NCBI RefSeq assembly: GCF_001458315.1
Contig: NZ_CYRX01000011.1
Coordinates: 186,001-250,000 of the forward strand
Length of the DNA: 64,000 bases
Origin: Thalassobacter stenotrophicus
GTDB taxonomy: Bacteria; Pseudomonadota; Alphaproteobacteria; Rhodobacterales; Rhodobacteraceae
Direction of reading: 5' to 3'
The notes below the pieces were generated by a model. It searched no databases. It saw only the letters and a program-made list of their open reading frames with translations, and had not been told where the DNA came from. Shown piece by piece: positions 1 through 64,000 of this stretch. The translations under genes and the position numbers were made by a program. The number at the start of each line of letters is the position of its first letter. Positions within the stretch are counted from its first letter, which is position 1.

Positions 1-195
1 GGCCTTCCGGCTGAAATTTGGCGCGAAACGATGGTCCGAGTGCATGATGGCCTACCGATCAGCCCATTGCCCATGATCGACGCCACCACAGATCGACGCC
101 CCGCCCCGCAGCCCCAACCATACAGCGCCCCACAGGGCCAGGATCGGCTTGAGCGGTTTTTGTTGGATGCGCTGGGTGCTATTTTGGGGAACTAA
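1..195 (+). CDS. C-terminal end of a PBP1A-type transglycosylase/transpeptidase (partial)
   Basis: The window opens inside an open frame that ends at TAA 193-195; 64 residues are visible. The stretch AEIWRETMVRVHDGLP followed by a proline-rich tail resembles the extreme C-terminus of class A penicillin-binding proteins of the PBP1A family in Rhodobacterales, which polymerise and cross-link peptidoglycan in the periplasm. The catalytic domains lie upstream of the window, so the call rests only on this tail. It converges with the Nudix gene on the other strand, leaving 28 bp between the two stops. Confidence 0.55.
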   Translation, partial: GLPAEIWRETMVRVHDGLPISPLPMIDATTDRRPAPQPQPYSAPQGQDRLERFLLDALGAILGN

Positions 196-223
196 TCCAC
201 GGGTAGCGCCAATCAGGCCAGCA

Positions 224-658
224 TTATAGAACGGCCTGCGCGAACGCGCGGTCACCACTGTTGCCCAATAGTTCAGGCACCTCTGCGCGTGGAAGCCAGT
301 GGACCTCGTGCAGCGGCTCAAGCGGCGGGCCGACCCGCAGCGTGGGCCGCGCCATATAAATGTGGCACAGCTTTTCCGCCCACAGGTCGTATTCCGGCAT
401 ATAGACAAACCGCCGAAACGCCCCCAATCGGCGCGGTGCCGCAATGCGGTAACCCGTTTCCTCATAGACCTCACGGTGCAGGGCACGCAGCGGACATTCG
501 CCCGGATCCATGCCGCCACCGGGCAGCTGAAACTCATCCTCATCGCCCAATTGTCGGGTGATCAGCACACGATCCCCCAACGGCAAAAGCGCATATGCAC
601 CAGGTCGCAGGGTATAGCGGCGAGCCCGAAGCGGGGCGGGACCAAAGCGAGGGATCAT
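224..658 (-). CDS. Nudix hydrolase
   Basis: 144-residue single-domain protein. A complete Nudix box (GX5EX7REUXEEXGU) is visible at residues 48-70: G48, E54, R62-E63, E66-E67, G69. This box binds the metal and positions water for hydrolysis of a nucleoside diphosphate linked to another group. The substrate cannot be read from the sequence. The gene stands alone and diverges from hslO, with an 87-bp intergenic region that must hold both promoters. Confidence 0.9.
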   Translation of the reverse strand: MIPRFGPAPLRARRYTLRPGAYALLPLGDRVLITRQLGDEDEFQLPGGGMDPGECPLRALHREVYEETGYRIAAPRRLGAFRRFVYMPEYDLWAEKLCHIYMARPTLRVGPPLEPLHEVHWLPRAEVPELLGNSGDRAFAQAVL

Positions 659-745
659 GGCGGCAACTCATAGGGGGCTTGGATCGGGGCGGCAGGGCGC
701 CTATATGCTCCCCCTATGCCAGCCGATACAAGGTAAGGAAAGCCC

Positions 746-1741
746 ATGACCACAGGCACTCAAATCGCCTGGGATGACACCGTGTTGCCGTTCCAACTCG
801 ACGCTTCAGATATCCGCGGCCGCGTGGCGCGGCTGGACGGAGTATTGGAAAACGTCCTCAAACAACATGACTACCCCCCGCAAGTCGAGGCATTGGTGGC
901 CGAGATGGCCCTTTTGACTGCGCTCATCGGGCAAACCATCAAACTGCGCTGGAAGCTGTCGCTTCAGGTCCGCAGCGATGGCCCCGTGCGTATTCTGGCG
1001 ACCGATTACTACGGCCCCACCGCCGAAGGAGAGCCCGGCCAGATCCGTGCCTATGCCTCTTATGACAAGGACGCGCCGCTGGACGTGGGCAATATCTTTG
1101 ACCTCGTGGGCAAAGGCTACTTTGCGATCCTGATCGACCAAGGCCAAGACATGGCCCCCTACCAAGGCATCACGCCCTTGGCGGGCGGCTCTTTGTCCTC
1201 CTGCGCCGAGACGTATTTCGCACAGTCCGAGCAAATCCCGACTCGCTTTGCGCTTAGCTATGGGCGCAGCACGCTGCCCGGCGAAGAATCCGCTTGGCGC
1301 GCAGGGGGTGTGATGTTGCAGCATATGCCCAAAGCGTCGCCGCACGTTACGGGTGAAGGCGGTTCTGGCGACGCAGGCCTGCTGGCCGCCACAGATATCC
1401 TCAGCGAGGATGAGGGCGAAAACTGGACCCGCGCCAACGTTCTGCTCGATACGGTCGATGATCTGGAACTGATCGGGCCAACCGTTTCACCGACTGAGCT
1501 GTTGACCCGCCTGTTCCATGAGGAACAGCCCCGCGTCTATGAGGCCACCGGCGTACGCTTTGGCTGCACCTGCTCAGAGGAACGTGTGCGGACGTCCCTG
1601 TCGATTTATTCGGCCAAGGACATCGCGCATATGACCACAGATGAGGGCACCGTTACCGCAGACTGCCAGTTCTGTGGCGCGCATTACACCTTTGCGCCCA
1701 ATACACTGGGGTTTGAGGCAACGGACAAACCTGATGCTTGA
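746..1741 (+). CDS. hslO: Hsp33 redox-regulated chaperone
   Basis: 331 residues, normal for Hsp33 in alphaproteobacteria. The N-terminal holdase domain (about 1-260) is followed by the redox-switch zinc site with cysteines C274 and C276 (CTC) and C307 and C310 (CQFC). Oxidation releases zinc and activates the chaperone in the cytosol. The start ATG follows AAGGAAAG. The stop overlaps the next start by 8 nt, so hslO, the CoA pyrophosphatase and cca look like one transcript. Confidence 0.95.
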   Translation: MTTGTQIAWDDTVLPFQLDASDIRGRVARLDGVLENVLKQHDYPPQVEALVAEMALLTALIGQTIKLRWKLSLQVRSDGPVRILATDYYGPTAEGEPGQIRAYASYDKDAPLDVGNIFDLVGKGYFAILIDQGQDMAPYQGITPLAGGSLSSCAETYFAQSEQIPTRFALSYGRSTLPGEESAWRAGGVMLQHMPKASPHVTGEGGSGDAGLLAATDILSEDEGENWTRANVLLDTVDDLELIGPTVSPTELLTRLFHEEQPRVYEATGVRFGCTCSEERVRTSLSIYSAKDIAHMTTDEGTVTADCQFCGAHYTFAPNTLGFEATDKPDA

Positions 1742-2312
1742 TATCAATGCCCTCCGCGCCGCTTGTGCCGCGGAGGGCACCGGGTCGTCCGACTACGACC
1801 TATCGCCAGAGGTTGCCGCCCCCGCGGGGCGCACCCTGCGTGCCGCCGCCGTGTTGATCGCCGTTCAAGACAGCACGCGCGGGCTGGAACTGGTGCTGAC
1901 CAAACGGTCCTCCAAGCTCAAACACCATCCCGGCCAGATCGCCTTTCCCGGCGGCAAAGTGGACGGGGATGAGGATGACATCACAGCCGCCCTTCGCGAA
2001 GCACGCGAAGAAATCGGCTTAGCGGGTGCAGATGTGCTGGGCACCCTTCCCCCGCATGAAACGGTCACCGGCTTTAACGTCACGCCCGTACTAGCACATA
2101 TCCCGGCCCCCTTCGCCCCGGTGCCGGAGCCGGGTGAGGTGGAAGAAGTTTTTAACGTGCCCATGAGCCACGTCATGACGCCCGCGAATTACATCATTGA
2201 GCGGCGCATGTGGCGAGGCAACTGGCGTCAGTTTTATACGGTCCCTTATGGGCCATACTACATCTGGGGCGCCACCGCGCGGATGCTGCGCGGTCTGGCG
2301 GAACGGCTATGA
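1734..2312 (+). CDS. CoA pyrophosphatase (Nudix, NudL-like)
   Basis: 192 residues from the ATG at 1734, which overlaps the end of hslO by 8 nt. The family signature (LTKR, then HHPGQIAFPGG, about residues 55-74) sits directly before a Nudix box at about 73-96 (REAREEIGL). This combination is typical of Nudix hydrolases that cut coenzyme A to phosphopantetheine and 3',5'-ADP. An upstream in-frame extension into hslO is possible but would be wholly overlapped. The next gene, cca, starts in an ATGA overlap. Confidence 0.88.
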   Translation: MLDINALRAACAAEGTGSSDYDLSPEVAAPAGRTLRAAAVLIAVQDSTRGLELVLTKRSSKLKHHPGQIAFPGGKVDGDEDDITAALREAREEIGLAGADVLGTLPPHETVTGFNVTPVLAHIPAPFAPVPEPGEVEEVFNVPMSHVMTPANYIIERRMWRGNWRQFYTVPYGPYYIWGATARMLRGLAERL

Positions 2313-3427
2313 ACATCGCGGGCACATGGTTAAGCGCGCCGGGCACCCAAGAGGTGTTTGCCCGGCTCAGCGCCTATCAGGCCTATGCCGTGGGCGGCTG
2401 TGTACGCAACGATCTGTTAGGCATACCGGTCCATGATGTGGACATCGCAACCTCGGCCACGCCGCACCAAGTGATTGAAGCCTGTGACGGCCTCAAGGTC
2501 GTGCCGACGGGTATAGATCACGGCACGGTCACCGTCATCGCCGCTGGCATCCCGCACGAAATCACCACCTTTCGTCGCGATGTCGAAACCGATGGCCGCC
2601 GGGCCACCGTCGCCTTTGGCACTGACATCGCACAGGACGCAGCCCGGCGTGATTTCACGATGAACGCGCTTTATGCCAACGCTGCCGGTGAGGTTATTGA
2701 TCCGCTGGGTGGCCTGCCCGATCTGCGCGCGCGGCTCGTGCGGTTCATCGGCACCCCACAGGCTCGTATCCAAGAAGATTACCTGCGCATCCTGCGGTTC
2801 TTTCGGTTCACCGCGCTGTATGGCGATAGCCTTGATGCAGAAGGGCTGGCCGCATGTGCGGAACTCGGCGACGGCTTGTCCGGACTTAGCCGTGAGCGCG
2901 TCGGCCATGAGATGCGCAAACTCCTCGCCGCGCCCGACCCTGCCTCCGCAGTGGCTGCAATGGCACAGGCGGGGTTGTTGCAACGTATCCTACCCGGTGC
3001 AGACACACGCGCGCTTGCGCCCCTGATCCACCTGGAAACAACGCCGGATTGGACAGTGCGCCTTGGGGCACTGGGCGGCGACCCAAGCGGTCTGCGCCTC
3101 TCAAAGGCAGAGGCCAAGCGCCTCGCGCGCCTCAGGGAAGCTGCGACATCGACCCAGTCGCCTTTCGCGCTTGGGTATGAACTGGGGGTTACGGATGGCT
3201 TGTACGCGCTCACCCTACGGGCCGCCCTGTTGGAGCAACCGATGGTGACGGATGGCCTTGCGGACGGGGCTGCGGCGACGTTTCCGGTCAAGCCTGCGGA
3301 CCTTGCGCCGCTGACCGGGCCGCAACTGGGCGCAGCACTGGCAACCGCGCGCGCGCGATGGCTGGCAAGCCGCGGAACACTGGACGCGCGCGCCCTGCTG
3401 AATGGCCTCGACACGCCCAAGCAATAG
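2309..3427 (+). CDS. cca: CCA tRNA nucleotidyltransferase / poly(A) polymerase family
   Basis: 372 residues from the ATG at 2309 (ATGA overlap with the preceding stop). The class II nucleotidyltransferase head is visible: AVGGCVRND at 27-34, the metal-binding DVD at 43-45, RRDFTMNAL at 113-121 and the DYLRILRFFRF motif at 157-167. It adds or repairs the 3' CCA of tRNAs in the cytosol. An in-frame start 99 nt upstream would bury the N-terminus in the preceding gene and is less likely. The CoA pyrophosphatase-cca pair is common in Rhodobacterales. Confidence 0.93.
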   Translation: MNIAGTWLSAPGTQEVFARLSAYQAYAVGGCVRNDLLGIPVHDVDIATSATPHQVIEACDGLKVVPTGIDHGTVTVIAAGIPHEITTFRRDVETDGRRATVAFGTDIAQDAARRDFTMNALYANAAGEVIDPLGGLPDLRARLVRFIGTPQARIQEDYLRILRFFRFTALYGDSLDAEGLAACAELGDGLSGLSRERVGHEMRKLLAAPDPASAVAAMAQAGLLQRILPGADTRALAPLIHLETTPDWTVRLGALGGDPSGLRLSKAEAKRLARLREAATSTQSPFALGYELGVTDGLYALTLRAALLEQPMVTDGLADGAAATFPVKPADLAPLTGPQLGAALATARARWLASRGTLDARALLNGLDTPKQ

Positions 3428-3443
3428 CGGCACAAACGCCCGC

Positions 3444-4037
3444 ATGTTTCTATTGACCGATCCCCTCTATGCCTTTGTCCTTGCGGGTCTATTCTCGCCC
3501 GGGCCAAACGTAATCCTGATCACCTCCTCGGGCGCGCGCTTTGGGTTCAAGGCCACGCTGCCCCACGTTTTGGGCGTCGTGGTGGGGGTGGGCATCACCG
3601 CGGGTCTGACCGCCCTTGGGATTGGCGCGCTTTTGTTGGCCGCCCCCGCGTTGGAATGGGGGCTCAAGCTGATTGCGGGCGGCTGGATCACCTACATGGC
3701 CTACAAGCTGGCCATGGCCAAACCATCCGCCACACCCAACCCGGATGAGCGTCCGTTTACCTTTGTGCAGGCGATCTTGTTCCAATGGGTCAACCCCAAA
3801 GTCTGGGCCGTCGCACTCGCAGCCTCTGCCGGGTTTGCGTCCAACCTGCCCCCCCTCCAAGAGGCGCTGCGCATCGGATCCGCCTTTTCCGGCACTAACT
3901 TTTTTGTCTGCCTGTTTTGGTCCGCCGCAGGCACCCTTTTGGCCTATCTGCTTCAGACCCCAACCGCATGGCGGGTGTTTAACCTTGTGATGGCGGCCGC
4001 CCTTCTGGCATCGGCGGTCATGGTTTTTCTGAGCTGA
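3444..4037 (+). CDS. LysE/RhtB-family translocator
   Basis: 197 residues, strongly hydrophobic, with about six membrane segments. The N-terminal signature DPLYAFVLAGLFSPGPNVI (residues 5-23) is the LysE family hallmark around the first helix. Members export amino acids or small metabolites across the inner membrane; the substrate here is unknown. The chosen ATG at 3444 lies 17 nt after the cca stop; an in-frame start 42 nt upstream would overlap cca and add a hydrophilic leader. Confidence 0.85.
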   Translation: MFLLTDPLYAFVLAGLFSPGPNVILITSSGARFGFKATLPHVLGVVVGVGITAGLTALGIGALLLAAPALEWGLKLIAGGWITYMAYKLAMAKPSATPNPDERPFTFVQAILFQWVNPKVWAVALAASAGFASNLPPLQEALRIGSAFSGTNFFVCLFWSAAGTLLAYLLQTPTAWRVFNLVMAAALLASAVMVFLS

Positions 4038-4069
4038 GGGATTATATTCGCATCAAAGGACCAAATCCC

Positions 4070-5911
4070 ATGATGCGCTTTTTCGAAAACCTGGTGGACC
4101 CTTACGTCCCCTACCGGGAAACTGACACGCCGCCCAAGCGGTTGTGGCCGTTCCTGTGGGATCTGTCCCAGCCCTTCAAACGCATCTTCGCTTTTGCCGC
4201 CCTAACGTCGGTATTGGTCGCGATGGTCGAGATCGGTTTGATCTTTTACATGGGTCGTCTCGTTGACTTACTGTCGGATCAGACACCGACCCAAGTCTGG
4301 CAGGCCCACGGAACCGAGTTGATTGTCGCGGGCGTATTTGTCTTGGTTCTGCGCCCCGCAGTCCAAGCGCTAAACGTCATGCTACTGAACAACTCGATCC
4401 TGCCGAATTTTGGCACGCTGATCCGGTGGCGCGCGCACCGGCAGGTTCTGCGCCAATCCGTCGGCTGGTTTGAAAATGATTTCGCCGGCCGGATTGCGAA
4501 CCGTATCATGCAAACGCCCCCTGCTGCAGGCGAGGCCGTGTTTCAAATCTTTGACGCGATTACCTTTGCGCTGGCCTATCTGATCGGCGCGGCAGTGCTG
4601 TTGTTTGATGCCGACCCTCGCCTTTTGCTGCCGCTTTTGGCGTGGTTTGGGCTTTATGGCGCGCTGGTCCGCTGGACCATGAAAAACGTGGGCCCCGCGT
4701 CCAAAGCCGCATCAGATGCGCGGTCCATGACGACAGGGCGCGTGGTGGACAGCTACACCAACATCCACTCTGTCAAATTGTTCGCCCAGCACGAGCAGGA
4801 GGTCGACTACGCCCGCGACGCCATCGAATACACCCGACAGACATTTGCGCGTGAAATGCGGATTTTCACCGTTATGGACGTGGTTCTTACGCTGTTAAAC
4901 GGGTTGCTGATTGTTGGGGTGGTCGCCTGGGCCATCGCGCTCTGGATGCAGGGCACTGCCTCCGTCGGAGTTGTCGCAGCGGCCACCGCGCTGACCCTGC
5001 GGCTGAACGCGATGACCGGGTGGATCATGTGGGCTTTGTCATCGTTTTTCCGCAACTTGGGCGTCGTGGCCGAGGGAATGGAGACAATTTCCCAGCCCAT
5101 CACGCTGGTTGATGCCAAAGACGCCAAGCCGCTAAATCTCACCAAAGGTGAGATCACAATGGACGCGCTGACCCACCACTATGGACGCGGCGCGGGGGGC
5201 TTGGATCAAATCTCTCTCACGATCAAACCCGGTGAAAAAGTTGGCCTTATCGGGCGGTCAGGGGCGGGAAAATCGACCCTCGTGAAACTGCTTTTACGGT
5301 TTTATGACACCGAGGGCGGCCGCATTTTGATCGACGGCCAAGACATCGCCCACGTCACCCAAGACAGCCTGCGCAGTGAAATTGGCATGGTCCAACAGGA
5401 CAGCTCGCTCTTGCACCGATCCGTTGCGGATAACATCCGCTACGGCCGTGACGGTGCCAGCATGGACGACATCATCGCCGCCGCCAAACAGGCCGAGGCG
5501 CATGAATTCATCCTCGAACTAGAGGACCCCGAGGGCCGCAAAGGCTATGAGGCCGAGGTCGGCGAGCGGGGCGTCAAGCTATCGGGCGGGCAAAGGCAGC
5601 GGGTCGCATTGGCCCGCGTGATCCTAAAAAACGCACCAATCCTTGTGCTGGATGAGGCGACAAGCGCCCTCGATAGTGAAGTCGAGGCCGCCATTCAGGA
5701 CACCCTTTATGGCATGATGGAAGGCAAGACAGTGATCGCGATTGCCCACCGCCTTTCAACAATCGCCAAGATGGACCGCATCCTTGTGCTGGACGATGGC
5801 CGCATTGCGGAGCAAGGCCGGCACGAAGATTTGCTGGCAGAAGGCGGGCTATATGCCAGCTTTTGGGCGCGGCAATCCGGCGGGTTTATTGCCACGGAGG
5901 CAGCAGAATGA
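4070..5911 (+). CDS. ABC transporter, fused permease/ATPase (half-transporter 1)
   Basis: 613 residues. The N-terminal transmembrane domain (about 35-345) is of the type I exporter fold, followed by a nucleotide-binding domain with Walker A GRSGAGKST near 393-401, signature LSGGQRQR near 503 and Walker B ILVLDEATSALD near 523-534. The next gene is a paralogue in ATGA overlap, so the two very likely form a heterodimeric exporter. The N-terminal block (FENLVDPYVPY...PPKRLWPFLWDL) is shared in modified form by the partner. Substrate unknown. Confidence 0.92.
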   Translation: MMRFFENLVDPYVPYRETDTPPKRLWPFLWDLSQPFKRIFAFAALTSVLVAMVEIGLIFYMGRLVDLLSDQTPTQVWQAHGTELIVAGVFVLVLRPAVQALNVMLLNNSILPNFGTLIRWRAHRQVLRQSVGWFENDFAGRIANRIMQTPPAAGEAVFQIFDAITFALAYLIGAAVLLFDADPRLLLPLLAWFGLYGALVRWTMKNVGPASKAASDARSMTTGRVVDSYTNIHSVKLFAQHEQEVDYARDAIEYTRQTFAREMRIFTVMDVVLTLLNGLLIVGVVAWAIALWMQGTASVGVVAAATALTLRLNAMTGWIMWALSSFFRNLGVVAEGMETISQPITLVDAKDAKPLNLTKGEITMDALTHHYGRGAGGLDQISLTIKPGEKVGLIGRSGAGKSTLVKLLLRFYDTEGGRILIDGQDIAHVTQDSLRSEIGMVQQDSSLLHRSVADNIRYGRDGASMDDIIAAAKQAEAHEFILELEDPEGRKGYEAEVGERGVKLSGGQRQRVALARVILKNAPILVLDEATSALDSEVEAAIQDTLYGMMEGKTVIAIAHRLSTIAKMDRILVLDDGRIAEQGRHEDLLAEGGLYASFWARQSGGFIATEAAE

Positions 5912-7758
5912 TGCAGCAAGTGGCCGCGCGCCTTGGCAACCTGATCGACCCGTTCAAACCCGCAGATGGCCCACCGCCGCGCACGCTTTGGGCGTTCTTC
6001 AAATGGTGCCTCGCAGGGACGTGGCCCGTATTGATCGTGGCATTCGGAGTGTCTGCTCTTGCGGGCGCGACCGAGGTGATCTCCGCCTTTTTGCTGGGTG
6101 CCGTGATCGACAGCGCGGTATCAACCGGGCCCGCCACGTACTTTGCAGACAACTGGCCCCTTTTGCTCGTCTTTGTTGGGTTTTTCCTGCTGATCCGGCC
6201 GCTTTTGTTTGGCACATCCGCAGCATTCAATGGGATCGTCGTGCCCCCCAACGTCTATCCGCTGGTGCAATCGCGGCTGCACCGCTGGACACTGGGCCAA
6301 GCCGTTTCGTTCTTTGACAACGATTTTGCGGGGCGGATCGCCTCCAAACAAATGCAGACAGCGCGGGCGCTGACGGACGTCACGAATGAGTTCATCAACG
6401 TCGTGGCCTTTGCCCTCGCGACCCTGATCGGCTCGACCCTTTTGCTGACGACAATCGACGCGCGGATTGCTGGTGCGCTGGTGATTTGGCTGGTCGGTTA
6501 TTTCCTGATGATCCGCTGGTTCATGCCCCGTATCCGGATCAGGTCACGTGACCGCGCGGGCGCTCGCGCCATGGTCACGGGTCAAGTTGTGGACACGATC
6601 ACCAACATCAAAACCGTCAAGCTGTTCGGCCACATGGACCATGAGGACCGCGCCGCCCTCGATGCCATGAGCACGCTACGCGGCAAGGCTCTCGCCTTTG
6701 GGAAGCTTTCGACTGGGTTTCGCTTTGCCCTGATGACGACAGCGGGTGTTTTACCCGTGCTGCTGATTGGGGGTGCGACTTGGCTATGGACGCTTGGCGT
6801 CACAACCCCCGGTGACATCGCCGCCGCTGGCGCCGTGTCGATCCGCATCGCGCAGATGACCGGTTGGGTTAGCTTTACGCTGATGGCGATGTACGCCAAC
6901 GTGGGCGAAGTTGAAGATGGGATGCGCACCCTGACCGCGCCGCAAACCCTGCTGGACCGCGCAGATGCGCGGGAGTTGGACACGGCCAAGGGAGCTGTTG
7001 CGTTCAAGGACGTCACTTTCACTTATGGCCGCGAGGAAGGCGGCGTTCAGGACATCGACCTCTCGCTCACGCCCGGTGAAAAGTTGGGCTTGGTCGGGGC
7101 GTCGGGGGCGGGGAAATCCACCTTGGTCAGCCTTCTATTGCGCCTTCAGGACCCCGAGGACGGCACGCTCACGCTGGACGGTCACGACCTGCGCGATCTG
7201 ACCCAGCAATCCCTGCGCCAACAGATCGGCATGGTCACGCAGGAAACCGCGATGTTCAATCGCTCCGCGCTAGACAACATCCGCTACGGCAAGCCCGATG
7301 CAACCCGTGACCAAATCGAGGCCGCCGCCCGTGCCGCCGAGGCCCATGACTTCATCCTTGGCCTCAAGGATCACAAGGACCGCACGGGCTATGACGCGCA
7401 TCTGGGGGAACGGGGCGTGAAACTGTCGGGCGGGCAACGCCAACGGATCGCTCTGGCCCGTGCTATCCTAAAGGACGCGCCCGTTTTGGTGCTGGATGAA
7501 GCGACATCCGCCCTCGACAGTGAGGTTGAGGCCCAAATCCAAACTGCCCTAGAGCGCGTGATGGAAGGCAAAACCGTCATCGCCATCGCCCATCGGCTCA
7601 GCACCATCGCCCGTATGGACCGCATCGTTGTGATGGACCAAGGTCGTATCGTGGAACAAGGCAGCCACGCTGAGTTATTGGCGCAGGATGGGCTGTATCG
7701 CCGATACTGGGACCGACAGTCAGGTGGATTTATCGGGGTGGCTGAAGCCGCCGAATAG
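5908..7758 (+). CDS. ABC transporter, fused permease/ATPase (half-transporter 2)
   Basis: 616 residues from the ATG at 5908, which overlaps the preceding stop (ATGA). It has the same architecture as its partner: N-terminal motif NLIDPFKP...PPRTLWAFFKW, type I exporter membrane domain, Walker A GASGAGKST near 397, LSGGQRQR near 506 and ILVLDEATSALD near 526. The strong similarity points to an old gene duplication that gave a heterodimer. An earlier in-frame start at 5863 lies inside the first gene and was not chosen. Confidence 0.92.
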   Translation: MMQQVAARLGNLIDPFKPADGPPPRTLWAFFKWCLAGTWPVLIVAFGVSALAGATEVISAFLLGAVIDSAVSTGPATYFADNWPLLLVFVGFFLLIRPLLFGTSAAFNGIVVPPNVYPLVQSRLHRWTLGQAVSFFDNDFAGRIASKQMQTARALTDVTNEFINVVAFALATLIGSTLLLTTIDARIAGALVIWLVGYFLMIRWFMPRIRIRSRDRAGARAMVTGQVVDTITNIKTVKLFGHMDHEDRAALDAMSTLRGKALAFGKLSTGFRFALMTTAGVLPVLLIGGATWLWTLGVTTPGDIAAAGAVSIRIAQMTGWVSFTLMAMYANVGEVEDGMRTLTAPQTLLDRADARELDTAKGAVAFKDVTFTYGREEGGVQDIDLSLTPGEKLGLVGASGAGKSTLVSLLLRLQDPEDGTLTLDGHDLRDLTQQSLRQQIGMVTQETAMFNRSALDNIRYGKPDATRDQIEAAARAAEAHDFILGLKDHKDRTGYDAHLGERGVKLSGGQRQRIALARAILKDAPVLVLDEATSALDSEVEAQIQTALERVMEGKTVIAIAHRLSTIARMDRIVVMDQGRIVEQGSHAELLAQDGLYRRYWDRQSGGFIGVAEAAE

Positions 7759-7773
7759 ACCTACAAGCGCGCC

Positions 7774-8982
7774 ATGGACATCAAGATCACACGTTTAGGC
7801 CACCTCGGCGATGGCATCGCAGAGGGGCCGCTATTTGCGCCCCGCACTCTCCCTGATGAGGTAGTCACTGGCACACCGCAGGGCGACCGGCTGACGGACA
7901 TTCGGATCGTCACCCCATCAGAGCATCGGGTCAAAGCGCCTTGTGCGCATTATAACGCCTGCGGTGGCTGCGCGTTGCAGCACGCAAGCGACGATTTTGT
8001 GGCTGGGTGGAAACGACAGGTCATTCAAACCGCCCTCGCCGCCCAAGACCTGAACGTGTCACCCGAGCCGACACTCACGAGCCCGGCAGGCACGCGCCGG
8101 CGCGGTACCCTACACGGCAAGCGCACGAAAAAGGGCGCGTTGGTCGGGTTTCATGCCCGCGCGGCCGAAACCATCACGCCGGTGCCGAACTGCTTGTTGC
8201 TGGACCCCGTCATTTTGGCCGCGATCCCAACGCTGGAAACCTTGACCCGGATCGCCGCATCCCGCGCGGCGGAAGTGGCCTATCACCTGACGGTCTCGGA
8301 CGCGGGCCTCGACCTTGCGATTGAGAACGCCAAGCCACTGGACGCAAGCATCCGCCAAGAGTTGCCATCCTATGTTGCCGCCTTTGCCCGCGTCACATGG
8401 AACGGTGAGCCTGTGCTCCAAGCCGCAGCCCCCGGCGTACGCTTTGGCACCGCCCGCGTCGTGCCGCCCCCCGGCGCGTTCCTACAGGCCACGCCCGAGG
8501 GTGAGAGCGCCCTTGTGCGCGCCGCTATGGACGCAATCGGTTCGGCATCCCGGGTGATTGATCTGTTCAGCGGATGTGGGACGTTCACGTTCCCCGCCGC
8601 CGCACAGGCGTCCGTGCACGCAATGGAAAGCGAACAGACCCTTTTGGCCGCGCTGGATCACGGCGTGCGCCACAACCAAGGCCTTAAGCCCATCACGACC
8701 GAGCGTCGCGACCTGTTCCGCAACCCCGTCTTGCCCGAAGACCTAACGAAGTATGACGCGGCCATCATCGACCCGCCCCGCGCAGGCGCCGAGGCTCAGG
8801 TGGCCGAACTGGCCCAAAGCAGCATCCCGCGCATCGCGTTTGTGTCGTGCAACCCCGTGACCTTCGCCCGCGAAGCCGCCACGTTGGTGCAGGCGGGCTA
8901 TACCCTCAATTGGGTCCGCGTCATTGACCAATTCCGTTGGTCGCCACATATCGAAACCGTGGCTTCATTCTCCAAGGACTGA
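7774..8982 (+). CDS. Class I SAM-dependent RNA (uracil-5-)methyltransferase, TrmA/RlmC/RlmD family
   Basis: 402 residues. A TRAM-like RNA-binding start (about 1-50) is followed by iron-sulfur cluster cysteines C57, C63 and C66 in PCAHYNACGGC, and a SAM-binding motif VIDLFSGCGTF. The catalytic region includes IDPPRAG and FVSCNPVTFARE, whose cysteine attacks uracil, and a C-terminal HIETVA motif. The family makes 5-methyluridine in rRNA or tRNA; which site is modified cannot be told here. It starts 15 nt after the ABC pair. Confidence 0.9.
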   Translation: MDIKITRLGHLGDGIAEGPLFAPRTLPDEVVTGTPQGDRLTDIRIVTPSEHRVKAPCAHYNACGGCALQHASDDFVAGWKRQVIQTALAAQDLNVSPEPTLTSPAGTRRRGTLHGKRTKKGALVGFHARAAETITPVPNCLLLDPVILAAIPTLETLTRIAASRAAEVAYHLTVSDAGLDLAIENAKPLDASIRQELPSYVAAFARVTWNGEPVLQAAAPGVRFGTARVVPPPGAFLQATPEGESALVRAAMDAIGSASRVIDLFSGCGTFTFPAAAQASVHAMESEQTLLAALDHGVRHNQGLKPITTERRDLFRNPVLPEDLTKYDAAIIDPPRAGAEAQVAELAQSSIPRIAFVSCNPVTFAREAATLVQAGYTLNWVRVIDQFRWSPHIETVASFSKD

Positions 8983-8987
8983 TCTTT

Positions 8988-9785
8988 ATGCGCCAAGCGC
9001 TTGAACACTTTTTGCTCGGCAAAGCCTTTCGCACGTTCATTATCGCCGTCATCGTGTTCAACGCGATCATCCTTGGGATGGAAACATCCCAAACGCTGAT
9101 GGATCGTTTTGGGCCACTGATCCTGATGCTCGACACCATCTGTCTGAGCATCTTTGTGATTGAAATTGTGCTCAAACTGTTCGCGATGGACCGTCGGTTT
9201 TTCAAAGATGGCTGGAACATCTTTGACTTTGCGATTGTTGCTGTCGCGCTGATGCCCGCAACCCAAGGACTGTCGGTCCTACGGGCACTGCGCATCCTGC
9301 GGGTCCTGAAACTGATCACCGCCGTGCCCAGCCTCAAGCGCGTGGTAGAGGGACTGTTCAAAGCACTGCCCGGCATGGCTTCGGTGTTTGGGTTGATGAC
9401 CCTGATTTTCTACATCGGCGCTGTGATGGCCACGAAACTGTTCGGCGCGGGCTGCCCCCTTTGCACCCCGGAGCAGGCCGCAAATTTCGACGAATGGTTC
9501 GGTACGCTGGGGCGCTCTGGCTATTCGCTATTTCAGATCATGACACTGGAAAGCTGGTCCATGGGAATCGTCCGCCCTGTGATGGATGTCTATCCGCACG
9601 CATGGGCATTTTTCGTGCCGTTCATCCTGATCACGACTTTTGCGGTGGTGAACCTTGTGGTCGGCCTTGTGGTGAACTCGATGCAAGAGGCCTCGGAGGT
9701 CGAAACCACCGAAGCCACGGATGCCTACCGCGATGAAGTTTTGGATCGCCTCAAGGCGATTGAAGCGCGCTTGAGTGAAAAGTGA
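8988..9785 (+). CDS. One-domain voltage-gated sodium channel (NaChBac/NavBac type)
   Basis: 265 residues. The voltage sensor S4 is visible as VLRALRILRVLKLI with R99, R102, R105 and K108. The pore selectivity filter TLESWSM lies at 186-192; this glutamate-containing filter is characteristic of bacterial sodium channels. S6 (about 205-231) is followed by a hydrophilic, probably coiled-coil tail (240-263) that would help tetramer assembly in the inner membrane. The ATG at 8988 sits 5 nt after the methyltransferase stop. The extracellular loop holds a CPLC pair (156-159). Confidence 0.9.
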   Translation: MRQALEHFLLGKAFRTFIIAVIVFNAIILGMETSQTLMDRFGPLILMLDTICLSIFVIEIVLKLFAMDRRFFKDGWNIFDFAIVAVALMPATQGLSVLRALRILRVLKLITAVPSLKRVVEGLFKALPGMASVFGLMTLIFYIGAVMATKLFGAGCPLCTPEQAANFDEWFGTLGRSGYSLFQIMTLESWSMGIVRPVMDVYPHAWAFFVPFILITTFAVVNLVVGLVVNSMQEASEVETTEATDAYRDEVLDRLKAIEARLSEK

Positions 9786-9791
9786 GGCCGT

Positions 9792-11702
9792 TTAGGCCCG
9801 CTTTTCCAGCACCTTAACACCCAAGACATTGAGGACCTTCGCCTCAATATGCTCGGCATTCATTGCGGCGATTTCGTACATGTCGTGTGGATTGGCTTGA
9901 TCGATGAACGTGTCGGGCAAGACCATTGAGCGGAACTTAAGTCCGTCATCAAACACGCCTTCCTCGGCCAAAAGCTGGGCAACGTGGCTGCCAAAGCCGC
10001 CGATGGCGCCCTCTTCGATCGTGATCAGCGCCTCGTGATCAGCGGCCAATTGCAAGATCAGGTCTCGGTCCAATGGCTTGGCAAAACGCGCGTCGGCGAT
10101 AGTGGGTTTGAGCCCTCGATCTGCCAACCGCTCGGCGGCTTCCTTCACCTCTTCGAGGCGGGTGCCAAAGGACAACAGCGCCACGCGTTCGCCCTGCGCG
10201 ATCATCCGGCCTTTGCCAATTTCTAGTGGCGTGCCCCGCTCAGGCAGATCAACCCCAACGCCCTCACCCCGTGGGAAACGGAAGGCAATCGGTCCGTCAT
10301 CATGGGCAACGGCGGTGGCAACCATATGGACCAACTCGGCCTCATCCGCGGCGGCCATCACGACCATGCCCGGAAGGGACGACATATAGCCAATGTCGAA
10401 GGTGCCCGCGTGGGTCGCGCCATCCGCGCCGACCAAGCCGGCGCGATCAATCGCAAAACGCACGGGCAAACGCTGGATCGCCACGTCGTGGACAATCTGG
10501 TCATAGCCCCGCTGCAAGAAAGTGGAATAAATCGCGCAGAACGGCTTCATCCCGCCTGCCGCAAGGCCCGCGCAGAATGTGACGCCGTGTTGTTCAGCAA
10601 TGCCAACGTCAAAGGTGCGCTTGGGGAAACGATCACCAAACAAATCAAGCCCCGTGCCATCCGGCATCGCCGCCGTGATCGCGACGATCTTGTCGTCCCG
10701 CTCCGCCTCTTTGATCAGGCTTTGGGCAAAGATCTTCGTGTAGCTGGGCGCGTTGCTGGGCGCCTTTTTTTGCTCACCCGTGATCATATCGAACTTAGCC
10801 GTTGCGTGGCCCCGGTCGGGGCGATCCTCGGCGTAACCTTTGCCCTTTTGGGTCACAGCATGGATCAGGATCGGGCCATCGGCACGCGCCTTGACGGTGC
10901 GCAGAACGGACAACAATTGATCCATATCGTGGCCATCAATCGGGCCGACATAGGAAAACCCCAACTCCTCAAACAGGGTGCCGCCAACCGCCATGCCCTT
11001 GAGCATTTCTTTGGCCCGCTTAGCCCCTTCTTGGAAGGGCTCGGGCAGCATGCGGACAGCACCCTTGGCCGCAGCCTTAAAGTCCTGGAAAGGCTGGCCC
11101 GCATAGAGCCGGCTGAGATAGCTAGACATCGCGCCAACGGGTGGGGCGATGGACATCTCATTGTCGTTCAGGATGACGATCAACCGTGTGCCTTCATGGC
11201 CTGCGTGGTTCAGCGCCTCATAGGCCATGCCCCCCGACAGCGCCCCGTCGCCGATGACGGCAATAGCATCGCCCACCGTTTCGGAGCCGAGATCGCGCGC
11301 GACAGCAAAGCCCATAGCTGCCGAGATTGAGGTCGAGGAATGCGCCGCGCCAAAGGGGTCATAGGGGCTCTCAGAGCGTTTGGTGAACCCCGACAAACCG
11401 TCTTTTTGACGGATCGTCAGCATGCGGTCACGCCGCCCCGTCAGGATTTTGTGCGGATAGCACTGGTGGCTGACGTCCCAGATCAACTTGTCACGCGGGG
11501 CGTCAAACACGGCGTGAATGGCGACCGTCATCTCAACCACGCCCAGACCCGCACCCAAGTGACCCCCCGTCTGGGAAACCGACCAGATCGTTTCCTTGCG
11601 CAGCTCGGTGGCAAGGCGGGTCAGGTCAAAGTCACTCAGGCCCTTCATGTCGGCGGGCCCGGCGATCCGGTTTAGCAAAGGTGTCTCGGGACGGTCCGAC
11701 AT
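9792..11702 (-). CDS. dxs: 1-deoxy-D-xylulose-5-phosphate synthase
   Basis: 636 residues, full length. It condenses pyruvate and glyceraldehyde 3-phosphate, the first step of the MEP isoprenoid pathway. Visible motifs: catalytic-loop histidine in GGHLGAGLG (about 47-54), the thiamine diphosphate motif [18 protein letters not shown]...LNDNEMS from 151, and the C-terminal transketolase domains with [15 protein letters not shown]. It follows ispA by 9 nt on the same strand, so the flux entry and prenyl-chain genes are co-transcribed, as is usual in Rhodobacterales. Confidence 0.96.
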
Positions 11703-11711
11703 CGCGGCCTC

Positions 11712-12581
11712 CTATCTGTCGCGCGTGACAACATAGCGTGCAATGTCACGCAACGTATCAGCACGGGGGCCATAGGGCTGAAGTGCCGCACAGGCTTCAT
11801 CAATCAGGGATTGGGCGCGGGCCTTGGCGGCCTCTAGTCCCAGCAGTGAAACGAACGTGGCTTTGCCCGCATCGGCATCCTTTTGCAGCGCTTTGCCCGC
11901 GAGGATGGCATCGCCCTCAACATCCAGCACGTCATCCGCAATCTGAAACGCAAGACCAAGTGCACGTGCGTATTCCACCAAAGGTGCCGGATCAGCGCCG
12001 CCCAGAATAGCCCCCGCCTCACAGGGCCAAACCAGCAGCGCGCCAGTTTTGTTGCTCTGAAGCTCGGTGATTTGATCAAGCGTTAGGGGGGCGGACGCGG
12101 TCTCGGCCGCAATGTCCTGCGCCTGCCCTAGCACCATACCCTCGGCCCCACTGGCGCGCGCAAGCGTCAAGCAAAGCTGTGCACGCACGGCCCCATCGGG
12201 GTGGGTATCGGGATGTGCAAGGATTTCAAACGCGAGGGTTTGCAGCGCGTCACCGACCAAAACGGCGGTCGCTTCATCCCATTTCACATGCACTGTGGGC
12301 TGGCCACGGCGCAGCGCATCGTCGTCCATGCAGGGCATATCATCATGCACGAGGCTATAGGCGTGGAGGCATTCAACCGCCGCCCCCGCGCGCAACGCAT
12401 GCGCCGGGTCCACATCAAACAGCCGCGCCGTTTCCATCGCAAGAAACCCGCGTAAGCGTTTGCCGCCCGCACTGGCGTAGCGCATGCCCGCCATTACCTC
12501 ACTGCTGGGCAGGGCGGACATGATTTCATCCAGACAACCCTGCAAAGCGGATTGCGCAGCACTCAGGTCTTGTTTGAACAT
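11712..12581 (-). CDS. ispA: Polyprenyl synthetase (farnesyl/geranylgeranyl diphosphate synthase)
   Basis: 289 residues with the two aspartate-rich motifs of trans-isoprenyl diphosphate synthases: DDMPCMD at 80-86 and DDVLD at 216-220. GGKRLRGFL at 39-47 binds isopentenyl diphosphate. The product is most likely farnesyl diphosphate by family and context (xseB upstream, dxs downstream). The residues before the first DDxxxxD (HAYSLVH) are consistent with a short-chain product, but chain length cannot be proven from sequence. Confidence 0.92.
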   Translation of the reverse strand: MFKQDLSAAQSALQGCLDEIMSALPSSEVMAGMRYASAGGKRLRGFLAMETARLFDVDPAHALRAGAAVECLHAYSLVHDDMPCMDDDALRRGQPTVHVKWDEATAVLVGDALQTLAFEILAHPDTHPDGAVRAQLCLTLARASGAEGMVLGQAQDIAAETASAPLTLDQITELQSNKTGALLVWPCEAGAILGGADPAPLVEYARALGLAFQIADDVLDVEGDAILAGKALQKDADAGKATFVSLLGLEAAKARAQSLIDEACAALQPYGPRADTLRDIARYVVTRDR

Positions 12582-12585
12582 GGTC

Positions 12586-12828
12586 TTACATATCGCCTAC
12601 GGGACGGCTCCCGGTGGGTTGCCCGTCGGCGTTCAGCACAAGCTGCTCGACCTGCTCTTCGGCGGCGCGCAGCTTTGCCTCACAATGGGCCTTGAGCGCG
12701 GCACCGCGTTTATAAAGCGCGATGGACGCATCCAGCGCCACGTCGCCCCGATCTAGCTGCTGCACAACGGCCTCAAACTCGGCCATGGCCTGTTCGAATG
12801 TCATTTCGGCGACGGGTTTATCGGTCAT
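12586..12828 (-). CDS. xseB: Exodeoxyribonuclease VII small subunit
   Basis: 80 residues, the usual size. The N-terminal signature EMTFEQAMAEFEAVVQQLDRGD and the following heptad pattern are those of XseB, a helical partner of XseA in the single-strand-specific exonuclease. It sits between ispA (4 bp apart) and the HDAC-like gene (4-nt overlap). The xseB-ispA-dxs order is widespread in proteobacteria. xseA is not in the window. Confidence 0.93.
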   Translation of the reverse strand: MTDKPVAEMTFEQAMAEFEAVVQQLDRGDVALDASIALYKRGAALKAHCEAKLRAAEEQVEQLVLNADGQPTGSRPVGDM

Positions 12829-13754
12829 TGGCCGCGCTCCTTTAGGGTGCTGACGTGGGTGGCGACGGACGCCGCCAAGGCGTCCAAGTCATAGCCGCCT
12901 TCAAGACAAGACACCACCCGGCCTGAACATGTGGCATCGGCCACATCGCACAGCCGTTCAGTGACCCAGCGGAAATCTTTGGTCATCCAGTTCAAGCCCG
13001 CCAAAGGGTCATCGCGGTGGGCGTCAAAACCGGCTGAGATAATGAGTAACTCAGGGGCGTAGTCCATCAACATAGGGAACACCTCGGCCTCATAGACGGC
13101 GCGCATGTGGGCCCCGTCCGATGCAGTTGGCAGAGGGATGTTTGTGATCTGCCCATGGGCCCCGCTTTCACTGCGTTCGCCACTGCCGGGCCAAAGGGGC
13201 ATCTGGTGGCTAGACACGAACCGCACGCGCGGCTCATTCCACAATAAATCTTGGGTGCCATTGCCGTGGTGCACGTCAAAATCTACGACAGCCACGCGGC
13301 TGAGCCCATGGGCCTCTAGCGCATATTTTGCCGCAATCGCCACATTCCCCAAAAAGCAAAAGCCCATAGTTTTCTCGGTTTCGGCGTGATGGCCGGGTGG
13401 GCGCGTGGCCACAAAGGCGTTCGCAGCGTCACCGGCCATAACCGCATCAACGGCGGCCACCGCAGCACCCGCGGCACGCCATGCAGCCTCAACCGAGCCC
13501 TTGGACATCCACGTATCCGGGTCCATCTGCACCAGCCGATCATCCTCGGGAACCGAGTTGCGAAGCGTATCTACATGGCTTTGCGGGTGACAGCGCAGAA
13601 CGACGCTGTCGTCGGCCATCGGCGCATCACGGCGATCAAGATCCATATCGGCCAAAGCCGCTTCAATAGCCTTGATCCGGGCGATTTGTTCGGGATGGCC
13701 CTCGGGGGTGACGTGGGCCAGCGACGCGGGGTGGGTGTAAAGCGCGGTTGTCAT
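12825..13754 (-). CDS. Histone deacetylase-like amidohydrolase
   Basis: 309 residues of the arginase/deacetylase fold. Visible active-site elements: RPPGHHAE with the two charge-relay histidines, the zinc ligands in VVDFDVHHGNGTQD (Asp and His) and AGFDAHRDDPLAG (third Asp). Bacterial members deacetylate acetylated polyamines, lysines or other small amides; the natural substrate is unknown. It is the first gene of the run that continues into xseB, ispA and dxs, an arrangement typical of Rhodobacterales. Confidence 0.9.
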   Translation of the reverse strand: MTTALYTHPASLAHVTPEGHPEQIARIKAIEAALADMDLDRRDAPMADDSVVLRCHPQSHVDTLRNSVPEDDRLVQMDPDTWMSKGSVEAAWRAAGAAVAAVDAVMAGDAANAFVATRPPGHHAETEKTMGFCFLGNVAIAAKYALEAHGLSRVAVVDFDVHHGNGTQDLLWNEPRVRFVSSHQMPLWPGSGERSESGAHGQITNIPLPTASDGAHMRAVYEAEVFPMLMDYAPELLIISAGFDAHRDDPLAGLNWMTKDFRWVTERLCDVADATCSGRVVSCLEGGYDLDALAASVATHVSTLKERGQ

Positions 13755-13802
13755 GGCGCGACCCTACAGCGCCGCCCCCGCGGGGTGAAGTCCCGACCCG
13801 CC

Positions 13803-14504
13803 TTAATCAGGGGCAAGCATATAGCCCGCCCCGCGCACCGTTTGCAGGTAGCGCGGCTGCTTGGGGTCTGTCTCGATCTTGCGGCGCAGGCGCGTGATCT
13901 GGACATCAACGGCCCGTTCTTGGCTTTGCACGCCATCGCGGGACAAACGCTCAACCAGTTCAGTCCGGCTCACGGCTTCATGGGGCGTGCCGCTGAATAT
14001 CCGCATCAGGCTCGATTCCGTCGCCGTTAGCCGCACAAGCGCCTGACCCTGCCACAGCTCGCCACGTTCCATGTCATAACGCACGCCGCCAAGATGCAGG
14101 ACCTTGGGCGCAGAGGCCACGGCGCCTTGTGGCATCCGGCGCAGCACGGCACCGATGCGCAACAACAGCTCCTTCGGCTCAAACGGTTTGGCCATATAAT
14201 CGTCCGCACCGGCCTCAAGCCCGGTGATCCGATCACCGGTTTCACCCTTGGCCGTGAGCAATAGGATCGGCGTTTCGCGGGTTTCACGGATTTCGCGGCA
14301 GAGGGTAATGCCATCGTCACCAGGCATCATCACATCCAGAATGATGAGGTCAAAATCGAGCCCCGCCAATAGCCGCCGCGCATGATCTGCATCCCGCGCG
14401 GCTGTGGTCAGATAGCCGTTTCGCACAAGGAACTTCTGCAAAAGGGTCCGTATCCGCTCATCATCGTCGACGAGCAAAACGTGGGCCTGCTGGTCTGCAC
14501 TCAT
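13803..14504 (-). CDS. petR: OmpR/PhoB-type response regulator, PetR homologue
   Basis: 233 residues. The receiver domain has the acidic pocket D13-D15, phospho-acceptor D57 in LIILDVMMPGDDG and K106 in AKPF. The C-terminal winged helix (about 135-230) carries RTELVERLSRDG...RAVDVQITRLRRKIE. No histidine kinase is adjacent. Instead it overlaps a MarR-type gene by 4 nt, the arrangement known as petP-petR in Rhodobacter capsulatus, where the pair affects expression of the cytochrome bc1 genes. The symbol rests on this context. Confidence 0.8.
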   Translation of the reverse strand: MSADQQAHVLLVDDDERIRTLLQKFLVRNGYLTTAARDADHARRLLAGLDFDLIILDVMMPGDDGITLCREIRETRETPILLLTAKGETGDRITGLEAGADDYMAKPFEPKELLLRIGAVLRRMPQGAVASAPKVLHLGGVRYDMERGELWQGQALVRLTATESSLMRIFSGTPHEAVSRTELVERLSRDGVQSQERAVDVQITRLRRKIETDPKQPRYLQTVRGAGYMLAPD

Positions 14505-15004
14505 TGGCCGGGCTCCTTCATCGCCGCATAGTGGCGACGCATTTCAGGATCCATCATATGCTCAAGAACTGTGCGAAAGCCAGCGACGGCATTTGGGCCC
14601 GCCTCACGGAAAGCTGCGCGCATGCGTTGACGTTGGGCGTCGGACAGCGCGCGCTCTAGCTCACCCCCCTTGGCGGTCAGGTACAAATGCCGCTCGCGCT
14701 TGTCCTTGGCGCCGACTCGCGCCTCAACCAAGCCATCCGATTGCAGGGTCCGAAGCACCCGGTTGAGCGACTGCTTGGTGACGCCCAAAATGTTGAGCAG
14801 GTTGTTTACAGTTGTGCCCGGTGCGCGGTGGATAAAGTGGATCGCCCGATGATGCGCGCGTCCATAGCCATGATCCTCAAGGATACGGTCCGGATCGGCC
14901 GTAAACCCGCGATAGGCGAAAAACATCGCCTCGATCCCTTTGCGCAACTGCTCATCGGTCAGAAAAAGCAGGCTCTCACCACTGCTGGGTCCGGGCTGAT
15001 CCAT
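14501..15004 (-). CDS. petP: MarR-family regulator, PetP homologue
   Basis: 167 residues from the ATG at 15004, which has AAGG 8 nt upstream; a GTG 21 nt earlier is possible. The winged-helix core is visible in NNLLNILGVTKQSLNRVLRTLQSDGLVEAR...KRERHLYLTAKG. It is the upstream, overlapping partner of the petR-like gene, matching the PetP/PetR pair. It diverges from ilvE with about 150 bp between, which must hold both promoters. Confidence 0.8.
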   Translation of the reverse strand: MDQPGPSSGESLLFLTDEQLRKGIEAMFFAYRGFTADPDRILEDHGYGRAHHRAIHFIHRAPGTTVNNLLNILGVTKQSLNRVLRTLQSDGLVEARVGAKDKRERHLYLTAKGGELERALSDAQRQRMRAAFREAGPNAVAGFRTVLEHMMDPEMRRHYAAMKEPGQ

Positions 15005-15157
15005 GGGTAGGGCCTTTCTGATCACGTCTTATTCGATTTTATGTCAGTGTTGTTGACTTTCCAAGAGCGCATTGGTAGCGATTCACACGAAATGCGCAAT
15101 AAAATGTCCGTTCCGGACCTATACCGCGCAATATTTGCAAATTTGGAGGAGCGAACG

Positions 15158-16027
15158 ATGGCGGGAGGGTATGATGACCGCGACGGTAAAATCTGGATGG
15201 ATGGCGCGCTTGTAGACTGGCGCGAGGCCAATGTGCACATCCTCACCCATGCGATGCACTACGCGTCCTCTGTGTTTGAGGGTGAGCGGTGCTATTCGGG
15301 CAAGATTTTCAAATCGCGCGAACATTCTGAGCGGCTGATCCAGTCGGGCAAGCTGATCGACTTTGACCTGCCCTACACGGTCGACGAAATCGAAGCCGCC
15401 AAGCAGGCCGCACTTGAGGCCAATGGCCTACAGGACGCCTACGTCCGCGCGCTAGCATGGCGTGGCGCCGGTGAAGACATGGGTGTCGCCTCGGCGCGCA
15501 ACCCGGTCCACATGGCCGTCGCCGTCTGGGAATGGGGCAACTATTACGGCGACGCCAAGATGAAGGGCGCCAAGCTCGACATCGCCAAATGGAAGCGCCC
15601 CTCACCCGAGACCGCGCCATCCCAAGCGAAGGCTGCTGGCCTTTATATGATCGCGACCATGTCCAAACATGCCGCCGAAGCCAAAGGCTGTTCCGACGCG
15701 ATGATGTTCGACTATCGCGGCTATGTGGCCGAGGCGACGGGCGCGAACATCTTCTTTGTCAAAGACGGTGAAGTGCACACGCCCAAGGCCGATGCCTTCC
15801 TGAACGGGATCACCCGTCAGACCGTGATCGGGATGCTTCAAGACAAAGGCATCACCGTGCATGAGCGCGTTATCATGCCCGAGGAGCTGGAAGGTTTTCA
15901 GCAATGTTGGCTGACGGGCACAGCTGCCGAGGTCACACCCGTGGGCGAAATCGGCGACTACAATTTTGAGGTCGGCGCACTGACCCGCGAAATTGCCGAA
16001 GACTACGAAAAGCTCGTGCGCGCCTAA
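15158..16027 (+). CDS. ilvE: Branched-chain amino acid aminotransferase
   Basis: 289 residues, fold-type IV PLP enzyme catalysing the last step of Val, Leu and Ile synthesis. The PLP lysine is K157 in PSQAKAAGLY; the family motif EATGANIFFVKDG follows, as does GITRQTVIGM. The start at 15158 is chosen because GGAGG lies 8-13 nt upstream and MAGGYDDRDGKIWMDG matches the family N-terminus. An in-frame ATG 117 nt upstream would add a non-conserved leader. A strong hairpin at 16058-16080 ends the gene. Confidence 0.93.
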   Translation: MAGGYDDRDGKIWMDGALVDWREANVHILTHAMHYASSVFEGERCYSGKIFKSREHSERLIQSGKLIDFDLPYTVDEIEAAKQAALEANGLQDAYVRALAWRGAGEDMGVASARNPVHMAVAVWEWGNYYGDAKMKGAKLDIAKWKRPSPETAPSQAKAAGLYMIATMSKHAAEAKGCSDAMMFDYRGYVAEATGANIFFVKDGEVHTPKADAFLNGITRQTVIGMLQDKGITVHERVIMPEELEGFQQCWLTGTAAEVTPVGEIGDYNFEVGALTREIAEDYEKLVRA

Positions 16028-16057
16028 TTCGCCCGCAAGCATCTACAACACGACGAA

Positions 16058-16080
16058 AACCCCCGCCGCTGGCGGGGGTT
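16058..16080 (+). terminator. Terminator hairpin after ilvE
   Basis: Perfect inverted repeat AACCCCCGCC-gct-GGCGGGGGTT with a 10-bp stem and a 3-nt loop, 30 nt after the ilvE stop, followed by TTGCTCGTTT. The T run is broken, so termination efficiency is uncertain. The same GCTCGTT follows the second hairpin 245 nt later, so this hairpin also forms the left part of a duplicated unit. Confidence 0.75.
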
Positions 16081-16115
16081 GCTCGTTTCGGGCCATTTTG
16101 ACCATTTGTTTGATT

Positions 16116-16186
16116 GTAGGTCCCCGACGCAACGTACTGGGTGGGGGCAAGAAATCGTCGCGCCGGGGTGAGCAAATGCTCTCTAC
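16116..16186 (+). ncRNA. Structured RNA element, copy 1 (three-way-junction fold)
   Basis: First of two imperfect direct copies. The predicted fold has an outer stem GTAG (16116-16119) with CTAC (16183-16186). It encloses a long hairpin, in which CCCCGACGC pairs with GCGCCGGGG across one A-C mismatch and whose loop contains GGTGGGGGCAAGAAATC, and a short hairpin GAGC-AAAT-GCTC. The segment downstream runs into a hairpin at 16296-16324. No convincing open reading frame spans it. I do not recognise the class; it could be a small RNA or a ligand-binding leader. The strand is inferred from the flanking genes. Confidence 0.5.
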
Positions 16187-16295
16187 AGGGACATCTATGC
16201 CACCCGACCATGACCGGAGTGCGTAGCCTCAGCGGCAGCCTTGGGGTCATTTCAGGGCGAAACGGCGACATGGTTAACACCCCAAAAACACGAAA

Positions 16296-16324
16296 CCCCT
16301 CGGGCTGTTTTCAGCTCCGAGGGG
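16296..16324 (+). terminator. Terminator-like hairpin between the two RNA copies
   Basis: Stem CCCCTCGG (16296-16303) with CCGAGGGG (16317-16324); GCT and AGC extend the stem around a TTTTC-containing loop. It is followed by CGCTCGTTCCGG, which matches the sequence after the ilvE hairpin. It would end an RNA that starts near copy 1, giving a transcript of roughly 200 nt. The T tract is poor, so this is a likely rather than certain terminator. Confidence 0.55.
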
Positions 16325-16360
16325 CGCTCGTTCCGGCTCTGACTGGCCTGTTATTCTGAC

Positions 16361-16432
16361 GTAGGCCCCGACGCGGCATACTAGGTGGGGGCAAGAAATC
16401 ACCGCGCCGGGGTTCGAGATTGCTCTCGCTAC
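16361..16432 (+). ncRNA. Structured RNA element, copy 2 (upstream of DUF2794 gene)
   Basis: Second copy, offset by about 245 nt, with roughly four in five bases identical to copy 1. The same fold is possible: outer GTAG (16361-16364) with CTAC (16429-16432), a long hairpin CCCCGACGCGG with CCGCGCCGGGG (one A-C mismatch) and a short GAG-ATTG-CTC hairpin. The loop GGTGGGGGCAAGAAATC is unchanged while stem positions differ in a pair-preserving way in at least one place. It lies 124 nt upstream of the DUF2794 start with no hairpin of similar strength in between, so it could act as a 5' leader. Confidence 0.5.
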
Positions 16433-16555
16433 GTAGAGTTTTTATGCAGGACGCCCATGGCAGATTCGCGCTGCCGCGGCGGCTTTGGCAGGGTGATTTT
16501 GAGACGAATTCGTGGCGAGGCTTGCTTTGCACGCTCACCGGGGTACCTTTTGGAT

Positions 16556-16885
16556 ATGAACATACAAACCTCGTCCTATCCGGCGCAGAGCGTGCATTTC
16601 CATCGCACAGAACTGAACATCATCCTCGGACTGTATGGCCGCATGGTCGCCGCCGGCGAGTGGCGCGACTACGGGATATCTGCGCTCAAGGAAGTCGCGG
16701 TTTTTTCGGTGTTTCGGCGTACTGCGGAACAACCGCTGTATCGGATCGAGAAACGGCCCAAGCTGGCCAACCGCCAAGGCGCCTATGCAATCATCGGAAT
16801 GGATGGGCAGATCCTAAAGCGTGGGCATGACCTGCGGACAGTGCTGCGTGTGCTTGAACGCAAGCTGATCCGGTCCGTCACTTAG
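16556..16885 (+). CDS. DUF2794 domain protein
   Basis: 109 residues. The sequence VHFHRTELNIILGLYGRMVAAGEWRDYGIS...AVFSVFRRTAEQPLYRIEKRPKL is the DUF2794 pattern, an alphaproteobacterial family of unknown function. The start at 16556 is chosen because it begins the conserved domain; an in-frame upstream extension would read through RNA copy 2. No good ribosome-binding site is visible before it. It converges with the NlpC/P60 gene, with only 4 bp between stops. Confidence 0.85.
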   Translation: MNIQTSSYPAQSVHFHRTELNIILGLYGRMVAAGEWRDYGISALKEVAVFSVFRRTAEQPLYRIEKRPKLANRQGAYAIIGMDGQILKRGHDLRTVLRVLERKLIRSVT

Positions 16886-16889
16886 CCCC

Positions 16890-17744
16890 TTAGTTGTCGG
16901 GCAGTTTGAGGCGTTTTTTCGCGGCGATGTCACCAACATTGCTATCACGGAACCGATTGCGCGCTTCAGTAATGGGTTCATAGGCGACGGCCATATGGTG
17001 CGCATTCGCGTGAATAAGAACATCCTCGCTGGCCATAATCCCGACGTGTCCGTCCCAGAAAACCAGATCGCCGCGCAGATACGGCTCCCCATGGTGGAGA
17101 TCTCGGCCAAGGCTGCGCTGCTGGTCGCTGTCGCGCGGACATTCCATACCGCAGGCCAAAAGCGCCATTTGCACGAGGCCCGAACAATCAATCCCCCAGC
17201 GCGAAGACCCGCCCCAAAGGTAAGGCGTGCCGAGCAACAGATCCGCTACACCAACGGGGTCCGAAAAGCGGGCTTTGAGAGGCTGCACATGCGCGCGCGG
17301 CACGAAATGTCCTGTCGCGATTTTTACAAAATCACCGTGATCTGCGACGACTTTGACCTGACTTCCAAAGAAAATGGCAACTTCGGGCGGGGCTTTGATC
17401 TCGGGCTTTGGGTACAGGTGTGTGGCGGGGGCCGCGACCCAATGCGAGGGCTGCTCCTCTCCGCCCAGCGCGCCGGACACCACGTAACCGCAATAGCCAT
17501 CTCGCTCTGCCTGACCAAAGGCGTAGCCATCCCGTTCGTCAATCACGCGGAACCGTTCGCCAAAAAGAAGCTGCGAGGCACGCTTGCCTCTGGGCTCATC
17601 CATCAGGTTCAAAAGCGGCTGTTTCACCGATTTGACCGTGCCTTTGACAAAGCGAGCAGCCTCGACTTGGCCCTTGAGTTCAAAAGCCGCCGCGTGTCCG
17701 TTGGCCGGTATCATGCGCTGGTCAGTCGTTGACATGTCGTTCAT
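16890..17744 (-). CDS. NlpC/P60-family cell-wall peptidase with SH3-like domains
   Basis: 284 residues. The N-terminal part (about 25-150) looks like two bacterial SH3-like domains; the C-terminal NlpC/P60 domain starts near 160. The catalytic triad is visible: C187 in GIDCSGLVQMAL, H233 in GHVGIM and H245 in LIHANA. Members of this YkfC-like group cut gamma-D-Glu to diamino-acid bonds in murein peptides. No signal peptide is seen, so it may act on recycled peptides in the cytosol. It overlaps the M17 peptidase gene by 4 nt, suggesting joint peptide turnover. Confidence 0.9.
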   Translation of the reverse strand: MNDMSTTDQRMIPANGHAAAFELKGQVEAARFVKGTVKSVKQPLLNLMDEPRGKRASQLLFGERFRVIDERDGYAFGQAERDGYCGYVVSGALGGEEQPSHWVAAPATHLYPKPEIKAPPEVAIFFGSQVKVVADHGDFVKIATGHFVPRAHVQPLKARFSDPVGVADLLLGTPYLWGGSSRWGIDCSGLVQMALLACGMECPRDSDQQRSLGRDLHHGEPYLRGDLVFWDGHVGIMASEDVLIHANAHHMAVAYEPITEARNRFRDSNVGDIAAKKRLKLPDN

Positions 17745-19138
17745 AAATTTAGCACCTCCGGAAGTGCCTCTAGTATGGCCCGCGCGCCCATCCCAACGCC
17801 ACCCTTCGGGCGCGCTGGTTGTGCGGTTGGTTGCCAGCCGTAGATATCAAAATGCACAAACCGCGCCGTATCCGTCACAAATCGATCAAGAAAAAGCGCA
17901 GCGGTAATAGACCCTGCCATACCACCGCTTGGCGCATTATCAAGGTCTGCAATTTTTGGTTCAATCATCGTGTCGTAGGGCCGGTGCAGCGGCATACGCC
18001 ACAGTGGGTCGCGCACCCGCGTGCCGGCTACGGCGAGGGATGCAGCAACATCTGCGTCGTCGGTGTAAAAGGGCGCGAGGTCCGGGCCAAGCGCCACACG
18101 CGCCGCCCCGGTCAGCGTCGCCATGCAAATCATCAAATCTGGAGGGGTTTCATCGGCGAGGGCCAAGGCATCCGCCAGAACAAGACGCCCCTCGGCGTCC
18201 GTATTGTTCACCTCAACGCTCAGCCCTTTGCGTGAGGACAGGATATCACCGGGGCGGAAGGCGTTGCCAGCGACCGCGTTTTCCACCGCTGGGATCAAAA
18301 CCCGCAGCCGGAGCGGCAGGTTCAGGGCCATGATCATATGAGCAAGACCCAAGACCGTGGCCGCGCCGCCCATATCCTTTTTCATCAACCCCATTGATGC
18401 GCCGGGCTTCAGGTTCAGCCCGCCGGTATCAAAACACACGCCCTTACCGACCAACGTTAATGTGGGCCCGGTATCGCCCCAAGTCATGTCCAACAAACGC
18501 GGCGCTTGTTCCGCCGCGCGACCCACCGCATGGATCATTGGGAAATTGGCGGTCAACAAATCATCGCCAATGGTTGATATAACTTCTGCACCAAAGGCCG
18601 CGCCTAGGTCCCGCACCGCTTGTTCCAAAGCCTCCGGGCCCATGTCGGCCGCGGGGGTGTTGATCAGGTTGCGGGTCAGGATTTCGCCAGCTGCAATCGC
18701 CTCAATCCGGGCGGCATCGATGCCCGCCGGTGCGACTAGCTTGGCGGTTGGCGGCGACTGCGTTGCATATCGATCGAACGCATACCCGCCCAAGAGCCAC
18801 CCAAGAGCAGCCTCATTGAGATCATCACCTTCGAGCGGCCCATCCAGTTTGTATGTGCCCGTCTTTAGCGCGCTCAGCGCACGCGCCACGGCAAAACGGC
18901 CCCGTGCATGGGCCGCTGGCTTGCCCCAACCCATGAGAACCGCGGACAAAGCACCATCATCGCCCGGGACACGGAGAATTTCCCCCAGGCCTGCGCGAAA
19001 ACCGCAGCTTTCGACCCACGCCTGCAAACGCTCTGGCTGAGCGCCCAGCCAATCTGCAAACGTATCCTGCGGCAGGATGTGGAGCGGCGTGGCAGCCGCA
19101 TCAGGCGGAGCAAACCGGGGCAAGGTATCCGAGGGCAT
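17741..19138 (-). CDS. Leucyl aminopeptidase family protein (M17)
   Basis: 465 residues. The M17 signatures are visible: GKGVCFDTGGLNLKPGASM with the catalytic lysine region, KDMGGAATVLG, and the metal-binding NTDAEGRLVLADAL. It should remove N-terminal residues from peptides in the cytosol using two metal ions. The N-terminal domain is shorter and less conserved than in PepA, as in the PepB-like group. The ATGA overlap with the downstream murein peptidase gene points to one operon. Confidence 0.9.
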   Translation of the reverse strand: MPSDTLPRFAPPDAAATPLHILPQDTFADWLGAQPERLQAWVESCGFRAGLGEILRVPGDDGALSAVLMGWGKPAAHARGRFAVARALSALKTGTYKLDGPLEGDDLNEAALGWLLGGYAFDRYATQSPPTAKLVAPAGIDAARIEAIAAGEILTRNLINTPAADMGPEALEQAVRDLGAAFGAEVISTIGDDLLTANFPMIHAVGRAAEQAPRLLDMTWGDTGPTLTLVGKGVCFDTGGLNLKPGASMGLMKKDMGGAATVLGLAHMIMALNLPLRLRVLIPAVENAVAGNAFRPGDILSSRKGLSVEVNNTDAEGRLVLADALALADETPPDLMICMATLTGAARVALGPDLAPFYTDDADVAASLAVAGTRVRDPLWRMPLHRPYDTMIEPKIADLDNAPSGGMAGSITAALFLDRFVTDTARFVHFDIYGWQPTAQPARPKGGVGMGARAILEALPEVLNL

Positions 19139-19197
19139 GGCGCGAACCTTTCAGTTGTTCCATGCAACCTACTAACCCCAGCCCCTGCCGCAAGCCC

Positions 19198-19578
19198 TTA
19201 GACGGATATGTCCTCAACCGACCAAATCGCGTGTACCGAATTGTCACCGATCCGGTGCAAACGACCCATGGTCGCCGCGATGCCGACTACGTCACCCTTT
19301 TTAATACACGCACGCACGTCACGCGCCACACGCGCCATCGTAGTCATCCCGATTTGGCCTGCAATCCGGGTTAAGCTGGCACAGATTTGGTCCATCCCAG
19401 CATAACTTTGCTCAGCAAACAGAACTTCAAGTGCTGCCATCTTGATCGCTATCTGCTCAAGCGCGCGTGCGATAACCTTTTCCGCCGCGTCCTCTCCGTA
19501 GTCACGACACAAGGCCTCCAACCGCTCTGCATCAAATCGCACAGCCTCATCATAACGTAGCGTTGCTACCGTTTTCAT
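19198..19578 (-). CDS. Small helical protein, possibly Hpt-like
   Basis: 126 residues from the ATG at 19578; the frame stays open a further 147 nt upstream, but that extension is Cys- and Arg-rich and unlikely. The chain is almost entirely predicted helix with alternating hydrophobic positions (RLEALCRDYGEDAAEKVIARALEQIAIKMAAL; MTTMARVARDVRACIKKGD; ATMGRLHRIGDNSVHAIW). The size and layout resemble a four-helix histidine phosphotransfer bundle, yet no HXXKG motif is present. No firm function. It ends 59 nt upstream of the M17 gene start on the same strand. Confidence 0.65.
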   Translation of the reverse strand: MKTVATLRYDEAVRFDAERLEALCRDYGEDAAEKVIARALEQIAIKMAALEVLFAEQSYAGMDQICASLTRIAGQIGMTTMARVARDVRACIKKGDVVGIAATMGRLHRIGDNSVHAIWSVEDISV

Positions 19579-19730
19579 ATCCCACACTCCACATAACTGC
19601 GCCCCCACAGTTGGAGCTGAACATGAACCAGAAAAGTGAAGAAAGCCTTTCCCCCTGCGGCGACAAATCACTCGAATTCCCTGCGTTTCCGACATAGAAG
19701 CGATACAAATTCTATGAAAAGACACTCAAA

Positions 19731-20381
19731 ATGAAGCATGCCCAGCCGCTGCCAGCCACGTTACTCCAACGATATCACGGATGGCGCGCCACGACGTTCA
19801 ACGCCAATAAAGCGTGGTATCAAAGACTTGCCCAAGAAGGGCAGCGGCCTCGGTGCATGATTATTTCCTGCTGTGACAGTCGTGTTCACGTGACAGCTTT
19901 GTTTGGTGCCGAGCAGGGTGAGTTCTTTATTCACCGCAACATCGCGGCCCTAGTCCCACCGTTTCAGCCAGACGGCGATCATCACGGCACATCCGCCGCG
20001 GTTGAATACGCTGTGACCGCATTGAAAGTGAGTCAAGTCATTGTTCTAGGTCACTCAAGTTGTGGCGGCGTTAAGGGATGTCATGAGATGTGCCTTGGCC
20101 ATGCGCCTGAACTAGAGAAAACCGAAAGCTTTGTTGGCCGCTGGATGGACCTACTGCGCCCTGGATTTGAACAGGTTCGAGACATTGCAGACGAAAACGC
20201 ACGCCTCGAAGCGCTTGAGAAGAAAGCAGTTCTTGTTTCTCTGGAAAACCTGATGACCTTCCCGTTTGTGGCCGAACGCGTCATGGATGGCTCGCTCGCA
20301 CTTCATGGCCTTTGGACCGATATCGGCCAAGGTGGGCTACATATCTACGACGCCAAAGCGGACTTATTCGTCGAAGCCTGA
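19731..20381 (+). CDS. Beta-class carbonic anhydrase
   Basis: 216 residues, cytosolic zinc enzyme interconverting CO2 and bicarbonate. Zinc ligands are visible: C47 in CCDSR (with D49 and R51), H108 and C111 in GHSSCGGV. The length and the SCCDSRV/GHSSCGG motifs are those of the proteobacterial beta class. The start ATG has no strong ribosome-binding site. Its 3' end overlaps the small convergent gene on the minus strand by 37 nt. Confidence 0.93.
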   Translation: MKHAQPLPATLLQRYHGWRATTFNANKAWYQRLAQEGQRPRCMIISCCDSRVHVTALFGAEQGEFFIHRNIAALVPPFQPDGDHHGTSAAVEYAVTALKVSQVIVLGHSSCGGVKGCHEMCLGHAPELEKTESFVGRWMDLLRPGFEQVRDIADENARLEALEKKAVLVSLENLMTFPFVAERVMDGSLALHGLWTDIGQGGLHIYDAKADLFVEA

Positions 20382-20584
20382 CGTTTGCGCTTAACCGGCG
20401 GCATATGCGCTGACAGGAAACCGTTCTTCCTGTTGGCTTTTTCTTTCTTCTGCGCCCATAAGGCTGTCTCGGCGGCATCTGCTTCAAACGCTTCATCACG
20501 CTCTAATCGCAATATCATTTCGCGCATTTCAGCGGTGGTTGGCTCTTCGTCTTTCTTAGACAATTTTTTCAATATCTTTTGCAT
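20345..20584 (-). CDS. Small charged hypothetical protein
   Basis: 79 residues, rich in Lys, Glu and Arg and with a helical middle (AEMREMILRLERDEAFEADAAETALWAQKKEKANRK is one amphipathic stretch). I do not recognise the family. It is accepted as a gene because GGAG stands 6 nt before the ATG on the minus strand. It overlaps the 3' end of the carbonic anhydrase gene tail to tail, which would make the two messages complementary over 37 nt. Confidence 0.6.
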   Translation of the reverse strand: MQKILKKLSKKDEEPTTAEMREMILRLERDEAFEADAAETALWAQKKEKANRKNGFLSAHMPPVKRKRQASTNKSALAS

Positions 20585-20740
20585 AGTACGCTCCGCTGGA
20601 CGTGCCCCGACAGCGCCGTTCTAGATCAGTTTTCTAAAGAAATCCTCTATATCGAAGTGCGGATTTGAAATGCATTTTATCAAATCCAAAACCCGCCAAG
20701 GATTCAGATAGTTTTAACTAAGTACCGCGAAGCTGAGTGA

Positions 20741-21106
20741 ATGGATGATCACTCGGCACAACAGATTCGCGCCCGGCAGGAGCAAGCTTGGAAGCTGCGC
20801 GATAAACTTGCCCGCGACATCGCGATTGCGCAGGATTGGACCGACTTGCAACTGCGACTGGCGGCACATGGCTACACGTTCAAACCGGCCGGTGGCGGGT
20901 TAGCCTTGTATCGGATCAAAGGAAACGTGCGGCTTTGCAAAGCAGGAGCGATTGGGCCTGCGTATCGACAACTTGCCATGCGGTTCAACACACCTTTTCC
21001 CGGACACACCCACGCCCATTTGGCCACCAGCATCCCAAACGAAAACGGGGCCGGACCCATCTCTGGACCCGACCCCGATGACTATATTCTCGTGGAGAAA
21101 TATTAG
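20741..21106 (+). CDS. Hypothetical protein with a relaxase-tail-like motif
   Basis: 121 residues. An N-terminal helix (SAQQIRARQEQAWKLRDKLARDIAIA) precedes a compact domain: LAAHGYTFKPAGGGLALYRIKGNVRLCKAGAIGPAYRQLAMRFNTPFPGH. Similar 'G-a-l-...-l-c-k-a-s-.-i-G-.-.-y-.-.-L-.-.-R-F' patterns occur in C-terminal parts of mobilisation relaxases, but no nuclease domain is present, so I call it hypothetical. It converges with asd with a 4-nt overlap of stops. Confidence 0.7.
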   Translation: MDDHSAQQIRARQEQAWKLRDKLARDIAIAQDWTDLQLRLAAHGYTFKPAGGGLALYRIKGNVRLCKAGAIGPAYRQLAMRFNTPFPGHTHAHLATSIPNENGAGPISGPDPDDYILVEKY

Positions 21107-22125
21107 CCCTTTTTAAGCACCCGGTTACCCAGCGTTTCCGCGATTTGCACAGCGTTCAACGCAGCGCCTTTGCGCAAGTTGTCCGAGACGCACCACAGGT
21201 TCAGGCCATTCTCAATCGTGCTGTCTTGACGGATACGGCTGATGAATGTGGCGTAGTCGCCGACGCATTCGACGGGCGTGACATAGCCACCGTCTTCGCG
21301 CTTATCCACCACAAGGATACCCGGCGCTGTGCGCAAGATTTCGCGGGCTTCGTCTTCGTCAAGGAAGTCCTCGAACTCGATGTTGATCGCTTCGGAGTGA
21401 CCGACGAACACAGGCACCCGCACGCATGTTGCGGTAACTTTGATGCTGGATTCAATGATCTTTTTCGTCTCCGCGACCATCTTCCATTCTTCTTTGGTCG
21501 ACCCGTCGTCCATAAAGACGTCGATGTGCGGAATGACGTTGAACGCGATCTGCTTGGTGAATTGGGCCGGGGCAGAATTGCTTGTGGGGTTGTAGACCGC
21601 TTTGGTCTGATCCCACAGCTCGTCCATGCCGCCTTTGCCCGCGCCAGATACGGATTGGTAGGTGCTGACCACAACGCGCTTGATGCGTGCGCGATCATGC
21701 AACGGCTTCAGCGCCACAACCATTTGCGCGGTTGAGCAGTTGGGGTTGGCGATGATGTTTTTCTTTGCATAGCCATCGACGGCTTCGGGGTTCACCTCTG
21801 GCACGACCAGCGGAATGTCCGGGTCGTAGCGGTACAGCGACGAGTTATCGATCACGATGCAGTTTGCCTTGGCGGACCGTGGCGCGTGCTCTTTGGTCGC
21901 CTCAGAGCCAACAGCCCAGAGCGAGATATCCCAGCCAGTGAAATCAAACGTAGCAAGGTCCTGCGTCTTGAGGGTCTTGTCGCCAAAGCTCACCTCGGTA
22001 CCCAGCGACCGACGGCTCGCCAGTACGGCGATCTCATCAATGGGGAACTGACGTTCAGAAAGAATATTCAGCATTTCGCGGCCCACATTTCCCGTGGCGC
22101 CAACGACGACGACTTTATAGCCCAT
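21103..22125 (-). CDS. asd: Aspartate-semialdehyde dehydrogenase
   Basis: 340 residues. The NADP-binding start VVVVGATGNVGREMLNIL (5-22), the catalytic cysteine C130 in NPNCSTAQM and the later histidine in VGHSEAINIEF identify it. It reduces aspartyl phosphate to the semialdehyde, the branch point to Lys, Met and Thr and to diaminopimelate. It stands alone; 169 bp separate it from the divergent BciB-like gene. Confidence 0.95.
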   Translation of the reverse strand: MGYKVVVVGATGNVGREMLNILSERQFPIDEIAVLASRRSLGTEVSFGDKTLKTQDLATFDFTGWDISLWAVGSEATKEHAPRSAKANCIVIDNSSLYRYDPDIPLVVPEVNPEAVDGYAKKNIIANPNCSTAQMVVALKPLHDRARIKRVVVSTYQSVSGAGKGGMDELWDQTKAVYNPTSNSAPAQFTKQIAFNVIPHIDVFMDDGSTKEEWKMVAETKKIIESSIKVTATCVRVPVFVGHSEAINIEFEDFLDEDEAREILRTAPGILVVDKREDGGYVTPVECVGDYATFISRIRQDSTIENGLNLWCVSDNLRKGAALNAVQIAETLGNRVLKKG

Positions 22126-22294
22126 CTCCGGGTCTCCTCTCGATCAGGACGGGGCCTCATAGCCCAGCGCGCCGTAAGAGGAAAGGGCTATGGGGCCGCA
22201 ACCGCCATGACATTTGATGATTGGGGAGCATCACGTTTCATGTGTCAACAAAACTAGACATGTGGTAGCGTGACATCAAAACTGAGATATCACC

Positions 22295-23536
22295 ATGCCA
22301 GACGCCACATCCCCCCTAACCGCCCCCACCCCTGCGCCGGCTTTGCCACGCGGTAAGATGTGCACCGATTGCGGCCTGTCGCGGATGAAACTGGCGGCGG
22401 AATGTGGCCAAGCCTGCCAATTTACGACACCAGATTTCCCCAAGCTCGAAACCCAAGTACACGGCGCACCACGCGATACGGCCGACGAAGACGCCCGTTT
22501 TTTCGGGCCGCACATTGCCATGCACCGCGCCGCGATGCGGATACCTAAGCCCGGCGCGCAATGGACTGGGATCACGACATCGCTGGCCGCAAAACTGTTG
22601 GAAACCGGAGCGGTGGATGCGGTCTTGACCCTCGCGCCCGCTGAGGATGATATCTTTCGCCCTGTCCCAGTCATCATCACCGATCCTGCGGATATGGCCC
22701 GTGTGCGCGGAATGCGTATGGGCTATGCACCGCTTTTATCCCTGCTGGAGCCAGCGGCGGATGCGGGGCACAAACGCCTCGCGATCATCGGCATCCCCTG
22801 TCAGGTACACGCCCTACGCAACATCGAAGCCCAGCTTGGGTTTGAGCGCCTGTACGTCATCGGCACGCCCTGCTCCGACAACACAACGACGGAAAACTTT
22901 CACGACTTCCTCGCGCTCCTGACCGACAAACCCGAAACCGTCACGTACCTCGAATTTAGAGCCGATTACCGGGTTGAGGTCCGGTTTGAGAACGCCAAGA
23001 CCAAGCTAATCCCCTTTTTGTCGCTACCAATCAGCAACCTGCCCGACGATTTCTTTCCACTGACGTGCCGGACGTGCACCGACTACACCAACGCCCTTGC
23101 GGATATCACCGTCGGATACATGGCAGGTGAAGGTGAGCAATGGCTGATCGTGCGAAACGAACGTGGGCAAGAGATGCTGAACGCTTTGGGCGACGAAATC
23201 CGACTGTCACCTGTCGGATCCTCGGGCAAGCGCACGGCTGCGGTCAAAGGTTTTGCCGAAAATACTGCGCGAGCCGCAGGTGGACTACCACTGCGGCGGA
23301 TGCCCGATTGGGTTCGCCCCATTGTATCGTTTCTACAGCCTCGGATTGGACCAAAGGGGCGTGAATTCGCCAAGGCTCGCCTAGAAATGAAAGCTGTTGA
23401 AACAATCCTGCATCTGCGCCGCGCGGCTCCTGCCCGGATGAAACATATGATCCCGGATCATGTGTGGGCGCTCGCAGCCCCCTATGGCCTGCGCCCAGAA
23501 CAGGGTGAGCGCAAGACGCCGCCCAGAGCCCCCTGA
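22295..23536 (+). CDS. FrhB/BciB-like Coenzyme F420 hydrogenase beta-subunit family protein
   Basis: 413 residues. N-terminal cysteines C23, C26, C37 and C41 (KMCTDCGLSRM...ECGQAC) and a later CRTCTDY motif are expected to bind iron-sulfur clusters. GIPCQVHALRNI and GTPCSDNTTTENF are typical of this flavoprotein family. Relatives include ferredoxin-dependent 8-vinyl chlorophyllide reductase BciB. The exact reaction is open: no photosynthesis genes lie in the window. The Ala- and Pro-rich start and Arg/Pro-rich end are likely unstructured. Confidence 0.82.
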   Translation: MPDATSPLTAPTPAPALPRGKMCTDCGLSRMKLAAECGQACQFTTPDFPKLETQVHGAPRDTADEDARFFGPHIAMHRAAMRIPKPGAQWTGITTSLAAKLLETGAVDAVLTLAPAEDDIFRPVPVIITDPADMARVRGMRMGYAPLLSLLEPAADAGHKRLAIIGIPCQVHALRNIEAQLGFERLYVIGTPCSDNTTTENFHDFLALLTDKPETVTYLEFRADYRVEVRFENAKTKLIPFLSLPISNLPDDFFPLTCRTCTDYTNALADITVGYMAGEGEQWLIVRNERGQEMLNALGDEIRLSPVGSSGKRTAAVKGFAENTARAAGGLPLRRMPDWVRPIVSFLQPRIGPKGREFAKARLEMKAVETILHLRRAAPARMKHMIPDHVWALAAPYGLRPEQGERKTPPRAP

Positions 23537-23615
23537 CCGCGCAGATGCTGCACCACTTGGCGCGCGCCGCAGAAACGGGTAAGCCGACGCAACCCAAGGA
23601 CACCCGTGCATCACC

Positions 23616-25358
23616 GTGACTTCTGAACCCCAACGCCATCCCTTCGCCCGCCTCTGGCGCAGCTATTTGCGCAAGCATTTGCCGTGGCTGATCTTTGCCG
23701 CCATCTTGATGATCATCGAGGGCAGCACGTTGGGCGCGCTCAGCTACATGCTGGAACCTATGTTTGATGAGGTTTTCGTCGCGGGCCGCAGCGATCTGGT
23801 CTTTTGGGTCGGCCTTGGGATTTTTGGGTTGTTCGCCGCACGCGCATTCGCCGGCGTGACCCAGCGGATCATCATGGCATCGGTATCGTTTCGCACATCC
23901 AGCGCCCTCCAAGAGGACCTGCTGGCCCATACCCTCAACCTCGACAATGCGTTTTATCAGGCCAACCCGCCGGGCGTCTTGATCGAGCGTGTCCAGGGCG
24001 ATGTATTGGCCATTCAACATACATGGAACACACTCATTCTCGGGGCGGGACGCGATACCATCGCCCTGATATCACTGATGATTGTGGCCATCCTCGTGGA
24101 CCCTATGTGGACGCTTGTCGCGGTTATCGGGGCACCGCTCTTGATGGTGCCTTCCCTGATCGTACAGCGGTATATTCGTAAGAAAAGCTTTGCTTTGCGC
24201 GATATCGCGGGCCGCCGCACAACCCGCCTAGATGAGATTTTCCACGGCATCACCCCCATCAAACTGAACACGATGGAGGCCTACCAAAAGAGCCGCTTTC
24301 GCAGTGTCACGGCCGAACATATCACCGCTTCGGTCAAGACGCAGGCCGGCAACGCAACTATCCCCGGCATCGTAGATTTATCGGTTGGCTTTGGGTTCTT
24401 CGCGGTGATGCTTTATGGCGGGCAGCAGATCATTTTGGGCGAAAAAACCATCGGTGAGTTCATGTCGTTTTTCGCGGCCATGGCCCTCGCGTTTCAGCCG
24501 ATCCGACGGCTCGCGAACCTCGCGGGGATGTATCAAATCATGATGGCGAGCCTGACGCGCATTTATGGGTTGCTCGACACTCAACCGACAATCACCGCAG
24601 CCGTTAAGGCCCCCGCAACACCCGCAGCATTGGACGTGCAGTTTGACGACGTAAACCTATCGTACGCCGATACGCCTGTCCTGCGCGGGCTGAATTTCAC
24701 GGCTCCAGCGGGCAAGACTACGGCCCTTGTCGGTCTATCTGGCGCGGGGAAAAGTACAGTTTTCAATGCGCTGACCCGGCTGGCTGATCCGCAGTCAGGA
24801 ACGGTGCGTTTGGGTGGCGAAGATATCCGCAACTGGCCGCTAGAGAACCTACGCAGCCTGATATCTGTCGTGTCCCAAGAGACATTGCTCTTTGATGAAT
24901 CCTTGCGTGAAAACATCCTCGTAGGTCGCACTGATGTCACCGAAGATCAGATCGCAGCGGCGATTGAGGCTGCACACGTGTCCGACTTTCTTGCTGATCT
25001 GCCAAACGGCCTCGACAGCCCTGCAGGACCTCGCGGTTCAAATTTGTCCGGCGGCCAACGGCAACGGGTCGCCATCGCGCGCGCCATCCTGCGCGACACG
25101 CCCATCCTTTTGTTGGATGAAGCCACGTCGGCCTTGGACACTAAATCCGAAGCTCTTGTCCAAGCCGCACTCGAACGGCTTTCCGCAAATCGAACAACTC
25201 TCGTGATTGCCCACAGGCTCTCCACCATCCGCGCCGCCGACCAAATCCTTGTCCTAAGCGAGGGCCGTGTGGCGGAGCGCGGCACCCACGATGAATTGCT
25301 CAGCAAAGGTGGGCTCTATACCCAACTCAGCGCGCTACAATTTGACAGCCAAGACTGA
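23616..25358 (+). CDS. MsbA-like lipid-exporting ABC transporter
   Basis: 580 residues starting with GTG. The membrane domain (about 20-320, six helices) is followed by an ATPase with Walker A GLSGAGKST near 371-379, signature LSGGQRQR near 476 and Walker B ILLLDEATSALD near 496. The single-gene homodimer size, and the neighbouring glycosyltransferase and acyltransferase genes, fit flipping of lipid A-type or other glycolipids across the inner membrane. A multidrug role is the main alternative. A 79-bp gap separates it from the preceding gene. Confidence 0.88.
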   Translation: MTSEPQRHPFARLWRSYLRKHLPWLIFAAILMIIEGSTLGALSYMLEPMFDEVFVAGRSDLVFWVGLGIFGLFAARAFAGVTQRIIMASVSFRTSSALQEDLLAHTLNLDNAFYQANPPGVLIERVQGDVLAIQHTWNTLILGAGRDTIALISLMIVAILVDPMWTLVAVIGAPLLMVPSLIVQRYIRKKSFALRDIAGRRTTRLDEIFHGITPIKLNTMEAYQKSRFRSVTAEHITASVKTQAGNATIPGIVDLSVGFGFFAVMLYGGQQIILGEKTIGEFMSFFAAMALAFQPIRRLANLAGMYQIMMASLTRIYGLLDTQPTITAAVKAPATPAALDVQFDDVNLSYADTPVLRGLNFTAPAGKTTALVGLSGAGKSTVFNALTRLADPQSGTVRLGGEDIRNWPLENLRSLISVVSQETLLFDESLRENILVGRTDVTEDQIAAAIEAAHVSDFLADLPNGLDSPAGPRGSNLSGGQRQRVAIARAILRDTPILLLDEATSALDTKSEALVQAALERLSANRTTLVIAHRLSTIRAADQILVLSEGRVAERGTHDELLSKGGLYTQLSALQFDSQD

Positions 25359-25362
25359 ACGA

Positions 25363-26223
25363 TCAAATAGCAAGCCAATGTTCCGGCAAGATATCGGGAT
25401 TTTGGCGCGCACCCGCACCAAACCATTGCGCGGGTGCGATGACTGTCTGAGTTGGTGATGCACCTAGCCAGGCTCCCCACCACGAGAACGTGGAATTGGC
25501 AATGATCTGATGCTGGCAGGCCGCCATAAGGCGAAGATCTTCATAGTGATCATCTGCTGAATTGTGCCCAATCACGGTAAATGGGCGAGGCAGCGAGAGC
25601 GCTTCACGACACCAATCTGGATCGTTGGAAAACACGAAAAGCTCAAGCTCTCTACCCAAACGCGCTTCCAGCTCCGCAATGCCGCTTGCATAGTAGTCAG
25701 GCCCGACACTGCCATGGGTGGCTGCGGCCTTGGCATTTGCCACATAATCACCTCTACGCAAATGCACAGCAGTCGCACCGGACGTTTCGCGCAGACGCAG
25801 AAGCCAATCCGCATTCTCCGCGCTCGGCGGTGTCATAACCTTTAGATCATATCGAATTTGCTCTTTGAAATCGTGAAAATAGAGTTCGCTTTGAAAGTAG
25901 CCGTGCAGGTATACATTGTCGGCTGCGTTCATAATCGCGGCATTAACACCCAAATCGGTCTCTCTCAAAAATTGAGGTGATCGACCGAATGCGCGCCATG
26001 CGGCATATCGCAAACGCTTCGCGCGATCAGGTGGCAAAGGTGCGCCGCCGAGTGCATGGGTGTCAAAGTGATGTAACGCAGGCTGCAACCAAGTATGTTC
26101 AGCGCGCTTTGCTTCACGATCATCGATGGCAAGTGGCACGCCTAAACGCAAAGAAAGAGCACGCCCTGTGGCGTACTGAAATAACTGATTTCCAAGACCT
26201 CCCAGCAGCCGAACAGTTATCAT
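25363..26223 (-). CDS. Alpha-1,2-fucosyltransferase (GT11)
   Basis: 286 residues. The family start LLGGLGNQLFQYATGRAL (6-23) is present, as is the GDP-fucose-binding HLRRGDY at 154-160. The C-terminal SNDPDWC and NSTFSWWGAWL motifs are also typical of GT11. It would add fucose to a surface glycan such as O-antigen. It ends 5 nt from the convergent MsbA-like gene and diverges from the GT4 gene, so the envelope genes share a patch but not one operon. Confidence 0.9.
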   Translation of the reverse strand: MITVRLLGGLGNQLFQYATGRALSLRLGVPLAIDDREAKRAEHTWLQPALHHFDTHALGGAPLPPDRAKRLRYAAWRAFGRSPQFLRETDLGVNAAIMNAADNVYLHGYFQSELYFHDFKEQIRYDLKVMTPPSAENADWLLRLRETSGATAVHLRRGDYVANAKAAATHGSVGPDYYASGIAELEARLGRELELFVFSNDPDWCREALSLPRPFTVIGHNSADDHYEDLRLMAACQHQIIANSTFSWWGAWLGASPTQTVIAPAQWFGAGARQNPDILPEHWLAI

Positions 26224-26332
26224 CGCAACCCTTCTTCCTTTTCACACTTTGCGGTTCTCCAGCATTCCTAGCGCCGACGCGCCAAGCCGCCTCAGGCTGG
26301 TAAAACAGGAAGGGATGGGGCATAGCTCACCT

Positions 26333-27382
26333 ATGTCTGCTCCTGCGCTTATTGTGACCAATTTCAACCCGAACTTCACTGGGGTGTCCGCTACCGCGGC
26401 GACCGTCGTTCGCGGCCAAATGCAGAGATACAACCTTCGACTTGTTGGATCCCCACTCCCCGGTTGTCCGACACCGACGACCATTAGAGAAGCACGCAAA
26501 CTGTGCCGTACCGCCCAACAGCCAGTTATTTGGCACGTGCGACGCAACCCTGAAATGCGCGTAGCCATTTGGGCGCGGGATGTGCTGCGCCTGCCAATCA
26601 AGATCGTGTTTACTTCAGCTGCGCAGCGGCGGCATTCCGCATACCCGAGATGGCTTATTTCCCGTATGGATGCTGTTATCGCGACAACCAGTGCCGCTGC
26701 ATCCTATGTCCCGAATGTAAGCGCTGTGGTGCCGCACGGAGTAGACACAAACCTGTTTAAGCCCGCCGCAAATCGCTTAACGGCGTGGCAAGAATTGGGG
26801 TTCGGTGGGACGCGAGGGATCGCATCTGTCGGACGGGTTCGTCCTGAGAAAGGTACCGATGTCTTTGTCGAAGCGCTACTAAAGGTACTGCCAAACGCTC
26901 CGGACACAGTGGCCTTAATTATCGGCAAAATTGCCCCGAAAGACACCGTATTTGCCGATAATCTAAAGGCAAAAATTGCGGCAGTCGGCCTATCAGATCA
27001 GATCATCTTTACCGGGGAAATACCTCCTGAAACGCTTCAAAAGATGCTGCCTGCGCTTAGCCTTCTGGTAGCCCTACCTCGCTACGAAGGCTATGGCATG
27101 ACCCCTCTAGAGGCGATGGCCAGCGGAGTCCCCTTCGTGGGATCAGATACGGGATATTTCAAGACATTCAGCGATGCGGGACAAGCAGGTATCGTCGTGC
27201 CGATTGGCGAAGACGATCTGGCGGCGCAGGCGATCCAATCGCTTCTGAACAACCCAACAGAACTTGCGCGCATGTCTGACCACGCCCTAAACACCGCTCG
27301 CACCCGCCACAGCGCGCAAGAAGAGATCAGCGGTATCGACACTGTGTACCAAGAATTGTGGGCCGAGGCTGCGAGCGCATGA
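26333..27382 (+). CDS. Glycosyltransferase family 4
   Basis: 349 residues from the ATG at 26333; in-frame ATGs at 26315 and 26249 are alternatives, the former with AGGA close by. The GT-B fold is indicated by an N-terminal VTNFNPNFTGVSAT, the central VGRVRPEKGTDVFVEALLKV and the C-terminal nucleotide-sugar motif YEGYGMTPLEAMASGVPFVGSDTG. It likely adds a hexose to a lipid-linked glycan in the cytosol. The next gene starts in ATGA overlap, so the two are co-translated. Confidence 0.88.
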   Translation: MSAPALIVTNFNPNFTGVSATAATVVRGQMQRYNLRLVGSPLPGCPTPTTIREARKLCRTAQQPVIWHVRRNPEMRVAIWARDVLRLPIKIVFTSAAQRRHSAYPRWLISRMDAVIATTSAAASYVPNVSAVVPHGVDTNLFKPAANRLTAWQELGFGGTRGIASVGRVRPEKGTDVFVEALLKVLPNAPDTVALIIGKIAPKDTVFADNLKAKIAAVGLSDQIIFTGEIPPETLQKMLPALSLLVALPRYEGYGMTPLEAMASGVPFVGSDTGYFKTFSDAGQAGIVVPIGEDDLAAQAIQSLLNNPTELARMSDHALNTARTRHSAQEEISGIDTVYQELWAEAASA

Positions 27383-28989
27383 ACATCAAGGCCTTCATTA
27401 TTCACCTAGAACGCGCGACGGCTCGAAAACCTATCGTGGCGGACTTGATTGCCGCTTTGCCGATACCTGCTGAAGTGTTTCCAGCAATAGATGGCGCAGC
27501 ACTGGACCACGGTACGCTATATTCAAATGTTACGCGGACAAGTCATGTGCGGCCGCACTATCCGTTCAAACTATCGAAGGGTGAAATCGCCTGCTACAAA
27601 AGCCATCGCGCAGTCTGGCAAAAAATCGTGGATGAAGAGTTAGACGCGGCAATCGTTTTTGAGGACGATGCGGTTGTTAACCCTTCAACTTTTGAGCCTG
27701 CGTTTGAGCTGGCAAAGACGCATATTGACGAACTGGGCGTTATTCAATTCCAGACGCGCGAAACTATGGGTAGCACCGAGGTTATCCTACAAGACAAAGG
27801 AATACAGCTCGTGCGGCCACCAGTTACCTTGCTACGCCTAACGGCCACGATGCTATCAAGGACCGCCGCGTTGCGTTTGTTGGCCGCTTCCAAGGTGGTC
27901 GACCGTCCGATCGGCTCACTACTACAACTGACTCGCACCACGGGGCAGCCCATTTGCTCGGCCAATCCTTCTGGAGTGTCCAGTGGACGCAATAACGTCG
28001 GCAGTCTCAAGATAAGAAAAAACTGGCTAAAGTCCTTCGCAATTGCCCGATACACGTCAGCGGCACATAGGCTTACAGTCAAACCCCGCCGCACTCCCGC
28101 TTTGAAGGCCGCCAACTACCGCCTACAGGCTACATTAATTCGCGGCTTTCTAGGTGCAGCCAAGGTGCTGCCGCTGCCGCTACGCGCGGCTCTTGCAGGG
28201 CACTTGACCAATGCTGCCATTCACCTTGTGCCCAGTTTGAGGAGGCGCGCTGCAGACAACCTGCATCGTGTGTTTCCAGACATGGATCCAATTCAACGCC
28301 GCCAAATCTTGGGACAGGTCGCGCGCAATACAGGCCGGACGCTCACGGAAATCTTGTTTAATCAAGAATTTGCGGCGCAGGCTGAGGCTATACCGATCAA
28401 CGGCCCTGGCCTAGAAGCCCTGCGCCAAGCACAGGCAAAAGGCAAAGGCGCCATCATCGTCTCTGGCCATTTCGGCCAATGGGAGGCCATCCGACACGCC
28501 CTCAAAGCGCAGGGCCTCGAAACTGGCGCCCTTTATCGACCCAACAATAACCCCCATTACGAGCCTCTCTTTCGCCGCGGGATTAAGGCAGGCGGGGCGC
28601 CCATTATTGCACGTGGCTCTGTGGGCAATCGCAACATGATCAAGCACATCAGATCGGGTGGATTTATTGCCCTTTTGATGGATCAATACATCCAAGACGG
28701 CACAACGTTAACATTTATGGGGCATCCCGCAGTGACCTCTTTGTCAGCAGCACAAATGGCTCTGCGTTATGATTTACCCCTGGTTCCTATTTTTTCCAAG
28801 CGCACCCGCGATGGATTTGAGATTGTCGCTGAGGAGCCTATTCCGCACACCCATGCGCGCGAAATGATGCAGACCTTTAATGACAGGCTCGGGGAACAGG
28901 TCCGAGCCGCACCCGGACAATGGCATTGGCTGCACAATCGCTGGAAAATTGGCCAATGGAATGATCCCACCCCGTCGCACGAAGCGTGA
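27379..28989 (+). CDS. Fusion: GT25 glycosyltransferase plus LpxL/HtrB-type acyltransferase
   Basis: 536 residues in one frame. The N-terminal part (1 to about 235) is a GT25 LPS glycosyltransferase: IIHLERATARK at 7-17, LSKGEIACYKSHRAVWQ at 65-81 and the acidic FEDDA at 94-98. From about 245 a complete lysophospholipid acyltransferase domain follows with the catalytic HFGQWE at 364-369, GALYRPNNNPHYE and a WHWLHNRW-type tail. The start overlaps the GT4 stop (ATGA). The joining segment (205-245) is basic and low in hydrophobics. Both halves look intact, so this is a true fusion rather than two reading-frame fragments. Confidence 0.88.
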   Translation: MNIKAFIIHLERATARKPIVADLIAALPIPAEVFPAIDGAALDHGTLYSNVTRTSHVRPHYPFKLSKGEIACYKSHRAVWQKIVDEELDAAIVFEDDAVVNPSTFEPAFELAKTHIDELGVIQFQTRETMGSTEVILQDKGIQLVRPPVTLLRLTATMLSRTAALRLLAASKVVDRPIGSLLQLTRTTGQPICSANPSGVSSGRNNVGSLKIRKNWLKSFAIARYTSAAHRLTVKPRRTPALKAANYRLQATLIRGFLGAAKVLPLPLRAALAGHLTNAAIHLVPSLRRRAADNLHRVFPDMDPIQRRQILGQVARNTGRTLTEILFNQEFAAQAEAIPINGPGLEALRQAQAKGKGAIIVSGHFGQWEAIRHALKAQGLETGALYRPNNNPHYEPLFRRGIKAGGAPIIARGSVGNRNMIKHIRSGGFIALLMDQYIQDGTTLTFMGHPAVTSLSAAQMALRYDLPLVPIFSKRTRDGFEIVAEEPIPHTHAREMMQTFNDRLGEQVRAAPGQWHWLHNRWKIGQWNDPTPSHEA

Positions 28990-29055
28990 AAAACGTCGCT
29001 CAGGGAAGCCGTTTGTCTGGGCGCGCACCGTAGTCTTTGCACGGGAGGAAGCGCC

Positions 29056-30471
29056 ATGTTTCTAAGTATTTTCGATATCTTCAAAATCGGCGTTGGGCCG
29101 TCGTCCTCCCACACGATGGGCCCTATGACTGCGGCGGCGCGGTTCTTGGACGATTTACGCGGTGGCCGCGAAAAGGAACCCGGAGCCGGCGAACTGGCCT
29201 CAGTTGCGGCATCGCTGCATGGCTCGCTGGCGTTTACGGGCAAGGGCCACGCAACCGACCGCGCGGTGATCCTGGGTTTGATGGGCTTTTTGCCTCACAC
29301 GCTCGACCCCGATGCCGCTGAGGCACTTGAAGCCGAGTTACGCACGCAAAAAACGCTCTCTCCCGAAGGGTTGCCAACCCTTGCCTTTGATCCCGATGCT
29401 GACCTTGTATTCGACTACGGCCCCGCCCTTGAAGGACACGCCAACGGTCTGATCCTCAAGGCGTTTGACGCCTCTGGCCTGCTCTATATGCAGGAAACGT
29501 ATTACTCGATCGGTGGCGGTTTTGTGATGACCGAGGCCGAGCTTGCAGCCAGTAAACATGGTGGTGCAGATGAATTTCACGCAGAGAAAGAGGAAGCGGG
29601 CTACCCTTTCCCCTTTGGCTCTGCCGAAGAGATGCTCGCGATGGGGGCGAAAAGCGGCAAGACGATTGCACAGATGAAATGGGCCAACGAAGTCAGCCAC
29701 ATGGATGCGCAAACACTTGACCGTCGGATGAGTGAAATCTGGGGGGCCATGGACGGCTGCATCGAACGCGGGCTGCGGATGGACGGCATCCTGCCCGGCG
29801 GCCTATCGGTCAAGCGCCGCGCGAAGGCGATCCATGAACAGCTGCGACAAGAATCGGGGCAGAACCTCGCACAACCTCATGTCGTGAATGACTGGCTCTC
29901 GGTCTACGCAATGGCCGTGAATGAGGAAAACGCCGCAGGGGGCCGCGTCGTGACCTCACCCACCAATGGGGCGGCTGGTGTCGTCCCGGCGGTGCTGCGC
30001 TACTACCGCGATCATTGCATTGGCGCGACCGAGGAAGGGCTGCGGACTTTCCTTCTGACTGCCTCCGCGATCGGTGGGCTGATTAAGCACAATGCCTCCA
30101 TCTCGGGGGCTGAAGTCGGCTGTCAGGGCGAAGTCGGGAGCGCATCGGCGATGGCAGCGGCCGGGCTATGTGCCGCCCTAGGCGGCACGAATGAACAGAT
30201 TGAGAATGCAGCCGAAATCGCGCTGGAACACCACATGGGTATGACCTGTGATCCAGCTGGCGGGCTTGTGCAGGTGCCTTGCATCGAGCGCAACGGCCTT
30301 GGCGCGATCAAGGCTGTGTCCGCCGCGTCGCTCGCCCTACGGGGTGACGGTACGCACTTTATGCCGCTGGACAACTGCATTGAGGCCATGCGCCAGACCG
30401 GGCTGGATATGAACATGAAGTATAAGGAAACCAGCCTTGGCGGATTGGCCGTAAACCTTCCGCAATGCTGA
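29056..30471 (+). CDS. sdaA: L-serine ammonia-lyase (iron-sulfur type)
   Basis: 471 residues, single-chain bacterial form. The N-terminal beta part starts with [19 protein letters not shown]; the C-terminal alpha part contains [21 protein letters not shown] and [22 protein letters not shown], whose cysteines hold the [4Fe-4S] cluster. It converts serine to pyruvate and ammonia. GGAGG lies just upstream of the ATG. It converges with the LacI-type regulator, whose stop lies 20 bp away. Confidence 0.94.
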
Positions 30472-30490
30472 GTTTTTAGGCCTCCAAGAC

Positions 30491-31528
30491 CTAGAGCTTC
30501 GGCCGCATCGTATCGCCCGCACGGATCGTGGGTTTTAGCTCAATCCGGCGGTCCGCGCCGGGCTCAAACACATGCTGGCCAGCGATGATCCGCGCCGCCT
30601 CAATCCCGGTTTCACGACGACAGCTTTCAGTGGTCGCCAATACGCGCGGCAATCCCTCAAGCAGGGTAAAGCCGTTGAACCCTGCCATCCCCAAATCGCC
30701 ACCAACATCCAATCCCTGCTCAAGGCAATACAGCAGCCCACCGGCCCCCGTCAGGTCATTGGAGTAATAGAGAAAGTCGAGGTCTTTGGTCCGAGTGAGC
30801 ATCTCATTTGTCATCTCACGGCCTTTGGCAAAGCCAGAGTTGCCCGAATAGAAAATTTGATCTGCCAGGGTCACACCGGCCTCGCCCAAGGCGCGCTCCA
30901 GCCCCTCCATCCGCTTGCGTGCACGGTGATCGCCTTCGGAGGTCGTCGTCATGAAGCCAATCCGTCGATATCCACGGCTCAGGATTTCTTGACCCATTTC
31001 ATAGCCCGCGCGCCAATGAGAAATTCCCACCGCCACATCCACCGGCTCCCCGTCCACATCCATGACCTCAACCACAGGACAGCCCGCGTTGGCGAGCATC
31101 GCGCGTGACGCCTCAGAATGCTCCAACCCCGCGATCACAACGCCCGACGGGCGCCATGACAGCATTTCGTACAGAACTTTTTCTTCTTTTTCTGGATCGT
31201 AGTATGTGGCACCGACAACAGGCTGTAGGTCCGTACCTTCGAGCTGTTCGTTGATCCCGGCCAAGACCTCAGGGAAGACCATGTTGCTCATCGACGGAAT
31301 AATGACCGCAACCAAGTTCACCCGATTTGACGCTAAAGCCCCCGCAATTTTGTTGGGCACGTAACCCAGCATACGCGCCGCTTCGAGAACCTTTTCGCGC
31401 GTCTTCGCAGAGACATCACCCTGATTGCGCAGCACCCGGCTGACGGTCATTTCTGATACGCCCGATGCTTCCGAGACATCCCGAAGTGTTAATTGCCCGC
31501 GCCGCTCGTCGCCGTTGCGTCCTGCCAA
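30491..31528 (-). CDS. LacI-family transcriptional regulator (GntR-like subgroup)
   Basis: 345 residues. The N-terminal helix-turn-helix and hinge LTLRDVSEASGVSEMTVSRVLRN...VSAKTREKVLEAARMLGYVPNKIAGAL are clear, followed by a periplasmic-binding-protein-like effector domain. Similarity of the VVIAGLEHS and GEPVDVAVGISHWRAGYEMG region suggests the gluconate-repressor branch, but the effector is unproven. An 8-nt palindrome TAGCGCTA 33 nt upstream of the start could be its own operator. It stands just outside the tRNA-Arg island. Confidence 0.88.
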   Translation of the reverse strand: MAGRNGDERRGQLTLRDVSEASGVSEMTVSRVLRNQGDVSAKTREKVLEAARMLGYVPNKIAGALASNRVNLVAVIIPSMSNMVFPEVLAGINEQLEGTDLQPVVGATYYDPEKEEKVLYEMLSWRPSGVVIAGLEHSEASRAMLANAGCPVVEVMDVDGEPVDVAVGISHWRAGYEMGQEILSRGYRRIGFMTTTSEGDHRARKRMEGLERALGEAGVTLADQIFYSGNSGFAKGREMTNEMLTRTKDLDFLYYSNDLTGAGGLLYCLEQGLDVGGDLGMAGFNGFTLLEGLPRVLATTESCRRETGIEAARIIAGQHVFEPGADRRIELKPTIRAGDTMRPKL

Positions 31529-31560
31529 TGAGGTATTCCTTGTTCTCTGCCCTATTTTGT

Positions 31561-31580
31561 TAGCGCTATAAGCCTAGGCT
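31561..31580. promoter_or_regulatory. Candidate LacI-type operators upstream of the LacI-family gene
   Basis: Two adjacent perfect palindromes, TAGCGCTA (31561-31568) and AGCCTAGGCT (31571-31580), lie 33-52 nt upstream of the regulator start. The central CG of the first is typical of LacI-family sites. Autoregulation is inferred only from position and symmetry. Confidence 0.35.
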
Positions 31581-31664
31581 GATCAAGCGAAAGCCGGCTT
31601 TGAGAGCGTAGCCACAAAAATAAACTGGCGAGGCCGATCCATGAGCGGTAATGATCCCACCGCA

Positions 31665-31709
31665 GGCCCCGTGGCTCAACTGGATAGAGCAGCCCCCTCC
31701 TAAGGGGCA
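31665..31709 (+). repeat. attL: orphan 5' part of tRNA-Arg(CCU)
   Basis: These 45 bases equal the first 45 of the intact tRNA-Arg at 38745, apart from position 4 (C here, T there). The identity core of 41 bp is 31669-31709. After the anticodon stem the sequence departs (TTCAGATACG), so no T arm or 3' end follows. It is the left junction of the island and the remnant of the original tRNA gene, cut off from its 3' half. Confidence 0.9.
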
Positions 31710-31800
31710 TTCAGATACGTAACTACAAAGACTTAGATGAAAAAATGCCACCTTTTCATGATCTTACGAGCTTATATTTTTCAATGACTTACAAATTTTA

Positions 31801-31819
31801 TTGGCGAGCTTTTGGCGAG
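31801..31819 (+). repeat. Integrase arm-type site, left (iteron pair)
   Basis: TTGGCGAGCTTTTGGCGAG, built of two TTGGCGAG units 11 nt apart. The identical 19 nt occur in the same orientation near the right end at 38669. They lie about 90 bp inside attL and 57 bp before the integrase start, the position expected for arm-type integrase or excisionase binding sites. Confidence 0.55.
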
Positions 31820-31876
31820 CTTCTTTTTACGGTATGTTCCGATAGTAAGATGAACTGCCAGTGAAAGAGGGGCAGA

Positions 31877-33145
31877 GTGGCAAATAGCGAACGAACAGTT
31901 GAGAAGCGTGTCTTCAGCGGGCAAATCCTGCTCTACAAACGAAGGTTCAAAGGAAAGGAAAGCCCCTTCTGGCGTGCCAGAATTTCCGTCCCGTCAAGTG
32001 CTGGACATTTGGACTTTTCAACACGCTCACGATACGAAGCGGAAGCTGAGCGCATTGCAATTGACCGCTTTCGAGAGGCCGAAGGTCGTAGTCAGCAAGG
32101 CCTGCCACTTAGACCGACCCAATTTGCACGTGTCGCCTCTGAGTATCTCGAATGGAAACAAGGTCAGGCAAAAGTTAAAAGGTGCAGCGAAAACGCTTAC
32201 AAGTATCATAGATCGATAGTTGAGAGTGCGTTGAACCCGTTCTTTGGAGAGATGCAGCTCCACAAAATTCGACCTATGGACGTTGAACGCTTCCAGGAAC
32301 AGCGTCAGAACAACGGTGCCCGGCCTGGCGTTCAGGTGCAACCGGCGACTATTAACCGCGACAACGCGGTGTTACGGGCTGTGTTCAAGTTTGCCCTACG
32401 TCAGGACTATATCCTGTCCATCCCGACCATTGAAAACGTAAGCGCTTTTGCACGTCGGCCCAGCTTTTCAACAGAAGAAGCGGACGTTCTCCGAAGCAAG
32501 CTAGACGATTGGGTAGACGCCCCGCACGAATTTGACGGCCCGCACGTCCGTGACTATCGGCGTCTGTTCCGCCTGTATTGCTTGGTGATTTACTTCGCCG
32601 GTATTCGCCCTGGAAAAGAGATGGCGTCTTTGCGCTGGGAAGATTTGGAGCTCATCAGCGAGGGCGGTTCAACCTATGTTCTGCTAAAAGTTCACACTGC
32701 TAAACGCAAGGACGGCGACTTGGTTGTTCGTCCTGTAATAGGCTTGGCTGAACTATGGCAGTACTTTGAGCAGTTAGAGGGCTCGCATCTCAAGAAGGAC
32801 TTCGGCTTTATATTTGGACATCCTCGCAGCACACAGCTGGCATCTGCGTATGTTGGTCGTCCCGTTGCGTCTTTCAAAACTCAATGGAACCATTTCATCA
32901 AGTGGGCAGGAATGGAATTTGAACCTTCACCACCACACCGAAGGCGCACGATTTACAGCCTGCGTCATTTGTATTTTGAGCAACGCCTAATCCATTCTGA
33001 TGTGCGATTGCACGAACTTGCCGTTAACGGCGGGAGTAGCCCGGAAGTTATTGCTCGATGGTACCATCACGCGACCGCGAAGGAATACGCTCCCTCGCTC
33101 AGCAAAGTGATTGAACGCGTGAATGAGAAACCAGTCAATGGGTAG
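31877..33145 (+). CDS. Tyrosine recombinase / integrase
   Basis: 422 residues starting with GTG after GAGGGG. An N-terminal arm-binding and core-binding part (about 65-190, SAM-like) precedes the catalytic domain. Catalytic residues visible: Arg in AGIRPGKEMASLRWEDL, Arg-His in YSLRHLYFEQRL, a later His in RWYHHA and the nucleophile Tyr in TAKEYA. It should catalyse integration and excision at the 41-bp tRNA-derived core. It lies 168 bp inside the left junction and reads into the island. Confidence 0.93.
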   Translation: MANSERTVEKRVFSGQILLYKRRFKGKESPFWRARISVPSSAGHLDFSTRSRYEAEAERIAIDRFREAEGRSQQGLPLRPTQFARVASEYLEWKQGQAKVKRCSENAYKYHRSIVESALNPFFGEMQLHKIRPMDVERFQEQRQNNGARPGVQVQPATINRDNAVLRAVFKFALRQDYILSIPTIENVSAFARRPSFSTEEADVLRSKLDDWVDAPHEFDGPHVRDYRRLFRLYCLVIYFAGIRPGKEMASLRWEDLELISEGGSTYVLLKVHTAKRKDGDLVVRPVIGLAELWQYFEQLEGSHLKKDFGFIFGHPRSTQLASAYVGRPVASFKTQWNHFIKWAGMEFEPSPPHRRRTIYSLRHLYFEQRLIHSDVRLHELAVNGGSSPEVIARWYHHATAKEYAPSLSKVIERVNEKPVNG

Positions 33146-33160
33146 AATGCTTAGCGGTCT

Positions 33161-33823
33161 TCACGCTGCTTCCAAACGCTGTGCATAGTTACGAACGGTA
33201 GTGCCATGCCACCTGCCACCACGGGCCGTTTCAACGCCCAGCGCATTTAGTTCGTCAGCGATAGCTTGAAAAGTCGTGCCTACAGCACGCCTGCTGAGAA
33301 TGGTTGAGGCAACACGCTCCGCCACCCTGTCTGCATTCTGACGAATAGCGTCGTGGTGAGCTTTGTGACCTTCGCGGTAACCGCCAAGCTTTACACCTCG
33401 GGCCTTTGCTTCCTGAAGAGCAGCTTTCGTACGCTTTGAAATGAAGTCACGTTCCTGCTCCGCCAAAGCCGCGTAGATATGCAGTTGAAACTTGTCTGCG
33501 TAGGGCATCGAAGCAACGCGAAAATTCAACTTCTTGTCTTCAAGCAATTGAGCAATGAACGCCACAGACCGACTTAGACGGTCCAGCTTGGCAACAAGCA
33601 GCGTTACGTTACTGCTTTTTGCCAGGGTAATAGCTTTTTTAAGTTCAGGCCGGTCCGAACGAGAACCGCTTTCCACGTCCTGAAACCGAGCCACCACTTC
33701 CCAAGGAACTTCGCTGTAGTTTTCCAGGAAAAGCTGAATGTCGCGTTCCTGGGCGTCGAGGCCTAAGCCACTGTCCCCCTGCTTCTTTGTGCTCACCCGC
33801 GTGTAGACCACGAAACGCTGCAT
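33161..33823 (-). CDS. Serine recombinase (resolvase/invertase family)
   Basis: 220 residues from the ATG at 33823, which has GAGGGTGAAA just before it; an ATG 12 nt earlier is possible. The resolvase domain shows [19 protein letters not shown] with the catalytic serine, then [15 protein letters not shown] and [12 protein letters not shown]-terminal helix-turn-helix ([21 protein letters not shown]...VRNYAQRL) follows. It could resolve multimers or invert DNA. It converges with the integrase gene (15 bp between stops). Two recombinase types in 7 kb is notable. Confidence 0.9.
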
Positions 33824-33974
33824 TTTCACCCTCATCTTGTTTGTTGAGAGCTATGTAAGAACGCTATGTAAGAATGCAAGGTTGGTTGATAGTTATTTAA
33901 GGCTCTACTAGGCTTGCTATTTCACGATATGCAGGTTGGGTTTGGGGGACTTGCCGCCCCCACACCTCGTGCAC

Positions 33975-34451
33975 TCACTCAGCCGCAAAGTGGTGAACGT
34001 TCGCATCAGGCTTATCGTCTGTTTTTTCATCCTCTTTGACGAAACGGGCTTTCAGCTTGTTGAGCGTATGACCAAGTAATTCATCAAACTCACCAGCACT
34101 GACTGCTTCAACAACCTTTTCCAGATAAACTGCTGCTGCGTATGCTTCATTGCGTGCAAAGTTGCGGTCAGAAATGACAGCGACACGGTCACTTCCTTCA
34201 CCTTCAAAGAACCCAACGTTGCGCTTGCCGTATCCAAGCTTAACGCACAGACCATTTCGGATACTGCGAGCCATTGGCGCGCGAAGAACGCCTCCCTTAT
34301 AGCCATCAAGCGCTTCAATGGTCTGCTGTGCGCGGGTAACAATATCATGGCGCATATCTGCAATCGTCTGACCCCGGTAAGTGCGCTTCGTCGCCTTGAC
34401 CAATTTTCCAGTCGTACCCAAGTTAGCGGTTTCGTTCAAAAAATTCTGCAT
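33975..34451 (-). CDS. Island protein of unknown function
   Basis: 158 residues. GAGGAA precedes the ATG at a good distance. No known domain is recognised. The middle part (GGVLRAPMARSIRNGLCVKLGYGKRNVGFFEGEGSDRVAVISDRN) is followed by a helical stretch and an acidic, Lys-rich tail ending HHFAAE. It diverges from the WYL regulator with 96 bp between, so the regulator may control it. Confidence 0.65.
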   Translation of the reverse strand: MQNFLNETANLGTTGKLVKATKRTYRGQTIADMRHDIVTRAQQTIEALDGYKGGVLRAPMARSIRNGLCVKLGYGKRNVGFFEGEGSDRVAVISDRNFARNEAYAAAVYLEKVVEAVSAGEFDELLGHTLNKLKARFVKEDEKTDDKPDANVHHFAAE

Positions 34452-34547
34452 TTTTACGTTCCTCTTGCTGATGTGCAGTTGTTTGTTTCAGTAAGTTCAA
34501 TCTATCGTTCTTATGTGCCCTCAAGCGGCATGTAATAAGGTATTGAA

Positions 34548-35471
34548 ATGTCTGAACGCGGCGACGGTAACGCACAAGCGGCTCAGCTTCTGAAGCTGAT
34601 AACCTACCTGCAGGCAAGCACGGTCGGTCGAACAATTTCAGAGCTGATGGTCGAAATGGAGTGCAGCAGGCGCACTGTGATGCGCCTACTAGAAGAGCTA
34701 AAAAACTGGGGGCTGGACGAAAAAAAAGGGGTTCTGGACAGCGACCACCACCTCATGAAGCGGTACCGGCTCAAAAACGCGCTACCAGCTGCAATGCTGG
34801 GCCTGAGTGGCATTGACCGCGCTTCGCTCGAAAGCTTGCTAGAAGCGCTCCCTGGTGGCTCTGAGCGGTTGGCACTGTCCAAGCTACTAGCAGCGCAAAG
34901 CTCAGCGGGCGTAAGTGCTAACATGGACCAGGAAACATTGATTGAGCGGGTGGCCTATCTTGGACGGGTTGGACCTAAAGCAGAAATTGCCCCTGACATA
35001 CTTGTCACTTTAGAACGCGCTATTCAGGGGTTTGAACGCCTTACACTGCTCTACCGGTCGCCTCAAAAGCGCAAACCAGTGCCCAGAACAGTGGAACCGC
35101 TTGGCCTTATCTACTCTCGATTTGGGTATTTGGTGGCCCGCCAAGGCCGCGTTATCAAGACGTTTCGGTTGGAGCTGATTGAGAGTGTAGAGCTGACAAG
35201 CGAAATGTTCGATGCACGTGGGTTCAACCTTAAAGCTTGGGCGGCGGAAAGTTTTGGCATTTATCACGGTGACGAGCTTAAGACGTGGCGATTTGTGTTT
35301 TCGCCACGGGTGGCCGATCGCGCGCAGAGCGTGCAGTTCCATCCTTCTGAACGAAAAAAGCGCTTGCCAGATGGTAGTCTTCTTTTGATAGTTAAGTGTA
35401 GAGGTGAGCTGGAGCTCCTTCATGAAATGCAACACCCGGATTGGGCTGGAGAGGTGGAGATAGATGCGTAA
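34548..35471 (+). CDS. WYL-domain transcriptional regulator
   Basis: 307 residues. An N-terminal winged helix (LLKLITYLQASTVGRTISELMVEMECSRRTVMRLLEELKNWG) is followed by a WYL-type ligand-binding domain (about 150-240: LERAIQGFERLTLLYRS...PLGLIYSRFGYLVAR) and a C-terminal WCX-like part. Relatives regulate mobile-element and anti-phage loci in response to nucleic acid or nucleotide ligands. It overlaps the downstream lipoprotein gene by 8 nt, so the two are coupled. Confidence 0.88.
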   Translation: MSERGDGNAQAAQLLKLITYLQASTVGRTISELMVEMECSRRTVMRLLEELKNWGLDEKKGVLDSDHHLMKRYRLKNALPAAMLGLSGIDRASLESLLEALPGGSERLALSKLLAAQSSAGVSANMDQETLIERVAYLGRVGPKAEIAPDILVTLERAIQGFERLTLLYRSPQKRKPVPRTVEPLGLIYSRFGYLVARQGRVIKTFRLELIESVELTSEMFDARGFNLKAWAAESFGIYHGDELKTWRFVFSPRVADRAQSVQFHPSERKKRLPDGSLLLIVKCRGELELLHEMQHPDWAGEVEIDA

Positions 35472-35997
35472 ATTTACAGGAGTAGCTTTGACCTGTGCGG
35501 TGTTGGTCTCTGGCTGCGACAGCTACATATCTCAGCAATACCAAGCCAACCCGCAGAATACTATCGCACTTCAAAGCATCGCGGCAAGCGGAAGGAAAGC
35601 AAACGTTGCCTCTGTAAGACTTGCCGAAAATGTCCCGGAACGACCAACTTGTCGATTGGCAGGGCCAATCGACATCGGTGGAGGTAATGATGCGGCAACA
35701 GTAGTCCAACAGGCTTTCCTAACGGAGCTGCTAGCCGCCGACGTATTTAAAGCGAAGGGAACCCCAATAAGCATTATAGTGACAAAGCTTGAGCCCGACA
35801 CTTTCTCCGGCATATGGACAATCGGAATGACTGTATCGACGCCAAAAGGAAGTTTAGACGTTCAGCGTGCAACAAAATATAGCACAAGCTTCTCCGCTGT
35901 GGCTGCCTGCAACAACACGGCGACAGCATTCAATCAAGCGCTTAGTTTGACAATTCTTGATGTTGTTAAGAACCCCAAATTCAGAGCGATCCTGTAG
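35464..35997 (+). CDS. Lipoprotein of unknown function
   Basis: 177 residues. The N-terminus MRKFTGVALTCAVLVSGCDS is a lipoprotein signal with lipobox LVSGC, so the mature protein starts at the cysteine and is anchored in a membrane facing the periplasm. The rest is a soluble domain of no recognised family. Two further cysteines (in RPTCRLAG and AACNNTA) may pair. GGAG stands 5 nt before the ATG. It is translationally coupled to the WYL regulator. Confidence 0.8.
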   Translation: MRKFTGVALTCAVLVSGCDSYISQQYQANPQNTIALQSIAASGRKANVASVRLAENVPERPTCRLAGPIDIGGGNDAATVVQQAFLTELLAADVFKAKGTPISIIVTKLEPDTFSGIWTIGMTVSTPKGSLDVQRATKYSTSFSAVAACNNTATAFNQALSLTILDVVKNPKFRAIL

Positions 35998-36266
35998 GTC
36001 TATTCAAGAAAATGCAACTCTCAGATCAAACCGCAAACGTTCAATTGAATGGCAATAAAAAGATGCCCTGACGGCAATAACGAAGTTTCAGATACGGTTA
36101 GAACCTATCCGCAATGCGTGCGTTCCATTATTTTTGGAAACTGAGGCCTCGATAGAGCTAAAGATACCACGGAGAAACGTGGGGCATCTTTCTAAATTTC
36201 CTTAAGTTTGATTTTATAGCCCGAAATGTTCGGGGTTATTAGCAGCTTAATAAAGGAATAATCCCA
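35998..36266. other. Intergenic region with long-range inverted repeat
   Basis: 269 bp without a convincing open frame. AAAGATGCCC (36059-36068) is the exact reverse complement of GGGCATCTTT (36182-36191), 113 nt apart. Within it lie two small hairpins, TTCC...GGAA (36123-36138) and CCACG-GAGAAA-CGTGG (36167-36182). The right end followed by TCTAA could also act as a terminator for the lipoprotein transcript. This could be a structured RNA of about 133 nt or just an extended untranslated region; the strand is unknown. Confidence 0.4.
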
Positions 36267-36953
36267 ATGAAGAAATCACTTCGAGATCTATTTCAATCTC
36301 AACACCTTTTACTACATAAAGACTGTGATATAGACTATAGAAACCTTAAAGCTTTTCAACGGGCAATCAACAAGCGGTGTCGAGATCACTTTTTCAAATC
36401 GGCAGAAAAGATCGCTAACCAATGGCACATTGACGAAGATGAATATTTTTCCAAAAATCATGCTTTTTTACAATACTTTGAAACATCCAATTACGCCCCA
36501 GTGGGGTCAGAAAATGATGCTCTAGAAAGCGATAACTACCAGTCAAAGAAAACAACCGTTTCGAAGCTCGCTGCTTGGCTTGTATATGTTGTGCTTCTTC
36601 TGTCCTTTGGGCTTATCCTTGGTCCAAATGCAGCAATAATCTATTACATAGTTTTATTTTTTGCTCTATTGCTTTTTGTTTTCCATTTCGATGCAATCTG
36701 GAATGAACACAAATCCATTTTAGAAAACGACCATACATGGACGTGGGTTGTTTGTCTTACCCTCTTCACAATCAATACTGCTTTAATTTTATATATCAAA
36801 GAAAGAGATAAGGAGCATTTTTTGAAACAAGAAAAGGAAGAGAAATATTGGAATTGCAGAGAAGCTAGAGGCTCCTTATCACGAGATATTCTTAGTGGTA
36901 CCGACATAGACATCCAACGATCAATTCGTAAATTTGATGCTGAATGCAACTGA
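36267..36953 (+). CDS. AT-rich integral membrane protein of unknown function
   Basis: 228 residues. A hydrophilic N-terminal domain (1-95, with many Lys, His and Asn) is followed by three membrane segments at about 99-118, 121-141 and 156-176 and a charged C-terminal tail (KERDKEHFLKQEKEEKYW). AAGGAATAATCCC precedes the ATG. Base and codon use are much richer in A and T than in the neighbours, a sign of recent transfer from another source. The layout of a soluble sensor-like domain plus membrane helices is compatible with a membrane effector but proves nothing. Confidence 0.75.
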   Translation: MKKSLRDLFQSQHLLLHKDCDIDYRNLKAFQRAINKRCRDHFFKSAEKIANQWHIDEDEYFSKNHAFLQYFETSNYAPVGSENDALESDNYQSKKTTVSKLAAWLVYVVLLLSFGLILGPNAAIIYYIVLFFALLLFVFHFDAIWNEHKSILENDHTWTWVVCLTLFTINTALILYIKERDKEHFLKQEKEEKYWNCREARGSLSRDILSGTDIDIQRSIRKFDAECN

Positions 36954-36970
36954 GCATAGAACTGAAATAC

Positions 36971-37348
36971 TTAGTGCCTCCTAAAGATGTTGAGATTGTA
37001 ATAGTCAAGGTATTCTCGCCTGCTCAATATTTTGGAGCGTCCATGTTCCGCTATGCTATTCTTTAAGGCTTTTCGAGCTAGAGCACCATAGGCACGGTCT
37101 AACCGGTCCTGGGTAAAGCGACCACCCGCGATACGCTTTGAGAAAGCGCTAGGTTCACCATGCATCTCGGCGCTTACCACGCGGTCAAAGTCTGCCTTGC
37201 TGATAATCGAGGGCAATGTAGCCGATGGGGTGACCTCATACATCACGTACTTTCCATCAGCTGCCCTCACGGTGTCTGCCAGCGCTTTGAAGTCGCGGCG
37301 AAAGGTACGTAAATTCTGGCTCGTCTTGATTATGATAACGTTTTTCAA
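36971..37348 (-). CDS. Island protein of unknown function
   Basis: 125 residues, probably starting with TTG at 37348, which overlaps the stop of the upstream small gene (TTGA). Begins KNVIIIKTSQNLRTFRRDFKALADTVRAADGKYVMYEV, suggesting an alpha/beta fold, and ends in a basic tail. No known family. Translational coupling to the 94-residue gene upstream supports its reality. Confidence 0.6.
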   Translation of the reverse strand: MKNVIIIKTSQNLRTFRRDFKALADTVRAADGKYVMYEVTPSATLPSIISKADFDRVVSAEMHGEPSAFSKRIAGGRFTQDRLDRAYGALARKALKNSIAEHGRSKILSRREYLDYYNLNIFRRH

Positions 37349-37629
37349 TCAATTGCCCCTGAAGGCGCGCTGCTGACCGCTGAAGGGGTGCGCGCGGGTA
37401 GTGAAGGAAGGCCCAGCGCTGCGATGGCATCGCTCCGTAGGGGTGTTTCTGAGGCTCTACGGACCACTAGCTCGAACAACATCTTTAAATCGCGGTTGCT
37501 GTAGCTGGATTTTCTAAGAATGCAGGCCAGGTAAGGTTGCTCTTCACGAGTTGGTTGCAGGTGTTGAACGAAGTTCAGTATTTTAGTTTTGTCGGTGTTT
37601 ACGTAGGCGTTTCGTGAGGTATGATCCAA
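37345..37629 (-). CDS. Small island protein of unknown function
   Basis: 94 residues. The N-terminal two thirds look helical (KTKILNFVQHLQPTREEQPYLACILR; DLKMLFELVVRRASE); the last 25 residues are Ala-, Pro- and Ser-rich. No family recognised. No strong ribosome-binding site is visible before the ATG. It is upstream of and overlaps the 125-residue gene on the same strand. Confidence 0.55.
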   Translation of the reverse strand: MDHTSRNAYVNTDKTKILNFVQHLQPTREEQPYLACILRKSSYSNRDLKMLFELVVRRASETPLRSDAIAALGLPSLPARTPSAVSSAPSGAID

Positions 37630-37686
37630 AAATTTTTTCCTTAAAAATAACTTAAATTCAATAACTTATAATATCACATAATGTGT

Positions 37687-37980
37687 TCACCGGCTAATCG
37701 GATTGTATACAGTGTTGAGCTTTGCAGTGGTGCGCTCATTAACGTCCGGCGAGAGCTTACCACGCGCGATTGCATCGCGTCGCTTTGCGTGGTCGCTGGT
37801 GTGTTTGAGGCCGCGAAGCATGCTGAGTTGCTTGTCGCTTAGCTTACTATCCCACTCAATATATGAGCTTAGAGAGCAGACTAGGCGTTGCTGTTTGTGA
37901 TTGAGGTAGCGAGTTTCAATACGTTCCAAACAGATACGGGCGAACTTGAGTTCGGTTTCAGTTAGTGTTCTTCTTGTCAT
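37687..37980 (-). CDS. Small basic island protein of unknown function
   Basis: 97 residues, basic, mostly helical (LTETELKFARICLERIETRYLNHKQQRLVCSL; SDKQLSMLRGLKHTSDHAKRRDAIARGK). AAGGAAG precedes the ATG by 4 nt, a good start signal. The composition would suit nucleic-acid binding, but no motif is recognised. It lies 41 bp downstream of the HUH-like candidate on the same strand. Confidence 0.65.
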   Translation of the reverse strand: MTRRTLTETELKFARICLERIETRYLNHKQQRLVCSLSSYIEWDSKLSDKQLSMLRGLKHTSDHAKRRDAIARGKLSPDVNERTTAKLNTVYNPISR

Positions 37981-38021
37981 TTACTTCCTTTCTTCGGGCA
38001 TAGCTAAGAATGATCCCGTGC

Positions 38022-38459
38022 CTAAGCTGCACGGGATTTGAGAGCTTGAGCGAGCAGACCGTCGAGCTCGCGTTGCTCTTCTTTGAAGCGGCTGTGCGTC
38101 CAATAGATGGGGCTAGGCGTGAACCAACGGTCCTGACCGATTACATACCGAAGCAACGGCACAAGATTATTGGGGCTCAGCACCCATCTGTCTGGGTCTG
38201 AAAGCCCTATGATCCTGGGTGCAAAGCGCCTTGCTAGGTCTGCCTTTACTCCCGCCTTCCAGAGCTCTGTGCGCTCATCAGGTAGCATGATGAACAAATG
38301 CGTGTGTGGGGCAAGTTTACCGCCCAAAGATCGCTTTTGATGAGTGTGAAGGTATCCAATGGCTGGATAATCACGTGCGACTGCTTGACATGCTTGCCAA
38401 CGCTGTTTTTCACTTAAACTGGCCGTATGTTCGGTTAAGACAATTGATGCTAAATTCAT
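38022..38459 (-). CDS. Putative HUH-type replication/nuclease protein
   Basis: 145 residues. PHTHLFIMLP (residues 51-60) matches the HUHUUU metal-binding motif of rolling-circle replication initiators and relaxases. Downstream, NNLVPLLRYVIGQDRWF could place the catalytic tyrosine, and an earlier YLHTHQKRS gives further histidines. The protein is short for a Rep and lacks a clear helicase domain. No ribosome-binding site is evident. The call is tentative; a non-enzymatic island protein is the alternative. Confidence 0.4.
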   Translation of the reverse strand: MNLASIVLTEHTASLSEKQRWQACQAVARDYPAIGYLHTHQKRSLGGKLAPHTHLFIMLPDERTELWKAGVKADLARRFAPRIIGLSDPDRWVLSPNNLVPLLRYVIGQDRWFTPSPIYWTHSRFKEEQRELDGLLAQALKSRAA

Positions 38460-38668
38460 GTTTTATAATAATAAAATTATCGAAATTTAGCAAAATAAAA
38501 GTCACTTTGAACGCTGGCTTGCACCCCAAAAATTGAAAATTTTTTGTGCCGAGCGTCTATGCCTGCCCAGCGCGCTTAGCCAATATGTGCTGTGCTCGAA
38601 ACCGCCCTCCTCAACCTAGTTACAGCTTCCCAAGCTGAACGATTTTTATTACTTATCAAGGAGGGCTT

Positions 38669-38687
38669 TTGGCGAGCTTTTGGCGAG
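38669..38687 (+). repeat. Integrase arm-type site, right (iteron pair)
   Basis: Second exact copy of TTGGCGAGCTTTTGGCGAG, in the same orientation as the left copy and 61 bp inside the right attachment core (38749). Occurrence of the same 19 nt near both ends of the element supports a role in integrase or excisionase binding. Confidence 0.55.
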
Positions 38688-38702
38688 GCTCACCCGAAGC
38701 CG

Positions 38703-38730
38703 TTGACGAGTGTGTAACCATTTGTTAAAT
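38703..38730 (+). promoter_or_regulatory. Candidate island-borne promoter of tRNA-Arg
   Basis: TTGACG (38703-38708) and TTAAAT (38725-38730) are spaced by 16 nt and end 14 nt upstream of the tRNA. They lie on the island side of the attachment core, so after integration the tRNA is expressed from element DNA. TATAAA at 38734-38739 is a weaker alternative -10. Confidence 0.45.
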
Positions 38731-38744
38731 AGTTATAAAATATA

Positions 38745-38821
38745 GGCTCCGTGGCTCAACTGGATAGAGCAGCCCCCTCCTAAGGGGCAGGTTGCAGGTT
38801 CGAATCCTGCCGGGGTCGCCA
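38745..38821 (+). tRNA. tRNA-Arg (anticodon CCU)
   Basis: 77 nt with encoded CCA. Cloverleaf: acceptor GGCTCCG with CGGGGTC (wobbles at 2-71 and 4-69), D arm GCTC...GAGC, anticodon stem GCCCC-CTCCTAA-GGGGC (anticodon CCT), variable AGGTT, T arm GCAGG-TTCGAAT-CCTGC, discriminator G. It decodes AGG. The first 45 nt belong to the island's attachment site and the last 32 nt to the original chromosome. Position 4 is T instead of the C in the left remnant, turning a C-G pair into U-G. Confidence 0.97.
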
Positions 38822-38892
38822 GCTTGGTGTTTCGCTTGCCCCCTACCGCCGCTCAACAACAGGAGCGCGGCAAACCTGCACTAAATCACAAA

Positions 38893-38902
38893 TGGTATAC
38901 CA
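38893..38902. promoter_or_regulatory. TGGTATACCA operator before the transketolase genes
   Basis: Perfect 10-nt palindrome with A/T flanks (AAATGGTATACCAAATT), 72 nt upstream of the transketolase start. It matches four other copies in the catabolic region and the symmetric sites of FCD-type GntR regulators such as UxuR. The likely ligand is the GntR protein encoded at 42.6-43.4 kb. Confidence 0.7.
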
Positions 38903-38974
38903 AATTTTGATTGCCAAATGCGCAGAGTGATGGTTCCCTCCGCGTAGAATTTAGGCAACCGGAATGTCCACCTC

Positions 38975-39826
38975 ATGACCGAAACGCCCCAATCGAACCT
39001 CCCGAATGTCAGCCTTGCGCAGCGCGCTTGGGCAATCCGCCGCAATGCCCTTTTGATGGGCGAGGTGCAGGGTCAAGGCTATATAGGGCAGGCCTTGGGG
39101 GCTGCGGATGTATTGGCGGTCAGCTACTTTCACGCCCTGAACTACCGACCCCAAGATCCTGAATGGGAAGGGCGCGATCGGTTCTACCTGTCCATCGGCC
39201 ACTACGCGATTGCGCTTTACGCAGCCCTGATGGAGGCCGGGATTTTGCCCGAGGACGAAATCGGCACGTATGGCATGGACGACAGCCGCATGCCGATGTC
39301 CGGCATGGCCGCTTACACCCCGGGGATGGAGATCACCGGCGGCTCCCTCGGGCATGGATTGGGTATCGCGGTGGGTGCCGCAATGGGGCTCAAGCGCAAA
39401 GATAATCCAGCGTTCATCTACAATATGATGTCCGACGGTGAACTGGGCGAAGGCTCAACTTGGGAAGCGGTCATGTCAGCCGTGCAATGGCGGCTCGACA
39501 ATCTGATCTGCATTGTAGATTTCAACGACCAGCAGGCCGATGGCAAAACCACCGACGCCTTGGCTTCTGGCCCACAAGCCCCCCAATGGGAGGCGTTCGG
39601 GTGGCATGCCCAAGAGGTGGACGGCAATGACCTAGATGCGCTCACCGCCGCGTTTGATAAAGCGCGCGCGCTAACCGACCCAAAGCCGCGCCTCATCATC
39701 TGCCGCACCCAGATGTGTAAAGGTGTGCCCTTTCTTGAAGCCCGCGAGATGGCTCATTTTGTGCGGGTCGAGCCCGAGGAATGGTCCAAAGCGCTCCAGA
39801 TTTTGGATGAGGGGAAACCGACATGA
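38975..39826 (+). CDS. Transketolase, N-terminal subunit
   Basis: 283 residues. It contains the thiamine-diphosphate part: catalytic GHYAIALYAAL (75-85), GGSLGHGLGIAVG (122-134) and the SDGELGEGSTWEA...DFNDQQADG cofactor motif (153-190). It is a separate half of transketolase and needs the product of the next gene, which starts in ATGA overlap. Split transketolases are found in several sugar-catabolic loci. The operator upstream places it in the GntR regulon. No sugar kinase or isomerase is adjacent. Confidence 0.9.
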   Translation: MTETPQSNLPNVSLAQRAWAIRRNALLMGEVQGQGYIGQALGAADVLAVSYFHALNYRPQDPEWEGRDRFYLSIGHYAIALYAALMEAGILPEDEIGTYGMDDSRMPMSGMAAYTPGMEITGGSLGHGLGIAVGAAMGLKRKDNPAFIYNMMSDGELGEGSTWEAVMSAVQWRLDNLICIVDFNDQQADGKTTDALASGPQAPQWEAFGWHAQEVDGNDLDALTAAFDKARALTDPKPRLIICRTQMCKGVPFLEAREMAHFVRVEPEEWSKALQILDEGKPT

Positions 39827-40869
39827 GCGAGCTGATCCCACCCCACTCCCGGCGCAAATCCAAATACGCACCGCGCAAAGCACCCGATACACGGCTGGCA
39901 ACATCTGCGATGATCGCCTCACTCGACGCAGAGGGGCGTGAGACGATTGCAGCCCCCTTTGGCCACGCATTGGCCGAACTCGCCCAAACGCGGGACGACA
40001 TTGTGGGCCTGTCTGCGGATCTGTCAAAATATACGGACCTGCATGTCTTTGCGCATGCGCACCCGGACCGGTTTTATCAGATGGGCATGGCCGAGCAGGT
40101 GATGGTATCCGCTGCCGCAGGCCTCGCGCGGGAGGGGTTTACCCCCTTTGCCACCACCTATGCCGTGTTCGCGGCACGCCGGGCATATGACTTTATCTGC
40201 ATGGCAATTGCCGAGGAAAACCTGCCTGTCAAAATCTGCTGTGCGCTTCCGGGACTGACCACCGGCTATGGCCCCAGCCATCAGGCCACCGAAGACTTGG
40301 CGATCATGCGCGGCATGCCCAATCTGACGGTGCTGGACCCCTGCGATGCGATTGACACAATGCAGGCCACCCACGCCATCGCCGATCACCCGGGGCCGGT
40401 CTACATGCGGCTGCTGCGCGGGCAGGTGCCAAATGTGCTGGGCGAATATGACTACCAATTCAAGCTCGGCAAGGCGCAGATGATCCACGATGGCGCGGAC
40501 GTTTTGTTCATCGCGTCGGGATTTATGACGATGCGGGTTCTGGATGCAGCCAAAGCGCTAGCCCGCGATGGGATATCGTGCGCCGTTCTGCACTCACCCA
40601 CGATCAAGCCGCTGGACGCCGAAACCATCACCCGCGAGGCGCGCAAGGGCGGGCGGTTGGTCGTTACGGCTGAAAACCACTCTGTGACCGGCGGTTTGGG
40701 CGAAGCCGTTGCCGCCACCTTGATGCGCGCGGGCGTACATGTGCCGTTCCGTCAAATAGGCCTGCCGGATGAATTCCTTGATGCGGGCGCCTTGCCCACA
40801 TTGCACCAGCAATATGGCCTGACCGTGGATGCGGTCTGCGCTTCTGTCAAAGACTGGCTTTCTCAGTGA
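39823..40869 (+). CDS. Transketolase, C-terminal subunit
   Basis: 348 residues with the pyrimidine-binding domain (FGHALAELAQTRDDIVGLSADLSKYT...RFYQMGMAEQVMVSAAAGLAREG, with the catalytic Glu in GMAEQ) and the C-terminal domain (VVTAENHSVTGGLGEAVAATL). It pairs with the preceding gene to form the active enzyme. The first 30 residues are basic and unique. The following SDR gene starts 33 nt later, so three genes probably form one operon. Confidence 0.9.
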   Translation: MSELIPPHSRRKSKYAPRKAPDTRLATSAMIASLDAEGRETIAAPFGHALAELAQTRDDIVGLSADLSKYTDLHVFAHAHPDRFYQMGMAEQVMVSAAAGLAREGFTPFATTYAVFAARRAYDFICMAIAEENLPVKICCALPGLTTGYGPSHQATEDLAIMRGMPNLTVLDPCDAIDTMQATHAIADHPGPVYMRLLRGQVPNVLGEYDYQFKLGKAQMIHDGADVLFIASGFMTMRVLDAAKALARDGISCAVLHSPTIKPLDAETITREARKGGRLVVTAENHSVTGGLGEAVAATLMRAGVHVPFRQIGLPDEFLDAGALPTLHQQYGLTVDAVCASVKDWLSQ

Positions 40870-40902
40870 ACCGAATTTGAAGCCACGACCAAAGGACACC
40901 AG

Positions 40903-41661
40903 ATGACCCAACTGCTTGCCAACAAAACCGCAATCATCACCGGCGCGGCCAGTCCCCGCGGCTTGGGCAAAGCGACGGCAACCCTGTTTGCCGAGCACGG
41001 CGCGCGGGTGGTGATCCTTGATTTGGATGCAAGCCAAGCCCAAGCAGCCGCCGCCGACCTGCCCGGCACAGGCCATATCGGGTGCGCTTGCGATGTGACC
41101 GACCGAACCGCCTGCCTGTCTGTGATCAAAGAGCTGATCGGCACGCTCGGCCAGATTGATGTGCTTGTGAACAACGCAGGCATCACACAGCCGCTCAAGC
41201 TGATGGAGATCGCGCCCGAAAACTACGACGCCGTGTTGGACGTAAACCTGCGCGGAACGCTTTATATGTCACAAGCGCTGATCCCGCACATGCGTGAACA
41301 CGCGCGGGGCAGCATCGTGAACATGTCCTCAGTCTCGGCGCAGCGGGGTGGCGGGATCTTTGGCGGGCCGCATTATTCAGCGGCAAAAGCCGGTATTCTG
41401 GGGCTGACCAAAGCTATGGCGCGCGAACTGGCCCCCGCAGGCATCCGCGCGAATGCGATTTGTCCGGGATTTATCGACACTGATATCACCGCTGGCAAAC
41501 TCACCCCCGAAATGCGGCAATCCGTGTTGGATGGTATCCCGATGGGCCGGGCAGGTACCGCCGCGGATGTGGCCGGATGCGCCCTGTTTCTTGCGTCCGA
41601 CCTATCGGCCTATGTCACTGGGTCCGAGGTGGACGTAAACGGCGGCTCCCTGATCCACTAG
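40903..41661 (+). CDS. Short-chain dehydrogenase/reductase
   Basis: 252 residues. The Rossmann motif TGAASPRGLGKATA (12-25), NNAG, the catalytic Ser in NMSSVSAQ and Tyr-x-x-x-Lys in HYSAAKAG are all visible. It ends with VNGGSLIH. Substrate unknown; it probably oxidises or reduces a polyol or keto-sugar acid, given the transketolase genes before it. A bidirectional hairpin follows at 41675-41704. Confidence 0.9.
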   Translation: MTQLLANKTAIITGAASPRGLGKATATLFAEHGARVVILDLDASQAQAAAADLPGTGHIGCACDVTDRTACLSVIKELIGTLGQIDVLVNNAGITQPLKLMEIAPENYDAVLDVNLRGTLYMSQALIPHMREHARGSIVNMSSVSAQRGGGIFGGPHYSAAKAGILGLTKAMARELAPAGIRANAICPGFIDTDITAGKLTPEMRQSVLDGIPMGRAGTAADVAGCALFLASDLSAYVTGSEVDVNGGSLIH

Positions 41662-41674
41662 GCCGCAAAACGCA

Positions 41675-41704
41675 AAACACACGGCCATTTCAGGCCGTGT
41701 GTTT
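41675..41704. terminator. Bidirectional terminator between SDR and FAH hydrolase genes
   Basis: AAACACACGGCC-atttca-GGCCGTGTGTTT, a 12-bp perfect stem with A and T ends on the two sides. It lies between two convergent genes, so it can stop transcription from both directions. Confidence 0.8.
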
Positions 41705-41731
41705 CGATGGTACGTGCCAAAAGACAACGCC

Positions 41732-42577
41732 TTAGTCAGCGGCTTGCGCAACCTGACGCTGGCGGCCCAGTCCTTCAACCTCGACCTCCATCACATCGCC
41801 GGGCTTGAGGAAACGTTGGGGCTTCATACCCATGCCCACGCCGGATGGCGTACCTGTCGCGATGATATCGCCGGGCTGAAGCTCCATGAATTGGCTCATG
41901 TAGGATACGATTTCGCGCACCGTAAAGATCATGTCGTCCGTGCTCGAATCCTGCACTGTTTCGCCATTCAACGACAGTTGCACGCGTAGGGTTTGGGGGT
42001 CTGCAACCTCATCAGCGGTCACAAGGTATGGGCCGGTGGGACCAAACGTCGGCGCGGATTTACCCTTGATCCACTGGCCGCCCTTTTCGATCTGAAACTC
42101 ACGCTCGGACACATCGTTGATGGTGCAATAGCCTGCCACATAGTCCAGCGCGTCATCCTCGGACACGTAAAGCGCGGTGCGCCCGATCACGACACCCAGC
42201 TCGACCTCCCAATCGCCTTTGACAGAGCCGCGTGGAATGATCACCGGATCAAAGGGGCCGGACAATGCCGATGAGGCCTTGGAGAACAGGATCGGTTCTT
42301 TGGGGGGCTCGGCACCGGTTTCTTCGGCGTGTTTGGCGTAGTTCAGGCCAACGCAAAAGAAGTTCGGCACGGAGGCCAAGCAGGACCCAATGCGCCCTGG
42401 CTCAGACACGATAGGCAAGCTGCTCAGATCAACAGCCCGCAGCGCCTCAAGCGCCTCAAGCGAGACCGATGCACCCGCGAAATCGGTCACATGCGCAGAC
42501 ACATCACGGACGTTGCCGTCAGCGTCCAAAACGCCGGGTTTTTCTTGGCCCTTGGGGCCAAAGCGTAAGAGTTTCAT
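41732..42577 (-). CDS. 2,4-diketo-3-deoxy-L-fuconate hydrolase-like protein (FAH family)
   Basis: 281 residues from the ATG at 42577; an in-frame start 90 nt upstream would overlap the end of gntR. The MKLLRFGPKGQEKPGVLD start, FCVGLNYAKHAEE, SALSGPFDPVIIPRG, DWEVELGVVIG and GYCTINDVSEREFQIEKGGQW(I/T)KGK pattern are those of hydrolases that cut 2,4-diketo-3-deoxy-acids to pyruvate and a 2-hydroxyacid. EVELGV supplies metal ligands. It is downstream of gntR on the same strand, 37 nt apart. The exact sugar acid is not known. Confidence 0.85.
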   Translation of the reverse strand: MKLLRFGPKGQEKPGVLDADGNVRDVSAHVTDFAGASVSLEALEALRAVDLSSLPIVSEPGRIGSCLASVPNFFCVGLNYAKHAEETGAEPPKEPILFSKASSALSGPFDPVIIPRGSVKGDWEVELGVVIGRTALYVSEDDALDYVAGYCTINDVSEREFQIEKGGQWIKGKSAPTFGPTGPYLVTADEVADPQTLRVQLSLNGETVQDSSTDDMIFTVREIVSYMSQFMELQPGDIIATGTPSGVGMGMKPQRFLKPGDVMEVEVEGLGRQRQVAQAAD

Positions 42578-42614
42578 ATGGTGTGTCCTTTTTTGGTCTT
42601 GAGGTATGAAAATG

Positions 42615-43376
42615 TTACGAAGGAGCGTTCTGATCCGTTTTTTCAGCTTCGAAATAGCCACGGACATTGACCGCGAGCAGCTCTAGATGGGCAGACAGGC
42701 TTTTGCGCACCGCATCAGCATCACGCCGCTTTAGGTCGTCGATGATCTGGCCGTGTTGCTTCATCACGTTGGCACGGCTGTCGGCACGCCGCGCCGATAG
42801 GAACCGGGCCCGCCACATCCGCTCTAACATCGATCGGTGCGCATCGATCAAAACGTCGTTATTTGACGCCCGCGTGATCGCGAGGTGCACCTGCATGTCC
42901 AACTCAAACGCTTCGACCCGCTCGACCAAATCGGCTTCTGCCGCGAACTTGTTCTGGGCGTCTTCGATGTCTTGAATCTGCTCATCTGTGGCCGTCTGGC
43001 AGGCGAGGTCGGCAGACAGCAATTCGAGCGTCGTCAAAACGACGATATTATCGCTGATTTGCTTGAACGTAGGCTGCGCAACGATCGGACTACGCGCAGG
43101 CCGCAACTGCACCAGTCCTTCATTGGCGAGGATACGAATCGCCTCCCGCATGGGGGTGCGGCTGACGCCCGTCTCAAGCGCATTGTCTCGCTCTTTGAGG
43201 GTCGCGCCCGGCGCAAATTTGCCGTTTAGAATGTCGCGCCGCAGCTCCGTCGCGATCTGTTCGGGAAGCGTTACCTCGGCCTGAGGTAAGGATAAATTAT
43301 CGTTGGATTTGCTCAAAAAACGGGCCCTGTGCGAATTTTCAGTTTTGGTATACCAAAATTTGTTGAATGTCGACAT
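42615..43376 (-). CDS. GntR-family (FCD subfamily) regulator
   Basis: 253 residues from the ATG at 43376. The winged helix (LPEQIATELRRDILNGKFAPGATLKERD...VSRTPMREAIRILANEGLVQL) precedes an all-helical FCD effector domain (about 125-245). One TGGTATACCA site lies inside the first codons of this start and another upstream of it, so translation may really begin at TTG 43316 (233 residues), which removes the overlap. It diverges from the TRAP transporter genes and very likely controls them and the other TGGTATACCA promoters. Confidence 0.88.
   Translation of the reverse strand: MSTFNKFWYTKTENSHRARFLSKSNDNLSLPQAEVTLPEQIATELRRDILNGKFAPGATLKERDNALETGVSRTPMREAIRILANEGLVQLRPARSPIVAQPTFKQISDNIVVLTTLELLSADLACQTATDEQIQDIEDAQNKFAAEADLVERVEAFELDMQVHLAITRASNNDVLIDAHRSMLERMWRARFLSARRADSRANVMKQHGQIIDDLKRRDADAVRKSLSAHLELLAVNVRGYFEAEKTDQNAPS
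43343..43358. promoter_or_regulatory. TGGTATACCA operator, gntR-proximal
   Basis: Perfect 16-nt palindrome TTTTGGTATACCAAAA. It covers codons of the annotated gntR 5' end, or its leader if the later TTG is the start. Its centre is 57 nt from the second copy, close to five and a half helical turns. Confidence 0.75.
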
Positions 43377-43397
43377 GGCTTTCGCTAGCGTCACGTC

Positions 43398-43415
43398 AAG
43401 ATGGTATACCATCTT
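43398..43415. promoter_or_regulatory. TGGTATACCA operator, gntR/TRAP intergenic
   Basis: Perfect 18-nt palindrome AAGATGGTATACCATCTT between the divergent gntR and dctP-type genes. It is the longest symmetric copy in the window and the best candidate for the primary repressor site. A hairpin CTCTGG-ttatt-CCAGAG (43425-43441) follows in the TRAP leader. Confidence 0.8.
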
Positions 43416-43481
43416 ATGGAATAGCTCTGGTTATTCCAGAGTAAATCAAGCGGCCAATGAGCCGTAACGGGAGGAATCACA

Positions 43482-44495
43482 ATGAACTTCAAGTCCATTC
43501 TTATGGGGACAGCTGCGGCTGCCATGCTTGCAACAACTGCAAGCGCGGACCCAGTTACCCTGCGCATCCAAACGCACTACGCCACAGAGCACCCCACAGG
43601 TCAGTTCCTGCAGCGCTGGATCGACGACGTACAAACAATGTCCGGCGGCGACATCACCATCGAGATGTTCTACTCGTCCTCCGTTGTTGCAACGGTCGAA
43701 ACCTTCGACGCAGCGATCAACGGCATCCTCGATTGCGACGCAACTGGCGGTGGCTACCAGACCGGTAAAAACCCTGCGTTCCAATTCGTTGGCGACATCA
43801 TGGGTGGCTACGACACACCATGGCAGCAGTACAGCTGGCTCTACTACGGTGACGGCTACGATGCTGCTCAAGCTCTGTACAATGAGCAAAACATGCAGCT
43901 CATCGGCTGGTCGATCTACGGCCAGGAATCCCTGTCGTCCTCCAAGCCGATTGCTGGCTTCGAAGACCTGAAGGGCTGGAAGTTCCGTTCGCCCCCCGGC
44001 CTCGAAACAGAAATCTTTGACGAGCTGGGCGCATCCCCAATCGTTATGGACTTCACCGAGATCTTTACCGCGCTTGAAACCGGTATCATCGACGGTGCAG
44101 ACGCATCCGGTCTTGCCAACAACGTTGGCCTCGGCATCTATGACATCGTGAAGCACGCAACATACCCCGGCTTCCACTCCATGCCGTCGGATCACCTTGC
44201 GTGTAACCTCGACGTCTGGAACAGCCTGACCGAGCAGCAGCAGCGCATCATCGACACCGCATGGCAGAAGCTCAGCTTCCAAATCGCGCTGTTCAACGAA
44301 AAGGCGAACTCCGAAGCGGCAGCAGAACTGCAAGCACAGGGCGTAACGCTCTATGACTGGTCCTCTGAGGATCGTGCGACCTTCCGTCAAGCGGCACAAA
44401 CCGCATGGGAAGGCTGGGCCGACAAGAACCCAGAAACACGTGCGCTGGTCGAAAGCCACAAGGCCTACCTCAAGCAGCTCGGCCTGATCAACTAA
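43482..44495 (+). CDS. TRAP transporter substrate-binding protein (DctP family)
   Basis: 337 residues. The signal peptide MNFKSILMGTAAAAMLATTASA directs export; the mature periplasmic protein has the DctP fold with the substrate-contact region LKGWKFRSPPGLETEIFDELGASPIVMDFTEIFTALETGIIDGAD. GGGAGG precedes the ATG. It captures an organic acid, probably a sugar acid given its regulon. Stem-loops after its stop probably raise its level relative to the permease genes. Confidence 0.93.
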   Translation: MNFKSILMGTAAAAMLATTASADPVTLRIQTHYATEHPTGQFLQRWIDDVQTMSGGDITIEMFYSSSVVATVETFDAAINGILDCDATGGGYQTGKNPAFQFVGDIMGGYDTPWQQYSWLYYGDGYDAAQALYNEQNMQLIGWSIYGQESLSSSKPIAGFEDLKGWKFRSPPGLETEIFDELGASPIVMDFTEIFTALETGIIDGADASGLANNVGLGIYDIVKHATYPGFHSMPSDHLACNLDVWNSLTEQQQRIIDTAWQKLSFQIALFNEKANSEAAAELQAQGVTLYDWSSEDRATFRQAAQTAWEGWADKNPETRALVESHKAYLKQLGLIN

Positions 44496-44515
44496 GCCAG
44501 ACGGCTCATTGAGAG

Positions 44516-44560
44516 CACCTCGGGTATCCGAGGTGAGGCGGGCCCGTTTCTGGGCCCGCC
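44516..44560 (+). terminator. Two stem-loops between dctP and dctQ genes
   Basis: CACCTCGG-gtat-CCGAGGTG (44516-44535) and GGCGGGCCC-gtttct-GGGCCCGCC (44537-44560) stand side by side, 21 nt after the binding-protein stop. There is no T run after them, so partial termination or protection of the upstream message is more likely than full termination. Confidence 0.65.
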
Positions 44561-44602
44561 GCTCCTAAAAAACTCTATAAAAATGTGAGGGGAGTACACG
44601 TT

Positions 44603-45415
44603 ATGGCACAGGAAAGCCTGTGGCTTGGGTCGTACCGAAAACCGTGCAGGCAAGTCATGATTGCCAGCATCGCGATCACACTTGCGCTATTTGCATGGCT
44701 GGCTGTGAACCGTATTCTCTTTGGCGAAGACGCCTACGGTATGCACGAAATGATCCGACCAGCCGGAAAACCGTTGGTCTTGGTCATGCTGCTCATGGTG
44801 GCTTGGTCGCTACTGGTATCGGCAGTCTACCTGTCAGACTGGGCCGTCTCGATTGAAACGCCACCCGATGGACTGTTCGACATCATCTCGCTTGTATGCT
44901 CGCGCATCGCGATGATCGCCACCGCCTTCATCGTTGTGGTGATGTTCTACGAGGTCGTCTCGCGTTACGTGTTTAGCCGACCGACCCTTTGGGCAAATGA
45001 ACTTTCGCTGTGGATCGCTGGGTTTGTCTTCCTGCTGGCTGGACAATACGCGATGCAGCAACGCTGCCACATCCGCATCTACATCATCTACGATATGTTT
45101 CCGCGCTGGCTGCAAAAAATCTGTGACCTCATTTCGACATCGCTGATCTGCTTGTTCACATTCGCAATGATCTATGGTGGCTACAACGATGCGATGCGTC
45201 GGATGCTGCGGATGGAAACCTTTGGTACCGCATGGGATCCACCCCTGCCCGGCACGCTGAAACCTGCGATTCTGATCATTATTCTAGCCGTCACCATTCA
45301 GGCCGTTTCGAACCTGATTGCCGACTGGAACAAAGAACCGGGTGAGCACACCCCAGCCGACGATATCGACGCAGAAGAAATCGAAAAGATCAAAAAAACA
45401 CTGGGTGAGGTATAA
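44603..45415 (+). CDS. TRAP transporter small permease (DctQ family)
   Basis: 270 residues from the ATG at 44603, which follows GGGGAG by 8 nt. The DctQ domain (about 95-225, four helices, with YVFSRPTLWANELSLWI...QQRCHIRIYIIYDMFP) is preceded by an unusual N-terminal block with two extra hydrophobic segments (about 20-40 and 60-78), making it longer than typical DctQ. The tail is acidic. It forms the membrane complex with the next gene's product. Confidence 0.9.
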   Translation: MAQESLWLGSYRKPCRQVMIASIAITLALFAWLAVNRILFGEDAYGMHEMIRPAGKPLVLVMLLMVAWSLLVSAVYLSDWAVSIETPPDGLFDIISLVCSRIAMIATAFIVVVMFYEVVSRYVFSRPTLWANELSLWIAGFVFLLAGQYAMQQRCHIRIYIIYDMFPRWLQKICDLISTSLICLFTFAMIYGGYNDAMRRMLRMETFGTAWDPPLPGTLKPAILIIILAVTIQAVSNLIADWNKEPGEHTPADDIDAEEIEKIKKTLGEV

Positions 45416-45419
45416 TAAC

Positions 45420-47015
45420 ATGGTCGATATAGGCACACTCAGCCTCATCATCCTGCTGGGCATGTTCGCGCTACTGGCCATTGGCATGCCGCTTGGCTTT
45501 GCCTCGGCCTTTCTGGCGGTTGTCACGCTTTTGCTAAAGTTTGACGTGGACATTTTGTTCAGAACCTTTGGTCAAGGGCCGCTGTCTGTTCTGGGTCAGG
45601 CGGTCTATCGACAGATGACGAACTACGTCCTCATCTCGATACCGTTGTTCATATTCATGGCAGCCCTTCTCGAAAGATCGGGCATCGCCAAGGATATGTA
45701 TTCGTCGCTAAACGTTTGGCTGTCCCGCACCCGTGGTGGTATCGCAATCGTGACGTCGATCATGGCCGTCATCATGGCTGCTATGTCCGGTATCATCGGT
45801 GGTGAGGTGGTCCTATTGGGCCTCATCGCGCTGCCACAGATGCTGCGGCTCGGGTATAATCAAAACCTCGCGATTGGAACGATCTGTGCGTCCGGCTCGC
45901 TTGGCACAATGATCCCACCCTCAATCGTGTTGATCTTTTACGGGCTGGTCACTGAGACATCGATCAAGGCGCTGTTTACTGCGTCCTTCCTGCCGGGCTT
46001 TATGCTGGCGACGTTCTTCATCACCTACATTATCGTGCGCACCAACCTGAACCCGTCACTGGCCCCGCTGCCAGAACCGGTCCCTGGTGAGCCTGAGGGC
46101 AATGAAAAGCGTCTGATGTTTCTTGGCTTCCTTGCCAAAACCGGCATGTGGATTGCGGGCGTCCTGACAGGACGCGCCTTGTTCTTCACAGTCACAGGTG
46201 ACAACGCAGTCGTCGAAAACACCGATCCGATCCCGTTGGGCATGGTTGCAGACCTACCCTACCTTGCGGGCGCCTTGGTGGTCTTTGCCATCATTGCCTA
46301 TGTTATCGTCGGCAAAAAGCGCACGGACGCAGGTTGGGAAATGGGCAAAGGCCTTGTCGCTCCGATCATCGTGATCGGCGTGGTCATGGGCTCGATCTAT
46401 GGCGGGATCACCGGGATCACAGAAGCCGCTGGCATGGGTGTGATCGCTGTGTTCGTCATCGGTCTGCTGCGCCGTGAGATGAACTTTGAAATCGTCTGGG
46501 ATGCTCTGGTCCGCACATTGCGGTCAACGGGGACAATCATCTGGGTGACCATCGGTGCCTCGGCATTGGCTGCGGCCTACACGCTGGTCGGTGGGCCGAC
46601 CTATGTGGCCAACCTGATCGTTGGCTATGACCTCCCAACGATGGGCGTGATCTTGGTGATGATGTTGATCTTCTTGATCATGGGGATGTTCATGGACTGG
46701 ATCGGTATTGTTCTGCTGATCATGCCGGTGTTCCTGCCCATAGTTATCCGGCTCCCCGCCGAAGAGATCGGGTTCTTTGCATCGATCGATCCACGCTTGA
46801 TCCCAATTTGGTTCGGTGTGGTGTTCTGTATGAACATGCAGGTCAGCTTTCTGTCACCGCCCTTTGGCCCGGCAGCGTTCTACCTGAAATCGGTCGCACC
46901 TGCACACATCTCGCTCACGGACATCTTCAAAGGCTTCCTGCCGTTCATCGCCCTACAGCTTTTGGCTCTGGCGGTGCTGCTGGCCTATCCGCCTATCGTG
47001 ACGGTGTTCTTGTAA
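45420..47015 (+). CDS. TRAP transporter large permease (DctM family)
   Basis: 531 residues from the ATG at 45420, 4 nt after the DctQ stop. Highly hydrophobic with about twelve segments; the family stretch AIGTICASGSLGTMIPPSIVLIFYG is present. A 60- to 100-residue insertion around 205-300 with extra helices makes it longer than the usual 430. It drives uptake with the sodium gradient. A strong hairpin ends the transporter operon. Confidence 0.92.
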   Translation: MVDIGTLSLIILLGMFALLAIGMPLGFASAFLAVVTLLLKFDVDILFRTFGQGPLSVLGQAVYRQMTNYVLISIPLFIFMAALLERSGIAKDMYSSLNVWLSRTRGGIAIVTSIMAVIMAAMSGIIGGEVVLLGLIALPQMLRLGYNQNLAIGTICASGSLGTMIPPSIVLIFYGLVTETSIKALFTASFLPGFMLATFFITYIIVRTNLNPSLAPLPEPVPGEPEGNEKRLMFLGFLAKTGMWIAGVLTGRALFFTVTGDNAVVENTDPIPLGMVADLPYLAGALVVFAIIAYVIVGKKRTDAGWEMGKGLVAPIIVIGVVMGSIYGGITGITEAAGMGVIAVFVIGLLRREMNFEIVWDALVRTLRSTGTIIWVTIGASALAAAYTLVGGPTYVANLIVGYDLPTMGVILVMMLIFLIMGMFMDWIGIVLLIMPVFLPIVIRLPAEEIGFFASIDPRLIPIWFGVVFCMNMQVSFLSPPFGPAAFYLKSVAPAHISLTDIFKGFLPFIALQLLALAVLLAYPPIVTVFL

Positions 47016-47025
47016 ACCAACCCTT

Positions 47026-47049
47026 GGGGGCACCTTCACCGGTGCCCCC
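47026..47049 (+). terminator. Terminator after the TRAP operon
   Basis: GGGGGCACC-ttcacc-GGTGCCCCC, a 9-bp stem 10 nt after the DctM stop, followed by ATTTTAGG. Only 16 nt separate it from the next start, so some read-through into the enolase-superfamily gene is likely. Confidence 0.75.
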
Positions 47050-47065
47050 ATTTTAGGAAGACCCC

Positions 47066-48151
47066 ATGGCACGCATCGACCGCATTCAAACAGACCACTA
47101 CGTTATCCCCCTGCCCCGGGCGCTAGAGGATTCGATGCACGGCACCATGACCGGGTTTGAGGTCGTGACCGCGCGCGTCACAGATAGCGATGGGGCCATC
47201 GGCGTCGGATATACCTTCACTTGTGGGGTAAACGGCGGCGCAATTGCAGACATTCTAGGCCGCGAAATGACCCCGATGGTCATCGGACGCGACGCCGCCA
47301 TGATCGAAGCGATCTGGAAAGACATCTGGTGGGCCTTTCACTACGGCGGACGCGGCGGGCCAACCGTGCTTGCGCAATCCGCGTTGGACATGGCCCTGTG
47401 GGACCTAAAGGCGGTCAAAGCGGGCCTCCCTCTCTATCAACTCCTTGGCGGCTTCGACGCGGCGGTCCCCTGCTACGCGGGCGGGATCGACATCGACCTC
47501 ACGCCCCAAGAATTGGTGGATCAAACGCACCAAAACATCGCCCACGGTCACCGTGCGATCAAAATGAAAGTCGGGCGTGACCTGCTGCGCGAAGACGTGG
47601 CCAAAATTGCGGCCATGCGGGATGTCTTCGGGCCTGACATGCCGCTGATGGTCGATGCCAACATGAAGTACACCGTGGACGCAGCCATCCGCGCCGCGCG
47701 TGCATTCAACGATTTCGACCTCGTCTGGTTCGAGGAACCGATCCCGCCCGAGGACCCCGCCGGTCACAAGCGCATCCTGACCGAGGGGGGCATCCCCATC
47801 GCCTCAGGCGAAAACCTGCGCTCCCTGTGGGAGTTCCGCACCGCGATCGAAGGCGGTGTGACGTTCCCCGAACCCGATGTCACCAACTGTGGCGGCGTCA
47901 CGCCATTTATGAAAATCGCACGCTTGGCCGAGGCTTTCCACTTGCCCGTCACCAGCCACGGCGCCCACGACATCACGGTCCATCTGCTCGCGGCCTGCTC
48001 GAACCGCTCCTATCTTGAGGCGCATGGGTTCGGGCTGGAAAACTACGTTGAAACTCCACTCAAAATCGAAAACGGCCACGCCATAGCGCGGGATACGCCC
48101 GGCCACGGCGTCGCTTTTGATTGGGACAAGCTAGAAAGGCTACGCGCATGA
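47066..48151 (+). CDS. Mandelate racemase/muconate lactonizing enzyme family dehydratase
   Basis: 361 residues of the enolase superfamily. Catalytic K166-x-K168 (AIKMKVG), metal ligands D197 (VDAN), E223 (WFEEP) and E249 (GEN), and H298 (TSHG) with D271 are visible, the mandelate racemase subgroup pattern used by many sugar-acid dehydratases. It would dehydrate an aldonate or aldarate to a 2-keto-3-deoxy acid. It is 50 nt downstream of the TRAP operon and overlaps the PhyH gene by 4 nt. Confidence 0.9.
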   Translation: MARIDRIQTDHYVIPLPRALEDSMHGTMTGFEVVTARVTDSDGAIGVGYTFTCGVNGGAIADILGREMTPMVIGRDAAMIEAIWKDIWWAFHYGGRGGPTVLAQSALDMALWDLKAVKAGLPLYQLLGGFDAAVPCYAGGIDIDLTPQELVDQTHQNIAHGHRAIKMKVGRDLLREDVAKIAAMRDVFGPDMPLMVDANMKYTVDAAIRAARAFNDFDLVWFEEPIPPEDPAGHKRILTEGGIPIASGENLRSLWEFRTAIEGGVTFPEPDVTNCGGVTPFMKIARLAEAFHLPVTSHGAHDITVHLLAACSNRSYLEAHGFGLENYVETPLKIENGHAIARDTPGHGVAFDWDKLERLRA

Positions 48152-49098
48152 CACTCGTCCTAACCCCTGATCAAATCGCAGCTTTTGAACGTGACGGCGT
48201 GCTCGTCGTCGACGATATCCTTTCCCCCGCGACCCTCAGCGCGATCAAAGCGGAATACGCAGCCCTGCTCGATACGCTTTATTCCCAATGGCACGCCCAA
48301 GGGCGCGTCCCTCCCGCAGGCGACATGGATTTCTTCGAAAAACTATCCGTCGCCTATGAGGCAGGATGCGAATGGTTCCAACCGATGGATATCTCGCTGC
48401 CCGGCTCCGAAATCGCGGCGGACACACCGTTTCATACCGGCCCTGCCGTGTTCGATATGCTGACCTCACCGCGCCTTTTAGACGTGGTTGAGGATCTGAT
48501 CGGCCCCGAGATCACATCGAACCCCATCCAACACGTCCGCCTCAAACCACCCGCTCGCACCTTGCGAACATCCGAGACAACCGCACACATCATGGCCACG
48601 GACTGGCATCAGGACCGCGCTGTCGCTCTCGAAGAAGGCGACCGGACCCAGATGGTCACAGTCTGGCTCGCAATCACCGATGCCACCCTCGACAACGGCT
48701 GCCTCCAAGTCATACCCGGCAAGCCGCAAATGTATCCCCATTGTCCGCAACGCCAAACATCCATTGCCGACGGCTTTCTTGATACCTCCAAAGCCCAGCC
48801 GTTGCCCGTCAAAGCCGGCGGCGCCGTGATCTTTCATCCCCTCACCCCCCACGGCGCCCTCGACAACGTATCAGACGGCTTCCGCTGGTCCTTCGACATC
48901 CGTTTCAACGTCACGGGCCAACCCACAGGTCGCGCCCACTTTCCAGATTTCGTCGCACGGTCGCGCGCCACCCCACAAACTGAACTGCACGATTGGCACA
49001 CGTGGCAAGACATGTGGCACGAAACCCGCGCCACCCTCGCACCTCAAACCCATATCCCAATTCACAGATGGACCTCCGACAGCCCCGCATGCGCCTAG
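48148..49098 (+). CDS. Phytanoyl-CoA dioxygenase (PhyH)-family protein
   Basis: 316 residues from the ATG at 48148 (ATGA overlap). The Fe(II)/2-oxoglutarate oxygenase triad is present: H154-x-D156 in DWHQDRA and H235 in TPHGALDN, with an arginine (R246 or R252) for 2-oxoglutarate. It should hydroxylate a small substrate. Its place inside a sugar-acid operon, coupled to a dehydratase, suggests action on a ligand related to the imported acid, for example removing a methyl or other ether group; this is inference. Confidence 0.85.
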   Translation: MTLVLTPDQIAAFERDGVLVVDDILSPATLSAIKAEYAALLDTLYSQWHAQGRVPPAGDMDFFEKLSVAYEAGCEWFQPMDISLPGSEIAADTPFHTGPAVFDMLTSPRLLDVVEDLIGPEITSNPIQHVRLKPPARTLRTSETTAHIMATDWHQDRAVALEEGDRTQMVTVWLAITDATLDNGCLQVIPGKPQMYPHCPQRQTSIADGFLDTSKAQPLPVKAGGAVIFHPLTPHGALDNVSDGFRWSFDIRFNVTGQPTGRAHFPDFVARSRATPQTELHDWHTWQDMWHETRATLAPQTHIPIHRWTSDSPACA

Positions 49099-49109
49099 TA
49101 CACCCTCTC

Positions 49110-49160
49110 TTTGGTTCCCCAATATCCCGGGGGAGCGCGCAGCGCGGGGGCAGAGCCCCA
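49110..49160 (+). repeat. Rhodobacteraceae-type intergenic repeat, copy 1
   Basis: Pattern TTTGGTTC..(A)ATATCCCGGGGGAGC...GCGGGGGCAGAGCCCC. The GGGG and CCCC arms can form nested hairpins. A second copy lies at 55027-55073. It fills most of the 79-bp gap between the PhyH and UxaA genes. Confidence 0.75.
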
Positions 49161-49177
49161 AATAGGACCACACCACA

Positions 49178-50668
49178 ATGACCACCGTCCGCCTGTCCGA
49201 CCAAGATAACGTCGTCACCGCGATCAAGCCCCTCGAAATCGGTAGCGATGGCGCAACCCAACTGATCCCACGCGGCCACAAAATGGCCGTCGCGGACATC
49301 GCCAAGGGCGCACCGGTGCGCAAATACGCTCAGATTATCGGCTACGCCGCCGAAGACATCGCCAAAGGCGCGCATGTTCACACACACAACCTAGAATTTC
49401 GCGGTGTAGACACTGAATACGAGTTCTCAACCAACCTGCATCCCACACCCAAAGCAACGACCCAAGACACCTTCATGGGCTACAAGCGCGCCACAGGGCG
49501 CGTCGGCACACGAAACTACATCGCGGTTCTGACGTCCGTGAATTGCTCGGCCACCGCTGCGCGTATGATTGCCGCGCATTTCACTCCAGACACGCTTGCA
49601 GATTATCCAAACGTCGATGGTGTTGTGGCCTTTGTGCACGGCACCGGCTGCGGCATGGCCGGCTCGGGCGATGGGTTCGAAGCTCTGCAGCGTGTCATGT
49701 GGGGCTACGCCAAGAACCCAAACATCGGTGGCGTTCTGATGGCCGGTCTGGGCTGTGAGATGAACCAAATCGACTGGCTGGTTGAGGCATACGGCCTCAA
49801 GCCCGGGCCTCTCTTCCAAAGCATGAATATCCAAGACGTGGGCGGGCTGCAAAAAACCATCTCACTCGGCATCAAAAAGATCCAAGAAATGCTGCCCGTC
49901 GTCAACGCCTCGACCCGAGAAGAGGTTCCCGCGTCGGAACTAATGGTGGCGCTGCAATGTGGCGGCTCGGACGCATGGTCCGGGGTCACCGCGAACCCCG
50001 CCGTTGGCCATGCCTGCGATCTGCTTGTCGCTCAAGGCGGTACAGGCGTGCTGGCTGAAACGCCTGAAATCTATGGGGCGGAACATCTCCTCACGGCCCG
50101 GGCGATTGACCGTGCAACCGGTGATAAGCTGCTTGGCCTCATCGACTGGTGGGAGGATTACACCGCCCGCAACATGGGCAGCATGGATAACAACCCTTCT
50201 CCCGGGAACAAAAAGGGCGGGCTTACGACCATCCTCGAAAAGTCGCTTGGGGCTGCCGCAAAGGGGGGTACGACCCCGCTCATGGGCGTCTACAAATACG
50301 CCGAGCCGGTCACGGCCAAGGGTTTCACCTTTATGGACAGCCCTGGCTATGACCCTGTCTCTGTCACGGGACAAATCGCCAGCGGCTGCAACCTTGTGTG
50401 TTTTACCACCGGGCGCGGCTCAGCCTTTGGTGCCAAACCCAGCCCCTCAATGAAGGTCGCCACCAACACCGAAATGTACAGCCGGCTGTCGGATGACATG
50501 GACATCAACGCTGGCACCATTCTGTCCGACGGCAAATCCGTTGAGGACGTGGGCCGCGAAATCTATGAGATGTGGCTGCGCATGGCTTCGGGTGAGTTGT
50601 CGAAATCCGAGGCGCAGGGCCTTGGCGACTACGAATTCGTGCCGTGGCAAATCGGTGCAACGATGTGA
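49178..50668 (+). CDS. UxaA-family dehydratase (altronate dehydratase-like)
   Basis: 496 residues: N-terminal SAF domain (about 1-95) and C-terminal UxaA domain with GYKRATGRVGTRNYIAVLTSVNCSATAA, HGTGCGMAGSGD, MAGLGCEMNQ, LQCGGSDAWSGVTANPA and TTGRGSAFGAKP. Conserved cysteines suggest the iron-dependent site of the family. It removes water from altronate-, galactarate- or related acids. It is the second dehydratase of the cluster. The next gene starts with GTG overlapping its stop. Confidence 0.9.
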   Translation: MTTVRLSDQDNVVTAIKPLEIGSDGATQLIPRGHKMAVADIAKGAPVRKYAQIIGYAAEDIAKGAHVHTHNLEFRGVDTEYEFSTNLHPTPKATTQDTFMGYKRATGRVGTRNYIAVLTSVNCSATAARMIAAHFTPDTLADYPNVDGVVAFVHGTGCGMAGSGDGFEALQRVMWGYAKNPNIGGVLMAGLGCEMNQIDWLVEAYGLKPGPLFQSMNIQDVGGLQKTISLGIKKIQEMLPVVNASTREEVPASELMVALQCGGSDAWSGVTANPAVGHACDLLVAQGGTGVLAETPEIYGAEHLLTARAIDRATGDKLLGLIDWWEDYTARNMGSMDNNPSPGNKKGGLTTILEKSLGAAAKGGTTPLMGVYKYAEPVTAKGFTFMDSPGYDPVSVTGQIASGCNLVCFTTGRGSAFGAKPSPSMKVATNTEMYSRLSDDMDINAGTILSDGKSVEDVGREIYEMWLRMASGELSKSEAQGLGDYEFVPWQIGATM

Positions 50669-51729
50669 GCACGGCAGTTCCACTCACGATCATTGGCGCG
50701 GGCTCCATTGGGCAGCGGCACATCGGTGTCGCGCAATCCTGCGCGGCCGTTGATCTGGTCTGCGTGGTAGAACCTGACGACACACTGCGCGCCACGCTTG
50801 CGCAGCAGGGCCTCCCGATGGTCGCTAATATTGATGCGGCACCTGCCGACACACGGGCAGCCATCATAGCCACTCCAACACCAGACCATGCAGAAAGCAC
50901 GCTTAAGTGCTTTGACAAGGGCTGGGCCGTGCTGGTCGAAAAACCGACCGCGCATACGCTCGATGCCGCGAATGACCTGGTCCAACGCGCCACCACTCTG
51001 GGCTTGCCGTTTTTCACGGGTCACCACCGTCGCTGCCACCCATTCACCATTGCTGCCCGCGATGCCCTCTCTGAGTTGGGCGATTTGGTCGGTGTTCAGG
51101 GGCTTTGGTCCTTACGCAAACATGCCAGCTATTATGATGCGCCGTGGCGCAGGGCACCCGGGGCAGGGCCGCTGATGACAAACCTCAGCCATGAGGTGGA
51201 CCTGCTGCATTTCCTCGTGGGGGAAATCACCGAAACGACGACGCTTTTGTCCTCCGCCAGTCGGAACCTTGTGATTGAGGACACCGCATCAATGGCCTTC
51301 CGCTTTGCACAAGGCGCGTTGGGTTCAATGCTGATGTCCGATGCAGGGGTCTCGCCTTGGTCCTTTGAATCCGGCAGCTATGAGAACCCCGCCATTGCCG
51401 GCTCAGGCGAGGATTATCTACGATTTACCGGGACTGAGGGGGCGCTGGCGTTCCCCTCGTTAACCCGTTGGGGCCGTTCTGACGGGGGCGAAATCGAATG
51501 GTCCAAACCACTGCTCAGACATGACGCGCCAGAGTTCGCCAAGATCGACCCAATCAAAGAGCAACTGATCCGCTTTGCGCATGTGGCCAATGGCGGTCAG
51601 GACGACGTCATTTGCAGCGGTGCAGAGGGCGTCAAAGCCCTAGAAATCACACTTGCCGCCGCCCTATCTGGGCGCAACGGCCATCCGGTTCGTCAAGGCG
51701 ACGTACCCGGGAATTTCACAGGAATATAA
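50665..51729 (+). CDS. Gfo/Idh/MocA-family oxidoreductase
   Basis: 354 residues from the GTG at 50665 (GTGA overlap). Rossmann start LTIIGAGSIGQRHIG; the catalytic-lysine motif VEKPTA; a substrate domain with HHRRCHPF and NLSHEVDLLHFL. It oxidises or reduces a sugar or sugar-acid hydroxyl with NAD(P). It lies between the UxaA and 3-hydroxyisobutyrate-dehydrogenase-like genes in a run without real gaps. Confidence 0.88.
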   Translation: MSTAVPLTIIGAGSIGQRHIGVAQSCAAVDLVCVVEPDDTLRATLAQQGLPMVANIDAAPADTRAAIIATPTPDHAESTLKCFDKGWAVLVEKPTAHTLDAANDLVQRATTLGLPFFTGHHRRCHPFTIAARDALSELGDLVGVQGLWSLRKHASYYDAPWRRAPGAGPLMTNLSHEVDLLHFLVGEITETTTLLSSASRNLVIEDTASMAFRFAQGALGSMLMSDAGVSPWSFESGSYENPAIAGSGEDYLRFTGTEGALAFPSLTRWGRSDGGEIEWSKPLLRHDAPEFAKIDPIKEQLIRFAHVANGGQDDVICSGAEGVKALEITLAAALSGRNGHPVRQGDVPGNFTGI

Positions 51730-51740
51730 GGGAGTAAGAT

Positions 51741-52619
51741 ATGAAAGTTGGTTTTATCGGATTGGGCCTGATGGGGCGCGCAATGGTCGAATGCCTGCAA
51801 AAGGCAGACTATGACGTCATCGTTCTGGGCAACCGCGACCGCACCGGGATTGAGGCCGCTTTGGCCCGCGGCGCGACAGAGGCCGCCAACGCACGTGAGG
51901 TCGCTGAGGCGTCTGATGTTGTGATGATCTGCGTCGGCACCTCAGACCATGTTGAGGCGAATGTTTATGGCGACAATGGCATCCTTGCGGGCGTCAAATC
52001 CGGCCAAGTCGTGATTGATTTTGGCACCTCGCTGCCTGCATCGACCCTCAAGATCGGAGCGGACATGGAGGCAAAGGGCGCGACCTATCTAGACGCCCCC
52101 ATCGGCCGGACCCCCGCGCACGCCGTAGACGGACTGTTGAACCTGATGTGTTCTGGCGACAAAGCCGCGTTTGACCGCGTAAAGCCCGTGCTCGACGTTA
52201 TGGGCGAGAATGTCTTTCACCTCGGGAAACTGGGTAGCGGCCACACGATCAAGCTGATCAACAACTACTTCGGCATGACCACGGCCTGCGCCATGTCCGA
52301 AGCCTTTGCCACTGCCGACGCCGCCGGCATCGACCGTCAGCAACTGTTCGAAGTCATGGCCGCCGGTCCCCTGCGGTCAGGCATGATGGAATTCGTGCGC
52401 AACTACGCCGTTGATGGTGACCAAAATCTCGCGTTTTCGATCGCTAACGCGTCGAAGGACGTGGGCTATTACCGTCAGATGACCCAAGATATGAACCTGA
52501 ACAGCAAAATGTCCGCTTGTGCAGGCGACGCGCTGAAGGCCGCGACCGAAGGCGGCGACGGCGATAAGATGGTCTCACAGATGGTAGACTGGATGAGCAA
52601 AAGCATGGGCCCCGCATGA
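51741..52619 (+). CDS. 3-hydroxyisobutyrate dehydrogenase-family oxidoreductase 1
   Basis: 292 residues. N-terminal GFIGLGLMGRAMVECL (4-19) binds NAD(P); DAPIGRTPAHAVDGLLNLMCSG binds substrate; the catalytic lysine is in GSGHTIKLINNYFGM. GGGAG stands upstream of the ATG. Family members include tartronate semialdehyde reductase and other beta-hydroxyacid dehydrogenases. A paralogue at 59817-60740 shares the GRTP motif, suggesting similar substrates. Confidence 0.88.
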   Translation: MKVGFIGLGLMGRAMVECLQKADYDVIVLGNRDRTGIEAALARGATEAANAREVAEASDVVMICVGTSDHVEANVYGDNGILAGVKSGQVVIDFGTSLPASTLKIGADMEAKGATYLDAPIGRTPAHAVDGLLNLMCSGDKAAFDRVKPVLDVMGENVFHLGKLGSGHTIKLINNYFGMTTACAMSEAFATADAAGIDRQQLFEVMAAGPLRSGMMEFVRNYAVDGDQNLAFSIANASKDVGYYRQMTQDMNLNSKMSACAGDALKAATEGGDGDKMVSQMVDWMSKSMGPA

Positions 52620-53341
52620 CACGACTTGCTGGAAAACGTGCATTCGTCACCGCAGCCGGCCAAGGGATTGGCCGTGCCTGCGTCGAGGCCTTAACAGCCA
52701 ATGGCGCGCAGGTCATTGCGACCGATCTCAACGCAGACTTGCTTGAGGGGTTGGACGCTGAAAAAGCATTTGCCCTTGATGTGCTGGACAAAGACGCCCT
52801 GCAAGCGGCCGTCAAAGACGCATCACCGGACATCTTGGTTAATTGCGCAGGTCACGTGCATGGCGGCTCGGTGCTAGAGGTATCGGACGACGATTTCGCG
52901 TTTGCGATGCACCTGAACGTACGTGCGCAGATGCATGCCATTCAGGCCGCTTTGCCCGGAATGATCGACAAGGGGCGCGGGTCGATCATCAATATCGCCT
53001 CCGTCGCCTCTAGCGTAATGGGCCTGCCCAATCGCTGCATATACGGCACGTCCAAGGCCGCAGTAATCGGCCTGACAAAATCTGTTGCGGCGGACTTTGT
53101 AACCAAGGGCATCACCTGCAACGCCATCGCCCCCGGCACCGTCGATAGTCCATCTTTGCACGACCGGCTCAAAGCCACGGGCGACTACGACGCCGCAATG
53201 GCCGCGTTTGTCGCGCGACAGCCCATGGGCCGCATTGGCACCGCACCTGAGATCGCGGATCTGGTGGTTTATCTCGGCTCGGATGAGACGCAATACATGA
53301 CCGGCCAATGCATCAGCATCGACGGCGGGATGACGATATGA
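52616..53341 (+). CDS. 2-keto-3-deoxy-L-fuconate dehydrogenase-like SDR
   Basis: 241 residues. It shows the subgroup pattern AFVTAAGQGIGRACVEAL, CAGHVHGGSVLEVSDDDFAFAMHLNVRA, IASVASSVMGLPNRCIYGTSKAAVIGLTKSVAADF and CNAIAPGTVDSPSLHDRL, shared with keto-deoxy-fuconate 4-dehydrogenases and BDH2. It would oxidise C4 of a 2-keto-3-deoxy acid, giving the 2,4-diketo acid cleaved by the FAH hydrolase at 41.7 kb. It overlaps the preceding stop by 4 nt (ATGA). Confidence 0.87.
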   Translation: MTRLAGKRAFVTAAGQGIGRACVEALTANGAQVIATDLNADLLEGLDAEKAFALDVLDKDALQAAVKDASPDILVNCAGHVHGGSVLEVSDDDFAFAMHLNVRAQMHAIQAALPGMIDKGRGSIINIASVASSVMGLPNRCIYGTSKAAVIGLTKSVAADFVTKGITCNAIAPGTVDSPSLHDRLKATGDYDAAMAAFVARQPMGRIGTAPEIADLVVYLGSDETQYMTGQCISIDGGMTI

Positions 53342-53348
53342 GCCGCGC

Positions 53349-54236
53349 TTGGTAGGCGTTCTCCCCCGCGAAGACAAAACCGCTGCGGGCATCGGTATCA
53401 TGGTGCTCGCGGTGGCCTTGTTCACCTGTATCGACACGTCCGCCAAGTGGTTGCTGATCGCAGGGTTGCCTGCGTTACAGGTGGTGTTTGCCCGGTACGC
53501 GGGGCACCTGCTCGTATCCTTGATCGTGTACCTCCCCCAAGAAGGATTGAGCGCGATCCGATCCCAAAGCCCAGGCAAGCAATTCCTGCGGTCGGTCTTT
53601 TTACTCGGCAGTACGATACTCAACTTCATCGCACTCAGCTATCTGCCCATCACGATCACCACGACGATCCAATTCACAATGCCCATCGTGGTGACCCTAT
53701 TGGCGATCCCAATGCTGGGTGAAACCGTGGGCATTCGCCGTATCATTGCGGTCTGCGTTGGCTTTTCGGGGGTGCTGGTCGTGACCCAACCATGGTCGGC
53801 GGCATGGCATCCCGCGATGCTGTTGTCGGTCGCATCGGTGGTGGTGGCCTCGCTCTACTTTGTGATGACCCGCATGTTGGCCGGCATCGAAAGCAACGCA
53901 ACACAACAGCTTTGGTCGTCAGCCGTATCCACCACCATTTTGCTGCCCTTCGTAGTCAAGGGCTGGGTCTGGCCACCCGATATCCAAGCATGGATGGTAT
54001 TCATGGCCATCGGCTTTTTCGGCGCCACGGGCCATATTGCAGCCACCACAGCACACCGCTGGGCCGATGCCTCGCTGCTGTCACCGATGTTCTACACGCA
54101 GATCGTGTTCGCCGCCTTCGCAGGTATCTTTATCTTCGGCACATGGCCCACGATCTACACACTGGGCGGCGGCGCGATCATCATCGGATCGGGTTTGTAC
54201 ATCTGGGCCCGAGAGCGAAAGGTGAAAGGTGGGTGA
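53349..54236 (+). CDS. EamA/DMT-family transporter
   Basis: 295 residues, ten predicted membrane segments in two EamA repeats (about 12-145 and 155-290). It appears to start with TTG at 53349, 7 nt after the SDR stop; the first ATG, at 53400, would cut into the first helix. Substrate unknown; being last in the catabolic run, it may export an overflow product or take up a related compound. Confidence 0.82.
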   Translation: MVGVLPREDKTAAGIGIMVLAVALFTCIDTSAKWLLIAGLPALQVVFARYAGHLLVSLIVYLPQEGLSAIRSQSPGKQFLRSVFLLGSTILNFIALSYLPITITTTIQFTMPIVVTLLAIPMLGETVGIRRIIAVCVGFSGVLVVTQPWSAAWHPAMLLSVASVVVASLYFVMTRMLAGIESNATQQLWSSAVSTTILLPFVVKGWVWPPDIQAWMVFMAIGFFGATGHIAATTAHRWADASLLSPMFYTQIVFAAFAGIFIFGTWPTIYTLGGGAIIIGSGLYIWARERKVKGG

Positions 54237-54268
54237 CAAAGACCACCCACTCAATCCCAACGTTGGGC

Positions 54269-55006
54269 CTAGCCGCGCCCGATATAGGGCATCGCTGACG
54301 CCATAACGGTCATAAACTGCACGTTCGCATCCAACGGCAACGACGCCATATGCAGAACCGACGAGGCAACGTTGGATACGTCCATTACAGGTTCCACCGC
54401 CATAGACCCATCAGCCTGTGGCACACCCTTGGTCATTGCCACAGCCATGTCGGTCAAAGCGTTGCCAATGTCGATCTGACCACATGCAATATTATACGCC
54501 CGCCCATCCAAAGAAACAGAACGCGTCAAACCGGTGATTGCGTGCTTAGACGTCGTGTAGGCGGCTGAACCATACCTCGGCACATAGGCGGAAACCGAAC
54601 CGTTATTGATGATCCGCCCGCCCTGCGGGTCCTGCGCCCGCATCAAGCCAAAGGCCACTTTCGCACAGATAAAGCTGCCGGTGATGTTAATGTCGATCAG
54701 GTTGCGCCACGCGGCAACGTCGATCTCATCCACAGTGCTCGACGCCAATGATACACCCGCATTGTTGAACAGCACATCCAGATGGCCCCACTGCGCCGCC
54801 GCTTTCCCAAACGCATCCACTACCGATGCCTCATCACTCACGTCACAAGGCATAGCCAACGCGTTCTCATGCGTCGCCGCAACAGCCGCCAAAGCCTCAG
54901 CGTTACGCCCCACAAGACCAACTTTCCAGCCCGCCTTAAGAAACGCCTCAGCCGTCGCCTTACCAATCCCGCGTCCGCCGCCGGTGATGATGATACTCTT
55001 TGTCAT
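54269..55006 (-). CDS. Short-chain dehydrogenase/reductase
   Basis: 245 residues. TGGGRGIGKATAEAF (8-22), NNAG and YTTSKHA (Tyr-x-x-x-Lys) are visible; the Ser lies in NNGSVSAY. The C-terminal half departs from typical SDRs (AMTKGVPQADGSMAVEPVMDVSNVASSVLHMASLPLDANVQFMTVMA). It lies after the IlvD-type dehydratase on the minus strand, so it is probably read from the same promoter and regulated with it. Substrate unknown. Confidence 0.88.
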   Translation of the reverse strand: MTKSIIITGGGRGIGKATAEAFLKAGWKVGLVGRNAEALAAVAATHENALAMPCDVSDEASVVDAFGKAAAQWGHLDVLFNNAGVSLASSTVDEIDVAAWRNLIDINITGSFICAKVAFGLMRAQDPQGGRIINNGSVSAYVPRYGSAAYTTSKHAITGLTRSVSLDGRAYNIACGQIDIGNALTDMAVAMTKGVPQADGSMAVEPVMDVSNVASSVLHMASLPLDANVQFMTVMASAMPYIGRG

Positions 55007-55026
55007 GGACCCGTGTCCTTACCTTC

Positions 55027-55073
55027 TTTGGTTCTTAAATATCCCGGGGGAGCGAAGCGGGGGCAGAGCCCCC
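55027..55073 (+). repeat. Rhodobacteraceae-type intergenic repeat, copy 2
   Basis: TTTGGTTCTTAAATATCCCGG continuing through GGGAGCGAAGCGGGGGCAGAG to CCCCC. It is the same element as at 49110, here lying antisense to the two minus-strand genes it separates. Insertion into unrelated gaps in both orientations suggests a mobile or gene-conversion-spread repeat. Confidence 0.75.
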
Positions 55074-55075
55074 AA

Positions 55076-56857
55076 TCAGTGGTTATCACGCGGCAGATCG
55101 TGGCGGATTTTTTGGTATGCCGTCGCCAACTCCAAACATCCACCATCGGACAATTGCCCAACATGCTTGCGGTAGATCTCCTGCCAAGGTGTCTGATGCT
55201 TTAACTCAGGTGCTTCCCACGCATCAATACGGGCTTGCCACTCGTCGCCTGGCACCAAAGCATCCATTCGGCTCGCGTTTAAATCCAACCGGACACGGTC
55301 GCCTGTGTTCAGATAGGCAAGCCCACCCCCCACCACCGACTCTGGTGACGCGTTCAGGATCGATGGGCTCTCGGACGTGCCGGATTGGCGGCCATCACCA
55401 ACCGTTGGCAGGTGGTTCACCCCTTGCCGCACAATCGCGTCCGGCGGCAGCATGTTCACCACCTCAGCCGAGCCGGGATACCCCACGCAGCCGACACCGC
55501 GAATGAACAGAATTGTGTGATCGTCAATCTCAAGCGCGGCATCATTGATCCGGTCGTGATAGTCCTCAGGGCCCTCGAACACGACGGCACGCGCCTCAAA
55601 CACCCCCTCATTGCCCGGCTCTGATAGAAACCGCTGACGGAAATCTGATGAAATCACACTGGTTTTCATCAGCGCACTGTCGAACAGATTGCCGGACAAA
55701 ACCTTAAAGCCCGCATGTACGCGCATCGGCTCCGCATAGGTCGTGATCACGTCGGTATCTTCACTCTCCCATCCGGACAGGTTTTCACCCATCGTTTTTC
55801 CCGTGGCTGTCATGACGCCCAAATGCAGGCGGTCGGCCTTAACCAGCTCACCCATCACCGCGGGCACACCACCTGCGCGGAAAAAGCTCTCGCCGAGGTA
55901 TTCACCGGCGGGCTGCATGTTCACCATCAAGGGTACGTCAAAGCCGATTTTTTCCCAATCGGTCACGTGTAGATCAACGCCGATATGCCGCGCGACGGCC
56001 TGCAAATGCGGCGGTGCATTCGTCGATCCACCAATCGCAGAGTTCACGACAATTGCGTTTTCAAAGGCCTCACGCGTCAGGATGTCAGACGGCTTCAAGT
56101 CCTCATAGACCATCCCAACGATCCGCTTACCGGTCTCATAGGCCATGGCCATGCGCTCACGAAACGGTGCGGGGATCGCGCTGTTACCGGTCAGGGTCAT
56201 ACCCAGCGCCTCGGCCATCGCATTCATCGTGCTGGCCGTGCCCATCGTGTTGCAATGCCCCTGGCTTGGCGCAGAGGAGCATACGCGCTTCATAAACTCT
56301 TCATAGTCGATCTTGCCTTCCGCCAGCAGGCGGCGGCTTTCCCAGACGATTGCGCCGGACCCAGCGCGTTTGCCCTTCCACCAACCGTCCAGCATTGGCC
56401 CGCCGTTCAGGGCGATGGCGGGAATGTCCATGGTGGCCGCCCCCATCAACATCGCAGGCGTGGTTTTATCACAACCAGTGGTCAGTACGACACCATCCAG
56501 AGGATACCCGTGTAGCACCTCAACAAGGCTCAGGTATTGCAGGTTGCGATCCAGCGCCGCCGTCGGGCGCTTACCGGTTTCCTGAACAGGATGGACTGGG
56601 AATTCCATTGGAATGCCCCCGGCCTCACGGATACCCGCCTTGATGCGGTCCATCAGGAATACGTGGATCTTGTTGCAGGGCACAAGGTCTGAGCCGGTCT
56701 GTGCAATCCCAATCACCGGACGCGCGCTTTGCAGCTCTTCGCGGGTAAAGGTGCTATTCTGGTACCGCTCTGTATATAGTGCGGTCATGCCAGGGTTGTT
56801 TGGGTTGTCGAACCACTCCTGTGAGCGGAACCGCTTGTTGGCGCGGGTGTCAGACAT
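55076..56857 (-). CDS. IlvD/Edd-family sugar-acid dehydratase (arabinonate/xylonate type)
   Basis: 593 residues. Iron-sulfur ligands are seen in VPCNKIH, TTGCDKTTPA and SQGHCNTMGTAST. The start RFRSQEWFDNPNNPGMTALYTERY is typical of the pentonate/hexonate dehydratase group rather than of dihydroxy-acid dehydratase from valine synthesis. It would turn an aldonate into its 2-keto-3-deoxy acid; gluconate made by the IdnD/IdnO pair is one possible substrate. A TGGTATACCA site lies 64 nt upstream. Confidence 0.9.
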   Translation of the reverse strand: MSDTRANKRFRSQEWFDNPNNPGMTALYTERYQNSTFTREELQSARPVIGIAQTGSDLVPCNKIHVFLMDRIKAGIREAGGIPMEFPVHPVQETGKRPTAALDRNLQYLSLVEVLHGYPLDGVVLTTGCDKTTPAMLMGAATMDIPAIALNGGPMLDGWWKGKRAGSGAIVWESRRLLAEGKIDYEEFMKRVCSSAPSQGHCNTMGTASTMNAMAEALGMTLTGNSAIPAPFRERMAMAYETGKRIVGMVYEDLKPSDILTREAFENAIVVNSAIGGSTNAPPHLQAVARHIGVDLHVTDWEKIGFDVPLMVNMQPAGEYLGESFFRAGGVPAVMGELVKADRLHLGVMTATGKTMGENLSGWESEDTDVITTYAEPMRVHAGFKVLSGNLFDSALMKTSVISSDFRQRFLSEPGNEGVFEARAVVFEGPEDYHDRINDAALEIDDHTILFIRGVGCVGYPGSAEVVNMLPPDAIVRQGVNHLPTVGDGRQSGTSESPSILNASPESVVGGGLAYLNTGDRVRLDLNASRMDALVPGDEWQARIDAWEAPELKHQTPWQEIYRKHVGQLSDGGCLELATAYQKIRHDLPRDNH

Positions 56858-56901
56858 CGTGCCCTCCCATGATGTGAATCTGCCCGCTTACAAAGGGGCG
56901 C

Positions 56902-56930
56902 TTGGCATACCTTTCCGAAATGGTATACCA
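56902..56930. promoter_or_regulatory. TGGTATACCA operator before the IlvD-type dehydratase gene
   Basis: The perfect palindrome TGGTATACCA is at 56921-56930, between the divergent dehydratase and periplasmic-protein genes. A degenerate second site TTGGCATACC lies at 56902-56911, about two helical turns away. Both could serve the dehydratase promoter. Confidence 0.7.
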
Positions 56931-56978
56931 AATGCAAGGGCAAAGATGAGCCCACCCAAGGGAGAGAGAAAGCAGCCT

Positions 56979-57461
56979 ATGCGAAACGGTATCCTACGCG
57001 CGGCATGCGTGATTATGGCTTGTAGCTTTGGTTCAGGGGCATCAGCTGATGTTGATCTGATCACCACCGATGCATGTCTGAATGAGCGGCTCGCCCAAGG
57101 GGAAAACCCAACCGTTTGTGTGGATCAAGCGCACCAGCGCTGTTTAACAATGCCCGGCGATATGAGCGCCTCAGCGATACTCTGTTTTGGCCAAGCCCGA
57201 GAGGCGTGGAACATTGGAATCGCCGCCAACATGGAGCGGATCAAAGAAACCGCGGATGAGCGGCTCGCGACGATTGCAGCGGTTGAGTTGAAGTACGACA
57301 TGCTGGGGAACTTGATGCAATGTGACCGCATGGAAGAGCTGGCAAAGGCCGCATCCGAGGCCACAGGCGATCAGATCGCCCGGCAGCGCGCGCAATGCGA
57401 AGCCTCGGCTGCAGGTCTGGTATATCTGCGGGTCAAGTTGCGGTCGCGCAGCCTGCAATGA
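56979..57461 (+). CDS. Small Cys-rich periplasmic protein of unknown function
   Basis: 160 residues from the ATG at 56979. The N-terminus MRNGILRAACVIMACSFGSGASA is a signal peptide. The mature part holds six cysteines (DACLNERL, TVCVDQAHQRCL, ILCFGQ, MQCDRME, AQCEAS) and helical stretches, a pattern resembling DUF1311/LprI-like proteins that bind lysozyme, but identity is not certain. It overlaps azlC by 4 nt (ATGA), which is unexpected for a periplasmic protein and suggests joint control. Confidence 0.7.
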   Translation: MRNGILRAACVIMACSFGSGASADVDLITTDACLNERLAQGENPTVCVDQAHQRCLTMPGDMSASAILCFGQAREAWNIGIAANMERIKETADERLATIAAVELKYDMLGNLMQCDRMEELAKAASEATGDQIARQRAQCEASAAGLVYLRVKLRSRSLQ

Positions 57462-58168
57462 CCGCGCGCCAAGCCTTTTGGCGCGGCTACCTCGATTGCG
57501 CGCCATTCATCCTGATCGTTGTGCCCTATTCGATGCTGTTTGGCGTCGTCGCACGCGACGCGGGTTTGGATATTTTACAGACCATGTCGATGTCGATTTT
57601 GGTGATTGCCGGGGCCTCTCAATTCACAGCGCTTGCGTTGTTGCAGGACCAAGCGCCTGTGTTTATCGCCCTATTCGCAGCACTCGCCGTTAATCTGCGA
57701 ATGGCGATGTATTCCGCCGCTTTGGTCCCGCACTTGGGCCATGCCCGGCTGGGAACACGAGCTTTGATGGCCTACTTGATGGTCGACCAAGCCTTTGCTG
57801 TTGCGGTCAAAACATACGAAGATCGCCCCGAAATGACCCCTGACACCAAGGTTGCGTACTACTTTGGGGCAATGATGTTGATCTGTCCGATCTGGTACGC
57901 TTGCACGCTTTTGGGGGCCGTGTTGGGGCAGGCCATACCCGAAAGTTGGTCGTTAGATTTCGCCGTTCCGATTTGTTTCATCGCGCTTACCGCCCCCCTC
58001 CTAAGGTCGCTATCACACGTGGTCGCGGCACTTACGTCCTGTGCGATGGCGATTGCTTTCGCGTGGGTGCCTTGGTCGCTTGGCCTGTTCATTGCTGCGA
58101 TCATAGCAATGATCGTGGGCGCGCAGACGGAGCTGTTCCTGCGGCGCCGCAAGGCATGCGCTTCATGA
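57458..58168 (+). CDS. azlC: AzlC-family branched-chain amino acid exporter, large subunit
   Basis: 236 residues from the ATG at 57458. The family start RQAFWRGYLDCAPFILIVVPYSMLFGV and the GASQFTALALLQDQAP segment are characteristic. About seven membrane helices. With AzlD it exports branched-chain amino acids or analogues. It overlaps both neighbours by 4 nt, so three genes form one transcript. Confidence 0.9.
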   Translation: MTARQAFWRGYLDCAPFILIVVPYSMLFGVVARDAGLDILQTMSMSILVIAGASQFTALALLQDQAPVFIALFAALAVNLRMAMYSAALVPHLGHARLGTRALMAYLMVDQAFAVAVKTYEDRPEMTPDTKVAYYFGAMMLICPIWYACTLLGAVLGQAIPESWSLDFAVPICFIALTAPLLRSLSHVVAALTSCAMAIAFAWVPWSLGLFIAAIIAMIVGAQTELFLRRRKACAS

Positions 58169-58485
58169 TCGACAATACGACATTTTGGACACTGACCATC
58201 GCGCTTGGGCTTGGCACATTTGCCATCCGGTTTTCATTCCTCGGCCTGCTAGGCGGACGAGAATTGCCGGAATGGGCGCTATTGCATCTGCGCTATGTGG
58301 GGGTGGCGGTTTTTCCCGCGCTGTTCACGCCTTTGGTCCTGTGGCCTGACGCCACTGACGGCGACATGGATCCAGTTCGCATCATCGCCGCGATCGCCGC
58401 GTTCTTGGTTGGGCTTCGTGGGTCCGTGATCGGGGCGATCATCGCCGGAATGGGCACCTTTTATGCGTTAGCATTTATACTTTGA
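58165..58485 (+). CDS. azlD: AzlD-family branched-chain amino acid exporter, small subunit
   Basis: 106 residues, four hydrophobic helices. Start at 58165 in ATGA overlap with azlC. The TFAIRFSFLGLLGGRELPEWALLHLRYVGVAVFPALFTPLV pattern is that of AzlD. An extension upstream into azlC is open but not conserved. Confidence 0.88.
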   Translation: MIDNTTFWTLTIALGLGTFAIRFSFLGLLGGRELPEWALLHLRYVGVAVFPALFTPLVLWPDATDGDMDPVRIIAAIAAFLVGLRGSVIGAIIAGMGTFYALAFIL

Positions 58486-58519
58486 ACCGCACCGAAATAC
58501 ACCGTTAAGGGAGATTAAT

Positions 58520-59218
58520 ATGATCGAAGAACCCGCCACGCTGCAAATCCGCGCCAAAATCAAGCGACCGACCCAAGCGCAGATTGACGCCTTTAAGAAC
58601 ATCCCAACCGGGTTCTTGTGTGACGCAATGGAGGGGCAAGGCGCGCTTTGCACATCGATCCAGCCGGTTTGCACAGATGGTGGCCTGCCCCTGCATGCCC
58701 ATGGTCCTGCATTGGTCGCGGACAACGGCCCGGCCGAGATTTTGGCAACGATGGGCGCGCTCCACATCGCGCAAGAGGGCGATATCGTTGTGGCCGCAGC
58801 ACACGGTCACACGGATTGCGCAGCCGCCGGCGACAGGTTCTGTGGAATGATGAAAAACAAGGGCGTTGCTGGGTTTGTCACCGATGGCCAAATGCGCGAC
58901 TACTCCGGGATTGTGGCTGCGGGCCTGCCTGCTTGGTGTGCCGGGCTTAGCCCAAATTCGCCTTACTCGAACGGCCCCGGCAAGGTTGGATTTGGTGCTG
59001 TAGTTGGGGGACGACACATCGAAACTGGTGACATAGTTGTCGCCGACCGAGACGGTGTTGTCGTTGTTCCTTTTGCGATGATCGATGCGGTTATCGCCCA
59101 GCTTGCCGCCATTCAGGAGTTGGAGGACACTCTCGATGCAAAGGTCCAAGATGGCTTTTGCGAGATGACGAAAGTCCAAGCAATGCTAAAAGATGGAACT
59201 GCGAAGTTGGTAAGCTAA
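58520..59218 (+). CDS. RraA-family aldolase/decarboxylase
   Basis: 232 residues. The RraA fold is marked by GFLCDAMEGQGAL near the start, then GVAGFVTDGQMRDYSGIVAAGLPAWCAGL, with the DG..RD motif that binds metal and pyruvate enolate in 4-hydroxy-4-methyl-2-oxoglutarate aldolases, and GDIVVADRDGVVVVP. It likely cleaves or decarboxylates a branched or C4-C6 oxo-acid formed in this catabolic region. AAGGGAG precedes the ATG; it follows azlD by 34 nt. Confidence 0.87.
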   Translation: MIEEPATLQIRAKIKRPTQAQIDAFKNIPTGFLCDAMEGQGALCTSIQPVCTDGGLPLHAHGPALVADNGPAEILATMGALHIAQEGDIVVAAAHGHTDCAAAGDRFCGMMKNKGVAGFVTDGQMRDYSGIVAAGLPAWCAGLSPNSPYSNGPGKVGFGAVVGGRHIETGDIVVADRDGVVVVPFAMIDAVIAQLAAIQELEDTLDAKVQDGFCEMTKVQAMLKDGTAKLVS

Positions 59219-59259
59219 GCGAGGGGACGCATTAACGTGCGGCCCACATGGTTAACCAA

Positions 59260-59808
59260 TTAAGCGGTCCCGCGCACCGGCCGATTATTTTCGATATTGA
59301 AGCGCATTCCATCGAGAAGTTCATCCAAATCGGGCCGCGACGCCGGCCCATTTGAGATATCAACCAACATCAATTTTCCATCAGGTCGGATCGCAAAGGT
59401 GCCCGGTTCGGCAAACCGCGTGGTGGTTTCCGCCTCGGACAAAGGATCGGAAACATAAAGCCCAAGGGAGCGCATCTGCGGCTCCGTCAAGCCGTAGCAC
59501 AGATCAAATTCCCAACCGAACTCAGCCTTATCCAGTTGGGCTTTTTCCAAGCTATCCGCAGAAACAACAACGACATTCATCAACGCCGTCCAGTCCGAGA
59601 GCATGGCGTTGAACTTGTTCAGGTAGCGTTTGCAACGTGGGCAATGCTTACCCCGGTAAACCACCAACAGTGTCCAGCGATCCTTGGGGCCACCAATGGT
59701 GATTGGACCACCGTCCACTGTGGTGAATTGCATCGGCGTGATAGGTGCGCCAACATTGGGCTTGGGGGATGACAATTGGAAGTCCTTAGTTAGGTCCAGT
59801 GTGCGCAA
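59260..59808 (-). CDS. Peroxiredoxin-like AhpC/TSA-family protein
   Basis: 182 residues of thioredoxin fold. The redox motif is C56-P-R-C59 in YRGKHCPRCKRYLNKF, a CXXC instead of the single peroxidatic Cys of AhpC. WTLLVVYRGKHC and TRFAEPGTFAIRPDGKL fit the redoxin group often labelled AhpC/TSA family. It could reduce peroxides or disulfides. It lies 8 nt after the 3-hydroxyisobutyrate-dehydrogenase-like gene, downstream of idnO on the same strand. Confidence 0.85.
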   Translation of the reverse strand: MRTLDLTKDFQLSSPKPNVGAPITPMQFTTVDGGPITIGGPKDRWTLLVVYRGKHCPRCKRYLNKFNAMLSDWTALMNVVVVSADSLEKAQLDKAEFGWEFDLCYGLTEPQMRSLGLYVSDPLSEAETTTRFAEPGTFAIRPDGKLMLVDISNGPASRPDLDELLDGMRFNIENNRPVRGTA

Positions 59809-59816
59809 GGTTAATC

Positions 59817-60740
59817 CTAGCTTTCGCCTTTCTTAACCGCCTCCGGCAGATTGCAGCCGTTCAATTCAGCAATGTGGCTGGCAATCGTGGGTACATAGTC
59901 CTGCCCTTTGCCAACCGCTTCGGCTTGATCAAAGTAATTCCGAACCGCTGCACCCATTGGGTTCATTACTCCGGCTGCCGTGGCCATGGACGCCACGTAC
60001 CGCACATCTTTAGCCGCATTCGAGATGGCAAATTTGTGTGCATTGGGATCGCCGCCGACGGCGCCAGAAAAGAACGTATCGAAAAAGCCGCACCCCATGC
60101 GCGAGGGTGCCATGACATCCCGCACCGATTGCGGTGTCAGGCCAGATTTGACCGCGATGCTCAGCGCTTCAGAGTAAACCGATGCATATGACATCGCCAT
60201 GAAGTTCATGATTAACTTCATCTTATGGCCTGCTCCAACTGTACCGATATGGTTAATTGAGCCGGACCAGCATTCGATAACTGGCTTAACCTTAGTAAAC
60301 GCCTCATCCGATGCGCCGACCATCGCATCAAGCGTCCCGGCCTCAGCTTCTTTGGGTGTTCGGCCCAACGGTGCATCAACCATGTGCACACCATGTGTCG
60401 CCATTTCAACCGCCAGCGACATCGTAGATGTCGGGTCAGCAGTCGTCGTATCGACAACAATCAATCCGTCACGCGCGCCAGCTAAGATACCGTCAGGGCC
60501 ACGAATAATGGCTTCAACCTGCGGGGAGTTGGACAGACAAAGGTGAATCACATCACACTGCTCTGCCATTTCTCGCGCGGTCTGCACTTCGGTCGCACCC
60601 ATGCCCAAAAGGCTATCGACGGGAGCCCGATTTCGGTTTCCTTTGATGACCAAAGGATATCCGCCCTGAAGGATGTTTTTCGCCATCCCGTGCCCCATCA
60701 GCCCAACGCCGATGAACCCGACCGTTAATTTTTCAGTCAT
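59817..60740 (-). CDS. 3-hydroxyisobutyrate dehydrogenase-family oxidoreductase 2
   Basis: 307 residues. GFIGVGLMGHGMAKNIL at the start, DAPLGRTPKEAEAGTLDAMVG, and the catalytic lysine in GAGHKMKLIMNFMAM. It shares the GRTP substrate motif with the copy at 51.7 kb. It follows idnO by 11 nt on the minus strand and is thus probably under the operator at 61.58 kb. Substrate is a beta-hydroxy acid of unknown identity. Confidence 0.88.
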   Translation of the reverse strand: MTEKLTVGFIGVGLMGHGMAKNILQGGYPLVIKGNRNRAPVDSLLGMGATEVQTAREMAEQCDVIHLCLSNSPQVEAIIRGPDGILAGARDGLIVVDTTTADPTSTMSLAVEMATHGVHMVDAPLGRTPKEAEAGTLDAMVGASDEAFTKVKPVIECWSGSINHIGTVGAGHKMKLIMNFMAMSYASVYSEALSIAVKSGLTPQSVRDVMAPSRMGCGFFDTFFSGAVGGDPNAHKFAISNAAKDVRYVASMATAAGVMNPMGAAVRNYFDQAEAVGKGQDYVPTIASHIAELNGCNLPEAVKKGES

Positions 60741-60751
60741 CTCTATTTCCT

Positions 60752-61510
60752 CTAAAGGCTCGCGGTAATGCCACCGTCGACATACAGCGTGTGTCCGTTA
60801 ACGAAGCTCGCCGCGTCAGAGGCAAGGAATACCGCCGCGCCCTGAAGCTCCTCAACATTGCCCCAGCGTCCTTGCGGCGTCCGTTTTTCTAACCATGCGG
60901 AGAACTCTGGGTCTGCCACCAAAGCGGCGTTCAAGGGGGTGTCAAAATACCCCGGAGCAATCGCGTTGCAGTTCAGCCCAAGCCGAGCCCAATCAGTTGC
61001 CATCCCTTTGGTAAGATTGGCAATCGCACCTTTTGAGGCGGTGTAGGGCGCAATACCGGGGCGCGCGAGTGCCGTCTGAACCGAAGCGATGTTGATGATT
61101 TTGCCCTGACCACGCAGGATCATATGCTTTGCCACCGCCTGCCCAACATAAAAGGCAGAGTTTACATTGGTTCGCATCAGATGATCAAAGGCGTCCGTCT
61201 CAAAGTCCTCTAATGGACCGCGATGTTGCATGCCCGCGTTATTAATCAAGATGTCGATTTGCCCAACGCGTTCATAATCATTAACCGCCTCGCGCACTGC
61301 GGCAGGATCTGTCACGTCAAAGGAAAGCGTGTCTACCTGCGCGCCCGTCGCGCGCAAAGTGCCCGCAGCTGCTTCGAGGTCGTCCTCGTCGCGACCATTC
61401 ATGACCAACCGCGCGCCAGCCTTCGCAAGGCCTTTGGACAGGGAAAACCCAATGCCCTTAGAGGACCCCGTGACCAGCGCCACGCGGCCAGTTAGATCAA
61501 AATTTGGCAT
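60752..61510 (-). CDS. idnO: Gluconate 5-dehydrogenase-like SDR
   Basis: 252 residues from the ATG at 61510; the frame stays open upstream through the operator, but that part is not conserved. GRVALVTGSSKGIGFSLSKGLAKAGA, NNAGMQHRGPLEDF and YTASKGAIANLTKGMATDWA are typical of IdnO, which interconverts 5-keto-D-gluconate and D-gluconate. The divergent idnD and shared operator make an L-idonate or similar hexonate route likely. Confidence 0.85.
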   Translation of the reverse strand: MPNFDLTGRVALVTGSSKGIGFSLSKGLAKAGARLVMNGRDEDDLEAAAGTLRATGAQVDTLSFDVTDPAAVREAVNDYERVGQIDILINNAGMQHRGPLEDFETDAFDHLMRTNVNSAFYVGQAVAKHMILRGQGKIINIASVQTALARPGIAPYTASKGAIANLTKGMATDWARLGLNCNAIAPGYFDTPLNAALVADPEFSAWLEKRTPQGRWGNVEELQGAAVFLASDAASFVNGHTLYVDGGITASL

Positions 61511-61576
61511 GTCCCCTCCGGTGCTGCGTGGTCTTTGGGTGTTTGACAAATCCCTGCCGACGCTCTTACTTAGCAA

Positions 61577-61592
61577 AAATGGTATACCATTT
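61577..61592. promoter_or_regulatory. TGGTATACCA operator between idnO and idnD
   Basis: Perfect 16-nt palindrome AAATGGTATACCATTT in the 129-bp region between the divergent idnO and idnD genes. One bound dimer could control both directions. Confidence 0.75.
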
Positions 61593-61639
61593 GCGGCGCA
61601 ACGCAAGCCGCGTTTTCAGAGGCTGGGGAGGGTCATCTG

Positions 61640-62671
61640 ATGCAAGCACTCTATGCACATGGGCCCAAGGATTTGCGCCTGATCGAGACGCCTGATGAGG
61701 CCTTGGGGGACGACCAAGTTCGCATCAAAATGGCTCGCGGCGGTATCTGCGGCAGCGACATGCATTACTTTAATCATGGAGGTTTCGGCAGCGTTAAGCT
61801 TCGTGAACCTATGATCCTTGGGCATGAAGTGTCCGGTCATATTTCTGAAGTGGGTATTAACGTCAGTGGACTAAAGATCGGTGATCTGGTCGCAGTCTCC
61901 CCTTCACGCCCATGTGCGAGTTGTGATGAATGCCTGCGCGGCCTGCCAAACCAGTGTCTAAATATGCGATTTTATGGCTCGGCGATGCCATATCCTCATA
62001 TCCAAGGCGCCTTTCGGGAAAGCCTGATTGCGGACGCGTCACAATGCGCCAAAGCCGATGGACTAAGCCCTGCGGAAGCTGCGATGGCTGAACCCCTAGC
62101 AGTTTGTTTGCATGCGATAAAACAAGCTGGAACGATGTTGGGAAAACGCGTTCTAGTGACCGGATGTGGCCCAATAGGTATCCTCATCATTCTAGCTGCG
62201 CGGCGTGCCGGCGCGGCAGAAATCGTTGCAACTGATATAACCGACACTGCGCTTGAGCGCGCAAAAAACGCTGGTGCAGATGTAACCTTAAACACCCAAT
62301 TGACGCCGGATGCGTTAACCCCGTACACCATAGGGAAAGGCTCGCTCGACGTCGGGATCGAATGCTCGGGGGCGGAGCCCGCGCTGCGCGCAATGATCAA
62401 TGCGCTGCAGCCACGCGCGACCCTAGTCCAGCTCGGCCTCTCGGGCGATATGACACTCCCGATGATGCAAATCACGGCAAAAGAGCTATCGATCAAAGGC
62501 TCATTTCGCTTTCATTCAGAGTTCGCACAGGCCGTCGCATTTATGCAAAAGGGCCTGATCAATGTCGCCCCGCTCGTCACCCACAGGTTTCCTTTGGGCC
62601 AATTTCAAGATGCATTTGATACCGCAAATGATCGGACCAAGGCTATGAAAGTGCAGTTGGATTTTTCCTGA
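61640..62671 (+). CDS. idnD: L-idonate 5-dehydrogenase-like zinc alcohol dehydrogenase
   Basis: 343 residues of the medium-chain zinc family. Catalytic zinc ligands C37 and H62-E63 (GGICGSDMHYF; GHEVSG); structural zinc cysteines C92, C95, C98 and C106; Rossmann VLVTGCGPIGILIILAARRAGA. The MHYFNHGGFG region is typical of IdnD. It oxidises L-idonate or a related hexonate at C5. The LysE-type gene starts 1 nt inside its stop. Confidence 0.88.
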   Translation: MQALYAHGPKDLRLIETPDEALGDDQVRIKMARGGICGSDMHYFNHGGFGSVKLREPMILGHEVSGHISEVGINVSGLKIGDLVAVSPSRPCASCDECLRGLPNQCLNMRFYGSAMPYPHIQGAFRESLIADASQCAKADGLSPAEAAMAEPLAVCLHAIKQAGTMLGKRVLVTGCGPIGILIILAARRAGAAEIVATDITDTALERAKNAGADVTLNTQLTPDALTPYTIGKGSLDVGIECSGAEPALRAMINALQPRATLVQLGLSGDMTLPMMQITAKELSIKGSFRFHSEFAQAVAFMQKGLINVAPLVTHRFPLGQFQDAFDTANDRTKAMKVQLDFS

Positions 62672-63264
62672 TGGGTACGTTCACACTTGCTGTTATTTTA
62701 CTAATCATAACGCCCGGTCCAGGAGTGTTAACCACTGCGGGTTTTGGCGCGGCGTACGGATTTCGGCCATCGTTAAGGTATGTGCTGGGCCTGTTCATCG
62801 GCACAAACCTTGTTCTTTTGGCAGTCGTAACGGGGATGGCCGCGATCGTGTTGTCAGTGCCCTGGCTGCGAACGCTTTTGATGACAGCTTCAATCGCATA
62901 TTTACTCTATCTCGCTGCGCGGATCGCATTCGCGGGGTCCAAGATTGCTTTCATTGCGGCCAAGACCCCACCCGGCATTGGCGGCGGCCTCGCCTTACAA
63001 GCGATTAACCCAAAGGCCTACGTGGTTAACACGTCTCTTATTTCTGGGTTCAGCTTTGCGCCCGATAATCTGCCCTTTGAGCTATTGACCAAAGTCCTGA
63101 TTATGAACGCAATTTGGATTCCAATTCATCTGGCTTGGCTTTGGGCTGGCACGGCTTTGCACGAGCTGAACCTTAATCAACGCACCCAACGTGCGATTAA
63201 TGGCGGCATGGCCCTAGCAATGCTGGCTGTTGTCGCCCTAGCCACATGGACCGCCACAACATGA
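62671..63264 (+). CDS. LysE/RhtB-family translocator
   Basis: 197 residues, about six helices. The family N-terminus is ITPGPGVLTTAGFGAAYGFRPSLRYVLGLFIGTNLV (residues about 11-46). Start ATG shares a base with the idnD stop (TGATG) and its own stop overlaps the next start, so it lies in the middle of an operon. An export role for a metabolite of the pathway is likely, but unproven. Confidence 0.85.
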   Translation: MGTFTLAVILLIITPGPGVLTTAGFGAAYGFRPSLRYVLGLFIGTNLVLLAVVTGMAAIVLSVPWLRTLLMTASIAYLLYLAARIAFAGSKIAFIAAKTPPGIGGGLALQAINPKAYVVNTSLISGFSFAPDNLPFELLTKVLIMNAIWIPIHLAWLWAGTALHELNLNQRTQRAINGGMALAMLAVVALATWTATT

Positions 63265-64000
63265 GCATCAAATCCGCAATAGACGCGCTTACAGCGCAAC
63301 TTGGTGACAAGATCAGCACGTCGCAGGCGGACCTGACTTTGCATGGTCAGAACGAGACTTATTTCCCAAACACGCCTCCCGATGCCGTGGCCTACCCGGC
63401 TTCAACGGAGGACGTTTGCACGATCGTCAAAACCTGCGCGGATCATAGCTGCCCCATCACACCGGTCGGTGCAGCATCGTCGCTTGAGGGCCAGCACCTC
63501 GCAACTGCAGGCGGCGTTAGCCTCGATTTTCGTGATATGAACCAAGTGCTTGAGGTTAGCCCCGAGGACCTAAACTGCGTGGTTCAAGCCGGTGTCACGC
63601 GGAAAGGGTTAAACCAGTACATCCGTAACACTGGCCTGTTTTTCCCAGTAGATCCTGGCGCAGACGCGAGCATGGGCGGCATGGCCGCGACCAGGGCCAG
63701 CGGCACGACCGCCGTGCGCTACGGTACGATGCGTGAGAACATTCTCGCGCTTGAGGCCGTGTTGGCGGATGGCACCGTGATCCGCACGGGCTCGGCCGCG
63801 CGGAAAGCCTCAAATGGCTATGACCTGACGCACTTGCTGATTGGTTCCGAAGGCACTCTCGGTATCATCACCAAATTAACGCTAAAGTTACACGGATTAC
63901 CGGAGGCGACCACTGCCGCCACCTGCAGGTTTGAAACAGTGGACGATGCGGTTAACTGCGTGATCGCGACAATCCAATGCGGCATTCCGATGGCCCGGAT
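63261..64000 (+). CDS. FAD-linked D-lactate/glycolate dehydrogenase-type oxidoreductase (partial)
   Basis: The gene starts at ATG 63261 (ATGA overlap) and runs off the window; 246 codons are visible. The FAD-binding PCMH fold is clear: AYPASTEDVCTIVK, PITPVGAASSLEG, FPVDPGADASMGGMAATRASGTTAVRYGTMRENI, ASNGYDLTHLLIGSEGTLGIIT. Such enzymes oxidise D-lactate or glycolate to the keto acid and pass electrons to cytochrome c or quinone. This suits removal of the 2-hydroxyacid released by the FAH hydrolase. The C-terminal half is not in the window. Confidence 0.88.
   Translation, partial: MSIKSAIDALTAQLGDKISTSQADLTLHGQNETYFPNTPPDAVAYPASTEDVCTIVKTCADHSCPITPVGAASSLEGQHLATAGGVSLDFRDMNQVLEVSPEDLNCVVQAGVTRKGLNQYIRNTGLFFPVDPGADASMGGMAATRASGTTAVRYGTMRENILALEAVLADGTVIRTGSAARKASNGYDLTHLLIGSEGTLGIITKLTLKLHGLPEATTAATCRFETVDDAVNCVIATIQCGIPMAR

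Follow-up and report, generated by a model that had tools for sequence, protein, structure and literature searches.

The CcsR1-4 ('cuckoo') RNAs of Rhodobacter sphaeroides are tandem small RNAs with C-rich loops, and in their tandem arrangement and bacterial family they resemble the RNA described here, while differing from it in their loop motif. According to the excerpted text of the source, CcsR1-4 are co-transcribed with ccaF1 (PMC11354728), whereas each copy of the RNA described here is preceded by an array of its own. A further parallel is provided by ChvR of Caulobacter crescentus, an 84-nt RNA with its own promoter which forms stem-loops, is under the control of the ChvI-ChvG system and is activated by ChvI; it acts independently of Hfq, one stem-loop providing a continuous 12-bp pairing with the target, while its gene adjoins recF and it represses a TonB receptor via the chvT mRNA (PMC6237742, in the parts of the paper available). 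The RNA described here likewise exhibits an upstream array of the GCC-N8-GCC type and a conserved 12-nt loop, yet its neighbours are rsbW/ggt or DUF2794, unlike ChvR with its neighbour recF and its target chvT. The likeness to ChvR in control and design appears close by analogy, as a likeness of published descriptions.

Two more RNAs of these bacteria invite comparison. StsR (RSs0827) of R. sphaeroides is described in the available text as a trans-acting small RNA regulated by stress and growth phase and driven by RpoHI/RpoHII; it belongs to the same bacterial family, a likeness by description. The HRC-8-4 motif is a terminator-like stem with conserved tip bases; its 160 examples all come from Rhodobacterales, and the gene directly upstream is normally ccoP (PMC8632094, excerpted text). 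The motif is similar as far as outlines can be compared, whereas the gene upstream of the RNA described here is rsbW or DUF2794 in 80 of 90 loci, an arrangement at variance with that of HRC-8-4 (ccoP upstream, ccoG downstream). DenR, which is antisense to a transporter gene according to the available text, does not fit as an identity. In the excerpts of PMC5107571, PMC4809877, PMC6686037 and PMC3688512 the text gives no sequences for DenR, StsR or the small RNAs of Paracoccus and Ruegeria. The open-access literature searched, as represented by such excerpts, yielded no description of the RNA, although a small RNA already numbered in R. sphaeroides, Paracoccus or Ruegeria may turn out to be a member.

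The window, i.e., the whole 64,000-nucleotide stretch of Thalassobacter stenotrophicus DNA that was analysed, contains a tandem repeat of two copies, 244 nt apart and with 82% identity over 62 nt, which agrees with the spacing of about 245 nt given in the initial annotation. These are the only two copies in the genome, a third place (E 0.58) not being credible. As that annotation had proposed, both copies can adopt a fold in which an outer stem encloses one long and one short hairpin, stem changes between the copies largely keep the pairing, and the 17-nt loop that it quoted is unchanged, with a single-base difference just beyond it (ACCTAG in the upstream copy on the minus strand, ACCCAG in the other). 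Its plus-strand reading, and hence its layout, had to be abandoned, since folding is far better on the minus strand (z of -5.18 and -3.22 for the two copies, against -0.95 and -0.53 on the plus strand). On the minus strand each unit is composed of the element, a spacer of about 35 nt, GAACGAGC or AAACGAGC, a GC hairpin and a T-rich run. The strong GC hairpin which had been placed ahead of each unit consequently lies behind it as its terminator; with this order, reading the first copy along the plus strand does not lead into a terminator, and the second copy runs away from DUF2794 and not toward it. In full, and read along the minus strand, a repeat array lies upstream, a short 5' hairpin comes next, and a 13-bp hairpin whose loop is GCCCCCACC(C/T)AG is separated by a spacer from the GC-rich terminator; judged by sequence, either unit has the appearance of an entire small-RNA gene. 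The features are as follows, each copy being listed in its minus-strand order.

16459 to 16516, minus strand: putative promoter-proximal array of copy A, with GCC, GTC, ACC, GCC, AGC and GCC at 11-bp steps (from the sequence and the family-wide phasing).
16441 to 16446, minus strand: candidate -10-like element of copy A, CATAAA (suggested by weak base preferences in homologues).
16359 to 16434, minus strand: copy A, the upstream copy, from the minus-strand fold; match to covariance model R2 at 16362-16418, 61.8 bits.
16429-16434 with 16359-16364, minus strand: outer stem of copy A (ACGTAG/CTACGT), from the fold.
16415-16428, minus strand: 5' hairpin of copy A, from the fold, as are the long-hairpin stem (16400-16412 with 16366-16378) and its loop (16379-16399).
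16381 to 16392, minus strand: 12-nt loop GCCCCCACCTAG of copy A, from the sequence and its conservation over 98 homologues, with one change relative to the family consensus.
16284 to 16327, minus strand: predicted terminator of copy A, a GC-rich hairpin followed by TTTCGTGTTTTT (full-length fold).
16234 to 16258, minus strand: putative promoter-proximal array of copy B, GCC-N8-ACC-N8-GCC (pattern match and family-wide phasing).
16194 to 16199, minus strand: candidate -10-like element of copy B, CATAGA (suggested on the same basis as that of copy A).
16115 to 16187, minus strand: copy B, the downstream copy, from the minus-strand fold; match to R2 at 16118-16174, 67.4 bits.
16183-16187 with 16115-16119, minus strand: outer stem of copy B (TGTAG/CTACA), from the fold.
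16170-16181, minus strand: 5' hairpin of copy B, from the fold, as are the long-hairpin stem (16156-16168 with 16122-16134) and its loop (16135-16155).
16137 to 16148, minus strand: conserved 12-nt loop of copy B, GCCCCCACCCAG, from the sequence and its conservation over 98 homologues.
16053 to 16083, minus strand: predicted terminator of copy B, a CCCCCGCC/GGCGGGGG hairpin followed by TTTTCG (full-length fold and sequence).

Homologues were sought with covariance models, because a search of 149 family genomes with the exact loop pattern and its flank, which returned only the two copies of the window itself, was too strict owing to variation of the flank. Similarly, when the whole region was compared with 41 genomes by BLASTN, the hits beyond the window itself were limited to short fragments from 11 genomes; some of these fragments represent copies of the RNA (L015 and L018). 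A loop-like match with at most four mismatches was present in 44 loci, 31 of which were kept by eye, and two loci were dropped before alignment, i.e., L057, which folds unlike the others, and the divergent L020. The long hairpin is covered by model R1, for which 10 sequences were used. Alignment A5 admitted only sources with a credible minus-strand R1 match, thus taking up 35 of the 46 matches at E <= 1 and excluding plus-strand mirror images as well as weak matches in L020 and L058, and model R2 was built from 35 sequences. Of note, the match in L057 (about 2819-2908, Alloyangia pacifica) lies upstream of DUF2794 without a proper hairpin and is possibly a decayed copy.

R1 matches were found in 287 of 395 family genomes (73%), with one to three matches in each matched genome, and R2 matches in 130 of 149 genomes of the order (87%), all 149 of which are listed in the same family. 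In a class-wide sample R2 matched 4 of 289 genomes, all four belonging to the Rhodobacteraceae; one further listed genome of the family was unmatched, and no match was obtained in the remaining 284 class genomes outside the listed family members. The covariance-model search of Rhodobacterales genomes that had been suggested as a check therefore returned many covarying homologues. At the gathering score, Rfam 15 has no match over the element, the only match in the window being a tRNA at 38745-38818, and none in 15 homologous loci, in keeping with the earlier description of the RNA as unassigned. Eight low-threshold Rfam matches in the window, all below their gathering scores, were dropped. Although few marine and phototrophic bacteria have been studied as intensively as the Rhodobacteraceae, an RNA matched in 73-87% of the sampled genomes is without an Rfam entry. 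It is a real, widespread and conserved RNA that is best read as a small-RNA family, the regulator proposed below being a well-founded but unproven guess; it offers those who work on Rhodobacter, Ruegeria or Phaeobacter a definite gene to examine, with its strand, its loop and the motif that precedes it.

The element has a conserved RNA secondary structure with compensatory changes. In the 35-sequence alignment, changes on both sides were found in 12 of the 13 stem pairs and 97.6% of cells were paired, none of 500 shuffles reaching any of five measures. A second alignment (A6) of 98 copies from 90 further loci gave 12 of 13 pairs covarying, 142 double-change cells and 99.2% of cells paired, with 0 of 500 shuffles as high, although its fitting to R2 makes these pair counts lean toward the modelled structure. 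The two alignments overlap in a few loci, an identical hairpin sequence being shared by L027 and L106 and by L063 and L126. The three-way junction of the initial annotation holds for the window and for several relatives (Jannaschia, Tropicimonas), whereas Shimia-type homologues are without the outer stem in predicted folds. The 5' hairpin recurs in few forms (TAGCG/CGCTA, AGCTG/TAGCT and GAGC/GCTC), and by a simple stem count it is present in 129 of 129 homologues against 109 in shuffles, i.e., little above chance. The loop GCCCCCACCCAG, on the other hand, is nearly invariant, each of its 12 positions being unchanged in 95 to 98 of the 98 copies; copy A of the window carries one change (ACCTAG).

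The same alignments identify the strand. With the minus strand modelled, G.U pairs occupy 98 cells of the 98-copy set against three cells with A.C or C.A mismatches, and the corresponding figures for the first set of 35 sequences are 54 and 3; since G.U so greatly outnumbers A.C and C.A, the RNA strand is the minus strand, as minus-strand transcription predicts. Furthermore, folding was compared between the two strands of 43 cores sampled from 129, and in 42 of them it favours the forward strand over the complement (mean z of -4.3 against -2.4). Among 80 loci fetched with the DUF2794 gene of the window, the R2 hairpin is present in 31, always on the strand leading away from DUF2794, and three much weaker plus-strand matches proved to be mirror images of the same hairpins. 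A tandem leader or small RNA on the plus strand before DUF2794, as first supposed, is thus contradicted and scarcely credible: the same outline can indeed be folded on that strand, but the plus-strand folding is ordinary, the mismatch asymmetry runs the other way and every hairpin beside DUF2794 points away from it. A plus-strand leader or riboswitch was rejected on these grounds of strand asymmetry, neighbourhood and folding.

Gene neighbourhoods were compared in 90 loci (loci, not genomes), which represent mostly the best-scoring of the listed R1 matches together with two from the class-wide search. In 60 of these, ggt (gamma-glutamyltranspeptidase, PF01019) lies downstream on the same strand at a median distance of 79 nt, and in 59 rsbW and a STAS gene lie upstream. 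DUF2794 is upstream and divergent in 21 loci, while ilvE is downstream and convergent in three, and also in the window. Both DUF2794 and ggt occur at two loci, at least one of rsbW, ggt and DUF2794 is an immediate neighbour at 88, and two have none of the neighbours sought. The arrangement of the window, where DUF2794 and ilvE flank a tandem pair, is accordingly one variant among several. Tandem copies are present at seven of the 90 loci, one of which, L175 (G225:C1:326500-331500), has three copies at 2382, 2578 and 2792, about 200 nt apart and each above 61 bits. The suggestion of a duplicated small RNA is supported by these tandem loci, the widespread covarying homologues and the lack of a matching Rfam family. 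Neither main neighbourhood is seen at L159 and L178, where transglycosylase-like, lolA-like or map-like genes are nearby as judged by eye. The upstream rsbW/STAS pair resembles the partner-switching pair RbaV-RbaW, which in R. capsulatus affects production of the gene transfer agent (PMC3999984, excerpted text).

The frequency and closeness of ggt behind the RNA on the same strand raise the question of a cis-acting leader, attenuator or riboswitch of the downstream gene, mostly ggt. Of the gaps that separate the RNA from ggt, 55 (those of 20-200 nt, from 63 rows of the ggt group) were examined, and 30 contain the pattern TTGDNN-N16-18-TANNNT against 0.9 expected from shuffles; the pattern was chosen after visual inspection of some of these very sequences had revealed it, and it is missing from the other 25 gaps. 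It seems from these sequences that ggt often has its own promoter, and a promoter-like sequence behind the RNA implies that the RNA is not simply a ggt leader. The RNA also stands beside DUF2794 in 21 loci and in the window, and ilvE, where it lies downstream, is convergent. A same-strand 5' UTR of one gene class is not what is observed, given that ggt follows on the same strand at only 60 of 90 loci and that the hairpin is opposite to DUF2794 in 31 of 31 cases; a cis-acting role is therefore very unlikely, and a tandem leader or riboswitch before DUF2794, as had been offered as the second option, finds no support in this divergent, opposite-strand arrangement or in the prevalence of ggt. Independence from the neighbouring genes is suggested by the several neighbourhoods and, by comparison, by the array that the RNA has upstream, while a sigma-70 scan of the window finds no promoter.

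The array consists of GCC every 11 bp upstream of the RNA in homologues. In 128 upstream stretches, GCC-N8-GCC was counted 89 times, the control stretches giving 16.5 and the shuffles 8.8, and GCC-N19-GCC 100 times, against 12.6 and 8.7, whereas the other 24 spacings tested were at background level; CC at no fewer than four of five 11-bp steps was present in 45% of upstream stretches against 1.4%. The controls were random stretches from the same loci and a dinucleotide-block shuffle, and the phasing test was designed once visual inspection of a portion of these sequences had already brought the pattern to attention. One or both spacings are present in 46 of 54 members of the DUF2794 group, 44 of 62 of the ggt group and 9 of 12 others, and the occurrence of the phasing in both neighbourhood groups indicates that the array goes with the RNA rather than with DUF2794. 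In the window, the pattern of the copy B array has eight matches against 3.4 expected, two of 100 shuffles having as many, which is weak when taken alone. A hairpin related to DNA or to a transposon, or a mere terminator whose loop is conserved by chance, would account for the GC hairpin, the tandem duplication and the several neighbourhoods, but it is highly improbable in view of the phased array and the near-invariant loop, of the one to three matches per matched genome at few recurrent positions, and of the strand asymmetry.

The 11-bp GCC phasing matches the ChvI motif published for S. meliloti, GCC-N8-GCC, as quoted in the available text of PMC9731502, according to which the Caulobacter ChvI motif has another form, TTGC-N3-GCAA. 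Judged by this likeness of motif, ChvI-type control of the RNA is somewhat favoured, and other regulators of the OmpR family could use such repeats. It is likely that the ChvGI two-component system is linked to post-transcriptional control in bacteria other than Caulobacter as well.

Taken as a whole, the locus is read as two tandem genes for trans-acting small RNAs on the minus strand, under ChvI-type control and with the loop as the working part, a reading to which we assign a probability of roughly 0.6; that each unit is a minus-strand small-RNA gene is, as judged from sequence comparison, very probable. The two genes would be transcribed on the minus strand away from DUF2794 and toward the convergent ilvE, each copy presumably possessing a separate activator array upstream and a terminator of its own. 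Most likely, a response regulator of the OmpR/PhoB type, for which ChvI is the best candidate, would switch transcription on by binding the GCC half-sites spaced every 11 bp. The 12-nt C-rich loop GCCCCCACCCAG, displayed on a rigid GC stem, would be the working part, and its partner would most likely be a G-rich segment in a single mRNA or a small number of mRNAs. The design would thus be like that of ChvR in Caulobacter, trans-acting and probably controlled by ChvI, and the RNA may have a role in the response to an envelope-stress signal.

That the loop acts by RNA pairing is probable. Its exact complement over ten bases, GGGTGGGGGC, is commoner than the reversed control in 12 of 12 genomes, a count which includes the RNA's own complement. 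Among the matches listed, GGGTGGGGGC sites at 110 loci (30 from the search and 80 fetched) were inspected by eye, and 95 of these were checked for homology, the 15 omitted being repeats of fetched regions or the RNA itself; separate labels were given to six of the 95 whose genomes had no listed places. No convincingly recurring gene, and hence no shared target, emerged among the exact GGGTGGGGGC sites examined (12 genomes, 95 loci compared). Two homologous pairs of loci were seen across genomes, L226/L197 with L244 and L220 with L251, neither of which is a convincing start-region target. This outcome and the near invariance of a 12-nt stretch over 98 copies would also suit a loop that is bound by a protein, or that serves as a decoy for one, instead of pairing with mRNA. 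Exposed C-rich loops are, however, a usual design of pairing small RNAs, and no candidate protein is at hand. With the nearest analogue, ChvR, in addition using a continuous 12-bp pairing (PMC6237742, in the parts available), a protein site is considered unlikely, if worth keeping in mind. Beyond the preferred reading of a pairing small RNA, we tentatively propose, as a possibility that is rather doubtful at present, that this core small RNA of the Rhodobacteraceae is the envelope-stress effector of ChvGI in this group, that its loop either pairs at length with one conserved target in the manner of ChvR or is held by a protein dedicated to it, and that a circuit of ChvI and a small RNA has persisted, or has arisen anew, across orders in which the RNA differs.

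At the ends of the transcription units, single-sequence evidence alone is thin, as the consensus scan of the window detects no sigma-70 promoter and a terminator count at chance level (one found against 0.8 expected). The one minus-strand site, 16306-16294, lies inside the terminator of copy A; that of copy B was not picked up by the same scan of the window, and it may double as a terminator for the convergent plus-strand ilvE. The -10-like elements listed above correspond to weak base preferences 9-14 nt ahead of the TAG anchor in 53 homologues. Directly 3' of the hairpin, 129 homologues exhibit a pyrimidine-rich stretch in which T reaches at most 0.53 at any position and forms no clean T-run. 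The Rfam P35 sRNA (RF01677) of Pseudomonas has an end similar to the terminator of copy A, its weak minus-strand match (26.2 bits against a gathering score of 70) covering that terminator only and not the RNA element. In both the window (16295-16337, minus strand) and Jannaschia sp. Os4 (L020), the terminator starts with GAACGAGC followed by the GC hairpin, and the ends of the window RNA, L020 and P35 perhaps share a terminator style.
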